This document shows, piece after piece, positions 1 through 64,000 of a DNA stretch of 64,000 nucleotides. Position 1 is the stretch's first letter. Each line of letters begins with the position of its first letter. The notes below the pieces were generated by a model, which saw only the letters and a program-made list of their open reading frames with translations, was not told the origin of the DNA and did not search any database. The translations under genes were made by a program, and so were the position numbers. Origin of the DNA: Lamellibrachia columna (taxonomy: Eukaryota > Annelida > Polychaeta > Sabellida > Siboglinidae); assembly GCA_963662155.1 (NCBI GenBank), contig OY759263.1:3984041-4048040 (forward strand), in the 5' to 3' direction.

Positions 1-295
1 CCACAACACCACCACGCCCCACTAGTATTGTATCCACAACACCACCACGTCCCACTAGTATTGTATCCACAACACCACCACGCTCCACTTGTATTGTATC
101 CACACCTCCACGGCACACTAGTATTGTATCCACAACACCACCACGCCCCACTAATATTGTATCCACAACACCACCACGTCCCACTAGCATTGAATCCACA
201 ACACCACCACGCCACACTAGTATTGTATCTACAACACCACCACGCCACACTAGTATTGTATCCACAACACAACCACGCCCCACTAGTGTTCAAGT
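1..295. repeat. 33-bp minisatellite (copy 1, cut by window edge)
   Basis: Tandem units of about 33 bp built on CCACAACACCACCACGCCCC followed by ACTAGTATTGTAT. All frames on the plus strand stay open only because the unit is a multiple of three, so the apparent His/Pro-rich protein is a by-product. A longer version of the same array lies at 9963-10420, where the unit can be traced to the tRNA-like head of a SINE. Confidence 0.9.
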
Positions 296-1225
296 TGATA
301 ATGAGAATAATTGTATTTGTTATAATTTAGAATATGATGAGACAATGTTATTACCATGTGGTTGGATTTTAGATGTAAAAAAATATGAAATGTCAATAAT
401 TGCAGTTTAATGTTACTAATATATTATAGCTAGTAAGTTCAATTTTGTAATGTAACTACTGAAGTGTAAATTAATTAGTATATTGGCCAGAACGTCACTT
501 TTAAAACATCACTTTTAGCAAGTTTCAGCTACAATGGCCTGACCCTGTCAACACTACCCTTTCTCTAAGATTTGATTTCTACAACATTTGAATCAAGTCC
601 CAACAGCCTTGAGTCCCAACCTCTGTAACATGATTTTATTACAACAGTGTTTTTACGAATGCTTGTTATATAATGGTTTTCTTGCCATAATATTTTATAA
701 ACAGCATTTTAATGACAACAAACTGTTCAAAATACAGGCCTGCAAAATCTGAGCAAATATGGCACTTTCTGATTAAGATATTTGTAGGTTTACACGTAAG
801 TATTTAAGGAGAATAACAAGCCTACATATGTGGTTATGCTTTGTCTACCAAAAGTCAAGAATTGTGAAAAATACTTGATAATTTGCAAATACTGAACAAA
901 ACAAATTAATACCCTCTCATGCAGTGTAGCATAAGAACAAATTATCAAAATATGCACTTTTATTGATGTATACAGAGTATTTTGAACTGATGATTGGTAA
1001 AATCACACCACCTTTAGGATTACATGATGACTTTTACATAATCAGAAAAACGTGATTTTAAAATAATGCGTAATTATGGGACATTATTTCGATACATTGT
1101 TGTGTACACGCGCTTGCCCGATGGAATCAAAACAATAAAACTCACTAGTTTTCAATAGTTTTCAATACCATTGCATTTTGATTATTTCACTTTGTTTAGT
1201 CTTGCTACATAGCCTACATTTTAGA
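296..1225. other. AT-rich intergenic sequence, no gene seen
   Basis: No coding potential, RNA gene or clear repeat family is visible. The stretch is repeated in copy 2 (about 10420-11454), where about 120 bp of extra sequence is inserted near 10509-10630. Confidence 0.6.
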
Positions 1226-2155
1226 TTTAACAAGATTGCCATCTCAAACAACAAGTTCCAGGTGGCAAGTGGACAAGGAAGCCGCTGGTTTATCGAGAGT
1301 CCAACAATTTCTCATCTATGTGTAGCCCGCTCATATCAGATATATGTCAACTCTATTTTTAAACATATTCACACTACTAGCATTAACACAATCATTTGGC
1401 AGTTTATTGCATTCATTTATCACCCTCTGTGAGAAAGAGAAAGTTTGAAGAACATATTCCTATCAACATCCTCATAACCGTTCACTATTTGAAACACTTC
1501 TATTTGGTCTCCTCTTAGTCTCCTGGTCTCTAGTGTTGTCAAACGACATTGTAATAAGCGGCTTTCGTAACTAAGGTCTCTCAATTATGAAATCAGTTTA
1601 GTTGCTCTTCGTTGTATTCTTTCTAGATTGGCCTATGTCCTTTTTACGATACGGCCTCCATCGTTGAATACCATATTCCAAGTGTGGTCTAAATATTGCT
1701 TTGTACATTATTACATTATTAGTTGTTTCTCCTTATAAGTGATAGCTAATTAGCCCTACAATTTGATTTCCTTGCGAAGCAGAAATCCGACATTGCTCTG
1801 AAACTTTCATGCCAGCACTAAATGTTACTCCTAAGTCCTTTTCTTGTGTGGTTCTACCTAGTACAGCATCCCCTATTTTATATTCTTCATGCATGTTTCC
1901 ATGTCCTATGTGTATGCATTTACACTTCCCACAATTGAATAACATTTGCCATTTTTCTGATCATTTAACTAATTTATCTAGATCATCCTGTAAACTTTGT
2001 TTATCTGTAACACTAGTAACCTATCTGAATACTTTTGTCTCATCTGCAAATTTCAGTACTTTGCTAGATATGTCATCTTCCAAAATTCAGTACTTTGCTA
2101 GATATGTCATCTTCCAATAGTTCCAAGTTTACAATAATACCAAATAAAAATAACC
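1226..2155 (-). mobile_element. CR1 3' fragment, decayed (copy 1)
   Basis: On the minus strand this matches the C-terminal part of the CR1 ORF2 and the 3' tail seen in the well-preserved copy at 42111-46260. The tail GATTTAACAAGATTGCCATC and the segment for GDAVLGRTTQEKDLGVT are recognisable, but stops and indels break the frame. A 38-bp internal tandem duplication (CAGTACTTTGCTAGATATG...) sits near its upstream end at 2065-2120. It is a dead 5'-truncated copy. Confidence 0.85.
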
Positions 2156-2429
2156 TTTTGTGAAGGGCTTTTTGCCAAAACGAGTTCTTATGTGCTTTTG
2201 GCAACCACACTGCCTGTTAAACCTTGGAGTCTGCCATTCCTGAATACAGTGGCATAGGCCACAGTAACTGATAAGCAAATAATCCAATAGTCTCTGTTTT
2301 GAATGAAATTATTGGTTTCGTTTAACAATGTAATTAACTGTGTAAAACATAATAGCTTTTATACATTTCAGTCAAAAATGTGAACATTACCTGCGATTAT
2401 AATTATAATCCTAAAGTAAATTAAATTTG

Positions 2430-2473
2430 TCAGAATCCCTAAATTTGGAAAACCAAATTTAAGGATTCTGACA
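2430..2473. repeat. Short hairpin, about 20-bp stem
   Basis: GTCAGAATCCCTAAATTTGG is followed after a 4-base loop by its near-perfect inverse (one mismatch). It marks the upstream edge of the plus-strand LINE piece and is repeated at 12651-12694 in copy 2. Confidence 0.7.
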
Positions 2474-2974
2474 ATAATGTAAACAGACAATGTGAAATCC
2501 TTAGGAGAGCATTACATTTGTTAGACGAACAATATACATCACAAAAAGAAATGTCTAACCCCAGGAAGGGTAATTTCCCTCTGAATGCAAACACTAGAAA
2601 ACTGATTAGACGTAAAATATATTGTGGACAAGACATATGGAAACAAGAGATGGGAATAAATATCTGGAGTATTGCAAAATTAGAAACAAAGTCAAAAACT
2701 TCGAAAGGATTTTTAAGAAAACTTAGCAATTAAAAAAAATAAAGAACCCAAAAGCCTTCTGGTAATATTACAATTCCAAAACTACAATCAAACCAGGAAT
2801 TGGAAAATTAAATGTACATCCAATGAATTCCAAACTACAACAGATGATGGGGGAAAAGCAAATATTTTTGCAACCTACTTCGCTAGCGTATTTACAACCA
2901 AAGAACCAGGAAAAATATCAATTACCTCGAGTGAAGACTAAAACAATGAGGGAAGAGTTAACAATAACTGAAAG
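2474..2974 (+). pseudogene. LINE ORF2 fragment, part 1 (copy 1)
   Basis: A Lys-rich open stretch (2518-2733, including NANTRKLIRRKIYCGQDIW) precedes many stops. It resembles the linker between the endonuclease and reverse transcriptase domains of a jockey/CR1-like LINE that is different from the young CR1 family in this window. It is interrupted at 2974/4658 by a hAT element and resumes after it. Confidence 0.6.
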
Positions 2975-4657
2975 CAGGGTTGGCATGTAACGAAGTAAAA
3001 GTACTTCGTTACAATACTTGAGTAGTTATTTCAAGTAATTGGCGTGTAACGAAGTAGAATTTTGACTAAATACTTTTTACTTATAACGTAGTAGTTTTAT
3101 CCAAAGTAACGCGACTTTTTACTCCGTTACTTTTATTTACTTCGGAATATATTTTCGTTAATTTTTATGGCGAAACCGCTGCTGCCGGTGGCGCTCCACC
3201 GTCAACGACATTAAAAAAAACTGTTCATAGTCGCCAGGCCGAAAGCTATTAATATAATTCAATCGCATGTCAGTTCGCGATCACATTTGCATGCATACCT
3301 CTCTTCGGGATATCGACTGTTTTATGTCTACGTCAGTGAACGAATTCTGCCAAATATTGGCATAGGTCAGGTCAAGGCCGTTGACATAAAATGTCACTTC
3401 GAGCACACAACGCTTGAACGCCATCTCAAACCACGAATGTCTCCGTTGCACCATATAAACTATTAATCAGTAAGTTTCCAATACGTATTATAAATATTAA
3501 AATTTTCAATTTCCACAATGTATTGATAATCCCCATACACTGACACAATTCTGATATTCGTGAGCGAACGCGCATCTTGGATCTAGAACGAGAACCGATT
3601 TTCTCCCATTGGCATTGTCATTGTCAGCAACGGCCTTACCGGCTTACGTCAGCATTAAAGCATTTTACTTTCACGAATAAAATTCATATTGAGATGTTTA
3701 ATAAATTCATAATAATGATTACTCGACAGAACTAAACAGTAAAGAATTGATACTCTGCCATTTGGCAGCATCTTTTTCCAGCAATAGCTTATTCAAGCTG
3801 ACCCATAAATATAAATAATATCAAAGACAGGGACAGGGGCCCTGACAGGTCACTTTTAATTGCAATTAGCAACCGCATTCCTCTGTTGCACTGATCTGTC
3901 TTCTGATCAATTCTAGCCCCAGATGGTACCAAGTAACCAACACAGCTAGCTGCTAAAGCCTGTTGTTTCAATGTGTGTGTGAGCTGATAAGACATGTCTG
4001 GGAAGACATGAGAAGGTGGCGGTTCACAAGCCAGATGGCTTCATCAGCTAGGCATCAAATGTCTTTGTTAATTTTACTATGGGCAGTGCTATGTTGTATT
4101 ACCTCTGACCAATTTCCCTGAGAGTCTACTACTAGTACTGGACTGACCCTCTACCTACTCAGATACAATCACACCTGCGTATACATATCCTGTTGTACAA
4201 TCTAGCTCCTCCCATACCTCAGTGGAACAGGTCGAAAAAAAGACAGATTGTGCCTCTTCATTAATTAAGTTCTGTATTTAACTGAAATTATTTGATGTTG
4301 TGAGCGCTCATTAAAGATAATTTAATTGTCCAAGCATCCAAGCTCCGTGTTCAATGGTGGAAGACCGATTGACCAGCTAAGGCTGTCTGGGAGCACATTG
4401 TTATAGGTAGAGTGGTTGCAAAACAGTTGTCAGATGCAAGTTGTATAATTTATATAATATTACTCATGATTTTGTTGTTATTTCTAAGTGTTGTACTTTT
4501 ACTTCTACTTTTACTTCAAATACTTTTGAAAAGTAGTTTTACTTTTTACTCAAGTAGTTTTTTTTACAAAGTAATTTTACTTTTACTCAAGTAGTTTTTA
4601 GGTGAATTACTTTTACTTTTACTTAAGTACAAAATTAAAGTAATTCAGTCAACCCTG
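2975..4657. mobile_element. Non-autonomous hAT element, 1,683 bp (copy 1)
   Basis: The ends are CAGGGTTGGC and its inverse (GTCAACCCTG), flanked by the 8-bp direct repeat ACTGAAAG at 2967-2974 and 4658-4665. CAGGG termini and 8-bp target duplications are typical of hAT transposons. Both subterminal regions are packed with AAGTA/TACTT motifs, possible transposase sites. No transposase frame is present. Compared with copy 2 it keeps about 200 bp near 4075-4270. Confidence 0.87.
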
Positions 4658-4665
4658 ACTGAAAG

Positions 4666-6187
4666 TAAAATATTATTGGCGTTAAAAAACTTAAAGATAA
4701 AAAAATCCCCTGGTCCAGATAAGATAGCAGCCAGGCTTTTGGTGGAACTATCGAAATTGATAAGTCACCCATTACAGATAATATTTGAAATATCTATAAG
4801 AAGCACTTAGTATTCCAAACGATTGGAAAGAAGGGAAAATATCAGCGATTTATAGCAATTATCATCCAGTAAGCCTTACTTACAGTATACTATGCAAATG
4901 CATGGAAACGATAATTAGAAATCATAGTATGAAATATATGAAGGAAAATGGTATATTTAGTCCAAAACAATATGGTTTTATATAAGGGCGTTCAACAGTC
5001 CTCCAACGTATTAAGGTTTTAGATAATTGAACCTTGGAACTCGATAATGTTAATTATATAGATGTTATTTAAATAAACTGCCAGAATTCTTTTGACCCTC
5101 TATCACATAAGATTAGATAGCTTCAACATTACGAAGGAAGTCATAAATTGGATAGAAGCATTTCTCACAAAAGGTGGTTGTGAATGGACAGAAATCCAAA
5201 TGGCACAAATTGACTTTTGGGATACCCCAGTTTTTGGTTTCAAGACAATTTACTATTTGTGTTATATATAAATGCCTTATCAGAATTAACAAAGTCTGAT
5301 ACATGTTTATTTGCACACAAGACATCTTACAACATGACATAAATATCTTAGAGCAGTTGAGTGATAAGTGGTTATTAAACTGTCATCCTGACAAATGCAC
5401 ATGACTATTGGTAAAAATAATGTTGGGACAATCGAATGTTCTATGACACTAAACAATACCAGGCATCCGCTTGACACAATTGAATTTTTTAATATTGCCT
5501 ATTCTCTTTAGCTTCTTGGCACCTCCATCCTTCTGTTGACGACTTTTCGCCACGAGAATGCCTAAATCCTTTGGTTTTGTCGCGCCACTGAGCTCGGGTT
5601 TTCCGATGATATTGGCGCCAAAGAAGTCATTTTATTATTATCATTATTTAACGCAAAAAGACTCAGTCACTGAAGACACCAATCTGTCTTTGATGATCGC
5701 ATTAATCAAGTTGTAAATAAAGCAACAAAGATGACAAAAATAATTCGCAGAACTTTCCAATTTCTAGACAAACATACGTTCTTGCCATTATATAAAATAA
5801 TGGTAAGAACGCATCTTGACCACACCATAGCAGTATGATACCCTTATAAGAAGAAAAAACATTATTGCAATAGAAAACTTCCAAAAAAGAGCAACCAAAG
5901 AATTGCCAGGTATGAGTAACCTAACTTATGTAGACAGATTAAACTCACTGACAGTACCATCATTAGCATGTAAACGTTTATGAGGAGATATAATTAAAGG
6001 TTTTTAAAATTAGACAAAACGTATACAACAATGAATCCTCACATAAACTTTTAAAATGGGATGAAACATCTTTCAGGACAGGGAATAGAGGTCATGAGAA
6101 AAATGCTATCCCTCTCAGTGTGACTGAGCCTTGGAATTCCCTTCCTGAGTCGTACAGGCAAAATCCATAAATTCATTAGAAGAGGTC
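4666..6187 (+). pseudogene. LINE reverse transcriptase, part 2 (copy 1)
   Basis: Decayed reverse transcriptase of a jockey/CR1-like LINE. Recognisable pieces are KKSPGPDKIAARLL (start of the RT domain, near 4700), NLSFDDRINQVVNKA (copy 2 reads better) and the C-terminal LPLYKIMVRTHLDH and NFQRRATKELPG around 5780-5920. Stops and frameshifts are everywhere. A foreign piece of about 175 bp splits it at 5483-5660. Confidence 0.75.
5483..5660. mobile_element. Short SINE-like insertion in the LINE
   Basis: The LINE reading frame breaks at about 5482 (after the LDTIE codons) and resumes at about 5661, so this piece is an insertion. It ends in a TTATTATTATCATT run. A 20-bp motif, GAGCTCGGGTTTTCCGATGA, recurs in similar form next to an ATT-repeat at 36215-36275, so this may be a short repeat family. 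The boundaries are approximate. Confidence 0.4.
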
Positions 6188-6790
6188 CGGGCAATTACCC
6201 TTGCCAAACAATTTTGCACACGTTGAAGTTTCAAGATGTCCTTGAGAGCAATATTATGATAAATGGAATTGCAGTAGTCAAGTCTGCTGCTAACCGGAGC
6301 AGTTGCAATAGTTTGGCGACAGCAAAATACATATACCGGCGAATACGACGAAGGTCACGAATGTGATAAAAGCAGCAAAGACAAGTTTGTGAAATATGCT
6401 GTCTAAAATTAAGATTATTATCAAAGGAGACTCCTAGATTCCGTGCTGAGACATAGGTGTCGGGGGAAAAACAATCAAGTTTACCACGCTGCTTTTGTGC
6501 ACCAATAATAAGAAAATCTGTTTTATTTGCATTTAACTTTAATCTGCTGTCAGTCATCCAGTGGAATATATTCTGACGACAATCCCTGGGTTGGTTTAAG
6601 TAAAATGTGTGTCCGGCGTAGCCAAGGAAAGGTAAATGTGTGTATCATCTGCATGTAGGTGGTGGTCCAAGTTGTGAGTTTAAATTACTGCGCTTAGTGG
6701 AGTAGTGTAAAGAATAAAAAGTAATGGTCCAAGAACAGAACCTTGAGGGACACCACATGAAGCTATGTTTGTACTTTACAGAAATGTACA
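6187..6790 (-). pseudogene. LINE reverse transcriptase fragment (L2/jockey-like)
   Basis: Read on the minus strand, the order is SCGVPQGSVLGPLLF, an HADDTHIYLS catalytic box (D-D), RLKLNANKTDFLIIG, SARNLGVSFDNNLNFRQHIS, CFYHIRDLRRIRRY and, after a frameshift near 6290, SRLDYCNSIYHNIALKD. These are the conserved palm and post-palm blocks of L2/jockey-group LINEs. Both ends are truncated and several stops are present. Confidence 0.88.
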
Positions 6791-7211
6791 ATACTGATCT
6801 CAATGCTGAATGTTTACATGTCACGACAATGTTATGTTATGAATTCGTACTTGATGCATATCTAGGACAAACCTAATGATGATTATAAAATAGCATAATT
6901 TTTACTATTTGTGGTACAAAAAAATTACTCCCATGACTACATCAATTGCATGAATGGATTTGCCCATTAAAAGTGTTGTATGTGTAGCTTGGAGTAATTT
7001 GATTTATAATTTATCATTCCATCTACGGCTTAAGCTTCTTCATTACAAAACAACCGCTATGGGACAAGTCTGTATTTTTGTTGTTATGCATATATTTAGA
7101 AAGCAGACTTAACCATTAAAAAAAATCCAAAAACATGTTTAGACGGATGTGTGCATCAGGTCACTAGATGCTCCGAGGAAATATATTATGTATGATATAT
7201 CTCCAGGAGGA
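6791..7211. other. Intergenic, no feature seen
   Basis: AT-rich sequence upstream of the candidate exon at 7212. I see no repeat family or gene here. Confidence 0.5.
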
Positions 7212-8023
7212 CGTCGGCAGTGTTGGAATTTCGGAATACGTCGGAAGCCAAGAGAGCTATCGATGAAGCTCTGCAGCGTCGACGCATTTACAGGAGATCT
7301 GGTTCAATTAAAGATGAGAGCCTCCCAAATGAGCACTCTACTTCAAGCAGGTAAGATCATCCATTACTCTTGGTACTAGCAGTAAGAATTTAAATGCAAA
7401 ATAGTACGTATTTCTTCAAATGCAGATACATTTAAAATAGCTCAAATGCAAATTATGTTTCATAAGTACTTCACTTACTTTTTAAATATTTCTTCTGATG
7501 CTTTTTCTCATATATTGGGGACGTTTAGACTGTACATTGTTGGGTTGTGCCAAATGTCTGATATTCATACATAAGTTTGAGCTAAATGCACATATTTGTG
7601 AAATGCAGGGACCTGCTGGCCTACTGGTAGTAAAAGTAGTTCAGTTGAATATATCTCATCATGTGAGAAATTGTAAAAGTTGTCTTCTTATTGTTGCCAA
7701 AATATGTTGCATTCTCCGGAAGAACCGTATTTATGTTGCTACTGCATTCGTTTATTTTAAAATGATGGTCCATGGTTCACAATAACAATGTATGTCACAC
7801 ATAACGTCTGAAAGCGTTCTGATTAAGCACATATGTTTGCGTGTCTACATGTGAATGTGCTTTTGCTTGTCTATACAGTTTCACTTTCCTACTAATGTTC
7901 TTTGACAGTGGCAACATTGCTTCAACGCGCAGTCACGAGCTCTCCATTTCCAAAAGAAACGCGAAGAACATACGATCCAAAAAAAGTTACAGATCCGACT
8001 TTGCTTTGGATCAAACCCTTTAA
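7212..8023 (+). CDS. Candidate last two exons of an unrecognised gene
   Basis: Exon a runs from about 7212 (acceptor ATATCTCCAG) to 7350 and ends AGCAG before a strong donor GTAAGATC. Exon b starts at 7909 after the acceptor TTCTTTGACAG and reads to TAA at 8021-8023. The phases fit: the two bases left by exon a and the first base of exon b make one Ser codon. Exon a reads through LEFRNTSEAKRAIDEALQRR, a basic, probably helical stretch; exon b is Ser/Lys/Arg-rich and ends SDFALDQTL. I do not recognise the family. Upstream exons were not found. The evidence is the open frames plus matching splice phases, so this stays a prediction. Confidence 0.45.
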
Positions 8024-8163
8024 TAGCATCAAGGAAAGGCACGGCGACTTCACCAGCAACATATGTGCTGAACAAACAGTTTCACAGAGACAGAAAACAT
8101 GGCATTAACATGTGCAACTTAAATGCCGTACTTTTTTCATTAAATAGAAAAAGTCCAAGTCCA

Positions 8164-8238
8164 AGATCATAATCGTGTTGAGAGAGAGACAGAGAGAGAG
8201 GGGGGGAGAGAAGATAGCGTAGAGAGGAGAAAGAGAAA

Positions 8239-8290
<52 letters not shown>

Positions 8291-8330
8291 AAGACAGACA
8301 CACAGACAGAGAAGGGGGAGAGACGGTGCG
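8164..8330. repeat. GA / GACA low-complexity tract
   Basis: (GAGA)n followed by (GACA)n from about 8183 to 8310. It carries no gene. Confidence 0.9.
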
Positions 8331-8695
8331 TGCGTGTGTGTTTATGAAATATTTCAGGACTAAACTTAAATGTCTATGGTTAAATGCGCAATGTTACAAT
8401 AAGAAAAGCGAGTTAAACATCATGCCAGCGGATCGTGACGGTTTCACAGCATCGTGGACAAATCAGGACATGCGCTTTGTGATTTCTGAACATGTTACAG
8501 TTTAAAAAATTCCCTCAAAACGGGTGTTCGTTCGAACCATCCGAAACGTCATGACGACGGTCATGGTATGCAGCATTTGGCACTCTGACGTAGTACGTAT
8601 TCGTTTTCGTTGTTACTAAATATGCCCAAAGTCTAAGTAGTAGCCTACCTTATGTTTTTACTAATTAACACAATGTATATGCCTACTTATTGTTG

Positions 8696-8697
<2 letters not shown>
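8331..8697. other. Intergenic, no feature seen
   Basis: No coding signal or repeat recognised. Confidence 0.5.

Positions 8698-8791
<94 letters not shown>
8698..8791. repeat. (TA)n microsatellite
   Basis: About 94 bp of uninterrupted TA dinucleotides. Confidence 0.98.
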
Positions 8792-8793
<2 letters not shown>

Positions 8794-8899
8794 TGCCTTC
8801 ACGATAAAAAAATCTCCCACACCGCAAACCCTGGTCTGGTTTCCAGTTGGTCCACGAGACCCTTTTGAATCTGCTGCAAGTTGAATATTTTGCTTCAGG

Positions 8900-9017
8900 A
8901 AGAGGGTTTCGATGGCATGCTATCGCTTTTCAGAATTAATGCAGATAGTGAAACCGTTCTGTATTTCAAGTTCAGTGAAGACGAGACGCTTATCGAAGAC
9001 GTCCAAGCATATATAAT
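8900..9017 (+). CDS. Possible single exon, unknown product
   Basis: After the acceptor-like TATTTTGCTTCAG at 8899, an open frame reads EEGFDGMLSLFRINADSETV and continues with acidic residues. The composition looks protein-like, but there is no convincing donor and no family match, so this is a weak call. It could be a later exon of the gene at 7212 if that gene is alternatively spliced. Confidence 0.2.
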
Positions 9018-9309
9018 ATGTTGTTCTGTTTGCATATACTGTATTCTAGTCACTAGTGCAGTTTAATATATACTTAGTCAATGTGTGTTCAGCATCAACT
9101 GTGCCAACTGTCCAACATTCAGCTTCAGTATTACCTTTATGTTTGGTCCATCGTTGATTAGTTACTTAATATAATAATTAGCTGAGGTTTATTAATTCAA
9201 AACTGCTTTCAATGAGTTGTGGTTCCATAAATCCATGTAACACACTGTCTGTTATTGAGGTTCGTGATGATACCAGTGATTCCGCCAACAGTGATATGTT
9301 AATTAGAAG

Positions 9310-9655
9310 AATAATAAAACAGTAGGTTCTTATATAATGCAGCACCCAGTGTGTAGAACCGCTCAAAGCACCTTATACTTCACCCTCTCGCACAGCTGTT
9401 CTTTACAACACCAACCCAACTTTTCTGGGAAGAATTCAGCCAGACTGCAATTACGGCGCATAGAATGTTCGTTCACATATATCAACCACTGTCTATTGCC
9501 AAATACTCATTCATTTTATACAGTTGGGTGAACTAGGGCAACGTGGAGTGAATTAATTTGCACAAGGTTCGAAACGGCGACTAGACGATTCGAACCCGGG
9601 TTATCTCGATAGAGAGTGCAATGTTCTTGCCATTACACTACTACTCCCCAGATGG
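9310..9655 (-). mobile_element. tRNA-derived SINE, copy 1
   Basis: On the minus strand the head reads GGGGAGTAGTAGTGTAATGG (A-box-like) and later GGGTTCGAATC (B-box-like), about the spacing of a tRNA promoter. The body and the tail GGTGCTTTGAGCGG ... ATTATATAAG look like the 3' end borrowed from an L2/RTE-type LINE. Related copies are at 9656-9985 and 48635-48899. Confidence 0.78.
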
Positions 9656-9985
9656 GAGGCTCAAACCCTTGCCACACCCCTTGCATTACTGTGCATAAAC
9701 TATTCGTTCACTATCCACCACTGTATATCACCACTGTATATCACCACTGTATATTACCACTGTATATCACCACTGTATATCACCACTGTATATCACCACT
9801 GTATATCACCACTGTGTATAACCACTGTGTATCAACACTGTATATCACCACTGTATATCGTCAGGCACTCATTTATACAGCTGAGTGAACTGAGGCAACG
9901 CGGAGTGTACACAATTGTACAAGCTTTTAACCTAGGTTCTCTTGATCGCGTGTCCGATGTTCTAACCACAACACTACCACGCCCC
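9656..9985 (-). mobile_element. tRNA-derived SINE, copy 2, with internal expansion
   Basis: Same family and orientation as the neighbour at 9310-9655. The shared landmarks are ATTCGTTCAC, a TTTATACAGCTGAGTGAAC block and the head GGGGCGTGGTAGTGTTGTGG. A 13-bp minisatellite has grown in its body and its head passes directly into the 33-bp minisatellite. Confidence 0.7.
9714..9860. repeat. 13-bp minisatellite inside the SINE
   Basis: About 11 units of CCACTGTATATCA with few changes. The neighbouring SINE has a single matching site (CCACTGTCTATTG) at the same place, so the array arose by local expansion of SINE sequence. Confidence 0.9.
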
Positions 9986-10420
9986 ACTAGTGTTCTACCC
10001 ACAACACTACAACGCCCATTAGTGTTTTATCTAAAACACTATCACACCCACTTGTGTTATGTCCACAACGCAACCACCCCACTAGTGTTCTATCCATAAC
10101 ACCACCACGCCCCACTAGTGTTCTATCCACAACACCACCACGTCCCACTAGCACTGTATCCACAACACCACCAAGCCACACTAGTATTGTACCAACAACA
10201 CCACCACGCCCCACTAGTATTGTCTCCACAACACCACCACGCTCCACTTGTATTGTATCCACAACACCTCCACGCCACACTAGTATTGTATCCACAACAC
10301 CACCACGCCCCACTAATATTGTATCCACAACACCACCACGTCCCACTAGCATTGAATCCACAACACCACAACGCCACACTAGTATTGTATCCACAACACA
10401 ACCACGCCCCACTAGTGTTC
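9963..10420. repeat. 33-bp minisatellite (copy 2)
   Basis: About 14 units related to CCACAACACCACCACGCCCC plus ACTAGTGTTCTAT. The first unit is continuous with the SINE head at 9963-9985. Unit-to-unit changes (ACTAGT/ACTTGT, GTATCC/GAATCC) recur in the same order in the array at 1-295. Confidence 0.93.
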
Positions 10421-10528
10421 AAGTTGATAATAAGAATAATTGTATTTGTTATAATTTAGAATATGATGAGACAATGTTATTACCATGTGGTTGGATTTTA
10501 GATGTATGATTGCAAAAAAAAAATATGA

Positions 10529-10553
10529 AATTAAAGTAATTCAGTCAACCCTG
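10529..10553. mobile_element. Stray hAT right terminus
   Basis: AATTAAAGTAATTCAGTCAA followed by CCCTG is identical to the last 25 bp of the hAT element at 2975-4657. It lies far from that element and is followed by a duplicate (10554-10630) of sequence from 10856-10930. Copy 1 lacks this insert. Confidence 0.7.
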
Positions 10554-11454
10554 TAACATGATTTTATTACAACATTGTTTTTACGAATGCTTGTTATATA
10601 ATGGTTTTCTTGCCATAATATTTTATAATTGCAGTTTAATGTTACTAATATATTATAGCTAGTAAGTTCAATTTTGTAATGTAACTACTGAAGTGTAAAT
10701 TAATTAGTATATTGGCCAGAACGTCACTTTTAAAACATCACTTTTAGCAAGTTTCAGCTACAATGGCCTGACCCTGTCAACACTACCCTTTCTCTAAGAT
10801 TTGATTTCTACAACATTTGAATCAAGTCCCAACAGCCTTGAGTCCCAACCTCTGTAACATGATTTTATTACAACATTGTTTTTACGAATGCTTGTTATAT
10901 AATGGTTTTCTTGCCATAATATTTTATAAACAGCATTTTAATGACAACAAACTGTTCAAACTACAGGCCTGCAAAATCTGAGCAAATATGGCACTTTCTG
11001 ATTAAGATATTTGTAGGTTTACACGTAAGTATTTAAGGAGAATAACAAGCCTACATATGTGGTTATGCTTTGTCTACCAAAAGTCAAGAATTGTGAAAAA
11101 TACTTGATAATTTGCAAATACTAAACAAAACAAATTAATACCCTCTCATGCAGTGTAGCATAAGAACAAATTATCAAAATATGCACTTTTATTGATGTAT
11201 ACAGAGTATTTTGAACTGATGATTGGTAAAATCACACCACCTTTAGGATTACATGATGACTTTTACATAATCAGAAAAACGTGATTTTAAAATAATGCGT
11301 AATTATGGGACATTATTTCGATACATTTTTGTGTACACGCGCTTGCCCGATGGAATCAAAACAATAAAACTCACTAGTTTTCAATAGTTTTCAGTACCAT
11401 TGCATTTTGATTGTTTCACTTTGTTTAGTCTTGCTACATAGCCTACATTTTAGA

Positions 11455-12376
11455 TTTAACAAGATTGCCATCTCAAACAACAAGTTCCAGGTGGCAAGTG
11501 GACAAGGAAGCCGCTGGTTTATCGAGAGTCCAATAATTTCTCATCTATGTGTAGCCCGCTCATATCAGATATATGTCAACTCTATTTTTAAACACATTCA
11601 CACTACTAGCATTAACACAATCATTAGGCAGTTTGTTGCATTCATTTATCACCCTCTGTGAGAAAGAGAAAGTTTGAAGAACATATTCCTTTCAACATCC
11701 TCATAACCGTTCACTATTTGAAACACTTCTATTTGGTCTCCTCTTAGTCTCCTGGTCTCTAGTGTTGTCAAACGACATTGTAATAAGCGGCTTTCGTAAC
11801 TAAGGTCTCTCAATTCTGAAATCAGTTTAGTTGCTCTTCGTTGTATTCTTTCTAGATTGTCCTATGTCCTTTTTACGATACGGCCTCCATGGTTGAATAC
11901 CATATTCCAAGTGTGGTCTAAATATTGCTTTGTACATTATTAGTTGTTTCTCCTTATAAGTGATAGCTAATTAGCCCTACAATTTGATTTCCTTGCGAAG
12001 CAGAAATCCGACATTGCTCTGAAACTTTCATGCCAGCACTAAATGTTACTCCTAAGTCCTTTTCTTGTGTGGTTCTACCTAGTACAGCATCCCCTATTTT
12101 ATATTCTTCGTGCATGTTTCCATGTCCTATGTGTATGCATTTACACTTCCCACAATTGAATAACATTTGCCATTTTTCTGATCATTTAACTAATTTATCT
12201 AGATCATCCTGTAAACTTTGTTTATCTGTAACACTAGTAACCTTTCTGAATACTTTTGTGTCATCTGCAAATTTCAGTACTTTGCTAGATATGTCATCTT
12301 CCAAAATTCAGTACTTTGCTAGATATGTCATCTTCCAATAGTTCCAAGTTTACAATAATACCAAATAAAAATAACC
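11455..12376 (-). mobile_element. CR1 3' fragment, decayed (copy 2)
   Basis: Duplicate of the fragment at 1226-2155 with the same lesions, including the 38-bp internal tandem duplication. Confidence 0.85.
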
Positions 12377-12650
12377 TTTTGTGAAGGGCTTTTTGCCAAA
12401 ACGAGTTCTTATGTGCTTTTGGCAACCACACTGCCTGTTAAACCTTGGAGTCTGCCATTCCTGAATACAGTGGCATAGGCCACAGTAACTGATAAGCAAA
12501 TAATCCAATAGTCTCTGTTTTGAATGAAATTATTGGTTTCGTTTAACAATGTAATTAACTGTGTAAAACATAATAGCTTTTATACATTTCAGTCAAAAAT
12601 GTGAACATTACCTGCGATTATAATTATAATCCTAAAGTAAATTAAATTTG

Positions 12651-13195
12651 TCAGAATCCCTAAATTTGGAAAACCAAATTTAAGGATTCTGACAATAATG
12701 TAAACAGACAATGTGAAATCCTTAGGAGAGCATTACATTTGTTAGACGAACAATATACATCACAAAAAGAAATGTCTAACCCCAGGAAGGGTAATTTCCC
12801 TCTGAATGCAAACACTAGAAAACTGATTAGACGTAAAATATATTGTGGACAAGACATATGGAAACAAGAGATGGGAATAAATATCTGGAGTATTGCAAAA
12901 TTAGAAACAAAGTCAAAAACTTCGAAAGGATTTTTAAGAAAACTTAGCAATTAAAAAAAATAAAGAACCCAAAAGCCTTCTGGTAATATTACAATTCCAA
13001 AACTACAATCAAACCAGGAATTGGAAAATTAAATGTACATCCAATGAATTCCAAACTACAACAGATGATGGGGGAAAAGCAAATATTTTTGCAACCTACT
13101 TCGCTAGCGTATTTACAACCAAAGAACCAGGAAAAATATCAATTACCTCGAGTGAAGACTAAAACAATGAGGGAAGAGTTAACAATAACTGAAAG
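12651..13195 (+). pseudogene. LINE ORF2 fragment, part 1 (copy 2)
   Basis: Duplicate of 2430-2974, including the hairpin at 12651-12694. It is interrupted at 13195 by the hAT element. Confidence 0.6.
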
Positions 13196-14671
13196 CAGGG
13201 TTGGCATGTAACGAAGTAAAAGTACTTCGTTACAATACTTGAGTAGTTATTTCAAGTAATTGGCGTGTAACGAAGTAGAATTTTGACTAAATACTTTTTA
13301 CTTATAACGTAGTAGTTTTATCCAAAGTAACGCGACTTTTTACTCCGTTACTTTTATTTACTTCGGAATATATTTTCGTTAAATTTTTTTGCGAAACCGC
13401 TGCTGCCGGTGGCGCTCCACCGTCAACGACATTTAAAAAAACTGTTCATAGTCGCCAGGCCGAAAGCTATTAATATAATTCAATCGCATGTCAGTTCGCG
13501 ATCATATTTGCATGCATACCTCTCTTCGGGATATCGACTGTTTTATGTCTACGTCAGTGAACGAAGTCTGCCAAATATTGGCATAGGTCAGGTCAAGGCC
13601 GTTGACATAAAATGTCACTTCGAGCACACAACGCTTGAACGCCATCTCAAACCACGAATGTCTCCGTTGCACCATATAAACTATTAATCAGTAAGTTTCC
13701 AATACGTATTATAAATATTAAAATTTTCAATTTCCACAATGTATTGATAATCCCCATACACTGACACAATTCTGATATTCGTGAGCGAACGCGCATCTTG
13801 GATCTAGAACGAGAACCGATTTTCTCCCATTGGCATTGCCATTGTCAGCAACGGCCTTACCGGCTTACGTCAGCATTAAAGCATTTTACTTTCACGAATA
13901 AAATTCATATTGAGATGTTTAATAAATTCATAATAATGATTACTCGACAGAACTAAACAGTAAAGAATTGATACTCTGCCATTTGGCAGCATCTTTTTCC
14001 AGCAATGGCTTATTCAAGCTGACCCATAAATATAAATAATATCAAAGACAGGGACAGGGGCCCTGACAGGTCACTTTTAATTGCAATTAGCAACCGCATT
14101 CCTCTGTTGCACTGATCTGTCTTCTGATCAATTCTAGCCCCAGATGGTACCAAGTAACCAACACAGCTAGCTGCTAAAGCCTGTTGTTTCAATGTTTGTG
14201 TGAGCTTATAAGACATGTATGGGCAGACATGAGAAGGTGGCGGTTCACAAGCCAGATGGCTTCATCAGCTAGGCATCAAATGTCTTTGTTAATTTTTTTG
14301 AAATTATTTGATGTTGTGAGCGCTCATTAAAGATAATTTAATTGTCCAAGCATCCAAGTGAGCACCGTGTTCAATGGTGGAAGACCGATTGACCAGCTAA
14401 GGCTGTCTGGGAGCACATTGTTATAGGTAGAGTGGTTGCAAAACAGTTGTCAGATGCAAGTTGTATAATTTATATAATATTACTCATGATTTTGTTGTTA
14501 TTTCTAAGTGTTGTACTTTTACTTCTACTTTTACTTCAAATACTTTTGAAAAGTAGTTTTACTTTTTACTCAAATAGTTTTTTTTACAAAGTAATTTTAC
14601 TTTTACTCAAGTAGTTTTTAGTTGAATTACTTTTACTTAAGTACAACATTAAAGTAATTCAGTCAACCCTG
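13196..14671. mobile_element. Non-autonomous hAT element (copy 2, 1,476 bp)
   Basis: Same termini and the same 8-bp duplication ACTGAAAG (13188-13195 and 14672-14679) as the element at 2975-4657, with about 200 bp lost near 14290-14300. The shared target duplication shows that it was copied with its surroundings and did not insert independently. Confidence 0.87.
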
Positions 14672-14679
14672 ACTGAAAG

Positions 14680-16196
14680 TAAAATATTATTGGCGTTAAA
14701 AAACATAAAGATAAAAAAATCCCCTGGTCCAGATAAGATAGCAGCCAGGCTTTTGGTGGAACTATCGAAATTGATAAGTCACCCATTACAGATAATATTT
14801 GAAATATCTATAAGAAGCAGTTAGTATTCCAAACGATTGGAAAGAAGGGAAAATATCAGCGATTTATAGCAATTATCATCCTGTAAGCATTACAGTATAC
14901 TATGCAAATGCATGGAAACGATAATTAGAAATCATAGTATGAAATATATGAAGGAAAATGGTATATTTAGTCCAAAACAATATGGTTTTATACAAGGGCG
15001 TTCAACAGTCCTCCAACGTATTAAGGTTTTAGATAATTGAACCTTGGAACTCGATAATGTTAATTATATAGATGTTATTTAAATAAACTGTCAGAAAGCT
15101 TTTGATCCTGTACCACATAAGATTAGATAGCTTCAACATTACGAAGGAAGTCATAAATTGGATAGAAGCATTTCTCACAAAAGGTGGTTGTGAATGGACA
15201 GAAATCGAAATGACCCAAATTGACTTTTGGGATACCCCAGTTTTTGGTTTCAAGACAATTTACTATTTGTGTTATATATAAATGCCTTATCAGAATTAAC
15301 AAAGTCTGATACATGTTTATTTGCACACAAGACATCTTACAACATAACATAAATATCTTAGAGCAGTTGAGTGATTAGTGGTTATTAAAATGTCATCCTG
15401 ACAAACGCACATGAATATTGGTAAAAATAATGTTGGGACAATCGAATGTTCTATGACATTAAACAATACCAGGCATCCGCTTGACACAATTGAATTTTTT
15501 AATATTGCCTATTCTCTTTAGCTTCTTAGCACCTCCATCCTTCTGTTGACGACTTTTCGCCACGATAATGCCTAATCCTTTGGTTTTGTCGCGCCACTGA
15601 GCTTGGATTTTCCGATGATATTGGCGCCAAAGAAGTCATTTTATTATTATCATTATTTAACGCAAAAAGACTCAGTCACTGAATACACCAATCTGTCCTT
15701 TGATGATCGCATTAATCAAGTTGTAAATAAAGCAACACAGATTACAAAAATAATTCGCAGAACTTTCCAATTTCTAGACAAACATACGTTCTTGCCATTA
15801 TATAAAATAATGGTAAGAACGCATCTTGACCACACCATAGCAGTAGGGTACCCTTATAAGAAGAAAAAAACATTATTGCAATAGAAAACTTCCAAAGAAG
15901 AGCAACCAAAGAATTGCCAGGTATGAGTAACCTAACTTATGTAGACAGATTAAACTCACTGACAATACCATCATTAGCATGTAAACGTTTATGAGATGTA
16001 ATTAAAGGTTTTTTAAATTAGACAAAACGTATAAAACAACGAATCCTCACATAAACTTTTAAAATGGGATGAAACATCTTTCAGGACAGGGAATAGAGGT
16101 CATGAGAAAAAATGCTATCCCTCTCAGTGTGACTGAGCCTTGGGATTCCCTTTCTGAGTCGTACAGGCAAAATCCATAGATTCATTAGAAGAGGTC
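14680..16196 (+). pseudogene. LINE reverse transcriptase, part 2 (copy 2)
   Basis: Duplicate of 4666-6187. The C-terminal part is slightly better kept here: 15603-15884 reads through NLSFDDRINQVVNKATQITK and FLPLYKIMVRTHLDHTIAVG. It carries the same SINE-like insertion near 15490-15665. Confidence 0.78.
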
Positions 16197-17920
16197 AGAT
16201 CAGAGTGGAAGGAGACGGGAGGGAACGGCGATGGTGTGCGAAAAGAGAAAGACAACATGCTGCCAAGTGACACAACTGCAGGACAAAATATGACGGAAGC
16301 GAACCGACGCAAGAGCTACACTGATGTAGTAACAGAGGGGATGAGGAGGACATCGTTGGTGTTTGTGGGGGACTCGATAGTTAGGAAAACTTACTAAGCC
16401 CTAAATAAAGGGGACGACGTGGCAGTTTGTTTTCCGGGGGCAAAAATAGAGGATACACACGGAAAGGGTGGAGAAAACCATGGGTACTGGACTCTTGGCA
16501 AGGAAGGGTATATTCTAACTTAGTATACGTAAGCACAAATAACGCAGAGATGGAGGGTACAATTGCCATGGTTAAGAAGTACAGGCAGATAGTCAGACCT
16601 AAAGCACACAAGGGTTGAGCAGATAATTCTGTCAGGGATTTTACCAGTAACTGGCGGGAAGCAGAGGTCAAGGTTATCGAAACTGCCGGATAATGGCAAT
16701 TAACACACAGCAGTTATGTAGGGAAGAGGAAGTTGGATCTGTGAGGTTGTTTTATTGGGAAGCTGACATATTTATGACCGATTGGCTTCCTCTGTATGGA
16801 AAGGGTGCAGAAGTGTTTGCACATGAACTCAACATGAATAATCGACAGTGGAGTGGGTAGCATAAAAAATAGTTTTTATAGCAAATATTGTTTTAGAAGC
16901 GCAGGGGGTACTTAGAGGTGCCTCAAACACTAGTGAACACAAACCAGTAACAAAATATCCGGGAATCATTTCTGAAGCTGGTTTTAAACTCGTGTGTTTA
17001 AATGCAAGGAGCAGCGTAAATAAGAATAATGAATTAAACATTACAGTAGAAGATATTGACCCTCACATAATTGGTATAACCGAATCATGGGCAAACAGAC
17101 AAGGCAGATGCTGATTTAGTACTGACATTATACTTAATGCTTAAAAGAGATCGAATAGGAAGAAGAGTAGGGAGGGGGATACTTTTTAAAGAATCTATTC
17201 AGGCATACGAAATAAAATTAGAAAGGGAAGCAGATTTCGATGAAGCTGTTTGGTGCAATACAGTTATAGGAAATTCAACATTAACTATTGGATTAGTTTA
17301 CCGTAGTCCATACATAAACGAAGAAAATAACACAAATATACAAAACGCTATAAAGGAAATTAATAAATGGGAATGTATCATAATGGGAGATTTTAGCCAC
17401 GGACACATAAAATGGACATCGCTAGAAAGTACAGGGGGTGAGGACCAACATATTCTACTTATAATACATGATAGCTTCCTTACACAACACGTGCTACAAG
17501 TGAGAGAATGTATTAAATATAATTTAGTCTTCACGAAATAAATTAGTGGATAATGTCAAAATACATGAACCACTGGGTAACAGTGATCATAATCAAATAT
17601 ATTTAGACATCAAAGTAAAACCAGTAAGTAAAAATAAAAAAAGAAATAGGCACAGGATAAACTTACACATTGGTAAATATAAAGATATGAGAAAATACAA
17701 TTGAATTGGAATAACTTGCTGAGGAATAGGACAGCAATTGCGTTTTGGAACATTCTTAGACACGAAATTGACAGCAATTTGTTCCAATGAAAAAAACATG
17801 GAAAACAGTCTAGAAAGGAACATTTAGCATTTTGGAACATTCTAAGACATGAAATTGAGAGCAATTTGTTCCCGTGAAAAAAAACATGGAAAACGGTCTA
17901 GAAAGGAACACTTGTTAAAA
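16197..17920 (+). pseudogene. CR1 fragment: ORF1 esterase end and endonuclease
   Basis: Plus-strand remnant of the CR1 family. 16340-16620 shows the ORF1 esterase start (VFVGDSIVRK, then stops). 16980-17541 is the AP-endonuclease N-terminus: KLVCLNARSSVNKNNELNIT, DPHIIGITESWAN, GLVYRSPYIN and MGDFSHGHIKW. The frame is broken repeatedly. The 3' end carries a tandem duplication of about 93 bp (17735-17827 and 17828-17917), after which the element stops, so the reverse transcriptase is missing. Confidence 0.87.
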
Positions 17921-18542
17921 TAAGCGGTAATGCCTAGCGGTCGACTGTTTTGCTCGCTTGACTGTTGACTGGTTATGTGTTGTGGTCATTACAACTTTAC
18001 AAATGGCGACGATGATGGGATGCGAATTCGTGCACATTTGACAGTTAAATTACGATTGCACTTGATGATTAGCACATTGCTAATGCGAACTGTATGTTGG
18101 CCACACGTTTCTCAGTTTTTACTACAAAAATTGTCTGTGCCACTGTGTCTACGTACACATATGTCAACAGCCTGATATGTCTTATGTAGTAATGACAATC
18201 ATGGTAGGGGAGACCTGGGTTAGTCGTTTACAGGGGTAAGTTTTTACATAGTCGTTTCACGAGAACATAGCACACATATGGAAATAACATCGACAGTAAT
18301 TGGTTGGAAGTCCACCAGCAGACACACTGTCCAAAACTCGGCAGCTAAGAAGACGGAACTTAACAAGGTGTGGACAAAATTACTTTTTAACTACCTAAGA
18401 CTTGTTTTGGTATGCCCACATAATATCATCTCGGGCAACCACTTTTTAGGTTTCCGAAATGAAGCTTGAAAGATGTCTACTATATAGTATAAGGGGTTAT
18501 GCCAAGTGAAACTGAAATAAAACAGGATTTGTTATTGTGTTT
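17921..18542. other. Intergenic, no gene seen
   Basis: Several short open frames but no family or splice-supported exon. Confidence 0.5.
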
Positions 18543-19272
18543 GGGGCAAGTTGTTACAGTTGTATTGGTGCACGTTGTAAGAACTGTAACAACTGTAACA
18601 CCGCTAGGGCGGCTCGCACACATATGGCTCAGCCAGCGAATTGTGTGCTGAAAATGACTGAAAAAACGAAATGTATTTAACCATGACGTGTGAAAGATTT
18701 ATTTCACTTGTGAAGCCAGACGTAATGGTTCCAGTTCTGTAAATGCTAGCAGCGTCAAACTAAATTAATAAATATTTCAGACGGGCGAGCAACGGTTGGA
18801 CTCTCGATAAGCCAATGGTTTCCTTGTCCACTTGCCATATGAGTGTTTTATCTTGGACGGCAATCTTGTTAAATCTTGTTAATTTTTATGCCACAGTCCT
18901 ATTTGAGCAATTAATACATATTGCACGGTTAATTGAAATATGGATGTGATTGTGCGTGTACGTGAGTTATGTACGCGTGTGTACAATTCAATCAGTTAGA
19001 TTATTACATATATGTTATCATTCATTATTTCACACTCCTTTAATTATATTACATTCACTATCGTTTGTTATGTGTGAATCGGGGGAATGTGTCCCCTTTA
19101 GTAACTAAAAATTAAAAGCTTAACATATGAAGCTGTGAACACCTAGATTGTTATGCACATTGTGTATTAGATGTTGATGTAATAACAGTAACATGTAAGA
19201 GTGACACTTGCCTGGCGATCCAAGCGTTCTTTGTTGTAGCAAGTTGCCCCGTATGGCGTAACAACTTGCCCC
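18543..19272. mobile_element. Possible inverted-repeat element (15-bp ends)
   Basis: GGGGCAAGTTGTTAC at 18543-18557 is perfectly inverted at 19258-19272, and part of the motif recurs at 19240-19250. This could be a small DNA transposon of about 730 bp into which a CR1 3' end (18738-18889) later inserted. No clear target duplication is visible. Confidence 0.35.
18738..18889 (+). mobile_element. CR1 3' end, extreme 5' truncation
   Basis: Matches only the last ~150 bp of CR1: the CTAGCAGCGT site near the ORF2 stop, GGACTCTCGATAAGCCAATG, CCTTGTCCACTTGCCAT and the tail AATCTTGTTAAATCTTGTTA. Very short copies like this are common for target-primed LINEs. Confidence 0.85.
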
Positions 19273-19325
19273 GCTTACGAGGTTAGTTGTTACAGTCGAC
19301 CGCGTCTAGGATACTTCACATATAT

Positions 19326-20222
19326 TTAACAAGATTTGCCATCCAAGCCAAATGCCCAGATGGCAAGTGGACAAGGAAGCCATTGGCTTATCGAGAGTCC
19401 AACAATGTTCATCTACTTATAACCCGCCCTCCTGAGATATGTGTCAACCTTGTTTTTAAACATATTCACGCTGCTAGCAGTTACACAATCTGTAGACAAT
19501 TTGTTCCATTCATTTATTGTCCTCTGTGAGAACGAGTGCTTCCTGATGTCCAATCTACACTGATCCTTTACTAATTTTACCTCATGTCCTCTTGTTCTGC
19601 TATCCTTCTTGAGTGAGAAAAACATATTTCTATCAATATTTTCATACCCATTCAATATCTTAAAAACTTCAATCTGATCTCCTCTTAACCTCCTTGTCTC
19701 TAGAGTTGTTAAACCACATTCTTTCAGGCGTTCTTCATAACTAAGGTCTCTCAGTTCTGGAATCATTTTAGTTGCTCTCCTTTGTATGCGTTCAAGCGTA
19801 TCTATATCCTTCTTATGATATGGTCTCCATGCTTGTATACAGTATTCTAAATGAGGTCTAACTATTGCTTTATAAAGAGGTATAATTGACTTTTGTCCCT
19901 TGTATGTTATGTTTCTTCTAATCAATCCAAGAATTTGATTACCCTTTGAAGCTGCAATACCACACTGCTATGAAACTTTCATATCAGCGCTTATTGTAAC
20001 TCCTAAGTCCTTTTCTTTTACAATAGTACCCAGAACAGTATCTCCCATTTTATACTATACCTTCTGTCCTGACCCCTTCCTTCCTGTCTCCTTTGCTCCT
20101 GTCTCCCCCACTTCCCTCTCCTTCGCTCTTGTCTCCCCCACCCCCTTCTCCTTCCCTCCTGTCTCCCCTACTCCCCTCTCCTTTACTCCGGTTGTCTTCC
20201 CCCCGTTCCTTTCCTTCCCATA
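19326..20222 (-). pseudogene. CR1 copy with large internal deletion
   Basis: The 3' part (19413-20050) encodes the ORF2 C-terminus from KMGDTV to VDTYLRRAGYK and is nearly identical to the copy at 42205, so it is young. Immediately upstream (20060-20222) comes the Gly/Glu/Lys-rich repeat region of ORF1 (GVGETRAKEREVGETGAKE). About 3 kb (ORF1 esterase, endonuclease and most of the RT) is missing between them. Confidence 0.88.
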
Positions 20223-20394
20223 TATGCCATACAACATGGAGTGACCGTGGTATGGTGCATTTTATTAACACGAATAATATATTTATGTATACGTTGGCAG
20301 AATTAATGCATATAACATACTTTTCACAAAAAAGTGACTTTAACTAAACATTTTAAAATTTAGCCCGGCCTCCCATACCGCAACACCGTTGTCG

Positions 20395-21190
20395 CGCGTA
20401 CATGGGATACTACCGCCGGCACCAGTGAACCTTGAGTCCAATACTGCCGAGAAATGGAAGATGTCCAAGCAAAAATGCAAGAACTACGCCACGATCACCC
20501 AACTCAAGAAAGATCCGGTTGCATTGCTACTTCACACGGTCCGTGATGCTGCTTCGAGAATATATAACGGGTTTACGTTCGACACTGACAATTATGCCCG
20601 ATCGGTAGATTCCTAGCAAAATTCGACAGTCGCACGAAGCCAATGAATGTCACGAGAGGTTTATCTTCAACAATCGAAAACAACCAACAAGGCGAGACAT
20701 TCGAGCAGTTCTCAGCAACCACAAGAGTACTCATTAAATCCTGCAATTTCTTAGATAATTGCAGAAACTTCATATTACGCGATATGTATCCAAGATCGGG
20801 ACATCGATCTTGGGTGTCCAAGATCGGGACATCGATCTTGAAGGAGCGGAACATATCTTTGGAGTCAACAATCGACACATGTAGAGCAGCAGAAAAATGA
20901 GACACGAGGCTGTCAACAGGGTCAGCAAATCAAAATATGCCCGCGAACCAAAACCAGGAAGCCCGAGAAACCATGCACGGGACTACATGAAAGGACACAA
21001 AAACAAACATAGACCACTGGACCATGCGAGTCGACAGCAACAACTAGCCAGTAGAATGATATATCAACAGTGCGGATTTGATTACCATGTTGACGGAATG
21101 TATCCTGCAGAGGGAGAGAAACAAATGTACTCACTTTGAAAAAATATGCAGAAAAAAGAAACATGAAAACAAACGGGTTCGACATGTTCA
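20395..21190 (+). pseudogene. Ty3/Gypsy-type gag fragment
   Basis: The reading runs PPAPVNLESNTAEKWKMSKQ, then VALLLHTVRDAASRIYNGFTFD, then NNQQGETFEQFSATTRVLIKSC, then LESTIDTCRAAEK, and after frameshifts a degraded zinc-knuckle region (HFEKICRKKKH). This order is that of the capsid part of invertebrate Ty3/Gypsy Gag. There are several frameshifts and no pol or LTR was found nearby. A 27-bp duplication with self-complementary arms (AAGATCG...CGATCTT) sits at 20790-20843. Confidence 0.75.
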
Positions 21191-21319
21191 ACCAGATACG
21201 CATACAACAATTGACTGGTGACTCAAGCAGAAGATGAATATGACAGCAGTTCGGCAAAGGAACAAAACAAAGGAAAAGCACATATGACCATGCCCCCAAG
21301 ATCATGTACCACAGCCAAG

Positions 21320-21930
21320 TTCAAGTTCAAGTTTTATTCTCTAATATCATACAATGGTGTATGAGATAAATATACAATACCAAGAGTATTTGAAAGTACT
21401 CAAAACATTTTAAAATAATAAGAACAGTCATTGTTAGTTAAACTTACCAATTATGATTTTGATAAACTTACAAATTCGTATTAGTTTATCTAAACTATGA
21501 CTATTAAACAACACAGAGAACTTGAAAGAATTAGGGTGATTAATAAAATACCTTGTCAGAGATCAATTTCTTTGGTCTTTTAAAGTGTCACATTGAAACA
21601 ATAGATGAAATTCATCCACACTCTTGTTTATATTACACAAAGTAACTTTAGTCTTAGTTGTAATTAATTTTTAAAGATCATAATTTACAATAATGAGATA
21701 CTGCATTTAAGCAATCCTGAAGTTCAGTGGCTGACTCCGCCATTATGATAGTATCATCTGTATACAACATATACAATTTTAGAAATACACATACGTCATT
21801 AGTTTGAAGTTTGCCATTAATGAGATCAGAAACCATAGTCAAACCATTAAAAGAGTTTCTAACAAAATCTTTCATGTCATTAAGAAATATTGAAAATAAC
21901 AATGGCGAGAGATTCCCCCCGCTTTACCCC
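21320..21930 (-). pseudogene. LINE reverse transcriptase fragment (second type)
   Basis: On the minus strand a GVKRG start (near 21930) leads to FSIFLNDMKDFVRNSFNG and the catalytic box YTDDTIIMAESATELQDCLN, then degraded sequence ending in a possible FHLLFQC block. The pattern is that of the RT palm of invertebrate LINEs whose index motif reads YADDT. It is broken by stops and has no intact ends. Confidence 0.75.
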
Positions 21931-22687
21931 TTGATTGCATTCAAAGAAGTCAGACATACAACTATCATTGATTTTAATACAAGAATTGGCCTTAGTATAC
22001 ATGTTTGTATATTACATTTAACACCCTACCAGTTTCACGAAGCGTACTGTACGAAGGAGCTTATATGCACGTTTGAAGTAGAACACGTAACTCGGAACAA
22101 TCGAACTACTACGAACTTACGGACTACTACAACTTCGAGCTATGTAATCTACGTCAAGCGTCCACGTTAGTTCCTTTGTAAGATCCCCACCCCACGGGTG
22201 TAGGACCCATATCCATGGTCCCCTGAACACGCCTACACAATTTCAGCCCCATGCATGCGAAACTGACGAAATACGTGTTCCTGTGCGTGTTGTTACGATT
22301 CCCGCACACGGACGGCATAACAAAAAACCGTCACGAAACGTCCGCGCACGGCCGTCATAGTAAAACACCACGACACGTCCGCGAGCAGATGTTACAACAA
22401 AACGTCAAATAAACGAACGCTTTTTGACAAGTTTAGTTTATATTAGTATGAAGTTCAGCATCATAACATTTCTAGCCATATTAAACAAACTTTTGTAGTG
22501 TACGCGAATTAAATGTTTTATATTTGATACTGCATTTATTGTGTACTAAATGTGATACAACAACATATCTTGCTACTGGACGTAACAGTACATATTTGGA
22601 CGACCGGTGGTCAGTTGTTGCGCCCACGCTGCCTAGCCTATGTCCGCGATCACATCCGTCAGGTGTGTCTGGGTTTGCGGATACCAG
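21931..22687. other. Intergenic, no feature seen
   Basis: No recognisable gene or repeat. GC rises around 22240-22400 (several CACG-rich words) without a clear element. Confidence 0.5.
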
Positions 22688-25470
22688 TTTAACAAGATTT
22701 ATCAAAATTGCCATCCAAGGCAAAGGCCCAGATGGCGAGTGGACAAGGAAGCCATTGGCTTATCGAAAATCAAAAAATTTAATATGTGTGTTATCTGCCC
22801 TCCTGAGATATGTGTCAACCTTGTTTTTAAACATATTCACGCTACTAGCAGTTACACAATCTGTAGGTAATTTGTTCCATTCATTGATTGTCCTCTGTGA
22901 GAACGATATCCAATCTGCACTGATCCTTTACTAATGTTACCTCATGTCATCTAGGTATATTATGTTTCTTGGGTGAGAAAAAAAATTCTATCAATATTTT
23001 CACACCCATTCAATATCTTAAAATATTAAATGTGATCCCTCTAAACCGCCTTGTCTCTAGGGTTGTTAAACCACATTATTTCAGTCGTTCTTCATAATAG
23101 TTGGTATGTTTGACGTTTGTAGGTTGTCTTCGTCCATCTATCCATCTATCCATCCATCCATCATCTAAGTGGAAAGGGGGCAGCATAACAAATATTTTTG
23201 GTAGTAAACATTGTTTAAACTAGAAGCGCAGGGGGGTTACTTAGAGGTGCCTCAAGCAGAACAAGAGGCCACTAGCACAGACAAACCAATAACAAAATGT
23301 TCGGAAAACATCTCTGAAACAGGTTATAAATGTGTGTGTTTAAATGCAAGGAGCATAGTAAATACGAACAACGAATGAAACATTATGGTAGAAGATATTG
23401 ACCCTCACATAATTGGCATAACCGAATCATGGGCCAACATAGACATAATAGATGCAGAAATAGGACTGACAGGATACGTAATGTTTAGGGAAAATCGAAT
23501 AGGAAGAAGGGGGGGGGGGAGTTATTTTATATGTTAAAGAATCTATTCAGGCTTATGAAATAAATTTAGAAAGGGAAGCTAATTGTGATGAAGCTGTTTG
23601 GTACAAAATAGTTTCAGGAAATAAAAATTAACTATTAGATTAGTTTACCGAAGTCCAAGCATAAACGAAGAGGATAACACAAAAACACAATATGCTATGA
23701 ACGAAGTTATTAAAGGGGAATGTATCGTAATGGGAGATTTTAACCATGGACACATACAATGGAAATCTCTAGAGAGTGCAGGGGTGAGGACCAACAATTT
23801 CTATTTTTAATTCAGGATAGCTTCCTTACTCAGCACTTGCTTGAACCAACCACGGGAGATAATGTATTAGATATAGTTTTGTCATCACATAAAGAATTAG
23901 TGGACAATGTAAAAAATACTTTAACCATTGGGTAACAGTGATCTTAATCAAATACATTTTGACATCAATGTAAAATCAGAAAGTAAAAATAAAAAAACGT
24001 ACAGGAGAAACTTCCACAGAGGTAACTATAAAGATATGAGTAATTAGTATATAGATTGGAATAACATGCTGCTGAACAAGACCGCAATTGAATGTATTAA
24101 TATTCTAAAATATGAAATTGAGAGCATCGTCGCTAAATTTATTCCCTTGAAAAAAACAAGGAAAACTGTCTAAAAAGAAACACTTGTCAAAAGAAGCTAT
24201 TAGAAAAATAGTGTTCAAGCAAACTATGTGGAGGGTTTATAGGAGTAGCAGAACGGATGAAGACTATGCAAATTACAAAGAGGCACTTAATGCAGCTACT
24301 GCTGAAAGTAGACAATCTAAAAGAAGCTATGAGCAAAAACCAGCATATAACATAAAACATTACAGCAAGAGCTTTTATGTCAGAAGTAAACAAAACGTAC
24401 AAGACAAGTTCGGGACCTCTAGAAGACAGTGTTGGAAATATAATATCACAGAGGTTTTTAATGGCGGACGACCTAAATGGTTATTTCAGTTCAGTATTTA
24501 CCAGAGAAAATATTAATTCATTACCCGTTCCAGATGCTAAATTTCAGGAGGCTAAATCTTACTATTTAGGACCGTTAATTGTCATTCCAGAAATGGTAGC
24601 TAAAATAATAAAGGCAATGAAGGATAATAAATCACCGGGAGAGGATGGAATTCTTCCAAAACTACAAATAGAAACAATATAACAAGTCAGTATACCACTT
24701 GCAAGAGTGTTCGACTTGTCATTAAAAAAAGGAGTTGTTCCTTTTGAATGGAAAGAAACAAGGGTCATACCATTATTTAAAAAGGCTTCAAGAAATAAGT
24801 GAGATAATTACAAACCAGTTAGTTTAACGTCATTGATATGTAAATTATTGGAAAGGTTAATTAAAGAACATGTGGTGGACTTCCTTGTTAGGCATAAATT
24901 AGTAAATTAACCTCAACATGGATTCCTAAAAGCGAGTTCATGCTTAACAAATATGTTATGTTTTTTGGAAGAAATCACTAAGTGAATAGACGAGGGATCG
25001 CCAGTAGATTATTTACTTAGATTTAGTGCCACACCAAAGATCACTACTTATATTAAAAGCCCATGGTATCAGGGATGGCATAATGGACTGGATATGAAAG
25101 AACAATGGCTGACTGAGAGAAGACAGTGTGTTGTATTAAATAGAAAAGTTTGGGAGATACTCTTCTGGGTACTACTGTAAAAGAAAAGGACTTAAGAGTT
25201 ACAATAAGCGCTGATATGAAAGTTTCAGAGCAGTGTTATATTGCAGCTTCAAAGGGTAATAAAATTCTCGGGTTGATTAGGAGAAACATAACATACAAAG
25301 AAAAGAAGCTAATTATACCTCTGTGTAAAGCAATAGTTATACCACATTTAGAATACTGTATCCAATCGTGGACACCATATCGTAAAATAAGACCATATCG
25401 TAAGAAGGATATAGATAAGACTGAAAGCTTACAGAGGAGAGCAACTAAAATTATTCCACCAATATTCATG
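22688..25470. mobile_element. CR1 copy split by 5' inversion (twin-priming-like)
   Basis: 22688-23100 is the CR1 3' end on the minus strand, starting at the ORF2 codons for YEERLKECGL. 23165-25454 is the upstream part on the plus strand, from the end of ORF1 (LSGKG), through the endonuclease (GITESWANID near 23415, GDFNHGHIQW near 23735) and reverse transcriptase, to RRATKIIP. The plus part stops about 20 bp before the point where the minus part begins in element coordinates. This is the arrangement twin priming produces: an inverted 5' part with its internal-priming end at the outside. About 60 bp of filler with CATC repeats lies at 23101-23164. Stops and frameshifts are numerous. Confidence 0.8.
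24377..24682 (+). pseudogene. RT start region of the inverted CR1
   Basis: A short open piece of the CR1 ORF2 reading DDLNGYFSSVFTRENINSLP and continuing to NKSPGEDGILPKLQIETI. It aligns throughout with 49542-49838 but ends in a stop. It is a relic of the element described at 22688-25470. Confidence 0.8.
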
Positions 25471-25655
25471 TATCTCTTATACAATATTCATGTATCTCTT
25501 ATACAATATTCATGTGTATTTCAACTTCGCTCTTATCTCTCGCTTCAATTCCAAGGTATACAATTTTTTTTAATGTCACGTATTTTATAGTGCAATTAAA
25601 AGTGTTGTGTATTTTCAGCCGCCGACTTCGGTCCGTGGTCCGGTTATGGCCGGTG

Positions 25656-25661
25656 CATGTG
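25656..25661. repeat. 6-bp target-site duplication, left (CATGTG)
   Basis: CATGTG lies immediately outside the left terminal inverted repeat and is repeated at 31940-31945 outside the right one. Confidence 0.88.
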
Positions 25662-25717
25662 AGTAGTATACGGAGCCAGATGACCAAACAAAAGAGGTGA
25701 CCAGTGTTGGGAGGGAC
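25662..25717 (+). repeat. Left terminal inverted repeat
   Basis: 56 bp, matching the inverse of 31884-31939 at 53 positions. Its inner edge abuts polymerase codons. Confidence 0.88.
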
Positions 25718-27500
25718 TGAAGAAGGCCTCTTTCGATGGAAGTGCGGTATCGTCGAGTCTCTCCAGACAGTCCATGTACTCGTACGGGAAATGATATTTC
25801 GTGATCTCGCATCCGTACGCCTTCAGATACTTGTCGTAACTGAACCCGGGGGCTATGTAATTGGTCATATCTAGGAATTTCAGCTGATCCATCGAAAGAC
25901 ACATGAAAGTGTTGTTGCGTTTGATGAGGAAAACCAACCGATACCATCGTTCTCTTTGTCGTCTTGTTCCTTCTCCTCTTCTTCTTGTTCTTGTTCTTCT
26001 TGTTCCTCTGTCATTGACGTGGACAGGAAGTAGGGTATGAGGAACTGTTTGATGGCATTGAGATCATACTTACCCGAATTGAACCTAATGACGGGTAACT
26101 GATGCATCCATCCATAAAGTTGACCCATCAGCTTTTTGTATGGATTGGTCGCTGGTCGAGATTCCTTGTCGTTGGCTGATCATGCAGCCTGCTCCCGTTC
26201 GTCCTAGTTCGTCAGTGCCTCTGCGAGTTGTTCCAACACATCCTCGTATGAGTCTTTGATCTTGTCGTACGCGGCGTCACTCATCGCTCGCAACATATCC
26301 AACATGGCGCTCACCAACTTGTTGGTTTCTCCATCCGTGACGAGACATTGAACTTGCTCGTGCCCAGGCACGTTGGATGCCACGCTGACACTCAGTGGGA
26401 CGTGATGCGCAACCCAATGGACCTTGTCACTGTCCGACGGAAGTTGTTCGGTGTCGAACCAACACTCAAAGTCAAAAATGGCTCGGTACGGATAGTACGG
26501 CAACGATTCGGACACTCGAATGTTCTCATCGTCCAGACGTTCGAACACTGATGGAGTCGAATGGTACACGCCGCCAGGATAGACTCGACGCACACACCCC
26601 GTACACGTGCGCTCGTGTTGACGTAGCTTCGATGCGTATTTCCATAACGAGTCACCGCACTTCCGACAAAGATACGAGTGACAGTACATGCGTACATCTT
26701 GGATGAAGGAAAAATGTGTCTCGTGAAGGTTGAGATACATTGTTTCGGGATAATGGCATAACGATCGACGGACCAGTTCGGCGGTCGACGTACCATCTTC
26801 TGCATCCGGTTTGACGAGCTAGTACACGCACACGTTCGTTTGGAACGTGGTCTCTACGCGATAGAGGTCATCCAACGTGACCCCAGCAAATTCTTCCATG
26901 GGTACATCGTCTTGATCGTATGCCTCGTACAGCCTCTTCACCGCCGGTTCCAATCGATGTAGATCGCATCCTCGATGCAGGGCCAGACACCGGAAGAGAC
27001 ATAGGTTATCATTGTACCTCTTGTTATGGTTGGGTTCCTTTTCCAGACCGATGAGGCCTTTTTTCTTCTTGGTGTAGACTGGAAGGGGGGTCGCACGTAC
27101 ACATCCTATGATGGTCGATGATGCGGTTGATGAAGAAGGTGACATTGCACACCCACGCAAAATACGGTATTTGATTGATGGCCCATTGCAAGATGTCGGT
27201 TTCTCGGATGCGTTCGAGAAAGACATCAAAGTCCTTGGTGTTGGTGATGAGACTGGGCTCGTCCAGGTAGCGTCCACAGCAATTGCCCGAGGAATGATAG
27301 TACTTGTATCGACCCGCGTGCCTGTTCTTCAGAACGAACCCGTAACTGAAGTTAATCTAGAACGCGTTGGTCTGTTCCTGGAACATGATCTTCAAAGGAG
27401 GTTCTAGAACGGTCTTGTCTAGCGTGGTTAATTTGTAATCGTACCTGCATTGGAGGGGACCTCTCGATACGCGGGTCCTAATGGTCGACCAGTGTCTCAA
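25718..27500 (-). pseudogene. Type B DNA polymerase, N-terminal half, decayed
   Basis: On the minus strand, in order: a basic N-terminal region (about 27500-27100), NKRYNDNLCLFRCLALHRGC (about 27050), a Cys2-His-Cys finger (YLCRKCGD...HERTC, near 26660-26600), exonuclease motif I in AIFDFECWFD (DxE, near 26473), exonuclease motif II in FNSGKYDLNAIK (near 26075) and the block KFLDMTNYIAPGFSYDKYL (near 25870). This is the protein-primed viral/organellar DNA polymerase B family (DNA_pol_B_2). The polymerase palm motifs are absent because the left inverted repeat truncates the gene at 25717. In-frame stops lie at 27357 (TAG), 26819 (TAG), 26204 (TAG) and 26180 (TGA), with frameshifts near 27075 and 25940. 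It cannot make a working enzyme. Confidence 0.87.
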
Positions 27501-27614
27501 GACGAAAATACAAGATAAGTAAAATGATACAGGGTATAATAATACACATAATACATTAATATCGTTCATGTGCTAAACTAATGTTCATGTAGCACTAAAG
27601 AAGTAATGTTCATG

Positions 27615-27616
<2 letters not shown>

Positions 27617-27670
<54 letters not shown>

Positions 27671-27772
27671 GCGTGTGCGTGTGCGTGTGCGTGTGCGTGT
27701 GCGTGTGCGTGTGCGTGTGCGTGTGCGTGTGCGTGTGCGAGTGCGTGTGCGTGTGCGTGTGCGTGTGTGTTC
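27617..27772. repeat. (GT)n then (GTGTGC)n microsatellite
   Basis: About 45 bp of GT repeats pass into a regular 6-bp GTGTGC array of about 105 bp. It separates the polymerase from the stop codon of the proline-rich gene. Confidence 0.97.
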
Positions 27773-28861
27773 TTACAGTTGCCATGGGTTGTAGGCGATC
27801 ATTTGTTCTTGTATGTAATTTTGCCATTCAGGCGAGTTGATTGTGTTGGTGAGGGAGTGACATATGTCTTGAGTTACTTCGTTTAGTCTTTTCGATGTGA
27901 TCTGACTGGTTGACATGATAGGATAGGACACCCCTTCCTCAATCATAATGTTACATGCCGCTGGTTCTATCAGCGGCACTGGTGGTCGTGATGTTAGGTA
28001 GTACGTCGTATCCTCCTCCTCCTTGCATGTTGGTGGAGGTGTTGCTGGGCTGAATTCGAATGTTGGTGTTGGTGACTGCGAATGAGATGGCGGAGACAGT
28101 GGAATCGACGTTGGTGGTGGTGGCGTCACCATTGATGACGTCGGCATCTGCGACTGCGAGTGGGATGGTGGTGGTGGGGGTGGCGTCGCCATTGATGACG
28201 CCAGCGTCTGCAACTGCGATGGTGGAGACAGTAGGAACGACGGCGGTGTGGGTGGTGGCGTCATTGGCGATGCTGCCAGTCTTCTTTTTTAATAGCACCA
28301 ACCGAAGGTCGTTGTCGGTCAACGGCGGCGTGATTCGCTTGCGCGACGCCGCCGTCGCTGCCTTCATCGTCGTCCTCTCCATCTCCTCGTATGCCGCTCG
28401 CTGTTGCTCTAGACCGATAATTATCTATACACAGGAAAAAAGGCCCACCTGTTTAGTCACTGTCAGTAACATCACCCTTACCTGCGTATTGTCTGGTTAT
28501 GGTCGCTCTGACCGTGTCCTTCATATCGAGACGCCATTGCATTTTCCCCAACCTCTCCTCCAACGCTATGACAACCAACGCAAGATGTGTAGGATCAGAC
28601 CGGAAGATGATACTCATCTTCCGACAGATCTACGAACCACCTCGTCACACGCATAACGAACGCACGCTGCATCTACCGCTGCGTCGACGGTCTATTGATT
28701 CAACATGGCTTCCGTACGATTCCAAATTATAGTTATGTTGTTTACCGTTACCTGTATTTCATCGTTGATGCCGCTGTTGCTGTTACTACTGCTTATGACT
28801 ATGACATTAGATGCATTGTTACTTACAGCAGCCTCATCATCAGCATGGTTATCATCGTCTG
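27773..28861 (-). CDS. Spliced coiled-coil/proline-rich protein of the element
   Basis: Three putative exons join in phase. 28861-28752 (after TTCTTATAG, ends CAG before GTAACG) is acidic and Ser/Asn-rich. 28629-28482 (after GGTTCGTAG, ends CAG before GTAAGGG) reads LALVVIALEERLGKMQWRLD, likely helical. 28408-27773 begins EQQRAAYEEMERTTMKAA, passes a basic stretch (SRKRITPPLTDNDLRLVLLK), then a long Pro/Ser/Thr-rich tail, and ends EWQNYIQEQMIAYNPWQL. Between about 28282 and 28264 the reading frame moves by one base, so there is a frameshift or a missed intron. I recognise no family; position next to the polymerase suggests an element-encoded structural or regulatory protein. Confidence 0.5.
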
Positions 28862-29199
28862 CTATAAGAAGGGTCGGTGCTGTAGAGGAAGTCGATGACG
28901 AACATCCCAGTAGAATATCGTCCTATCCAATATGACAGGAGGATACGCAGGGCGAACCTGTACACGGGAGCCCTTTGCCATTGGTGAAAGGAACAAAAGT
29001 AGCCATTGTTCTGTCTCTGCACGCCTTTAAGACAGTGAGGACACGATGCATACACGACGTATTTATCTTGCGTGGCGCAATTGACTATTGTTAACGGCCT
29101 TGTAAATTTGTAGGTTCTCTTACTCACCTCATATTGCAGATGCGTCAGTTTCATCATCTGCTGTGATGACTGCGCGTCAACGAAGTGCTGCTTGGCCAT
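28852..29199 (-). CDS. RPA-like single-strand DNA-binding protein
   Basis: A 115-aa frame starting at an ATG in a strong context (GCGCCATGG). Residues 50-72 hold CPHC...CSFH, a CxxC-x12-CxxH finger, followed by VYRFALRILLSYWIG, which fits the zinc-ribbon-in-OB-fold of the replication protein A large subunit C-terminal domain. The second half of the fold is short and ends at a TGA at 28852. Known relatives bind ssDNA during replication; here it lies between a NADAR gene and a DNA polymerase in one mobile element. The acceptor TTCTTATAG at 28862 lies inside its 3' end, so it may instead be the first exon of the proline-rich gene. The domain call is moderate because only one zinc-ribbon half is typical. 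Confidence 0.6.
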   Translation of the reverse strand: MAKQHFVDAQSSQQMMKLTHLQYEVSKRTYKFTRPLTIVNCATQDKYVVYASCPHCLKGVQRQNNGYFCSFHQWQRAPVYRFALRILLSYWIGRYSTGMFVIDFLYSTDPSYSRR

Positions 29200-29263
29200 G
29201 GCGCTGTCGAGTCAGTTGATCGATCGATCGAGAGCGGTTATGCCCGTTGGAGTGGTGGGTCGC

Positions 29264-29272
29264 CTTATATAA
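29264..29272 (-). promoter_or_regulatory. TATA box of the RPA-like gene
   Basis: On the minus strand TTATATAAGG lies about 65-70 bp upstream of the ATG at 29199, a normal TATA-to-ATG distance with a short leader. The repeated CGATCGATCGAT sits between them (29218-29231). Confidence 0.55.
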
Positions 29273-29370
29273 CATGTTCATTCGTGTTGTGCTGATAGCG
29301 CACATTCCTATGTACACCGTCGCGTCTGGTTTGGCGATGCGTCTGGGCATGTTTCGTGAGGAGTCAGGTT

Positions 29371-29798
29371 TTATTGAATGAACTCACGTCGTTCCATGAG
29401 TATCTGACCAAGTACGTTCTGTCCCGGCTGTCCAGTGTAGGTGAGCATGCTCCGGAAACCTTCCCTACTTCTTACGCATTCTTTAACGGTGATTGCTGCT
29501 TGTCTAACAACAGTTTGCGTAGTCTTGTGTCGCGAAATTTAATGGCGACTAATGCATACATTACAGCCCGTCTCTGTTTGATCCATTGTGCACGTAAATG
29601 TACCTTCTCTCGGATGGTCTTGCTTAGGTATTTCGCCTGTAGTCCAGTTTGTGTGGCTAGCATTTTTTCCGCCTTATCCATATCGCCATAAAATACGCAT
29701 TTCTTCCACATATACGCGGCTTCTAGGGTGTTAAAAGTAAGGCCCCATGCATGTATACTGCACACGTAGAAGACAGGAAACTGTTTCCTCCTCTGACT
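29371..29798 (-). pseudogene. NADAR (YbiA-like) domain protein, frameshifted
   Basis: The open frame (29798-29472) reads FYVCSIHAWGLTFNTLEAAY, then KYLSKTIREKVHLRAQWIKQ, then RRAVMYALVAIKFRDTRLRK and LLLDKQQSPLKNA before a stop. The missing C-terminal block, GQNVLGQILMERREF, lies immediately downstream in the next frame and ends at TAA 29371. Together these are the successive blocks of the NADAR domain (DUF1768/YbiA), a family linked to NAD/ADP-ribose chemistry, including removal of ADP-ribose from guanine. The usual Glu-His pair of the T-x-E-H block is Glu-Ala here. There is no good ATG for the domain start, so an upstream exon is likely missing. The frameshift near 29465 makes it a probable pseudogene. 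Confidence 0.8.
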
Positions 29799-29973
29799 TT
29801 ATGTTGCTCAAAATGACATGCACTGCATTTAAATACGACTGGTATGCAACGTTCGCCTAGGACGCAGTGGCTTTGTTTTTACGCGTGATAAATGGGTTTT
29901 GGGTTTCAGCGTCGGGTAGCTGACAGCTTATCGCAACTGTTTTCATTGTAATGAATTTGTTATTGTTCTAGTG
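29799..29973. other. No gene seen
   Basis: Short stretch between the NADAR frame and the promoter-like boxes. Any missing 5' exon of the NADAR gene would be expected here or further upstream. Confidence 0.4.
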
Positions 29974-30156
29974 GCTTACGCCAGCTGTACGTCGACTGTC
30001 TGGGATTTCTTTTCGCATTTCTTTAGATTATGAGGAATTTGGTATTGTTCTGTGTGCGGCTTACGTCAGCTACATGTCCTAACACGTTTATAGCATTTCT
30101 TTTGTTCTATGTAGCTTACGTCAGCTGTCTGCATTGTTTAACGCTTGCTATATAAG
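29974..30156 (+). promoter_or_regulatory. Promoter-like array: three GCTTACGTCAGCT boxes and TATA
   Basis: GCTTACG(C/T)CAGCT occurs at 29974, 30059 and 30114, each in a similar TTGTTCT...GGCTTACGTCAGCTG context. A TATATAAG box follows at 30149-30156, 22 bp after the third copy. The inverse of the box, AGCTGACGTAAG, contains TGACGTAA, a CREB/ATF-type site. The direction of the TATA box suggests transcription to the right, towards 30732-31002. Confidence 0.45.
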
Positions 30157-30731
30157 ACTGCTGAGACTAGTGATTTATATATATATATTTATATATATAT
30201 ATATATATATTATATAGTACAAACAACAATGTATATATATAGTACGTGTTGTTGTTTGTACGAGTGCTCGCTAATACATACACCTATACAGTGAACACTT
30301 TTACAATGCATCTATATAACACATAGTTTAACTTTAACAATTTTAAAATGCATCTATATAGCACATAGTTTAACTTTAAAAGACATACCGTTATACGACT
30401 GTGTAACGTTTTGATAGTTCTAGTTTAAAAAATACGCCGTCGCTTGCTTGCGGTCCTGAGGTCGTAGGGTCACTGATATGGCCTGCGCTTGTTCTACTTC
30501 TGGACGCCGACTAGGCAACTGCTAGCAGTCTAGCGATAAAAAACACCAGTCAGCCGACTTCACTGCTGGTCTGGTTCAAAGTACGCCTCTCGTTGCTTGG
30601 TAACCCTTACTCTCTTGTTTCACATACTCTATTAATACACATATGTTGTGTGTGAAATATATATAGCGCGCTGTACCGTTAACAAAGGTTCGACTTCCAT
30701 GTGTCTCACTCCAGTTTTCATTTCATTTCAG
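30157..30731. other. No gene seen; possible leader intron
   Basis: Contains a TA-rich run (30178-30222), a repeated CATCTATATA(A/G)CACATAGTTTAACTTTAA block at 30308 and 30351, and TATATATAGCGCG near 30660. Nothing codes. Confidence 0.45.
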
Positions 30732-31002
30732 CTTTCATCGTCAGCAATGGACGAACGTGATGACAGAACTGATATCCACCATGCCATCCGTGGACGACGA
30801 CGATGATGGCTACGACAGCCCCCAGCGGACAGAGGATTGGAACGAAGAATGTAACCAAGGTGCGGCCTTACTCGTCCATAGACGGGTGTCGACGAAAGTG
30901 ATGGCCGAACTCATACAGGGCAAAGCCCGTTGCTGGACAGACGCGGTCGGTCACTGCCACCAATGGACCTCAGTTCCTGCGGGTGCTGTCGACAGTGTCT
31001 GA
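30732..31002 (+). CDS. Putative small acidic protein, unknown
   Basis: A good splice acceptor (TTTCATTTCATTTCAG) ends at 30731. The open frame from the ATG at about 30757 gives about 80 residues beginning MTELISTMPSVDDDDDGYDS and stops at TGA 31002. No family is recognised. It lies downstream of the promoter-like array and would be the only plus-strand gene of the element. Confidence 0.3.
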
Positions 31003-31107
31003 ATAATTATATACTATACTATAATGCCGTCCATGAATAAACCAGACGCGGTCGGGGTCACTGCTACTGCTATAATATAATGCTGTCGGTAAATGATTAT
31101 ATGCTAT

Positions 31108-31116
31108 ATATATATG

Positions 31117-31161
<45 letters not shown>
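31108..31161. repeat. (TA)n microsatellite
   Basis: Almost pure TA run with the interruption TATGCTATATAT near its left end. Confidence 0.95.
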
Positions 31162-31166
<5 letters not shown>

Positions 31167-31589
31167 TTTCACCATTTTAACATATAACAAAGATCGCTTG
31201 TATTGTTATTACATATGCTGTTTTGTTGGTTTATAACTACGCTAACAAAATAAATACGACCACATTTCACCCTGCTACCAGATCATAACCCAGCGGTCGC
31301 ATGTTCATACATGCAGCGTACAAAATGTAGGCGTACATGTAGGCTATACAATACATACTATCACATTATCACATTATATTGAAAACTTTTCGTTTGATTA
31401 CGTCTTATGGCCAACGTCTATACACTGACGTTATACACTGACGTCAATACCACACTTGCAACATTGTCGCTAATTCCGCCTGCGCTTACAACTTTTTTTC
31501 ACTGATTACGACGGTACAGTTGCAACATTTTTACTGATTAGCATCCTTTGATCTCGCATTCCGTTTTACAGCTGGATAGACGACAGCCG

Positions 31590-31830
31590 ACAACGGGTTG
31601 GGGTTAGAGTTATCTCCAGACGTTACGGAGACGGGTTAGAGCTAGGGTTAGCCCACCATTTGGGGTTGGAGTGGAGGTCACTCCGTTAAGGTTAGGGTCA
31701 GAGTCAGGGTTCACCGCAGACGACAAGTTAGGGCTACACAGATGTCAGCAGGTTGGGATTAGAGTTAGAGTTAGCTCCAGTCGACAGGGGCGGGTTAGGG
31801 TTACGGATAGGGTTAGTGTTCATCGCCAGG
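31590..31830 (+). repeat. GGTTAG-rich degenerate block
   Basis: About a dozen GGGTTAG/GGTTAGRG/GTTAGAGTTAG words are scattered over 240 bp just inside the right terminal repeat. They resemble the metazoan telomere word TTAGGG but are not in regular tandem. Two CCGTTA/TCTCCAG-containing sub-blocks recur (near 31605 and 31770), so part of the block is itself duplicated. Confidence 0.6.
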
Positions 31831-31883
31831 GGCGCTCAGGCTACACAGAAGGTTGTGCGGTTGTGCGCATCCGGAAACCGGAT

Positions 31884-31939
31884 GTCCCTCCCAACACTGG
31901 TCACCTTTTTTGCTTGGCCATCTGGCTCCGTATACTACT
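31884..31939 (-). repeat. Right terminal inverted repeat
   Basis: Inverse of 25662-25717 with three mismatches. It ends ...CCGTATACTACT followed by CATGTG. Confidence 0.88.
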
Positions 31940-32682
31940 CATGTGCGATCTGCGCGAGTACAGAAGCCGCGTTTTTGATAACGAGTCGTGCGTGGGAGAT
32001 TACTTCTATAGTCGTCCCTGTGTCGGCATCCCCCTCATCTTGTCGCTGTGCGTGCGCCCCCTCGTCTCGCCTTTTGCCTGCGTCCCCCTCAACCCAGCAG
32101 GTACAGTGCACGTTGACGGGTTCCACCTTTGTTCCTTTCTCACTTTTATTAAAAAAAACATATTTAAGCAACTGTGAATAATATTGTGAAGCAGCTAGTT
32201 ATGCAGAATTATGTACACACTATCAGTGCATGCATATCAAATTACCAATACCTCTTAAAGGAAATAATCTAGCATATTATGCTACTATTTAACCCCAAAT
32301 GTTGCAATTACATGCCTGGTGGTGGCCGGCGCAGAAAGCGTGTACGACATCGTAGCGGGTCCGTGCGACTGTCAGAACTACTGACATGGAGTACATCGCC
32401 TACCAGCGAGCGTGCAACCCGTGTGAGGTGTGGGACCAGGGCGTGCTGACTTGTGTCAGGGACGCCAGCAAGGGAGACTGCACGTTCGCTCCAACTACAT
32501 AAGGAATTGGTAAGACTCATTCAGCCGAATGACCGAATGCAGTCTAGACTCATTAAGCTTTCATGAATTGAATGTACACATTCTGTTTGCGGTTTGACGT
32601 ATCAAGTTCATAAGTCATGTTCGACCAGCCATGAATGAAAATTATGTTGAAAATAGTATGTCACATGAGTACAAATGTATGC
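31940..32682. other. Intergenic, no gene seen
   Basis: Begins with the right CATGTG target duplication (31940-31945). Overlapping open frames at 31940-32180 on both strands show no protein-like pattern. Confidence 0.5.
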
Positions 32683-32868
32683 TTTATTAGTTAGTGTGTT
32701 ATGTTACATATTATTAAGCCACAGAGAGAAGATTTAAAGCACACTTTATTAGTTAGTGCGTTATGTTACATATGATTAAGCCACAGAGAGAAGATGCAAA
32801 GCACACTTTATTAGTTAGTGTGTTATGTTACATATTATTAAGCCACAGAGAGAAGATGTAAAGCACAC
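32683..32868. repeat. 62-bp tandem repeat, three units
   Basis: Units begin TTTATTAGTTAGTGTGTTAT at 32683, 32745 and 32807; a fourth partial unit starts at 32869. It directly follows the 3' end of the LINE fragment at 32880-33475 (minus strand). Confidence 0.93.
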
Positions 32869-32879
32869 TTTATTACCAG

Positions 32880-33475
32880 CAAGATGTCGAGGTCCATCGC
32901 GCGTAGCATCGTGGATGCTTTTTCACGGGAAGCCAATGCAATTGCCTCAGTACGTCGGACATCGATTGTCTATCACCTCGTCGGATCTGGAGGACGATTC
33001 GTGCCGCCGACCGCTGCACCATGTCCAGACGGTGTAAGAGAAGGTGTGGTATATGCCGAATAGCATGGCATTGCTGTAGTCAATGCGTGAAGTTACAAAT
33101 GCATGCAGTAGGCATTTGCACACACTGGATGTTATGGAGTCTCGTATCCGTGCAATTCGAGCTAGATGGTAGTTTGCACTCCGATGTGCGTTCGCAACCC
33201 GTGACCCCATAGAGAGGTTAGCGTCAATGACGAATCCCAGATCCCTGACGACAGCAGATGTCGCCACTAGCTCACCACGCATGCAATGGCTATTGGCACG
33301 CGCAGACTCGATGACCGGATGACAATGGCTTGCGATGTTCTCTCGTTGAGGATGAGCCCATCGTCTGCTAGCCAAGTCTTTACGTCTCGGATGCAACCCT
33401 CCATTCGTATGACCGCATCTACATGATCAGTTGGCGGGAAGTCGACACACAGCTGCGTGTCGTCAGTATACAGGC
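32880..33475 (-). pseudogene. LINE reverse transcriptase fragment (L2-like)
   Basis: On the minus strand the catalytic box YTDDTQLCVDFPPTD starts near 33470, followed by MEGCIRDVKTWLADDGLILN, VVRDLGFVIDANLSMGSRVA, NAHRSANYHLARIARIRDSI, HAFVTSRIDYSNAMLFGIY and, after a frameshift near 33050, QRSAARIV and LRQLHWLPV. This block order is diagnostic of the L2/jockey group palm and thumb. The sequence is GC-richer than its surroundings. N-terminal RT and endonuclease are missing. Confidence 0.9.
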
Positions 33476-33545
33476 GGTGTTGTGTGTGGTGTTGTATGTG
33501 GTGTTATATGTGGTGTTGTATGTTGTGTTGTATGTGGTGCTGTTG
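33476..33545. repeat. Short TGGTGTTGTATG tandem repeat
   Basis: About five imperfect 12-bp units adjoining the broken upstream end of the LINE fragment. Confidence 0.8.
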
Positions 33546-34043
33546 GGGGAGTTTCATCAGTGACGCAATGTAACGAACTATTCGGTGCGGTCTTCATAAC
33601 GTTACGCTGCGATAGACACAATTCTTTCAACTAATTTATACAGTGTCCATACACTATAAAAGTGTGAAACATATTTCAGATGGTGGCTCTACTAAAATCA
33701 AACTGCTCAGAGAAGTCCAAATCCCTGCAACCGAGGTAGAACTTCAGCATAATCAACAAAATCTGGTATTGAAATTACAACTTTCTAGCCTGCATATTAA
33801 TCCTTATACAAATTTCAATTATGGATGTGAAGAGCAGCATCAAGAATATTGAATTAATCATCATTTATGTGTATTTACAGAAACATTGACACAACTTGTG
33901 GTGCGGGAGATACTATTGTGTTACGTTATCTGTGAATATAATACAAAGACAAATGAGAATGCATCGAAAATTACTATCTTCAACTCCTCCTTTATTCAGT
34001 ATCATGTGATTTAACATGTTGCTTAAATGAACCAATAGCTTTG

Positions 34044-34050
<7 letters not shown>
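33546..34050. other. Intergenic, no feature seen
   Basis: Short open frame at 33643-33852 without homology cues. Nothing else seen. Confidence 0.5.

Positions 34051-34131
<81 letters not shown>
34051..34131. repeat. (TA)n microsatellite
   Basis: About 80 bp of TA dinucleotides. A short CGCA/CA-rich tract follows at 34183-34243. Confidence 0.97.
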
Positions 34132-34136
<5 letters not shown>

Positions 34137-34244
34137 TTTATGAATGGGCAGTCTTTGTATATTGAGTGCGTGGCTGACGCACGCAAGCACACATACACGC
34201 ACGCACCCACGCACGCGCGCACGCAAACACACACACACACACAC

Positions 34245-36700
34245 CTTGATTCATTATTAAACAAGTATACACCATTTCTATTATATTACTGTCACAATAA
34301 GTGATTGGACATTTAACAAGTGTGGAAGGTATCGTTATTACAATTTATTGTGTACCAATCAATGGAAATGCCATTATTACCTTTTGCAGAACATGTTACA
34401 TAATGTATAATAAACAGCACTGGGACTACATATTTAATTAATTTCTATTCATTCTCCTTAATGCTATAATATACTATGGACTCTAATAATGGTGGTCTTC
34501 ATCTATAACAGTAACCCACCAGATTCAGTCACAGCAGAAGAAATCATATAATATAAATGTTTCAGTATTAGTTTTAATATTATTGTAAATAATGACACAA
34601 TAAAATACTTAGATTTTCTATAATCATAAGAAACTTAGAAATATACAATACTTATTCTAATCACAATGTTTGTTGATCAGAAGGAACAACTGTGTCAGAC
34701 AACCTTGAAGAGTCAGAAATGTAATTTCCCAATTAATTGTCTTTAATATTGAGCAGTTTTACGTATTGGATCTCGCTTCAGATATTAAAAACATACTACG
34801 GATTATCGCTAAAACTGCTCATTTAGACGTGTGGAATCAGTCGAAAAATCTTAAAATAGGTATACCTAAAAAGGTGTATAAATGCACATAAGCCCGCAAA
34901 GCTCATGCCTCCAAACGGACTGTTTTGAGTACAGTAAACAAATTTGCTATGCATGTAGATTTTGCTATGCTGGCAATGCGCGAGCGATAATACATGGTAT
35001 CAAGTTGTAAATAACTCTCAAATGAGTATCGTGAATATTCTTATATATAAACCTTCTCACACTTTTCATCGGTCTGAAACCAGACAAATTTACACCGTTT
35101 GGAGTCAGTTCTGTGAGTATACCTTCAATGGCATAAACAAAATATAATCCTATTCTTACAGGCATCAAAACAGCCGAGATCGCCAGTGGACTCCAGAGCT
35201 AAAATCAGGAAACGAGAATTACGTTCACTATAATAATAAAGTGTATTCCTCTGAAACTGCGTACATTTATTGACAAATGAAACACATATCGATGCGTGTA
35301 CTGTCGTCTCAAGTCTCAAAGCGGTGGTTGACTACAAAGAGCCCACTGTTGCGCTCTCCACTACGTTGTAGGCCTACCTGTATTATTAACGAGTCATTTT
35401 CTGAGCACCGCTTTGGTGGTTATTGGGTAACAAAATAAGTGGATTTCTTTCAAAGACTTAAGTGCCCGGCTCTAGTGTTTTATTCTGTGTACGCAGACAG
35501 CGGTCGATTGAATGGAGCTAGAGACGCATTAATCTTGTTGAGGAGAGACCATCACCGCGCTTGTTCGCAACATCTACGACGTTTTTAACAGCCACGCTAA
35601 CAGTACCTGTTCCAGCTGGTTACTTATTGTTGTAGAAACCAGCAACAGTCACATTTCACAGTTACATACATAAACTTTCGGCAGACTTGACAACTTAAAA
35701 TCCGGTAGCAGAGGGGTTAGAACTGGAAGTAGGGTACATACGAAAAATTTTTGTGGTTTCTGGTACTTTGGGTTGTACTGATTCAGAAACTGCATGATGC
35801 CACTTTGGCATCATTGAACTTTTTTACAACTATTTTGAAAATACTCTGTCCATGTGAGATAAGCTTGCCCATCACAATAGTCTCAATGTCATCCACATTC
35901 ACTAGTTGCAGGTGTTTAGACAGATGGTCCTTGAAGCAAAGAGGACTAGCACACCCGACTATGTCAAACTGGACAAGACGGTCTCCAAGTTGATGTTGCA
36001 ATTTTGCAATAAGCTGTTTTCGAATAAGCTATTTTAACAGTTTGCATAGCTGACAATTCAAATTGAATGAATCGATAAAACGATGTTTTAGTTACTCCTT
36101 CAACTCTTTGGAGTTCATTCCCTGGGTTCCGCAGCGTATCCATTCAACCGTTGCCAACTTTAGCATTGTATATTGATTTCGAGATTTCCAAAACGTTTTT
36201 TTGTGTGATGCGCCTCTAAGCTCGGGCTTCCGACGATTTAGGAAGTTTCCATTTTTATTAGTATTATTATTATTATTAATTCACTAATGGCGAATATGGT
36301 GTACGTGTTGTGGAAGTCTGCATTTACCGTGTATACTCTACGTCAATCGATATCACTTATCAATGTAAAAAATTTTTTTAATAATAATAGCATCTTCTTT
36401 GGAGGAATTTTAATATCAAAACGCTGAATAGCTCAATGTTTGTACATTTTCACGAACACGAGGCCAATTCACGACCAAATTAATTATCCTGTTTGTCGCT
36501 TACGAAAAGTTAAAAATATCCCATTCACAGTTCATGAAAATGTCATTACCACACCTTAACTGAAAACTTGAGCCACATAAGTGTGAATAGTTGTCACAAT
36601 GTAAATTGAACCCCATTTTCATGGGAATATGATGACAGTGAACCCCATTTTCCATGACAGTGATGGTTTTATGTACTGCAAGCTCGACAACCACAGCACG
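34245..36700. other. AT-rich intergenic sequence, no supported gene
   Basis: I see no gene. A minus-strand open frame at 35783-36001 (72 aa, HQLGDRLVQFDIVGCASPLC) looks somewhat protein-like, but I recognise no family. 36215-36275 shares a GAGCTCGGG-like motif and an adjoining ATT-repeat with the short insertion at 5483-5660. Confidence 0.45.
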
Positions 36701-36906
36701 TTTTATGTCATGTCTTGTCATGTCTTGACATGTCTTGTCAAGTCTTGTCATGTCTTGTCATGTCTTGACATATCTTGTCATGTCTTGACATGTCTTGACA
36801 TGTCTTGTCATGTCTTGTCATGTCTTGACATGTCTTGACATGTCTTGGCATGTCTTGACATGTCTTGACATGTCTTGTCATGTCTTGACATGCCTTGACA
36901 TGTATT
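36700..36906. repeat. 10-bp minisatellite (TGTCTTGACA / TGTCTTGTCA)
   Basis: About 20 head-to-tail 10-bp units. The units are nearly invariant except for one position that switches between A and T. Confidence 0.96.
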
Positions 36907-38040
36907 GCACAAAGATATTACCAACTAATTCATACTTCCATATTTATTTATAAATTAGTCATAACTTCACATGATCGACATTTAACTCCTAATGTTTCAT
37001 CAGGTGCTGTGGCAGCACAGGGTGGCAGCACAAGGTGGCAGCACAAGGTGGCAGCAGACCCTCTTTCTGCGACTAACTCTAAGCAGCTGGTTCTACTACT
37101 GGCGGTTGGGGTTCCAAGGAATGCAGCCAAATTGCCACTTGAAGGGGGGAGCTGGCCACATTTTCATGGAAATCTTCACTGGTGGGAGGCAGTGAAATTT
37201 AGTGTATTCACTAGATTTCAGCAACTTACATGCTTCTGCCTTGCCAATACTTATACAATAAGTAGAACTACACAGTATCATAACCTGTGGGCAGAAAACC
37301 GGAAAATCTCAACACTTGGGCTTATAGCATGAATAAATGCCACGGCATCCTAAGTGCCTCGGCAAGACAGGAAAACTACACATGATAAATTGTAGCTTTT
37401 AGTAGATCCACTCGACCCGAACAACATTCGTGTGGACTGGAGAAAAGAGAGAATTAATTTAGTCTTGATCTTGTTTTATCTGCTTCTCAAACATAGTCAG
37501 CTTTCGCATCGTCGCCAATATTTTAGTACATAATATGATACATGGCTACCATCTCGCTTTTTTCATATTTTCCAACAAATAAGGTCACGTCGAATTCCTC
37601 ACATTTGAAAACATACAAAAAGACAGGTTAATCAAGTTTATATCTCATCTGATTGCTAAGGAATGAGAATAAATTGATTTCGTGGCTGCCATCTTGGATT
37701 TACTTTTTTATTTGCCCCTGGGGTCACAACTGCACACCCATTTGGAAATCGTCATATATTATAGATGAATTGTCAACACTAAAAATCTTTATCGAGCGAA
37801 AACGGGTTACCCCCTCGGCTGCCCGTTTAATAGAGCTCATGGTATAGTAATATGATTGTATGATAAAAACGGTCAGTCGTTGTACTTTTAACGTGAGATT
37901 CAAAGCAAAACGATAACGGTGTTGAAATTACGAGCACCTGTACGCTTTATTGCCGTCTGCTATATGACGCTACAGCATAAATTAAACCTGATCTGCTAGC
38001 CAGACATCGGCTCTGCACGCAGTTGGACAACGAGCCGGGT
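36907..38040. other. Intergenic, no supported gene
   Basis: Contains three 13-bp units GGTGGCAGCACAA at 37019-37055. Open frames around 36895-37332 overlap on both strands without a convincing pattern. Confidence 0.45.
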
Positions 38041-39243
38041 TTACTTTCGCGTTCGCGGCTTTGGCGCTGGCAGCAGCTGGCGAATAATGGGCGACTCTGA
38101 GCGGTAGAGTATAGGCACGAATCGTCGCGCCTTGTTGTAACTTTGTTTGTTCTCCTGATGCCGTAGGTAGCCGAACCGATTCGAGTGCGAGACCCGCGAA
38201 CGCTTGCCAATTGGTCGTCCCTTTTTGTAGATCCTGCGGGGGCTTTGGCCAGTCTGGGTGGACCGCGAGGAAGTAGACGGCTCTGGCGGAACGCCGCACC
38301 AGGGTGTCGCGTTTCTTCCGCTTTTATTCGCAGAGATGTTGGTCCCTGACTCACATAACTGCCCTTGTGGGGAGCGTCGTTCGTCTGGCGCAGGTTGGGA
38401 CAACGTTGGTTGAGGGGGAATCGTCTGATAGGACACCGGTGGAGTCGGCTGGTGTATCATCTATAGAAAAAATTATACGTAAATGTCATCTTGCTATGAT
38501 TTTTTTGCAGTCTAATATTTTTTTAACATCGACCGACCGACTTGTTGCACACGAGGTCACTCTATCAAGTGAGTTCTCATATTCTTGATAATTTGTGCAT
38601 CGCAAATGAGAACAACAAAATGACGACCCATAAAAACAACACGTCTGAGTTCGCTTTAAAAACAACAAGCTATGTTGTATCACTGACAAAAGAAGGCCGA
38701 CAACAATTCCAATGACTTAGCACTCAAGCAACTTCTCCCAAAGACAAACGGGGCCATGGATCAATGCCCCCTTCCTAGTACGCCACTGCCTTAACGGTTG
38801 TCTATGTGAATGTGAACTGTGATCTCTGTTCAGATTAGTGTGACACTTCAAATTGATTATGAAACTCCAAATTGACCGTGACATTACAAATTGATTGTGA
38901 AATTCCAAATTGATTGTGGTTATTTAAGAGGGTAAACATAGGAACTTGATATCACCTGAGGTATATGTTGTGGTTTGGCTGGTTGCATCATCCACGCTAT
39001 GGGCGGTTGTGTCGTCCTGTCCTGCTGAGCCATGAACATCGGTTGTTGTGGAAACATGAGCGGAGGCGGCGACGCCGGGGCTATAGAGACCGGCTGCGAA
39101 CCAACGGCAAGCGGAGGCGGAGCGGCGCCGGGCATGAAGACGGGCTGCATCGGACCCATGACCGGCTGCATGGGCATCCAGGGATTCCCCACCGGGTTCA
39201 TAACGCACATTTTTGGATGCTGCATGGCCGGTCTCGCGATCAT
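38041..39243 (-). CDS. Candidate two-exon Pro/Met-rich and basic protein
   Basis: Exon 1 (39243-38956) starts at an ATG and is extremely Pro/Met/Gln-rich (for example PVMGPMQPVFMPGAAPPPLA). It ends CCTCAG before the donor GTGATATC. Exon 2 (38460-38041) follows the acceptor TTTTTTCTATAG; it is Pro-rich at first, then basic (RRIYKKGRPIGKRSR, NKARRFVPILYRS), ending PAPKPRTRK. Both junctions are phase 0 and the joined protein would be about 235 aa. The intron is 495 bp. No family is recognised; the first exon could equally be preceded by others. All three frames are open in part of exon 2, so the frame choice rests on the splice phase. Confidence 0.45.
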
Positions 39244-40917
<1,674 letters not shown>

Positions 40918-40925
40918 GCTAGTAG

Positions 40926-41953
40926 CAGGGCTGGGTCCAATTATGTAATTGTAATTGTAATTGATTACAGCAAAATTGTGTAATTGTAATTGTAATTGAT
41001 TATGGTTTCAAAATGTTGCTGTAATTGTAATTGTAATTGTTATATTTTGTATAATTGAAATTTTATTTCAATTACAATCAATTACAGAACGTTTCATATC
41101 ACAAACTACCTGAACGAATTGTCAATAAAAATATAATTTAAGTCTCACATGAGTTGAAAATCAAGACTAATAATAACACCTGCTTATATATTTATATTTA
41201 AGTCTCAGTATTCACTGTCTGGTGGGTACTGGTCAGTGGTGCTAGTGGTGGGTAGCCTTAGCAATTAGCCTTTTCAGTAAGTTGGTAACAGCCAGGAATC
41301 AATAAACAATGCACAGACATTCAGTGAAACATTGCAGAGTTAGCAAGCCAATTACACCCCTTGTGTTGTGGTGGGTTGGAGACAGGTCAGGTGGCAAGGA
41401 CCGTTTATATGGCCTCTCTTCCCATTCCCAGCTCACACAAAGCAAAGGGCAGACCAATTAAGAATGTCAGCTTAGAGCAGGAGCTACAACCTCAAAGTAA
41501 ACACATCAAACCCTATTATTAGAATTTTCCTAAGAAAAATTTAAGAAATGCGCACGGATAAATGTCTGCATTGGAATATGTCCTGTAGGATTATGTCTGG
41601 ATATTGCATTGTATTTTTATATAATAAAAATATGTTTTAAACGGCTATCTTTTTATTTAGTATAATTCAAAGTCACAATTCAACAAAATGTACAAACATT
41701 ACCATTATATTTGTTTATCAATTGTGTACAACATATTGAAATTCAGCAAAACGCGCAAAAATACACAATTAACAAATGCTGAATATATTTGGTTCCGCAT
41801 AATGTAATTGTAATTGTAATTGAAATTGAAACAGTGTAATTGTAATTGTAATTGATTTGGAAAATTATGACTGTAATTGTAATTGTAATTGAAAAAAAAT
41901 TATGTAATTGTAATTGTAATTGATATAATTTTGTGTAATTGGACCCAGCCCTG
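40926..41953. mobile_element. Non-autonomous hAT element, 1,028 bp, complete
   Basis: Perfect 18-bp terminal inverted repeats (CAGGGCTGGGTCCAATTA) flanked by the 8-bp duplication GCTAGTAG at 40918-40925 and 41954-41961. Both subterminal regions are built of AATTGTAATTGTAATTG units. It has no open frame of note, so it depends on a transposase encoded elsewhere. The perfect ends suggest a fairly recent insertion. Confidence 0.93.
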
Positions 41954-42204
41954 GCTAGTAGCCAGTGACAATGACACCAGGAACCAATTAACTTGAAGAT
42001 TTGTCACTGTCATTTGTTCTTAATGGGGCATGGCCACCAGACTGATTAATAATTTGGATGAGGGTGGTCCCAGCTGTTGTGTTATAAGTCTGGGCAGTTG
42101 GGTTGTTCATACAAGATTTAACAAGATTTGCCATCCAAGCCAAAGGCCCAGATGGCAAGTGGACAAGGAAGCCATTGGCTTATCGAGAGTCCAACAATGT
42201 TCAT

Positions 42205-45058
42205 CTACTTATAGCCCGCCCTCCTGAGATATGTGTCAACCTTGTTTTTAAACATATTCACGCTGCTAGCAGTTACACAATCTGTAGACAATTTGTTCCA
42301 TTCATTTATTGTCCTCTGTGAGAACGAGTGCTTCCTGATGTCCAATCTACATTGATCCTTTACTAATTTTACCTCATGTCCTCTAGTTCTGCTATCCTTC
42401 TTGAGTGAGAAAAACATATTTCTATCAATATTTTCATACCCATTCAATATCTTAAAAACTTCAATCTGATCTCCTCTTAACCTCCTTGTCTCTAGAGTTG
42501 TTAAACCACATTCTTTCAGGCGTTCTTCATAACTAAGGTCTCTCAGTTCTGGAATCATTTTAGTTGCTCTCCTTTGTATGCGTTCAAGCGTATCTATATC
42601 CTTCTTACGATATGGTCTCCATGCTTGTATACAGTATTCTAAATGAGGTCTAACTATTGCTTTATAAAGAGGTATAATTAACTTTTTTCCCTTGTATGTT
42701 ATGTTTCTTCTAATCAATCCAAGAATTTGATTACCCTTTGAAGCTGCAATACCACACTGCTCTGAAACTTTCATATCAGCGCTTATTGTAACTCCTAAGT
42801 CCTTTTCTTTTACTGTAGTACCCAGAACAGTATCTCCCATTTTATAGTTTACATTCAAGTTCCTATGTCCTGTATGTAGGCATTTACATTTCCCAAAATT
42901 GAACAACATCTGCCATTTCTCAGACCATTTCACTAATCTGTCTAGATCGTTTTGTAAATGTTGTTTATCACCATCAGTATTAACCTTTCTAAACAGTTTT
43001 GTGTCATCCGCAAATTTCAGTACGTTACTTGTTATACTGTCGTCCAAGTCATTGATATAAATTAAGAATAATATAGGTCCTAATACTGATCCTTGAGGTA
43101 CCACACTCAAAACCGATTTCCAATTTGAAACTTCTCCATCTACTACAACTCGTTGTCTTCTGTCAGTCAGCCATTGTTCTATCCAGTCAGTTATGCTATC
43201 CCCGATACCATGGGCTTTTAATTTAAGTAGTAATCTTTGATGTGGCACTTTGTCAAAAGCTTTCTGAAAATCTAAGTAGATAATATCTACTGGCGATCCC
43301 ACGTCTATCCACTAAGTGATTTCTTCCAAAAAACATAACATATTTGTTAAGCATGACCTCGCTTTAAGGAATCCATGTTGAGATGAATTTAATAAGGTAT
43401 GCTTAACGAGGAAGTCCACCATATGGTCTTTAATTAACCTTTCTAATAATTTACAAATCACTGACGTTAAACTCACTGGTCTGTAATTATCTAACTTATT
43501 TCTCGAACCCTTTTTAAATAATGGTATGATGTTTGCTTCTTTCCATTCAAACGGAACAACTCCCTCTTTTAATGACAAGTTGAATACTCTTGCAAGTGGT
43601 ATACTGATTTGTTCTACTGTTTCCATTAGTAATTTTGGAGGAATCCCATCCACTCCCGGTGATTTGTTATCCTTCATTGCCTTTATTTTCTTAGCTACCA
43701 ATTCTGGAGTTACAACTAACGGACCTAAATAGTCAGATTTAGCCCCCTGAAATTTAGCATCAGCAACTGGTAATGAACTAATATCTTCTTTGGTAAACAC
43801 TGAACTGAAGTAACCATTTAGGTCTTCCGCCATTAAAAACCCCTGTGATATTATATTTCCAGCACTGTCTTCTAGAGGTCCAACCTTGTCTTGTACGTTT
43901 TGTTTACTCCTGACATATGCATAAAAACTCTTGCTGTCATTTTTTATGTTACATGCTAGTTTTTGCTCATAGCTTCTTTTAGATTGTCGGATTTCAGTTG
44001 TAGCTGCATTAAGTGCCTCTTTGTATTTTGCATAGTCTTCGTCCTTTCTGGTACGCCTATAAACCCTCCACATAGTTTGTTTTAGCATTATTTTTCTAAT
44101 AGCCTCTTTTGAGTGTTTCTTTGTACACCGTTTTCCTTGTTTTTGGAAGGGAACAAATTTATCGATGATACTCTCAACTTCATATTTTAGAATATTCCAA
44201 CATTCAATTGCGGTCTTATTCATCAGCATGTTATTCCAATCTAGCTTTGCTAAGTATTTTCTCATATCTTTGTAGTTACCTTTGTGGAAGTTTCTCTTGT
44301 ACGTTTTCTTATTTTTACTTTCTGATTTTACATTGATGTCAAAATGTATTTGATTATGGTCACTATTACCCAATGGTTCAAATATTTTTACATTGTCCAC
44401 TAATTCTTTTTGTGATGACAAAACTATATCTAATACATTTTCTCCCCTGGTTGGTTCTAGTACGTGCTGAGTAAGAAAGCTATCCTGGATTAAAAATAGA
44501 AATTGTTGGTCCTCAATCCCTGTGCTCTCTAGAGAATTCCATTGTATGTGTCCATGGTTAAAATCTCCCATTATGATACATTCCCCTTTACTAACTTCCT
44601 TTATAGCGTTTTTTTTTTTTTTGACCTCTTCGTTTATGTTTGGACTTCGGTAAACTAATCCAATAGTTAATTTTGAATTTCCTGAAACAATTTTGCACCA
44701 AACAGCTTCATCGCAATCTGCTTCCCTTTCTAGTTTTATTTCATAAGCCTGAATAGATTATTTAACATATACAATAACTCCCCCGCCCCTTCTTCCTATT
44801 CGATCTTTCCTAAACATTACATATCCTGTCAGTCCTAATTCAGCATCTGTTATATCTATGTTGGCCCATGATTCAGTTATACCAATTATCTTCTACCATA
44901 ATGTTTAATTCGTTTTTCTTATTTACTATGCTCCTTGCATTTAAACATACGCATCTATAACCTTTTTCAGAGATGTTTATCGGATGATTTGATATTGGTT
45001 TATCTGTGCTAGTGGCCTCTTGTTCTGCTTGAGACACCTCTAGGTAACCCCCCTGCAC
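42205..45058 (-). pseudogene. CR1 ORF2: endonuclease and reverse transcriptase
   Basis: ORF2 of a CR1 LINE makes the nicking endonuclease and reverse transcriptase for target-primed insertion. The N-terminal AP-endonuclease is recognisable by RCVCLNARSIVNKKNELNIM, GDFNHGHIQW (44571) and GNSDHNQIHFDI, but its first third (45058-44572) is broken by a deletion, a nonsense codon and a poly-T insert. From 44571 to 42205 the frame is open except for one TAG (43312-43314). It includes NKSPGVDGIPPKLL, DIIYLDFQKAFDKVPHQRL, VPQGSVLGPILFLIYINDL and the catalytic FADD box in KFADDTKLF. The protein ends NKVDTYLRRAGYK. Confidence 0.93.
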
Positions 45059-45060
45059 TT

Positions 45061-46248
45061 CTAGTTTAAAGAATGTTTACTTCCAAAAATATTTGTCATT
45101 GTACCCAAGTCACTATCTACTGCTGCTGAAAGTTTGTCCGCGAATACTGCCGCCCCCTTTCCACTTAAATGAAGCCCATCCTTCATGTACATATCAGCCC
45201 TCCCAACAAAACTTCCCCATAAATCCACAAATCCAACTTCCTCTTCCCTACATAGCTTCTGGACTAACATGTTAATTGCCATCCCCCGACAATTTCGATA
45301 TTTGTGACCCCTCCTGCCCATTACAGGTAAAATCCCTGACAGTATTACCTGCTCAACCTGCGTCTGTTTTAGTGTTCTGACCAACTGCCTATATTTCCTA
45401 ACTATGGCAGTTGTACCCTCCCTCTCTACGTTATTTGTCCCTACGTGTACTAAAACAGATCCACCCTTACCCGAGCCTACGATGTTTTTTACCCTCTCAA
45501 TTATCGCCTCTATTTTGGCTCCAGGCAAGCAGACCACCACATCATCTCCCTTGTTAAAGACTCTGTCGGTCTTCCTAACTATCGAATCCCCCACAAACAC
45601 CCTCGCTCTCTTCCTCACCCCCTCTATCACTGCTGCAGAATAACTCTTCCGTTCGATCCCCTCCATCACATTCTGCCCTGACCCCTTCCCTCCTGTCTCC
45701 TTCGCTCCTGTCTCCCCCACTTCCCACTCCTTTGCTCTTGTCTCTCCCACTCCCCTCTCCTTCACTCCGGTTGTTTTCCCTCCCGTCTCCCCCACCCCCT
45801 TCTCCTTCCCTCCTGTCTCCCCTACTCCCCTCTCCTTCTCTCCGGTTGTCTTCCCTCCCGTTCCTTTCCTTCCCATCTCCTTACGTCCTGTCTCCCTACG
45901 ACCTGTCACCTTCCCTCCTCTCAGCTTCCTCCCAGGCTGCGGTGAGCTCTCCATAGCATCTCTTTTGTCTTTCCCCACTTTATCATCTGCTGTTCCCCCA
46001 CCGGAACTACTGGCACAACCCCCCTGTTCCCTTCCCACCATTGCCACAACGAGCAGCCTCAGCTCTTCCAACTCCACCTCTAGTTCCTTCATCTTCGTAC
46101 ATCCCCTACACTCAAAACTAAAACTATCTGCCTGGACCTCAGCCCAGGACTTCTCTCACCCAGACTTAACGAAGTCCACCCAGTTACTGCAACTGCCACA
46201 AATTAAGTGCCTTGTAGCCTTTAACTGCCGTTTGCACGGCGCCATCAT
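45061..46248 (-). pseudogene. CR1 ORF1: zinc finger plus SGNH esterase
   Basis: From the ATG at 46248 the frame reads a Cys-rich finger (CGSCSNW ... FECRGCTKM), interrupted by one TGA at 46156-46158, then a short coiled coil (MKELEVELEELRLL), a low-complexity Gly/Glu/Lys repeat region, and an SGNH-hydrolase domain. Counting from Met 46092, the esterase blocks are GDS at 168-170 (catalytic Ser), GTNN at 218-221 and DGLHL at 305-309 (Asp-His). Such zinc-finger/esterase ORF1 proteins are typical of one CR1 subgroup. A downstream ATG at 46092 could still start a 343-aa esterase protein lacking the finger. The stop at 45061 lies a few bases before ORF2 begins. Confidence 0.9.
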
Positions 46249-46260
46249 ACAATTTAGTTT

Positions 46261-46659
46261 TAATTAGTTTGCTACGTTAGCCTTGAATAAGGCTGTTTTT
46301 GTGATCAAAAGAACACTTTAGTCTAATATACTTGCTAACTGTGTCTTCTATTAACGCTCGCTGAATTCCCTGACAGAATCCGAAACTAACTTACTCTAAA
46401 ATACTCCCTCTGACTAATAATTAACAAAACCTGTTTCCTAATATATGTCTACAATACGTTTGTGTATAATATATATTCAATAGTAATACTTATTCTATTT
46501 GATATACCGCGTTTTTTTGTAAATGATCTACACCAAATTCAAGTCGCTGCACCAAGTCCAAGTAGCCGGAAGTACTGGAATGAGCATCGTGCATTAGTGT
46601 TAAACTCTCCAAGACAAACATTTTAGAGGCTTGCTACAGACAGCTGTCGGACAACGAAT
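46261..46659. other. CR1 5' flank and upstream region of a THAP exon
   Basis: AT-rich; contains the undefined 5' edge of the CR1 element and the presumed leader of the THAP exon at 46660. No other feature seen. Confidence 0.4.
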
Positions 46660-46732
46660 ATGGTTATTTCCTGTGTGGCTTACAGCTGTACGAATCGACA
46701 GAAGACAGGATTTAACATCTCGTTATTTTCAG
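46660..46732 (+). CDS. First exon of a THAP-domain protein (orphan)
   Basis: ATG at 46660 in the context GAATATGG opens a 73-bp exon reading MVISCVAYSCTNRQKTGFNI, followed by SLFS and a TTTCAG/GTAATT donor at 46732/46733 (phase 1). Met followed by C-x4-C, then TNR and a short Phe-containing stretch is the N-terminus of the C2CH THAP zinc finger, a DNA-binding fold of host regulators and P-element-type transposases. The rest of the finger (Trp, second Cys, His, AVPTIF box) should be in a later exon; I could not find it by 47540. It may be a remnant. Confidence 0.55.
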
Positions 46733-47540
46733 GTAATTTATGTCGCAAATTTGTGTGCTGTGTTAGTGTATATGTGAATGAATGTAACAGTTTCGAAAAT
46801 GTTCTGAATCATCAATATATTACAGATACGTTTGTTTTTCTTGGGGGTAGCGTACATTAAGTGTTTCCCAGTAGTCACATTGATTGGGTGCAACATACAA
46901 TGTTATAGGGGTAGGATTCAGTTTTATAAATAATGTGGGCGTGCGTGTATGCATATTTGTAAATCTTTTTTTTAAATTCTACTAGATGTCAGCTCATTAA
47001 TAAGATTTTTGTTCTTTATTAAGTCATCTGCATTTAATGAGGCTCTCCCTTTTTGGTCGTTGTTTGCCTTTTCATCGTTGTATGAACCACTATTATATAA
47101 CTAATTATGTACACATTGCAACATTCATTGCATTCTATGCATTTGCATTTGTTATCATGTGTCAACTGATAAGAGCTCAGCGGTCTTGTTTTACTAACGG
47201 GTGCTCTATTTATGTCTATGGTCACTTCAGATCCAGGAAGAACACAAAGTTATTAATTTTACATAGTATAACCATGCCCATAGATGAGGAAAACATAATA
47301 CTATTATCTATGTTGCATGCTTATGCATATGCAGAGAAAACATGTTGCCAAGTGCGATTAAACATGTGTTTATGCTATACATAGTAGTGTATATAATGAC
47401 ACAACAACAATTGGAATCTTATGAACCAGTATAATGCCTCATGGTTACAAGACATAATAATATTGGTCACAAGTTTATGGAATATAATTATGATTAAGAC
47501 ACGGCTGATACCGCAAGTCTAGATGGGATGAAACAGAAAA
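46733..47540. other. AT-rich; expected THAP intron, no exon found
   Basis: A 115-aa open frame at 47037-47384 shows no THAP or other known pattern and is probably chance. Confidence 0.4.
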
Positions 47541-47544
47541 CACA

Positions 47545-47580
<36 letters not shown>

Positions 47581-47640
47581 CACACTATTTCAACTACAAC
47601 TGTGTTCTATTGAAGTTGCAGCCTAGTTAATTACTTATTG

Positions 47641-47702
<62 letters not shown>
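47541..47702. repeat. (GCAC)n and (TA)n microsatellites
   Basis: (GCAC)n at 47541-47582 and a TA run at 47647-47702. Confidence 0.95.
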
Positions 47703-47705
<3 letters not shown>

Positions 47706-47878
47706 TATATATAAACCGTTTGTGTAATACATTAAATACCATGTCAGAAAATAAACTGCACGGCACGAGTAACTTTGGTGCTTGTTCTGACGAAGACTGC
47801 CGTTGATGAACAATAATGTGTGGGCGAGACAGACTCGAAAGCAGCGAAGACGTTCCAGTGTGGAACAAGACGTTGCCG

Positions 47879-48144
47879 TCAGAAGACAGAAAAGCGTCTT
47901 GTACTGAGGTTCATCTTGGTCACACCGCATTGCTTCAGCGTCGGACTGAACGCGTCAGGCAACGCGTCGAACAGTTTGTCCTTGTCGTCAATCATGTCAA
48001 TGGCCTCCTCCAGTATGTCCTGATGCTCCTGGTAGGAGCGCTGTAGCTTCACCTGCTGGATATCTTGGCGCAACTCGACGAGTCGGCGCGCCAGGGCGTG
48101 GTCCTGCTCGCGCATCTCCAGCTGCAAGATATATATTATATATA

Positions 48145-48184
<40 letters not shown>

Positions 48185-51100
48185 TCTTCAAAGCATAGAG
48201 TGCGTTTCTAAAAGGGTGTGAAACGGTAATATGTTGAGTGAGAACCTTTTTCGTGACGTGGAGTATGTTACTCACAAAATAGCATGTTGAGATAAACCCC
48301 GCCCGAATGCTCAAGCATGCACCATTTTTGTGGGATAAATATTGGCTGATTGATTGATTAATACCTTAAATATGACACTCTTCTGGGACAAAAGAAAACA
48401 ATCAGAGCATCCCTCGTTCAGAAGAATCCACTTACAATCACAAAGATCACGTTTCTTTTAAAACTAGCACGGACTGGAGTTTGTGTCGTCGTAAATGTTA
48501 AGCTAACGTTTGGTGTTACTCTTACAACAACGCACAATGCGCACGTAAATGGCTTTGCTGGCCCATATCCACCGCTGGCACATATCCATCGCATTTTATG
48601 TGTTGCCAAACGCGGTTTTATTACAATACCATGTATATACATTAAAAAGGTACGTTCCTATATATCGCTGTATCCAGTCATTGGGACTGTTCGAAGCGCT
48701 TTGCACTTCGCCCCCCCCCCTCGCAGACCTGTTCATTCCAACGTCATTCCGACTTATCTGGGAAGCACTCAGCCACGCTGCTGTTACTGCGCGAAGACTA
48801 TTCGTTCGGATATCTATTTCTGTCTGTATCCAGATACCCATTTACACAGCTGAGTGGTTTTCTCGATTGAGAGCCTTACCGCTACGCTACCGCGCCCCAC
48901 AAGTCAACATTAACTATATGCTTTTCCAATGTGTATTCTTTGGCTGCGATGGTTATTTGCGGTGCTACCGATAATGGTGGTTTAACTAACATTACACTCA
49001 GCATAAAAAACAGTATTATTGGGGCGCAGACTCACTAGGCTCGTTCGCAACCACCCGAGGGCATCGTCAATGGCCGTCTTCCGCTCGGGCGTCCACTCGA
49101 CCTTCTCCAATGTCTCGTTCTCCAATGTCTCGTTCTCCGATGTCTCGTTCTCCGATGTCTCGTTCTCCGATGTCTCGTTCTCCGATGGCCCCTTCTCCGT
49201 GAAGTTGTTTATAGTAGGCGCTTTCGCTGCCAAACATGAAGTAGTAGGTTACATGGTAGGTTACATGGTAGGTTACATGGTAAGTTACATGGTAGGTTAC
49301 ATGGTAGGTTACATGGTAGGTTACATGGTAGGTTACATGGTAGGTTGCATGGTAGGTTACATGGTAGGTTACATGGTAGGTTACATCTAAATCTAAAAGA
49401 AGCTATGAGCAAAAACTAGCATGTAACATAAAAAATGACAGCAAGAGTTTTTATGCATATGTCAGGAGTAAACAAAACGTACAAGACAAGGTTGGACCTC
49501 TAGAAGACAGTGCTGGAAATATAATATCACAGGGGTTTGTAATGGCGGAAGACCTAAATGGTTACTTCAGTTCAGTGTTTACCAAAGAAGATATTAGTTC
49601 ATTACCAGTTGCTGATGCTAAATTTCAGGGGGCTAAATCTGACTATTTAGGTCCGTTAGTTGTAACTCCAGAATTGGTAGCTAAGAAAATAAAGGCAATG
49701 AAGGATAACAAATCACCGGGAGTGGATGGGATTCCTCCAAAATTACTAATGGAAACAATAGAACAAATCAGTATACCACTTGCAAGAGTATTCAACTTGT
49801 CATTAAAAGAGGGAGTTGTTCCGTTTGAATGGAAATAAGCAAACATCATACCATTAATTAAAAAGGGTTCGAGAAATAAGTCAGATAATTACAGACCAGT
49901 GAGTTTAACGTCAGTGATTTGTAAATTATTAGAAAGGTTAATTAAAGACCATATGGTGGACTTCCTCGTTAAGCATAAATTATTAAATTCATCTCAACAT
50001 GGATTCCTTAAAGCGAGGTCATGCTTAACAAATATGTTATGTTTTTTGGAAGAAATCACTAAGTGGATAGACGTGGGATCGCCAGTAGATATTATCTACT
50101 TAGATTTTCAGAAAGCTTTTGACAAAGTGCCACATCAAAGATTACTACTTAAATTAAAAGCCCATGGTATCGGGGATAGCATAACTGACTGGATAGAACA
50201 ATGGCTGACTGACAGAAGACAACGAGTTGTAGTAGATGGAGAAGTTTCAACTTGGAAATCGGTTTTGAGTTGGGTACCTCAAGAATCAGTATTAGGACCT
50301 ATATTATTCTTAATTTATATCAATGACTTGGACGACAGTATAACAAGTAACGTACTGAAATTTGCAGACGACACAAAACTGTTTAGAAAAGTTAATACTG
50401 ATGGTGATAAGCAACATTTACAAAACGATCTAGACATATTAGTGAAATGGTCTGAGAAATGGCAGATGTTGTTCAATTTTGGGAAGTGTAAATGCCTACA
50501 TACAGGACATGGGAACTTGAATGTAAACTATAAAATGGGAGATACTGTTCTGGGTACTACAGTAAAAGAAAAGGACTTAGGAGTTACAATAAGCGCTGAT
50601 ATGAAAGTTTCAGAGCAGTGTGGTATTGCAGCTTCAAAGGGTAATCAAATTCTTGGATTGATTAGAAGAAACATAACATACAAGGGAAAAAAGTTAATTA
50701 TACCTCTTTATAAAGCAATAGTTAGACCTCATTTAGAATACTGTATACAAGCATGGAGACCATATCGTAAGAAGGATATAGATACGCTTGAACGCATACA
50801 AAGGAGAGCAACTAAAATGATTCCAGAACTGAGAGACCTTAGTTATGAAGAACGCCTGAAAGAATGTGGTTTAACAACTCTAGAGACAAGGAGGTTAAGA
50901 GATCAAATTGAAGTTTTTAAGATATTGAATGGGTATGAAAATATTGATAGAAATATGTTTTTCTCACTCAAGAAGGATAGCAGAACTAGAGGACATGAGG
51001 TAAAATTAGTAAAGGATAAATGTAGATTGGACATCAGGAAGCACTCGTTCTCACAGAGGACAATAAATGAATGGAACAAATTGTCTACAGATTGTGTAAC

Positions 51101-52480
51101 TGCTAGCAGCGTGAATATGTTTAAAAACAAGGTAGACACATATCTCAGGAGGGCGGGTTATAAGTAGATGAACATTGTTGGACTCTCGATAAGCCAATGG
51201 CTTCCTTGTCCACTTGCCATCTGGGCCTTTGGCTTGGATGGCAACTTTTGTTAATTCTTGTTAAATGGTAGGTTACTTTTTCTTATCAGACTGCATGTAT
51301 GATGTTTATGTGAAACACATGATGTATGTGACGTATATATAGGTTCATTGTTACAATGCTCTGTGTGGATCCGGTCCTGTTTTCCAGCAAGTTTAACAAT
51401 TAACAGCCGCCATTACAATGACTAACGTATTGGTGATTCCGTGCCTCAGTTCCCCGCCCAAAGCATAGCAAAACGGTAATATTTGTCCAGGTTTTAAGTC
51501 AGTAAGCAAACTTGTTTTGACCTACATTAATATTCTCATATGTAAATAAACCCGAACTAACACCATTTGAAGAATCTTGTTTTTAAATGAGAGATACATG
51601 AACGCCCGGTCCGGTCTAGCGTGTTATTTGAATGCGCGAATTATCTTAATCAAACAGAAGACGTCGTAGCTTCGGTCTCCATCAAGACCAAGACTGTGTC
51701 AAGATTTAGAGTAACACACGACAATTAGGCCAAAGTTACTTCAGTTATTAAATACCAGCTGTCCAGACTCCTTATTTCACAACCAAAAGTTGCGTTTCCG
51801 TAAGAAACAGTGGACACGAAACTAACAGTAAATAAGAACCGAACGACCAACAGAAATACCCCGTAATAGAATTGTCGACTGTACATGTACATAGACCACT
51901 AATGAATGATGTACGTACCCAAGTAGCGGCCGTTCGGTGCATCGTCGATGTATTTCTTCTTCCATACGATGTAGCTAGGTCGTCTCGTTGTCAGATGGAG
52001 CCGTTCGGTCATCGTCTTTAAATTGTCCATGTGTAGCGAAGAGTCCGGCTCTTTCGGCGTATTTCGTGAATGTTCGGAATCATTCACGGAAACCGCCGAA
52101 CTCGACCCGTTCTCGAACGAAGGTTCGGGAGGTGCTAACCTGCACCGATCGTCACCCCGCATACTCGCTGGCGTCGAGTCTGAGTTCGACTGACTGTCGT
52201 GTTGCATGTCCAAGTTTATAACCAACTTTTGCTTATTTTTCGTACAGAATTCATCGGTTGTCAGTGAGCTGTCGGCAACGGTGAATGCGTAGCCCTCGGG
52301 TGGCACGTGCGACTGCGAGATCTCCTCGGAAGGTTCGCCAGCTTTGTCGCCTGTGACCGTGTGACTTTTGCCGACGTCAATCTCAGACAAGTTTCGTTCG
52401 AGAAGCGGCAGATCGCGAGGCACATGGCAGTAGGTGGCGCAAACTTCTGGGTTTGCCACCGAATGTCTGCGTTCGTCCAT
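47879..52480 (-). CDS. FAM167: FAM167 (DIORA) family protein, three coding exons
   Basis: Exons 52506-51919 (acceptor TTTTTTTCCCACAG; ATG at 52480-52478; donor GTACGT), 49226-49036 (acceptor TGTTTGGCAG; donor GTGAGT) and 48121-47879 (acceptor ATATCTTGCAG; TGA 47881-47879) join in phase 1 then 0, giving 996 bp, 331 aa. Exon 1 ends with LKTMTERLHLTTRRPSYIVW, exon 2 with DDALGWLRTSL, exon 3 starts LEMREQDHALARRLVELRQD (coiled coil) and ends GVTKMNLSTRRFSVF. These blocks match vertebrate FAM167A/B in order. Human FAM167A is about 214 aa; this one is longer through an acidic Ser-rich N-terminus and a repeat in exon 2. The molecular function of the family is poorly known; some members have been linked to signalling and autoimmunity. 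Intron 1 (about 2.7 kb) holds a CR1 insertion, intron 2 (914 bp) a SINE. The 5' untranslated exon was not identified. Confidence 0.92.
48149..48182. repeat. (GA)n microsatellite next to the exon 3 acceptor
   Basis: 34 bp of GA repeats, read as (CT)n on the coding strand, about 30 bp upstream of the FAM167 exon 3 acceptor, after a TA-rich stretch. It probably serves as part of the pyrimidine-rich branch/acceptor region. Confidence 0.8.
48635..48899 (-). mobile_element. tRNA-derived SINE, copy 3, in FAM167 intron 2
   Basis: Minus-strand head GTGGGGCGCGGTAGCGTAGC and body blocks CACTCAGCTGTGTAAATGGG and GAGTGCTTCCCAGATAAGTC match the SINEs at 9310-9985, and the tail CAAAGCGCTTCGAA ... ATATATAGG is like theirs. 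The B-box part of the head is deleted. It has the same orientation as the host gene. Confidence 0.7.
49095..49185 (-). repeat. 15-bp coding repeat in FAM167 exon 2
   Basis: Six units of 15 bp encode the pentapeptide (S/L)ENET in series. The frame is kept because the unit is a multiple of three. The repeat lies in the acidic linker before the conserved DDALGWLR block. Confidence 0.93.
49240..49387. repeat. 12-bp minisatellite (GGTAGGTTACAT)
   Basis: About 12 units, beginning only ~14 bp upstream of the FAM167 exon 2 acceptor. One further copy, ATGGTAGGTTAC, sits at 51265-51276 immediately beyond the CR1 element, showing that the CR1 inserted within the array. Confidence 0.95.
49388..51264 (+). 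mobile_element. 5'-truncated CR1 in FAM167 intron 1 (antisense)
   Basis: Starts inside ORF2 at codons for SKRSYEQKLACN and runs to the CR1 3' tail (GGCTTGGATGGCAACTTTTG, then TTAATTCTTGTTAA). It is bounded on both sides by the same 12-bp minisatellite, so it entered the FAM167 intron there. It is antisense to the gene. Near identity to the element at 42111 suggests recent insertion. Confidence 0.94.
49390..51167 (+). pseudogene. CR1 ORF2 C-terminal two-thirds (reverse transcriptase)
   Basis: One frame is open from 49390 to 51167 apart from a single TAA at 49836-49838, where the sibling copy has a Glu codon. It includes NKSPGVDGIPPKLL, YLDFQKAFDKVPHQRL, the FADD catalytic box (KFADDTKLF, near 50358) and the C-terminal domain to VDTYLRRAGYK. 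In the VPQGSVLG block the Gly has become Glu (VPQESVLG), which would probably harm activity. The endonuclease is missing because of 5' truncation. Confidence 0.92.
51277..51918. other. Rest of FAM167 intron 1, no feature seen
   Basis: Plain AT-rich intron sequence between the CR1 3' end and the exon 1 donor at 51918. Confidence 0.6.
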
Positions 52481-52660
52481 CGCGGATGTCTGGCGACTCG
52501 TTGATCCTGTGGGAAAAAAATCAACTGTTGCAATGACCAGGCGAGAACATACTAGAGGCAGCACAACTGTTTCGTGTTGTCGACTCGATGAACCCGGGCG
52601 GCGGACGCAGGAAGCATGTGGTCCGCGCAGTTATAAATGATCACATTATATATCCTGCAA

Positions 52661-52787
52661 CGCACTACATCGTCACGTCATGGAATACAGTGCGTCATTG
52701 TTCGGTGGGAACACGTTCCCCGTGACGACGAACATGTTCCCGCCGAACAGTGATGCACTGTATTCCATGACGTGACGATGTAGTGCG
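52661..52787. repeat. Long hairpin, 58-bp arms
   Basis: Arms 52661-52718 and 52730-52787 are inverted copies with about four mismatches, separated by an 11-bp loop. The outer end reads CGCACTACATCGTCACGTCA. It lies about 150 bp upstream of the FAM167 exon 1 acceptor, in intron or 5' flank. No target duplication is obvious. It could be a fold-back MITE or a structural element. Confidence 0.88.
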
Positions 52788-53172
52788 TAATAGAAAGGAA
52801 ATTGGTAGATCCCCTATTTGGAACACCGTGTAAACACTGTAGTATCAAGTTAATTACACACCGTATATCAATTGTCATGCGGTTCACAACGGAAGGTACT
52901 TCCCCAACACTTTGTCTCCTCAAGTGAAAGTTTTCTCTTGATACGACAATGTTACAATTTACCGGAGAAAATGTTGCAACTTGCCGTACCACCATCTCTT
53001 TCACACACGAAACAAACGCTGCTCAACGGCCTATGCAACAACTAGAACATTGTATTCACGAAGAATCATGTGCTCACAAACCGTTGACAAGTCGACTTTA
53101 CGAAACAATTTCATATTACTGCTTTTCTTCCTTTCTTTAACATAGCGCAGTCGTTAACCTTGTCAGTGGATC
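52788..53172. other. Intergenic or 5' region, no gene seen
   Basis: Overlapping short frames only. The missing 5' exon of the FAM167 gene could be here or further up. Confidence 0.4.
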
Positions 53173-53220
53173 CACGTGATGTCACACGTGATGTCACACG
53201 TGATGTCACACGTGATGTCA
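53173..53220. repeat. 12-bp tandem repeat CACGTGATGTCA, four units
   Basis: Each unit joins an E-box-like CACGTG to a TGATGTCA (CRE/AP-1-like) word. The 12-bp spacing is exact. Confidence 0.9.
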
Positions 53221-53361
53221 CCCGTGGCAGGTTTAACACAGTTGGTGAACATGCTGCTACCCTGCGAAATTATGTGCATGAGTAATTTTGTCATTAGTAC
53301 TTCTGTCACAACTTATTAATGTCGCAGCTAGCATCGGTATCCACTATATACGCACAAACTA

Positions 53362-53448
53362 CCTGCCATCCAACCTGCCATCCAACCTGCCATCCAACCT
53401 GCCATCCAACCTGCCATCCAACCTGCCATCCAACCTGCCATCCAACCA
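53362..53448. repeat. 12-bp tandem repeat CTGCCATCCAAC
   Basis: About seven exact units followed by degenerate ones. Confidence 0.95.
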
Positions 53449-53790
53449 ACCCTCCAACATTCTTGCAGCGATGAACGATTGATCGTCCTGAAAACCTTTT
53501 ATAACTTCCGATATGTTTCAACTTTGAGCGTCTTGTCTGACAGCAGACAATGATGCCGTTTCATCTCAGATTTTGTTGTTGTTGAGATTATTTTAGCTGT
53601 GCACAATTAGTTGTAATTGGTCGGTTTAATACTTGCTATTTAAGCAACCAGCCATCACTGATAACCCAATATTAATATAGATGAAAGAACATATTTACAT
53701 ATTGGCGGCGTCTACTAGTGTTTACGTGTTTTGATTTGTGCAAAGAAACCGATGCAATGTAAGAAAAACACAAACAGAAATAGTAATGTG
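53449..53790. other. Intergenic, no feature seen
   Basis: Nothing recognised between the short tandem repeat and the 90-bp satellite. Confidence 0.5.
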
Positions 53791-54691
53791 CATATAAAGT
53801 ATACCATTAAGACGACGATGACGTCTGGTCTACATCTCGAGGTCCCCGCACGTGCGTTCACTCAGCAGTAGCACTGACTACATATAAAGTATACCATTAA
53901 GACGACGATGACGTCTGGTCTACATCTCGAGGTCCCCGCACGTGCGTTCACTCAGCAGTAGCACTGACTACATATAAAGTATACCATTAAGACGACGATG
54001 ACGTCTGGTCTACATCTCGAGGTCCCCGCACGTGCGTTCACTCAGCAGTAGCACTGACTACATATAAAGTATACCATTAAGACGACGATGGCGTCTGGCC
54101 TACATCTCGAGGTCCCCGCACGTGCGTTCACTCAGCAGTAGCACTGACTACATATAAAGTATACCATTAAGACGACGATGACGTCTGGCCTACATCTCGA
54201 GGTCCCCGCACGTGCGTTCACTCAGCAGTAGCACTGACTACATATAAAGTATACCATTAAGACGACGATGACGTCTGGTCTACATCTCGAGGTCCCCGCA
54301 CGTGCGTTCACTCAGCAGTAGCACTGACTACATATAAAGTATACCATTAAGACGACGATGACGTCTGGTCTACATCTCGAGGTCCCCGCACGTGCGTTCA
54401 CTCAGCAGTAGCACTGACTACATATAAAGTATACCATTAAGACGACGATGGCGTCTGGCCTACATCTCGAGGTCCCGCACGTGCGTTCACTCAGCAGTAG
54501 CACTGACTACATATAAAGTATACCATTAAGACGACGATGACGTCTGGCCTACATCTCGAGGTCCCCGCACATGCGTTCACTCAGCAGTAGCACTGACTAC
54601 ATATAAAGTATACCATTAAGACGACGATGGCGTCTGGCCTACATCTCGAGGTCCCCGCACATGCGTTCACTCAGCAGTAGCACTGACTACA
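53791..54691. repeat. 90-bp satellite, ten units
   Basis: Ten head-to-tail 90-bp units starting CATATAAAGTATACCATTAA, 97-100% alike; one unit is 89 bp. Each contains TATAAAG and GATGACGTCTGG, plus a CTCGAG site. Linked variants (GATGGCG with GGCC, GATGACG with GGCC, GATGACG with GGTC) recur with a spacing of four units, so blocks of four units were copied. Confidence 0.97.
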
Positions 54692-55090
54692 TATGTACAG
54701 AGCGTGATGACACTTTCTACAAACGACGGAAGGGCGCAGACCACAATATTTTTCCCCATGGGTGGCCATGGTAACGTTTTGCATGATTACTGTGACATGT
54801 GACCATCAAAAATTATAAACCTGGACTGTATCCGCTAGCAATATGTCATCAATGTGCTCAACAATTTTGTGAAAATCACTTAAACCCCTTTAATCATGTG
54901 GCAAAAGCGCTTTGTTTCGGCGCCTCAAAATCACCAGATTTCGAAAACTAATAATACGCCTATAATGTTACGAGAATGTCACCACTAAAATGCCTACGCG
55001 CTTCCAAATCCGCTTCATACTCTTGTGGCAATTAAAATCACTGACATCGGCTAACTTGCGTGTTTTAGGCACTAACTTCGTGAAACACTT
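54692..55090. other. Intergenic, no feature seen
   Basis: No gene or repeat recognised. Confidence 0.5.
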
Positions 55091-55315
55091 CCGGAAGTGT
55101 AAATGTGGTGTGACACCGGAAGTGTAACTGTGGTGTGACACCGGAAGTGTAAATGTGGTGTGCCCCTGGAAGTGTAACTGTGATGTGACGACGGAAGTGT
55201 AACTGCGGTGTGACACCGGAAGTGTAATTGTGGTGCGCCCCTGGAAGTATAACTGTGGTGTGACGACGGAAATGTAACTGTGGTGTGACACCGGAAGTGT
55301 AATTGTGGTGTGCCC
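55091..55315. repeat. 25-bp tandem array of ETS-like sites
   Basis: Nine 25-bp units of the form xCGGAAGTGTAACTGTGGTG plus TGACA, TGCCC or TGACG. Most units contain CGGAAGTG, the core bound by ETS factors. The three unit endings follow each other in a fixed order, making a 75-bp higher-order unit. The first unit overlaps a perfect 16-bp palindrome ACACTTCCGGAAGTGT at 55085-55100. Confidence 0.9.
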
Positions 55316-56231
55316 CTGAAAAACATTGTTGCCACTAGGATGTCAGGTGACTAACTGATATAACCGCCATACTGGATTTGCTTCTCCACTGACGTCAGTG
55401 TGTCCCATTGCTTATGTGCATCCGGACAGATATTGTACTGTTTAATATGGGAAAAGAGTGGTATGTTACTTCAGCACACCTTGAGTGATGTCATTTGGCA
55501 GAGCTAATAAGTACAAAGTTGCGTCACTCTGATACGACAGCAGCTCTTCGCTTCCATCCGCGTTGTGGTGCGTCAGTGTAAATCTGTAAAGGTAGGCTAT
55601 TTCTGAGGTACATTCACCACTCATTGTCATACAATTCAATACATTCTTGTTTGAACGTGTGTGTTCGTGTTGAACACCTCCACGTCACCAGGGTAGAGTT
55701 ATCCAGCTAAAAGTAGTCTTATCGCGTGTAGCTTGTTGTGTGTGTGTGTGTGCTAAGCAGTTCTATAAACACTATAATACATCATAATTAGGTATATATC
55801 GGTTAATTTATGTAACAATGCAGTTATGTCTCTTCCTGTCTCCAACCCTACAAACCTAGAATACAGTACTATCCCCATTTAGCTGAAAAACGACAGCGAC
55901 AGGGCGGCGAGTCACGTAGATCAGATAAAAAGTTTAGCAAATAGGGATCAGGTAACGGTTGGCTGATTCCATTTATAGTTTTCTGCACAGTGTGTACCCT
56001 TGGCGCCAGACAAACAAGGTTGGGGAAATTATGCGGTGACGTCACTGGAGCAGATAATTCTCCTTTGGACCCGGGTTATTTAAAAAAATGTACATATTGG
56101 CACGACTACAGATTTCACAAACTCACACGCGTGAGAGCGCAACCCGAAGCATATATTTATACATCACTGTGTTTCATTTACTGAGTAGGTTCGCATCGTG
56201 CATGCATTCATATACACATTTACGTCCTTGT
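55316..56231. other. Intergenic, no supported gene
   Basis: No family-level evidence for any open frame. A short (GT)n occurs at 55737-55751. Confidence 0.5.
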
Positions 56232-56330
56232 GTATGTATGTATGTATGTATGTATGTATGTATGTATGTATGTATGTATGTATGTATGTATGTATGTATG
56301 TATGTATGTATGTATGTATGTATGTATGTG
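56232..56330. repeat. (TATG)n microsatellite
   Basis: About 24 units of TATG without interruption. Confidence 0.98.
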
Positions 56331-56989
56331 AACACATACATGCACACATATATGCAGGTAATCATGTATACACGCATGTCATGCTTATTTTTGACGAAAT
56401 ACGGTGCTGTTAAGGACTCGACTGATCATGTGTTGGCCATTAGCAACACGCTACCACCACCGACAAAAAATACCACGTTAGCTGCGCGGATGATTTGAAT
56501 CTACATGGCCCAGCTCGCACCAGCGGTCGTTCATTCGATAGCACATCGTACCTGATTGTCGTCGTGAAGCCCTGCTGGTACTTTACCCCCCACCCCCACC
56601 TCCGTGTTATTATTATCAGTGATGTCGCACGATAACACAACTTCTCTGCAATTTACTGTTGCAATTCGCTATCGATATCCAACGTATCTATTCGACGATC
56701 AGTGCACAGCGAATTCGCACAAACGCCGGCAAGCGCATTATAATTATTACCCGGACGTAATTGACGAATTGCGGGGCGTCTTAAGTGCAAAGGGTGCTAC
56801 GCGGTGTTCTTGCCCCCGGTAATATTCACTGGAGTAAATAGAGCAGACCTAGCATGTACCGAGCGTCCACGTTGTATGGTAGTTACCCGTTTCATTCACA
56901 TAAACGTGAGCTGAAAACTAACAAGGAAACACGTGAATGGTGAATCCAAGCACTCCCACCTCTTGTAGTATTTATCCTGTTCATCTATA
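56331..56989. other. Intergenic, no feature seen
   Basis: Only short non-descript frames. Confidence 0.5.
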
Positions 56990-57455
56990 GGGGAAGGTTC
57001 GGTAATATGAGCCACTTTTTTCATATTCATATTCTGTAGCCATATGACTAGATATTTGCTGCGTGTACAGTTGACGTAAAAGTTCTCGTGGTAGACTGTG
57101 GGCATTATTGGTCACGTGGGTTGTTTGCTTTTGCTATGCGGACGAGGAGAAAATGTTCTCCAAATGGCTCATGTTACATTACGCGTTGTAAATATGAACA
57201 CGGCCCGAGGATACAATGGGCATAATTTATCATATTGCCCAAGATGGTCCTAGACACACCAGAGTTATAGCCTAACCCTATACAAGAGTCATTTCTGAAC
57301 ATTACTCACACACCCATCCCCACAAACAACACACAAGAATCATTACTCAAAATGGGCATACACTCACACACGCCCGCACGCACGCACACACGCACGCACG
57401 CACGCGCGCACGCGCACAAACACACACACACACACACACACACAAGCACACACAC

Positions 57456-57544
<89 letters not shown>

Positions 57545-57881
57545 TATGTACACATACATATTCCCTGATTGCATGTGGCTCATATTACCCAGAAGGTAAT
57601 CCATTTATCTTTTTGGAGAGAAATTTACACTAAATGTATATATAATCGCCTATGATACGGGCTTACAGAATAATGAACTCATCGAAAAACGCAGTTCACA
57701 TGTTGTTAAATGTTGTTAAATAGTATTGACGTACATATTTCTAAATTGTGTTGTCTTACCATTGCAAGTAGTGCCTGCGTCGTCTGCCACACTCCTTAAC
57801 TCTGCAAGTAATCGCCAGATGACATCATATGGTGTATCATTTCTAAGTTATGGAAGTGGCCTATATTACTGACCCTTCCCC
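56990..57881. mobile_element. MITE-like element with 26-bp ends and TA duplication
   Basis: GGGGAAGGTTCGGTAATATG at the left end is inverted at the right end (22 of 26 positions match), and TA flanks both ends (56988-56989, 57882-57883). TA duplications point to Tc1/mariner-type elements. Internal copies of GGCTCATRTTAC lie near 57167 and 57573. No transposase is present. A long (CA)n tract occupies its centre. Confidence 0.6.
57360..57545. repeat. (CA)n / (CGCA)n microsatellite inside the MITE
   Basis: Compound CA-rich array of about 185 bp. Confidence 0.97.
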
Positions 57882-59452
57882 TACATGTCTTCCTGTACGC
57901 TACAAATGCAGCTACAGCGGTCATCCATTACTACAGTTGGTATTAATTATGTTCTTCACTCCCAACTCAAAGAAGCGCAAGACAGGGGCAGATCGCGGGC
58001 ATCCATTCGTTACGATGCCTGTGACTATGACGCTAAGACGCCCGTGCAGGGAAAATAAGGAGAAAGGAAAAAGAGACCGCCTCTCTGACCTTACCTACTC
58101 CTCTGCAACCGATGTAACAGACCGTAACTCCACATTTGGCCTTTGCAGCAACTACCAGAAAGGAGAGGGGAGGGGAGGGCAGAGGGCAGAGGGAAGACGG
58201 GAGACGGGAGAGGGGAGGGGGGGAGATGGGAGAGGGGAGAGGAGAGGGGAGAGAGTGAAGAGGGGAGAGGCATAAAGCAAGTAATGCAATTGACAAGACA
58301 CTTCCACATATATCATAAAGACATGAGGGAATATGTAGTAAGAGATTATACAGCATTGCACCAGCACCTTACTTAAGAACACGACGGCGACACAATGCAG
58401 AAATCTTTCAAAGAATTAGACTGAGAATATAAATGCAATAAAACTTGTTTTTGTTGTGGTAGGGATTTCTAATCAATTCAATATTTCATCGAGCACCGAA
58501 TCGGTGCTGTCACAGTGCTTTCAAAGCTCATGTGTCAGCAACCACGCACGATCGGACATATTCACCTACTGCAGCTCTTTCTTTCAGTTGAATGTAGGCG
58601 AGAGTGACGTTGATATATCTACTCCTTTACCCCAACCCGCTAATAGTCGGGATTAGTTCTCACAGCAAGTGTAGTACGTTAAAAACGTCCTGCTACAAGA
58701 CACGCAGCAATTATGTTAGTGTGCAAAGTTGCACCCCAGTTAATTGGCAATTATTCGTGGCTCGGTAGTCAGTTTGACAGTCAGGAGGAGGGCTAGGCAT
58801 CTACAACTTTGAATTACGATAGATTAGCAAAAAGGATGCGGGTTATAGTGGAGAGCAGAGGTTGTCGGTACGAGTCTTTGTCATTGTCAATTTGTTTCTC
58901 CGAGACATTAATTAGGTGCTGCTTCGTGTAATACTAAGCCAACATGAAATAGAGAACGCCTAAATTGGCACGCGAGTGTAACCTCCAGAACGCACCAAAA
59001 CACCCATTGTCGTGACGAGTGTAATGTGATACTTTTAAGAATGTTAGACAAATTTGACAATATGAACTTATCAACAACTGGAATGCCATGGCAGGATTGT
59101 ATAGGTAAATTTTATTGATAACATGGAGCTACATACGAGTTGTCATTTGATTGAAAAGGTGATCATTCTACAGGGAACATAAACAAAAGGGGTTTTGAAA
59201 ACGAAATGATCAATGATCCTACATCCGATCTATAAACGAACACATTTACTTTAGGTATTTTACTCCACCTTATTACTTTTTAGTCCAAATGTCAACTCAG
59301 TGCTGTACAGTTTGAAACATGGAGAATGACACAGAAAACATCTAAAAGGATACAGACTTTCATCGATAGATGCCTGCGCAGAACAACGAATTTGAAATGG
59401 TCTAACAAGGCAAGCAACTACACTCTCGCAAATACAACAAAGCTGCTTCCAT
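57882..59452. other. Intergenic; GA-rich tract, no supported gene
   Basis: 58158-58270 is a purine (GGGAGA)-rich tract with no code. An open frame at 57850-58275 runs into it; its first half has a basic stretch (NSKKRKTGADRG), but I cannot place it in a family and its start lies in the MITE end. Confidence 0.45.
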
Positions 59453-59725
59453 TGGAGAAGGATGTCAAAATGAGAAAGTGGAGGTGGATTGATCTCACAT
59501 AACAAATCATCATAACTAAACAATCACATATATGGAAGCGAAGAAGAGGACCGCTGGCAGCATGACATTGACGCGAACATTAAGAGCATGGGATACACCT
59601 GGGATACATCTTGGATACATCTGGGATACATCTGGGATGACATCACGAAAGTTATGCAAAACAGGAACCACTTGAGAACTTGTGCTGAAGGCCTATGTAT
59701 TCCCAGCGAGCAAACGTGCTAAGAA
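59453..59725 (+). pseudogene. LINE ORF2 C-terminal fragment
   Basis: Across shifted frames the plus strand shows a K-W-R-W-I block followed by a K-R-R-G-P block, then DIDANIKSMGYTW and NRNHLRTCAEGLC. This is the conserved tail of the invertebrate LINE type that reads RKWRWIGH ... RGRP ... W. An 11-bp word (GGATACATCTG) is repeated four times at 59590-59637, an expansion inside the dead frame. Confidence 0.65.
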
Positions 59726-60247
59726 AGCAGTAAGTTATTACTTTTATTCTCTTTTATGACAAACATATCAGGTTAACTCAGGGTAGAAATAAGATATCGT
59801 ACCATACACGCTTTAAGCTAACATGAAGGACGAGCCGAGCCCAGGCATCGACAACTTATACGAAAATCCTCCACAACAAAACATCGGTGACTCTTGAATG
59901 ATTTCGTTGTAAGTAAAGCAAATAATTGAGAGACGTCCCAGATATTGCAGTCGCCTGCCGGGATTATTTTCCATAAATACATGAGAGTATATGTTCGAGC
60001 TCAGGTCTGACTTATTCAAGTATATTCTCTGCACGACAACCTTTTACAGTGGCTTGGTGGTAACACATATGTCAAACGAATGAATGAATGTTTTGTAGCA
60101 TTATCAAACAGGCATAAACAGAGACATTAACACAATAGTTTCTTCTTGTGACAGAGAACATTCAGACAGCAATACCTTATCTTAATCACTAGGTGTAGAA
60201 AGCACGCTTAAACGTACAAAGTATGAACGTTTTTATCGTGAAGGCAT
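59726..60247. other. Intergenic, no feature seen
   Basis: No gene or repeat recognised. Confidence 0.5.
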
Positions 60248-60248
60248 G

Positions 60249-60316
<68 letters not shown>
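60248..60316. repeat. (TA)n microsatellite
   Basis: About 69 bp of TA dinucleotides. Confidence 0.98.
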
Positions 60317-60318
<2 letters not shown>

Positions 60319-60816
60319 TAATATCTTGACCGCCCAAATGTGTTTTAATGAACCACAGTGTGTTTTATTTGACCGTGTCTGTTTATTAATCTGACCTCGC
60401 GTGCACCACACTCGCGAAAAACTGACCACAATTTCCTTTACTTTCGATGCACGCTGAAGAATAGTTCAGTTTGACGCTCTTAGTGACTAGAGTCATTGTT
60501 GAACCCGCGATACAGCGAACTATCGGTAACAGAGGCCTACAGTAGGACGGGGATGTGAATCACGATAACGTATGGAGTGGCCTTTTCTGGGCCTCAACCC
60601 TGCTGTAGGACAAACACAACTGAAGTAGGATGGTAGAAAAAGAGAACGCCAATAGCTTTAGTTTTGTGTTAGCGTTGTTGTCTGCCCGCAGTGTGTCACA
60701 TATTCCCGGATGTGTTTGGTAAAATAAGCAGCTTTGAAAGTGTTCGATAAACACATTTTTTCATGATAAGTTCGTGTCACAGCTGTGATATCCCGTCGAG
60801 CGCGGAACCAACACAG
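60317..60816. other. Intergenic, no feature seen
   Basis: No gene or repeat recognised. Confidence 0.5.
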
Positions 60817-60987
60817 CCACGCCACGCCACGCCACACCACGCCTCGATCGCCACGGTATGCCACGCCACTCCACGCAACGCCTCGCCACGGCACGCCACG
60901 CCACGGCACGCCACGCCACGGCACGCCACGCCACGCCACGGCACGCCACGCCACGCCACGGCACGGCACGGCACGGCACGCCACGCC
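60817..60987. repeat. Pentanucleotide array CACGC / CACGG
   Basis: About 34 five-base units in which only the last base alternates between C and G, with a few decayed units at the left end. All six frames stay open, giving false proteins rich in Arg, His, Pro and Ala. Confidence 0.95.
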
Positions 60988-61805
60988 GTCCGTGCAGTAC
61001 ACGCGATTATACGTTTTGATAATTTTTAAACGATGTGTAGATAATCAGACACGACACGACTGGTCACTTGAAACTGATTGACCAGCATAGAATGGCGGCC
61101 GCACATGTTGTACTGACTTAACCTTGCATATCTAGTGTATGCGACAACGAAGAGGTCTGAGGAGAAAAGACGCAAGGAGTCGGCAAAGAATTAAAATTAA
61201 AGTCGATTTGAATACAATTTTACATACATGTTTAGTTATGCCGATATATTTCAGTTCAGCACATTTTAATTTGTATTCAAGATATAGTAAAACTTGTTTC
61301 CTATACTTAGCTTTATTTTTACTAATTTTATTTAACATTAAACTGAATGCTAACTTTACTTCTTATCTCGAATGTTTGCGTGTTAAAGCATATGTTTGAT
61401 GTTGGGGACATTATTAAAGCGACTTGCCCGTGGAGTGACCGATGCTGGGCGAGAACATTATTACAATGCCAACGTGTGACGAGTCAGGTTGACAAAGTTG
61501 GCAGTAAATTGATCGAACGCATGGAGGGTGACCGCCCTAGTAATGAAGAAGGCGGGTAGTAAATACATTCTACTGGAGAGGCCGCGTTGCCAGAGGGGAT
61601 CTGGCGAGAAGCCAACTCACCGAAACAAAACATAGGTGTCTGAGGTCGTAACGATATAAACGTAACATGTGTACATGGCTTAGAGTATAACGCCCATGGA
61701 AGCGAATGTTCCCATATCTACCATAATGAGGATATGTCGTGCAAATCTGACATTTGTGGAGCCACAGCAAGCAACATTCGCCAGTGTAGCGGGGTGGGCT
61801 GTCGG
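60988..61805. other. Intergenic, no supported gene
   Basis: No recognisable gene or repeat family. Confidence 0.5.
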
Positions 61806-61884
61806 CCCACTATGCGCTACCCACTCTATACGCTACCCACTCTATGCGCTACCCACTCTATACGCTACCCACTCTATACGCTGC
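61806..61884. repeat. 16-bp tandem repeat GCTACCCACTCTATAC
   Basis: About four and a half units with single-base differences. Confidence 0.93.
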
Positions 61885-62224
61885 CATCTCGTGGCCATTT
61901 CTTGTAGCTGCTTCACACAGCTACAAACACGTCTCGCGAAGCTACCGTAACTCGGAAAAATAGTAGAAAACAGGGTGGGGTTGGAAATAATACTTAGATG
62001 CTAAGCATGCAGAGTCAGGCGCGGATCCAAGAGGAGGGGCGGTGCATGTTTGAGTACATATGGATAGACATAAGACAAAATGCAGATTGCGAGTACAATG
62101 AGATCTACAAGATGACTGAAGAGATGACTGAAGAGAAGGCCAACATTGCTGGGACAGTGATCTCGATCCCAAAGCGCTGTGGGAGGCAGACCATGAGAAA
62201 CAACGTGTCTATTTCCTGAAGAAG
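61885..62224. other. Intergenic, no feature seen
   Basis: Nothing recognised. Confidence 0.5.
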
Positions 62225-62700
62225 GTGGTTTGTTTCTTTACATTCAAAGGGAACCACTCCCTCTTTTGATGACATTCTTGCAAGTGATATACTAATTTGT
62301 TCTACTGCTTCCATGAGTAGTAGTTTTGGCGAAATTCCATCCACTCCAGGTAATGAACTAATATCATCTGTGGTCAACACCGAATTGAAGCAACCATTTA
62401 GGTCTTCCGTCATTAAAAAACCTTGTAATATTATATTTCCAGCACTCTCTTCTTGTGGTTCAACCTTGTCTCGTATGTTTTATTTACTCCAGACATATGC
62501 ACAAAAGCTCTTGCTGTCATTTTTTTATGTTACATGCTAATTTTTGCTCATAGCTTCTTTTATATTGTCTAATTTCAATCGTAGCTGCAATAAGTGCCTC
62601 TTTCTGTAGTTGTGTAGTATTCACCCTTTGTGTAGTTGTGTAGTATTCACCCTTTGTGTAGTTGTGTTGTCTTCACCCTTTCTGGTACGTCTATAGACCC
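62225..62700 (-). pseudogene. CR1 ORF2 fragment with internal deletion
   Basis: Minus-strand pieces MTEDLNGCFNSVLTTDDISS, PGVDGISPKLLLMEAVEQIS and SSKEGVVPFECKET match the start of the CR1 RT domain but skip about 40 codons in the middle. Upstream (62460-62700) the linker region (YEQK, Arg/Lys-rich) is recognisable but decayed, with a small tandem repeat TTTGTGTAGTTGTGTAG at 62626-62668. Confidence 0.85.
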
Positions 62701-64000
62701 TCCACCAGAGTTGTTTGATTTAAATCACTCCAAAAAAGCATTCATTTATTATTTTTTATTTCCGAGTTTTTTAATCACTGATATATATATATATGAATTT
62801 AACACAAATAATTGTTTACAAGCATCGAGATCAACAACATTTGTGTATGTTTGAGCTATTCCCTTTCTGAATGCAGTGAAGCCACACAAACTTGTCTTCC
62901 AGAGGAAGTATCTTTTCAAGTCAGAAGCCCTGCGTTAAAGTCCACTTAGAGGTTGTGCTAGTTGTTACCAATTCAATATGTTGACTGAAATGAGACAGTC
63001 TGGGCTACAGACTAATACTATACCAGTTTGCAGTCTGGTTAGACACCTTTAAGAGTACATAGAGCCAAGGAAAAGCGCTAATCCACCCTCTCAGCAAACA
63101 ATAATTATCAGGGCTACAGCCACAGACATACAGCATGCTTTCCTTTCCAATGCAGATTATGCAACTACAGGGGGTGAGGCCGTGTGGACATTTCTAATGG
63201 GTGGATTCGTCCCAATTTCAAATTTGGATCTGGCGCTATATAAAAAAAATATATTATTATTATTATACATGTATTTTAAAAGGACAGTTTTGTTGCTGTT
63301 GTAAATCAAACTATGTTATAATTATATAACGTTATATATACAATAACCATGTACCCTCTGTTAAGACAAATACCCAAAACGATTTGAACAGAACACGTTT
63401 GAAAGAGTTTATAAATATAAACATCTATGTAAATGTCTATAGAGCAGATTTAAAAAAAAAAAATTAAATAAAAAAATCGATATTTTTTAAATTTAAACAA
63501 ATCGTGATTTTTTTCAACCCTACCCTCCTCATAGTTTGCCTACATACTTTACTCACTGGCGGGCTCAAGGAATCGTTACTTTGCTGAGTTTCCTGGGTGA
63601 CAAACCAGCGTCATAACGCCATGGCACCGTGCCGCTCACTTCAAGCAAGACATGCACATTCCGATATACACTCATTCGTACAATTGCCCTGCGTATAGAA
63701 ATCTACCTGTCGATCGGGGATGTCTTGCCGGAGATCGCAGGGCAACTAACGTGTTATTATTCACCAGTGTTGCCAACTAATCTACTTGGCGATCTGTGTC
63801 CGCGGTAAACAACTACGGCGGCCCATACACACGCCTTAACCAAACGCACATTAGTAACACTTACCTGACTTTCAAGTGTAACTAGTGCAACTCGCTACAG
63901 ATGTCCACTAATCCAGTCAGCTGGAAAATCTGGTGTGAAACTGCCCGCTTCAACGACTGGCAGCGTCATAGCCGCCGACACTGGGCGAATGAATAGTCGG
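62701..64000. other. Intergenic; possible LINE/SINE 3' tail
   Basis: The word GGATCTGGCGCTATATAAAA followed by ATTATTATT at 63223-63267 looks like the 3' end of an L2/RTE-type LINE or its SINE partner. No gene or other element is recognised to the end of the window. Confidence 0.4.

What the first reader, a model, noticed from the sequence alone, without database searches (positions are those of the whole stretch)
25656..31945. Short Polinton/Maverick-like element with clear ends and target duplication
The 56-bp inverted repeats start AGTAGTATACGG and are bounded by CATGTG on both sides. The 6-bp duplication and AG termini are established Polinton hallmarks, and a type B DNA polymerase piece is inside. 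At 6.3 kb it is far shorter than autonomous Polintons and its gene set is unusual (no integrase, ATPase or capsid seen). The left repeat abuts polymerase codons, so it arose by internal deletion or by terminal capture.
Basis: partly seen in the sequence, partly recalled or inferred. Interest (0 to 1): 0.9.

Follow-up and report, generated by a model that had tools for sequence, protein, structure and literature searches.

The report
Deleted Maverick (Polinton) virus-like element
A 6.3-kb piece of DNA in an animal genome is the shrunken, broken remnant of a virus-like mobile element (a Maverick or Polinton) that landed inside a host exon, and its longer relatives carry two extra genes that we did not find described for such elements.

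Summary
A 6,278-bp element (25662-31939) has 56-bp inverted ends (53 of 56 identical), the Maverick end motif AGTAGT...ACTACT, and a perfect 6-bp duplication CATGTG. Twelve paralogous exons on C2 run uninterrupted through the insertion point; the three I read hold a single CATGTG. The interior matches longer copies in the same genome. One of about 15.7 kb carries an rve integrase, a chromodomain and a polymerase palm, plus capsid-, ATPase- and protease-like ORFs that I name from position and recall. The left repeat is joined to polymerase codons at a 3-bp match (GAC); 39 of the 40 scored junction matches lack this join. So this is an internal-deletion derivative, single copy as far as scored. 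Its genes are broken. The new part is the parent lineage: it carries an RPA-C-like gene (PF08646) and a NADAR gene (PF08719; 150 of 150 scored candidates matched). 51 of those 150 lie within 16 kb of a capsid-like match, 47 of them in the same order and orientation. My paper searches found no NADAR in Polintons.

The parts
25656..25661 (.). target-site duplication CATGTG, left copy
   Evidence: single copy in three empty paralogous sites
25662..25717 (+). left terminal inverted repeat, 56 bp, starts AGTAGT
   Evidence: 53 of 56 identical to the right end
25715..25718 (.). deletion junction: TIR joined to polymerase codons across GAC (3-bp microhomology)
   Evidence: other scored copies match only from 25715 on
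25718..25937 (-). polymerase piece with exo III-like motif, cut off by the TIR
   Evidence: motif name recalled
25880..26128 (-). polymerase piece with exo II-like motif
   Evidence: motif name recalled
26204..26740 (-). polymerase piece: zinc-finger-like part and exo I-like motif
   Evidence: 253 homologs among 273 candidates; alignment
26819..27277 (-). polymerase N-terminal piece with OTU-like motif
   Evidence: OTU reading by eye, no Pfam hit
27111..27356 (-). terminal-protein-like piece in another frame
   Evidence: by eye against P0114
27773..28382 (-). two overlapping low-complexity ORFs with counterparts in the C7 copy
28852..29199 (-). RPA C-terminal-domain-like ORF (broken)
   Evidence: 24 homologs, 20 with precomputed PF08646
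29472..29765 (-). NADAR domain ORF, middle part of the gene (broken)
   Evidence: PF08719 40.9 bits, cut-off 35.1; 38 homologs
30757..31002 (+). small ORF recurring in other copies
31540..31883 (.). inner part of the family's roughly 400-bp TIR, kept at the right end only
31884..31939 (-). right terminal inverted repeat, 56 bp shared with the left end
31940..31945 (.). target-site duplication CATGTG, right copy
25619..25661 (+). host exon, part before the insertion (follows TTTTCAG)
31946..32039 (+). host exon, part after the insertion (3' limit not determined)

Best explanation
This is the remnant of a Polinton/Maverick provirus-like element. Shown: it sits in a host exon between 6-bp duplications; it belongs to a large family in this genome whose longer members carry an rve integrase, a polymerase and capsid-like ORFs; and a deletion removed the inner left TIR, the integrase-to-capsid block and the polymerase palm, leaving a 56-bp tip joined to the exonuclease half of the polymerase across GAC. 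What remains has decayed. Inferred: the parent replicated by protein priming and was inserted by its rve integrase; the deletion arose by microhomology-mediated end joining, more likely after insertion (about 60%) than before; the parent's RPA-C-like protein covers single strands during replication, and its NADAR enzyme removes ADP-ribose adducts or signals made by the host.
For: Ends, TSD and (AGT)2 motif (motif in PMC8097293). Twelve uninterrupted paralogous exons, three of them read with single CATGTG. Interior collinear with longer C7 and C14 copies. rve 51.9 and 50.2 bits, chromodomain above cut-off in C7. Junction sequences and uniqueness among 40 scored of 931 candidates.
Against: Polymerase identity rests on one weak PHROGs hit (E 1.9e-4) plus recalled motifs; Pfam and PDB give none. 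Capsid, ATPase and protease names are from recall and position; Pfam and PHROGs find nothing and PDB nothing useful for three of them. Both structure models were useless. The right end of the C14 copy and the outermost left tip of the C7 copy were not found. Time of the deletion is not settled.
Confidence: 0.9

Rival explanations
1. The 6.3-kb form existed before insertion as a defective linear genome and was replicated and inserted in trans by full-length relatives.
For: Both tips and a perfect TSD are intact; other shortened copies also keep both ends and 6-bp duplications, though I chose them for paired ends.
Against: No second copy with this junction among 40 scored of 931 candidates; the C6 copy shows several separate internal gaps, so deletions without multiplication are common.
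Confidence: 0.35
2. Terminal capture: the left repeat comes from another copy that landed next to a polymerase fragment.
For: The left repeat abuts polymerase codons.
Against: One TSD pair brackets the whole, and the empty exon is continuous; interior and right end are collinear with the C7 copy.
Confidence: 0.03
3. Assembly artefact: repeats collapsed a longer element into a short one.
For: The family is large, which is hard for assemblers (500, 931 and 1,460 first-look candidates).
Against: Flanks, TSD and exon frame fit one clean insertion. Reads were not available, so this is not excluded.
Confidence: 0.04

Closest known systems
Vertebrate Mavericks/Polintons (PMC8097293)
   Same: (AGT)2//(ACT)2 ends, 6-bp TSD, rve integrase and polymerase in relatives; length (about 15.7 kb) and TIR length (about 400 bp) of relatives fall in the published ranges 12.7-24.6 kb and 46-1,447 bp (section 7).
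   Different: The window copy is 6.3 kb and lacks the integrase and palm. In the C7 copy the genes lie on one strand apart from the small ORF, and RPA-C-like and NADAR genes are added.
Adintoviruses (PMC11071296, passages)
   Same: Polymerase with an OTU-like N-terminal part (by eye) and an rve integrase with chromodomain.
   Different: Hexon recognition by BLASTp, part of their definition, was not tested; no RPA or NADAR in the passages seen ('nadar' 0 times).
Viral NADAR proteins (PMC9503650, passages)
   Same: Stand-alone NADAR domain in a DNA virus-like genome.
   Different: That survey lists phages, giant viruses and RNA viruses; the words polinton, maverick and virophage do not occur in its main text.

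Membership tests
Polinton/Maverick | (AGT)2//(ACT)2 or similar end motif | tested here: met
   AGTAGT...ACTACT; motif from PMC8097293
Polinton/Maverick | 6-bp target-site duplication | tested here: met
   CATGTG on both sides, single in three empty sites
Polinton/Maverick | terminal inverted repeats | tested here: met
   53 of 56 bp; about 400 bp in two relatives
Polinton/Maverick | protein-primed type B polymerase | tested here: inconclusive
   window holds only the exonuclease half, broken; palm in relatives: one PHROGs hit E 1.9e-4, no Pfam hit
Polinton/Maverick | rve integrase | tested here: not met
   absent from the window copy; present in the C7 and C14 relatives. Hence filed as a deletion derivative, not as a complete member
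Polinton/Maverick | capsid, packaging ATPase and protease genes | tested here: inconclusive
   absent from the window copy; in relatives ORFs named by recall only, no profile support
Adintovirus | OTU-bearing PolB plus hexon reciprocally recognisable by BLASTp, rve integrase with C-terminal chromodomain (PMC11071296) | tested here: inconclusive
   relatives: rve and chromodomain met, OTU by eye only, hexon not tested
Multi-copy non-autonomous (MITE-like) family | many copies of the same short form | tested here: not met
   1 of 40 scored junction matches, out of 931 candidates
Ginger transposons | 4-bp TSD | tested here: not met
   TSD is 6 bp; Ginger values from PMC2836005 passages

The most novel reading that the evidence does not exclude
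This animal genome hosts a large Polinton lineage that acquired a NADAR de-ADP-ribosylating enzyme and an RPA-C-like protein and keeps them under selection. The NADAR disarms an ADP-ribose-based host (or rival-virus) defence during replication, so animal Polintons take part in the ADP-ribosylation conflict known from phages, giant viruses and RNA viruses.
Probability: 0.45. Interest if true: 0.65.

Novelty: new variant of a known kind. Interest (0 to 1): 0.5.

Why it matters
The element is a clean worked case: ends, target duplication, paralogous empty sites in an exon, a long relative and the deletion junction come from one genome. The wider point is the parent lineage. NADAR enzymes reverse ADP-ribosylation and are discussed as tools of virus-host conflict (PMC9503650, passages), but I found none reported for Polintons (searches named in Tried and rejected). 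150 scored NADAR matches in one animal genome, 51 of them within 16 kb of a capsid-like match, make the role of such an enzyme in an endogenous virus-like element testable.

Tried and rejected
Polymerase identity by profiles: no Pfam hit to a polymerase in the pieces scanned, one weak PHROGs hit (five further proteins gave no polymerase family and one exonuclease family at E 0.094), nothing useful from PDB. Viral-contig scans with three proteins confirmed no relative, nor did tblastn in phage records. Two structure predictions failed (mean pLDDT 45.4 and 32.9), so no fold search was run. Rejected: Ginger (4-bp TSD), MITE-like family (junction seen once), terminal capture (continuous empty site). 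The host exon looks thrombospondin-repeat-like by eye only; Pfam gave nothing. Tip matches L006 (L012-L013) and L007 (L014-L015): no partner end found in the 20 kb read; L012-L013 held none of the interior genes, L015 only a protease-like piece.

Paper coverage: PMC8097293 section 7 whole plus passages; PMC12220804, PMC2836005, PMC9503650, PMC11071308, PMC10120064, PMC11071296, PMC2871265 and PMC9004415 passages only; others search listings only. That NADAR in Polintons is not in print rests on (0 papers with 'Polinton' and 'NADAR'; 'Maverick' and 'NADAR': 15 papers, 8 listed, off-topic by title and abstract; 12 of 83 listed) and on word counts in single papers, open-licence papers alone. For RPA the basis is weaker: searches (5 papers; 5 papers, 4 listed), of which I looked inside one (PMC12220804, where the phrase is a chance match).
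Full report
1. The observation. The inverted repeats are real: 25662-25717 and 31884-31939, 53 of 56 bases identical; similarity ends abruptly at 25717. Both sides carry CATGTG, at 25656-25661 and 31940-31945. About 3e-19 such pairs are expected by chance in the window under an equal-base model. The element proper is 6,278 bp.

2. The empty site. I joined the two host flanks with one CATGTG and searched the window's own genome (880 Mb, 30 contigs). All 15 candidates were scored. Two rows are the window's own halves. Twelve rows lie at C2:35.75-36.11 Mb and run through the joint at 81-84% identity. One further row is a weaker partial match at C2:17.38 Mb (70%, query 20-140), also across the joint. 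I read three of the twelve: each has a single CATGTG at the same place. One frame is open across the site in all three and in the joined window flanks. These are paralogous, not orthologous, empty sites. The element therefore split an exon, just after a TTTTCAG splice-acceptor-like sequence.

3. Contents. On the minus strand lie pieces of a polymerase: a terminal-protein-like piece and an OTU-like piece (both by eye), a zinc-finger-like plus exo I piece, an exo II piece and an exo III piece, in two frames with stops between. Exo motif names are recalled; that Polinton polymerases carry a terminal-protein part followed by an OTU-like part is from PMC11071308 (passages). The exo I piece has 253 homologs among 273 candidates (120 listed). 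Then come an RPA-C-like ORF (24 homologs, 20 with PF08646; three database copies score 38.6-48.4 bits against a cut-off of 28.5; the window piece itself gets no such hit) and a NADAR ORF (40.9 bits, cut-off 35.1; 38 homologs; three of them match profile positions 10 to 162-163 of 163). A small plus-strand ORF at 30757-31002 recurs in other copies.

4. Longer relatives. A copy at C7 (L008 and L009, read as separate pieces) aligns with the interior at 79-93% in separate blocks and spans about 15.7 kb, from C7:5685315 to about 5700981 (positions worked out). Its outermost left tip is missing next to LINE-like sequence. Past the window's junction it carries a polymerase palm ORF (PHROG DNA polymerase, E 1.9e-4), an rve integrase (51.9 bits, cut-off 32.6) and a chromodomain (26.5 bits, cut-off 25.1). 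It also has ORFs that I read as ATPase, penton, major capsid and protease. Those four readings come from recall and position only: Pfam and PHROGs gave nothing, and PDB searches of the penton-, capsid- and protease-like ORFs gave no supporting match (the ATPase-like ORF was not searched there). A copy at C14 carries the same order; its integrase scores 50.2 bits, its chromodomain is below the cut-off (22.5), and its right end was not found in the 20 kb read. None of these relatives' ORFs matches the window.

5. The junction. Right TIR...GGGAGGGACATCC. Polymerase in L009 and L011...GTCGACTGAAGAAGG. Window...GGGAGGGACTGAAGAAGG. The shared GAC is 3 bp. A probe across the junction gave 40 scored matches out of 931 candidates. 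Only the window copy spans it; the other 39 start at 25715 and are 95-98% identical from there. So the deletion is shown, and no second copy of the short form was seen among those scored.

6. Other shortened copies. The right-end search gave 42 matches (40 of 500 candidates scored); five pairs of facing ends stood out by position. I read three in full and the two ends of a fourth, and left a C8 pair unread. C5, 4.2 kb: AGTGTG/AGCGTG (5 of 6). C13, 6.5 kb: CATTAG on both sides (6 of 6). C15, 6.9 kb: TTCGAT/CTCGAT (5 of 6). C6, 10.0 kb: TTCGGT/TTCTGT (5 of 6), with a changed right tip. A chance match of 5 or more of 6 is 0.46%. TIRs of the first two are about 400 bp at 93-94%, of the third 203 bp at 90%. 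The C6 copy has several separate internal gaps relative to C7. Internal deletion thus recurs in this family. Of the seven places matching the 56-bp tip, two are the window's; C7 and C14 belong to longer copies; one is a pair of facing tips (L003); two showed no partner in the 20 kb read.

7. NADAR is a gene of the lineage. The protein search in the own genome scored 150 of 856 candidates and all 150 matched. Of the 19 best loci other than the window's, 14 have the RPA-C-like gene within 1.5 kb, and 18 have either that or the small ORF (two near-identical pairs of loci are counted singly). The capsid-like ORF also gave 150 matches of 150 scored, out of 1,460 candidates. Of the 150 NADAR matches, 51 have a capsid-like match within 16 kb, 48 of these on the same strand, 47 downstream; the median distance of the 48 is 12.5 kb. 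Random placement of the capsid-like matches gives a mean of 0.82 and a maximum of 4 in 200 trials. The other 99 cannot be called unlinked, because only the best candidates of each search were scored. In the protein database the three genes share contig lengths: polymerase with RPA 5, polymerase with NADAR 6, RPA with NADAR 3 (only 120 of 253 polymerase rows were visible).

8. Selection. Among 22 NADAR loci, 14 had no stop in the compared stretch; the 8 with a stop were left out. Of their 91 pairs, 83 had usable dS above 0.05 and gave a median dN/dS of 0.38 (quartiles 0.33 and 0.54). Pairs with the window copy range from 0.24 to 0.82. Loci were picked by protein similarity and stop-free copies were kept, both of which lower the ratio, so this is suggestive only.

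9. Mechanism. Shown: integration with a 6-bp duplication, loss of the integrase-to-palm block, and decay of the rest. Inferred: protein-primed replication, integrase action, end-joining origin of the deletion, and an anti-defence role for NADAR. PMC9503650 (passages) lists NADAR in phages, giant viruses and RNA viruses and argues for action on host ADP-ribose products.

10. Placement. The window copy is a deletion derivative of a Polinton/Maverick lineage, not a complete member. The lineage is a new variant by its RPA-C-like and NADAR genes, as far as the searches named in Tried and rejected reach.

Noticed in passing
31540-31939; TIRs in L009, L010, L012, L015, L056 (both), L057, L058, L069: Ten 400-bp TIR stretches hold 30 telomere-like CCCTAA motifs read inward from the tip, against about 4 expected from base-transition resampling. 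The copies are related, so this is not ten independent cases.
   Followed up: partly
G000:C2:35.75-36.11 Mb; window 25619-25661 and 31946-32039: At least 12 paralogs of the target exon, cysteine-rich and thrombospondin-repeat-like by eye, cluster on C2; the window copy on C3 is a diverged dispersed one.
   Followed up: partly
L003, about 1434-1556 (G000:C10): Two TIR tips face each other with almost nothing between; a minimal element or two leftover ends.
   Followed up: no
window 24184-25590 (+), 32947-33396 (-); L010:7367-8656 (+): Reverse-transcriptase-like LINE ORFs, read by eye, flank the element and lie inside the C14 copy.
   Followed up: no
window 32682-32875: Three tandem copies of a 62-bp unit, 94-99% alike.
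   Followed up: no
G000:C7:13533620 and G000:C4:3950029: A NADAR match and a capsid-like match are listed in open frames of 1,884 and 1,923 aa.
   Followed up: no
L058:168-365: An integrase-like piece lies just outside the left tip of the C15 short copy, which may be nested in another copy.
   Followed up: no
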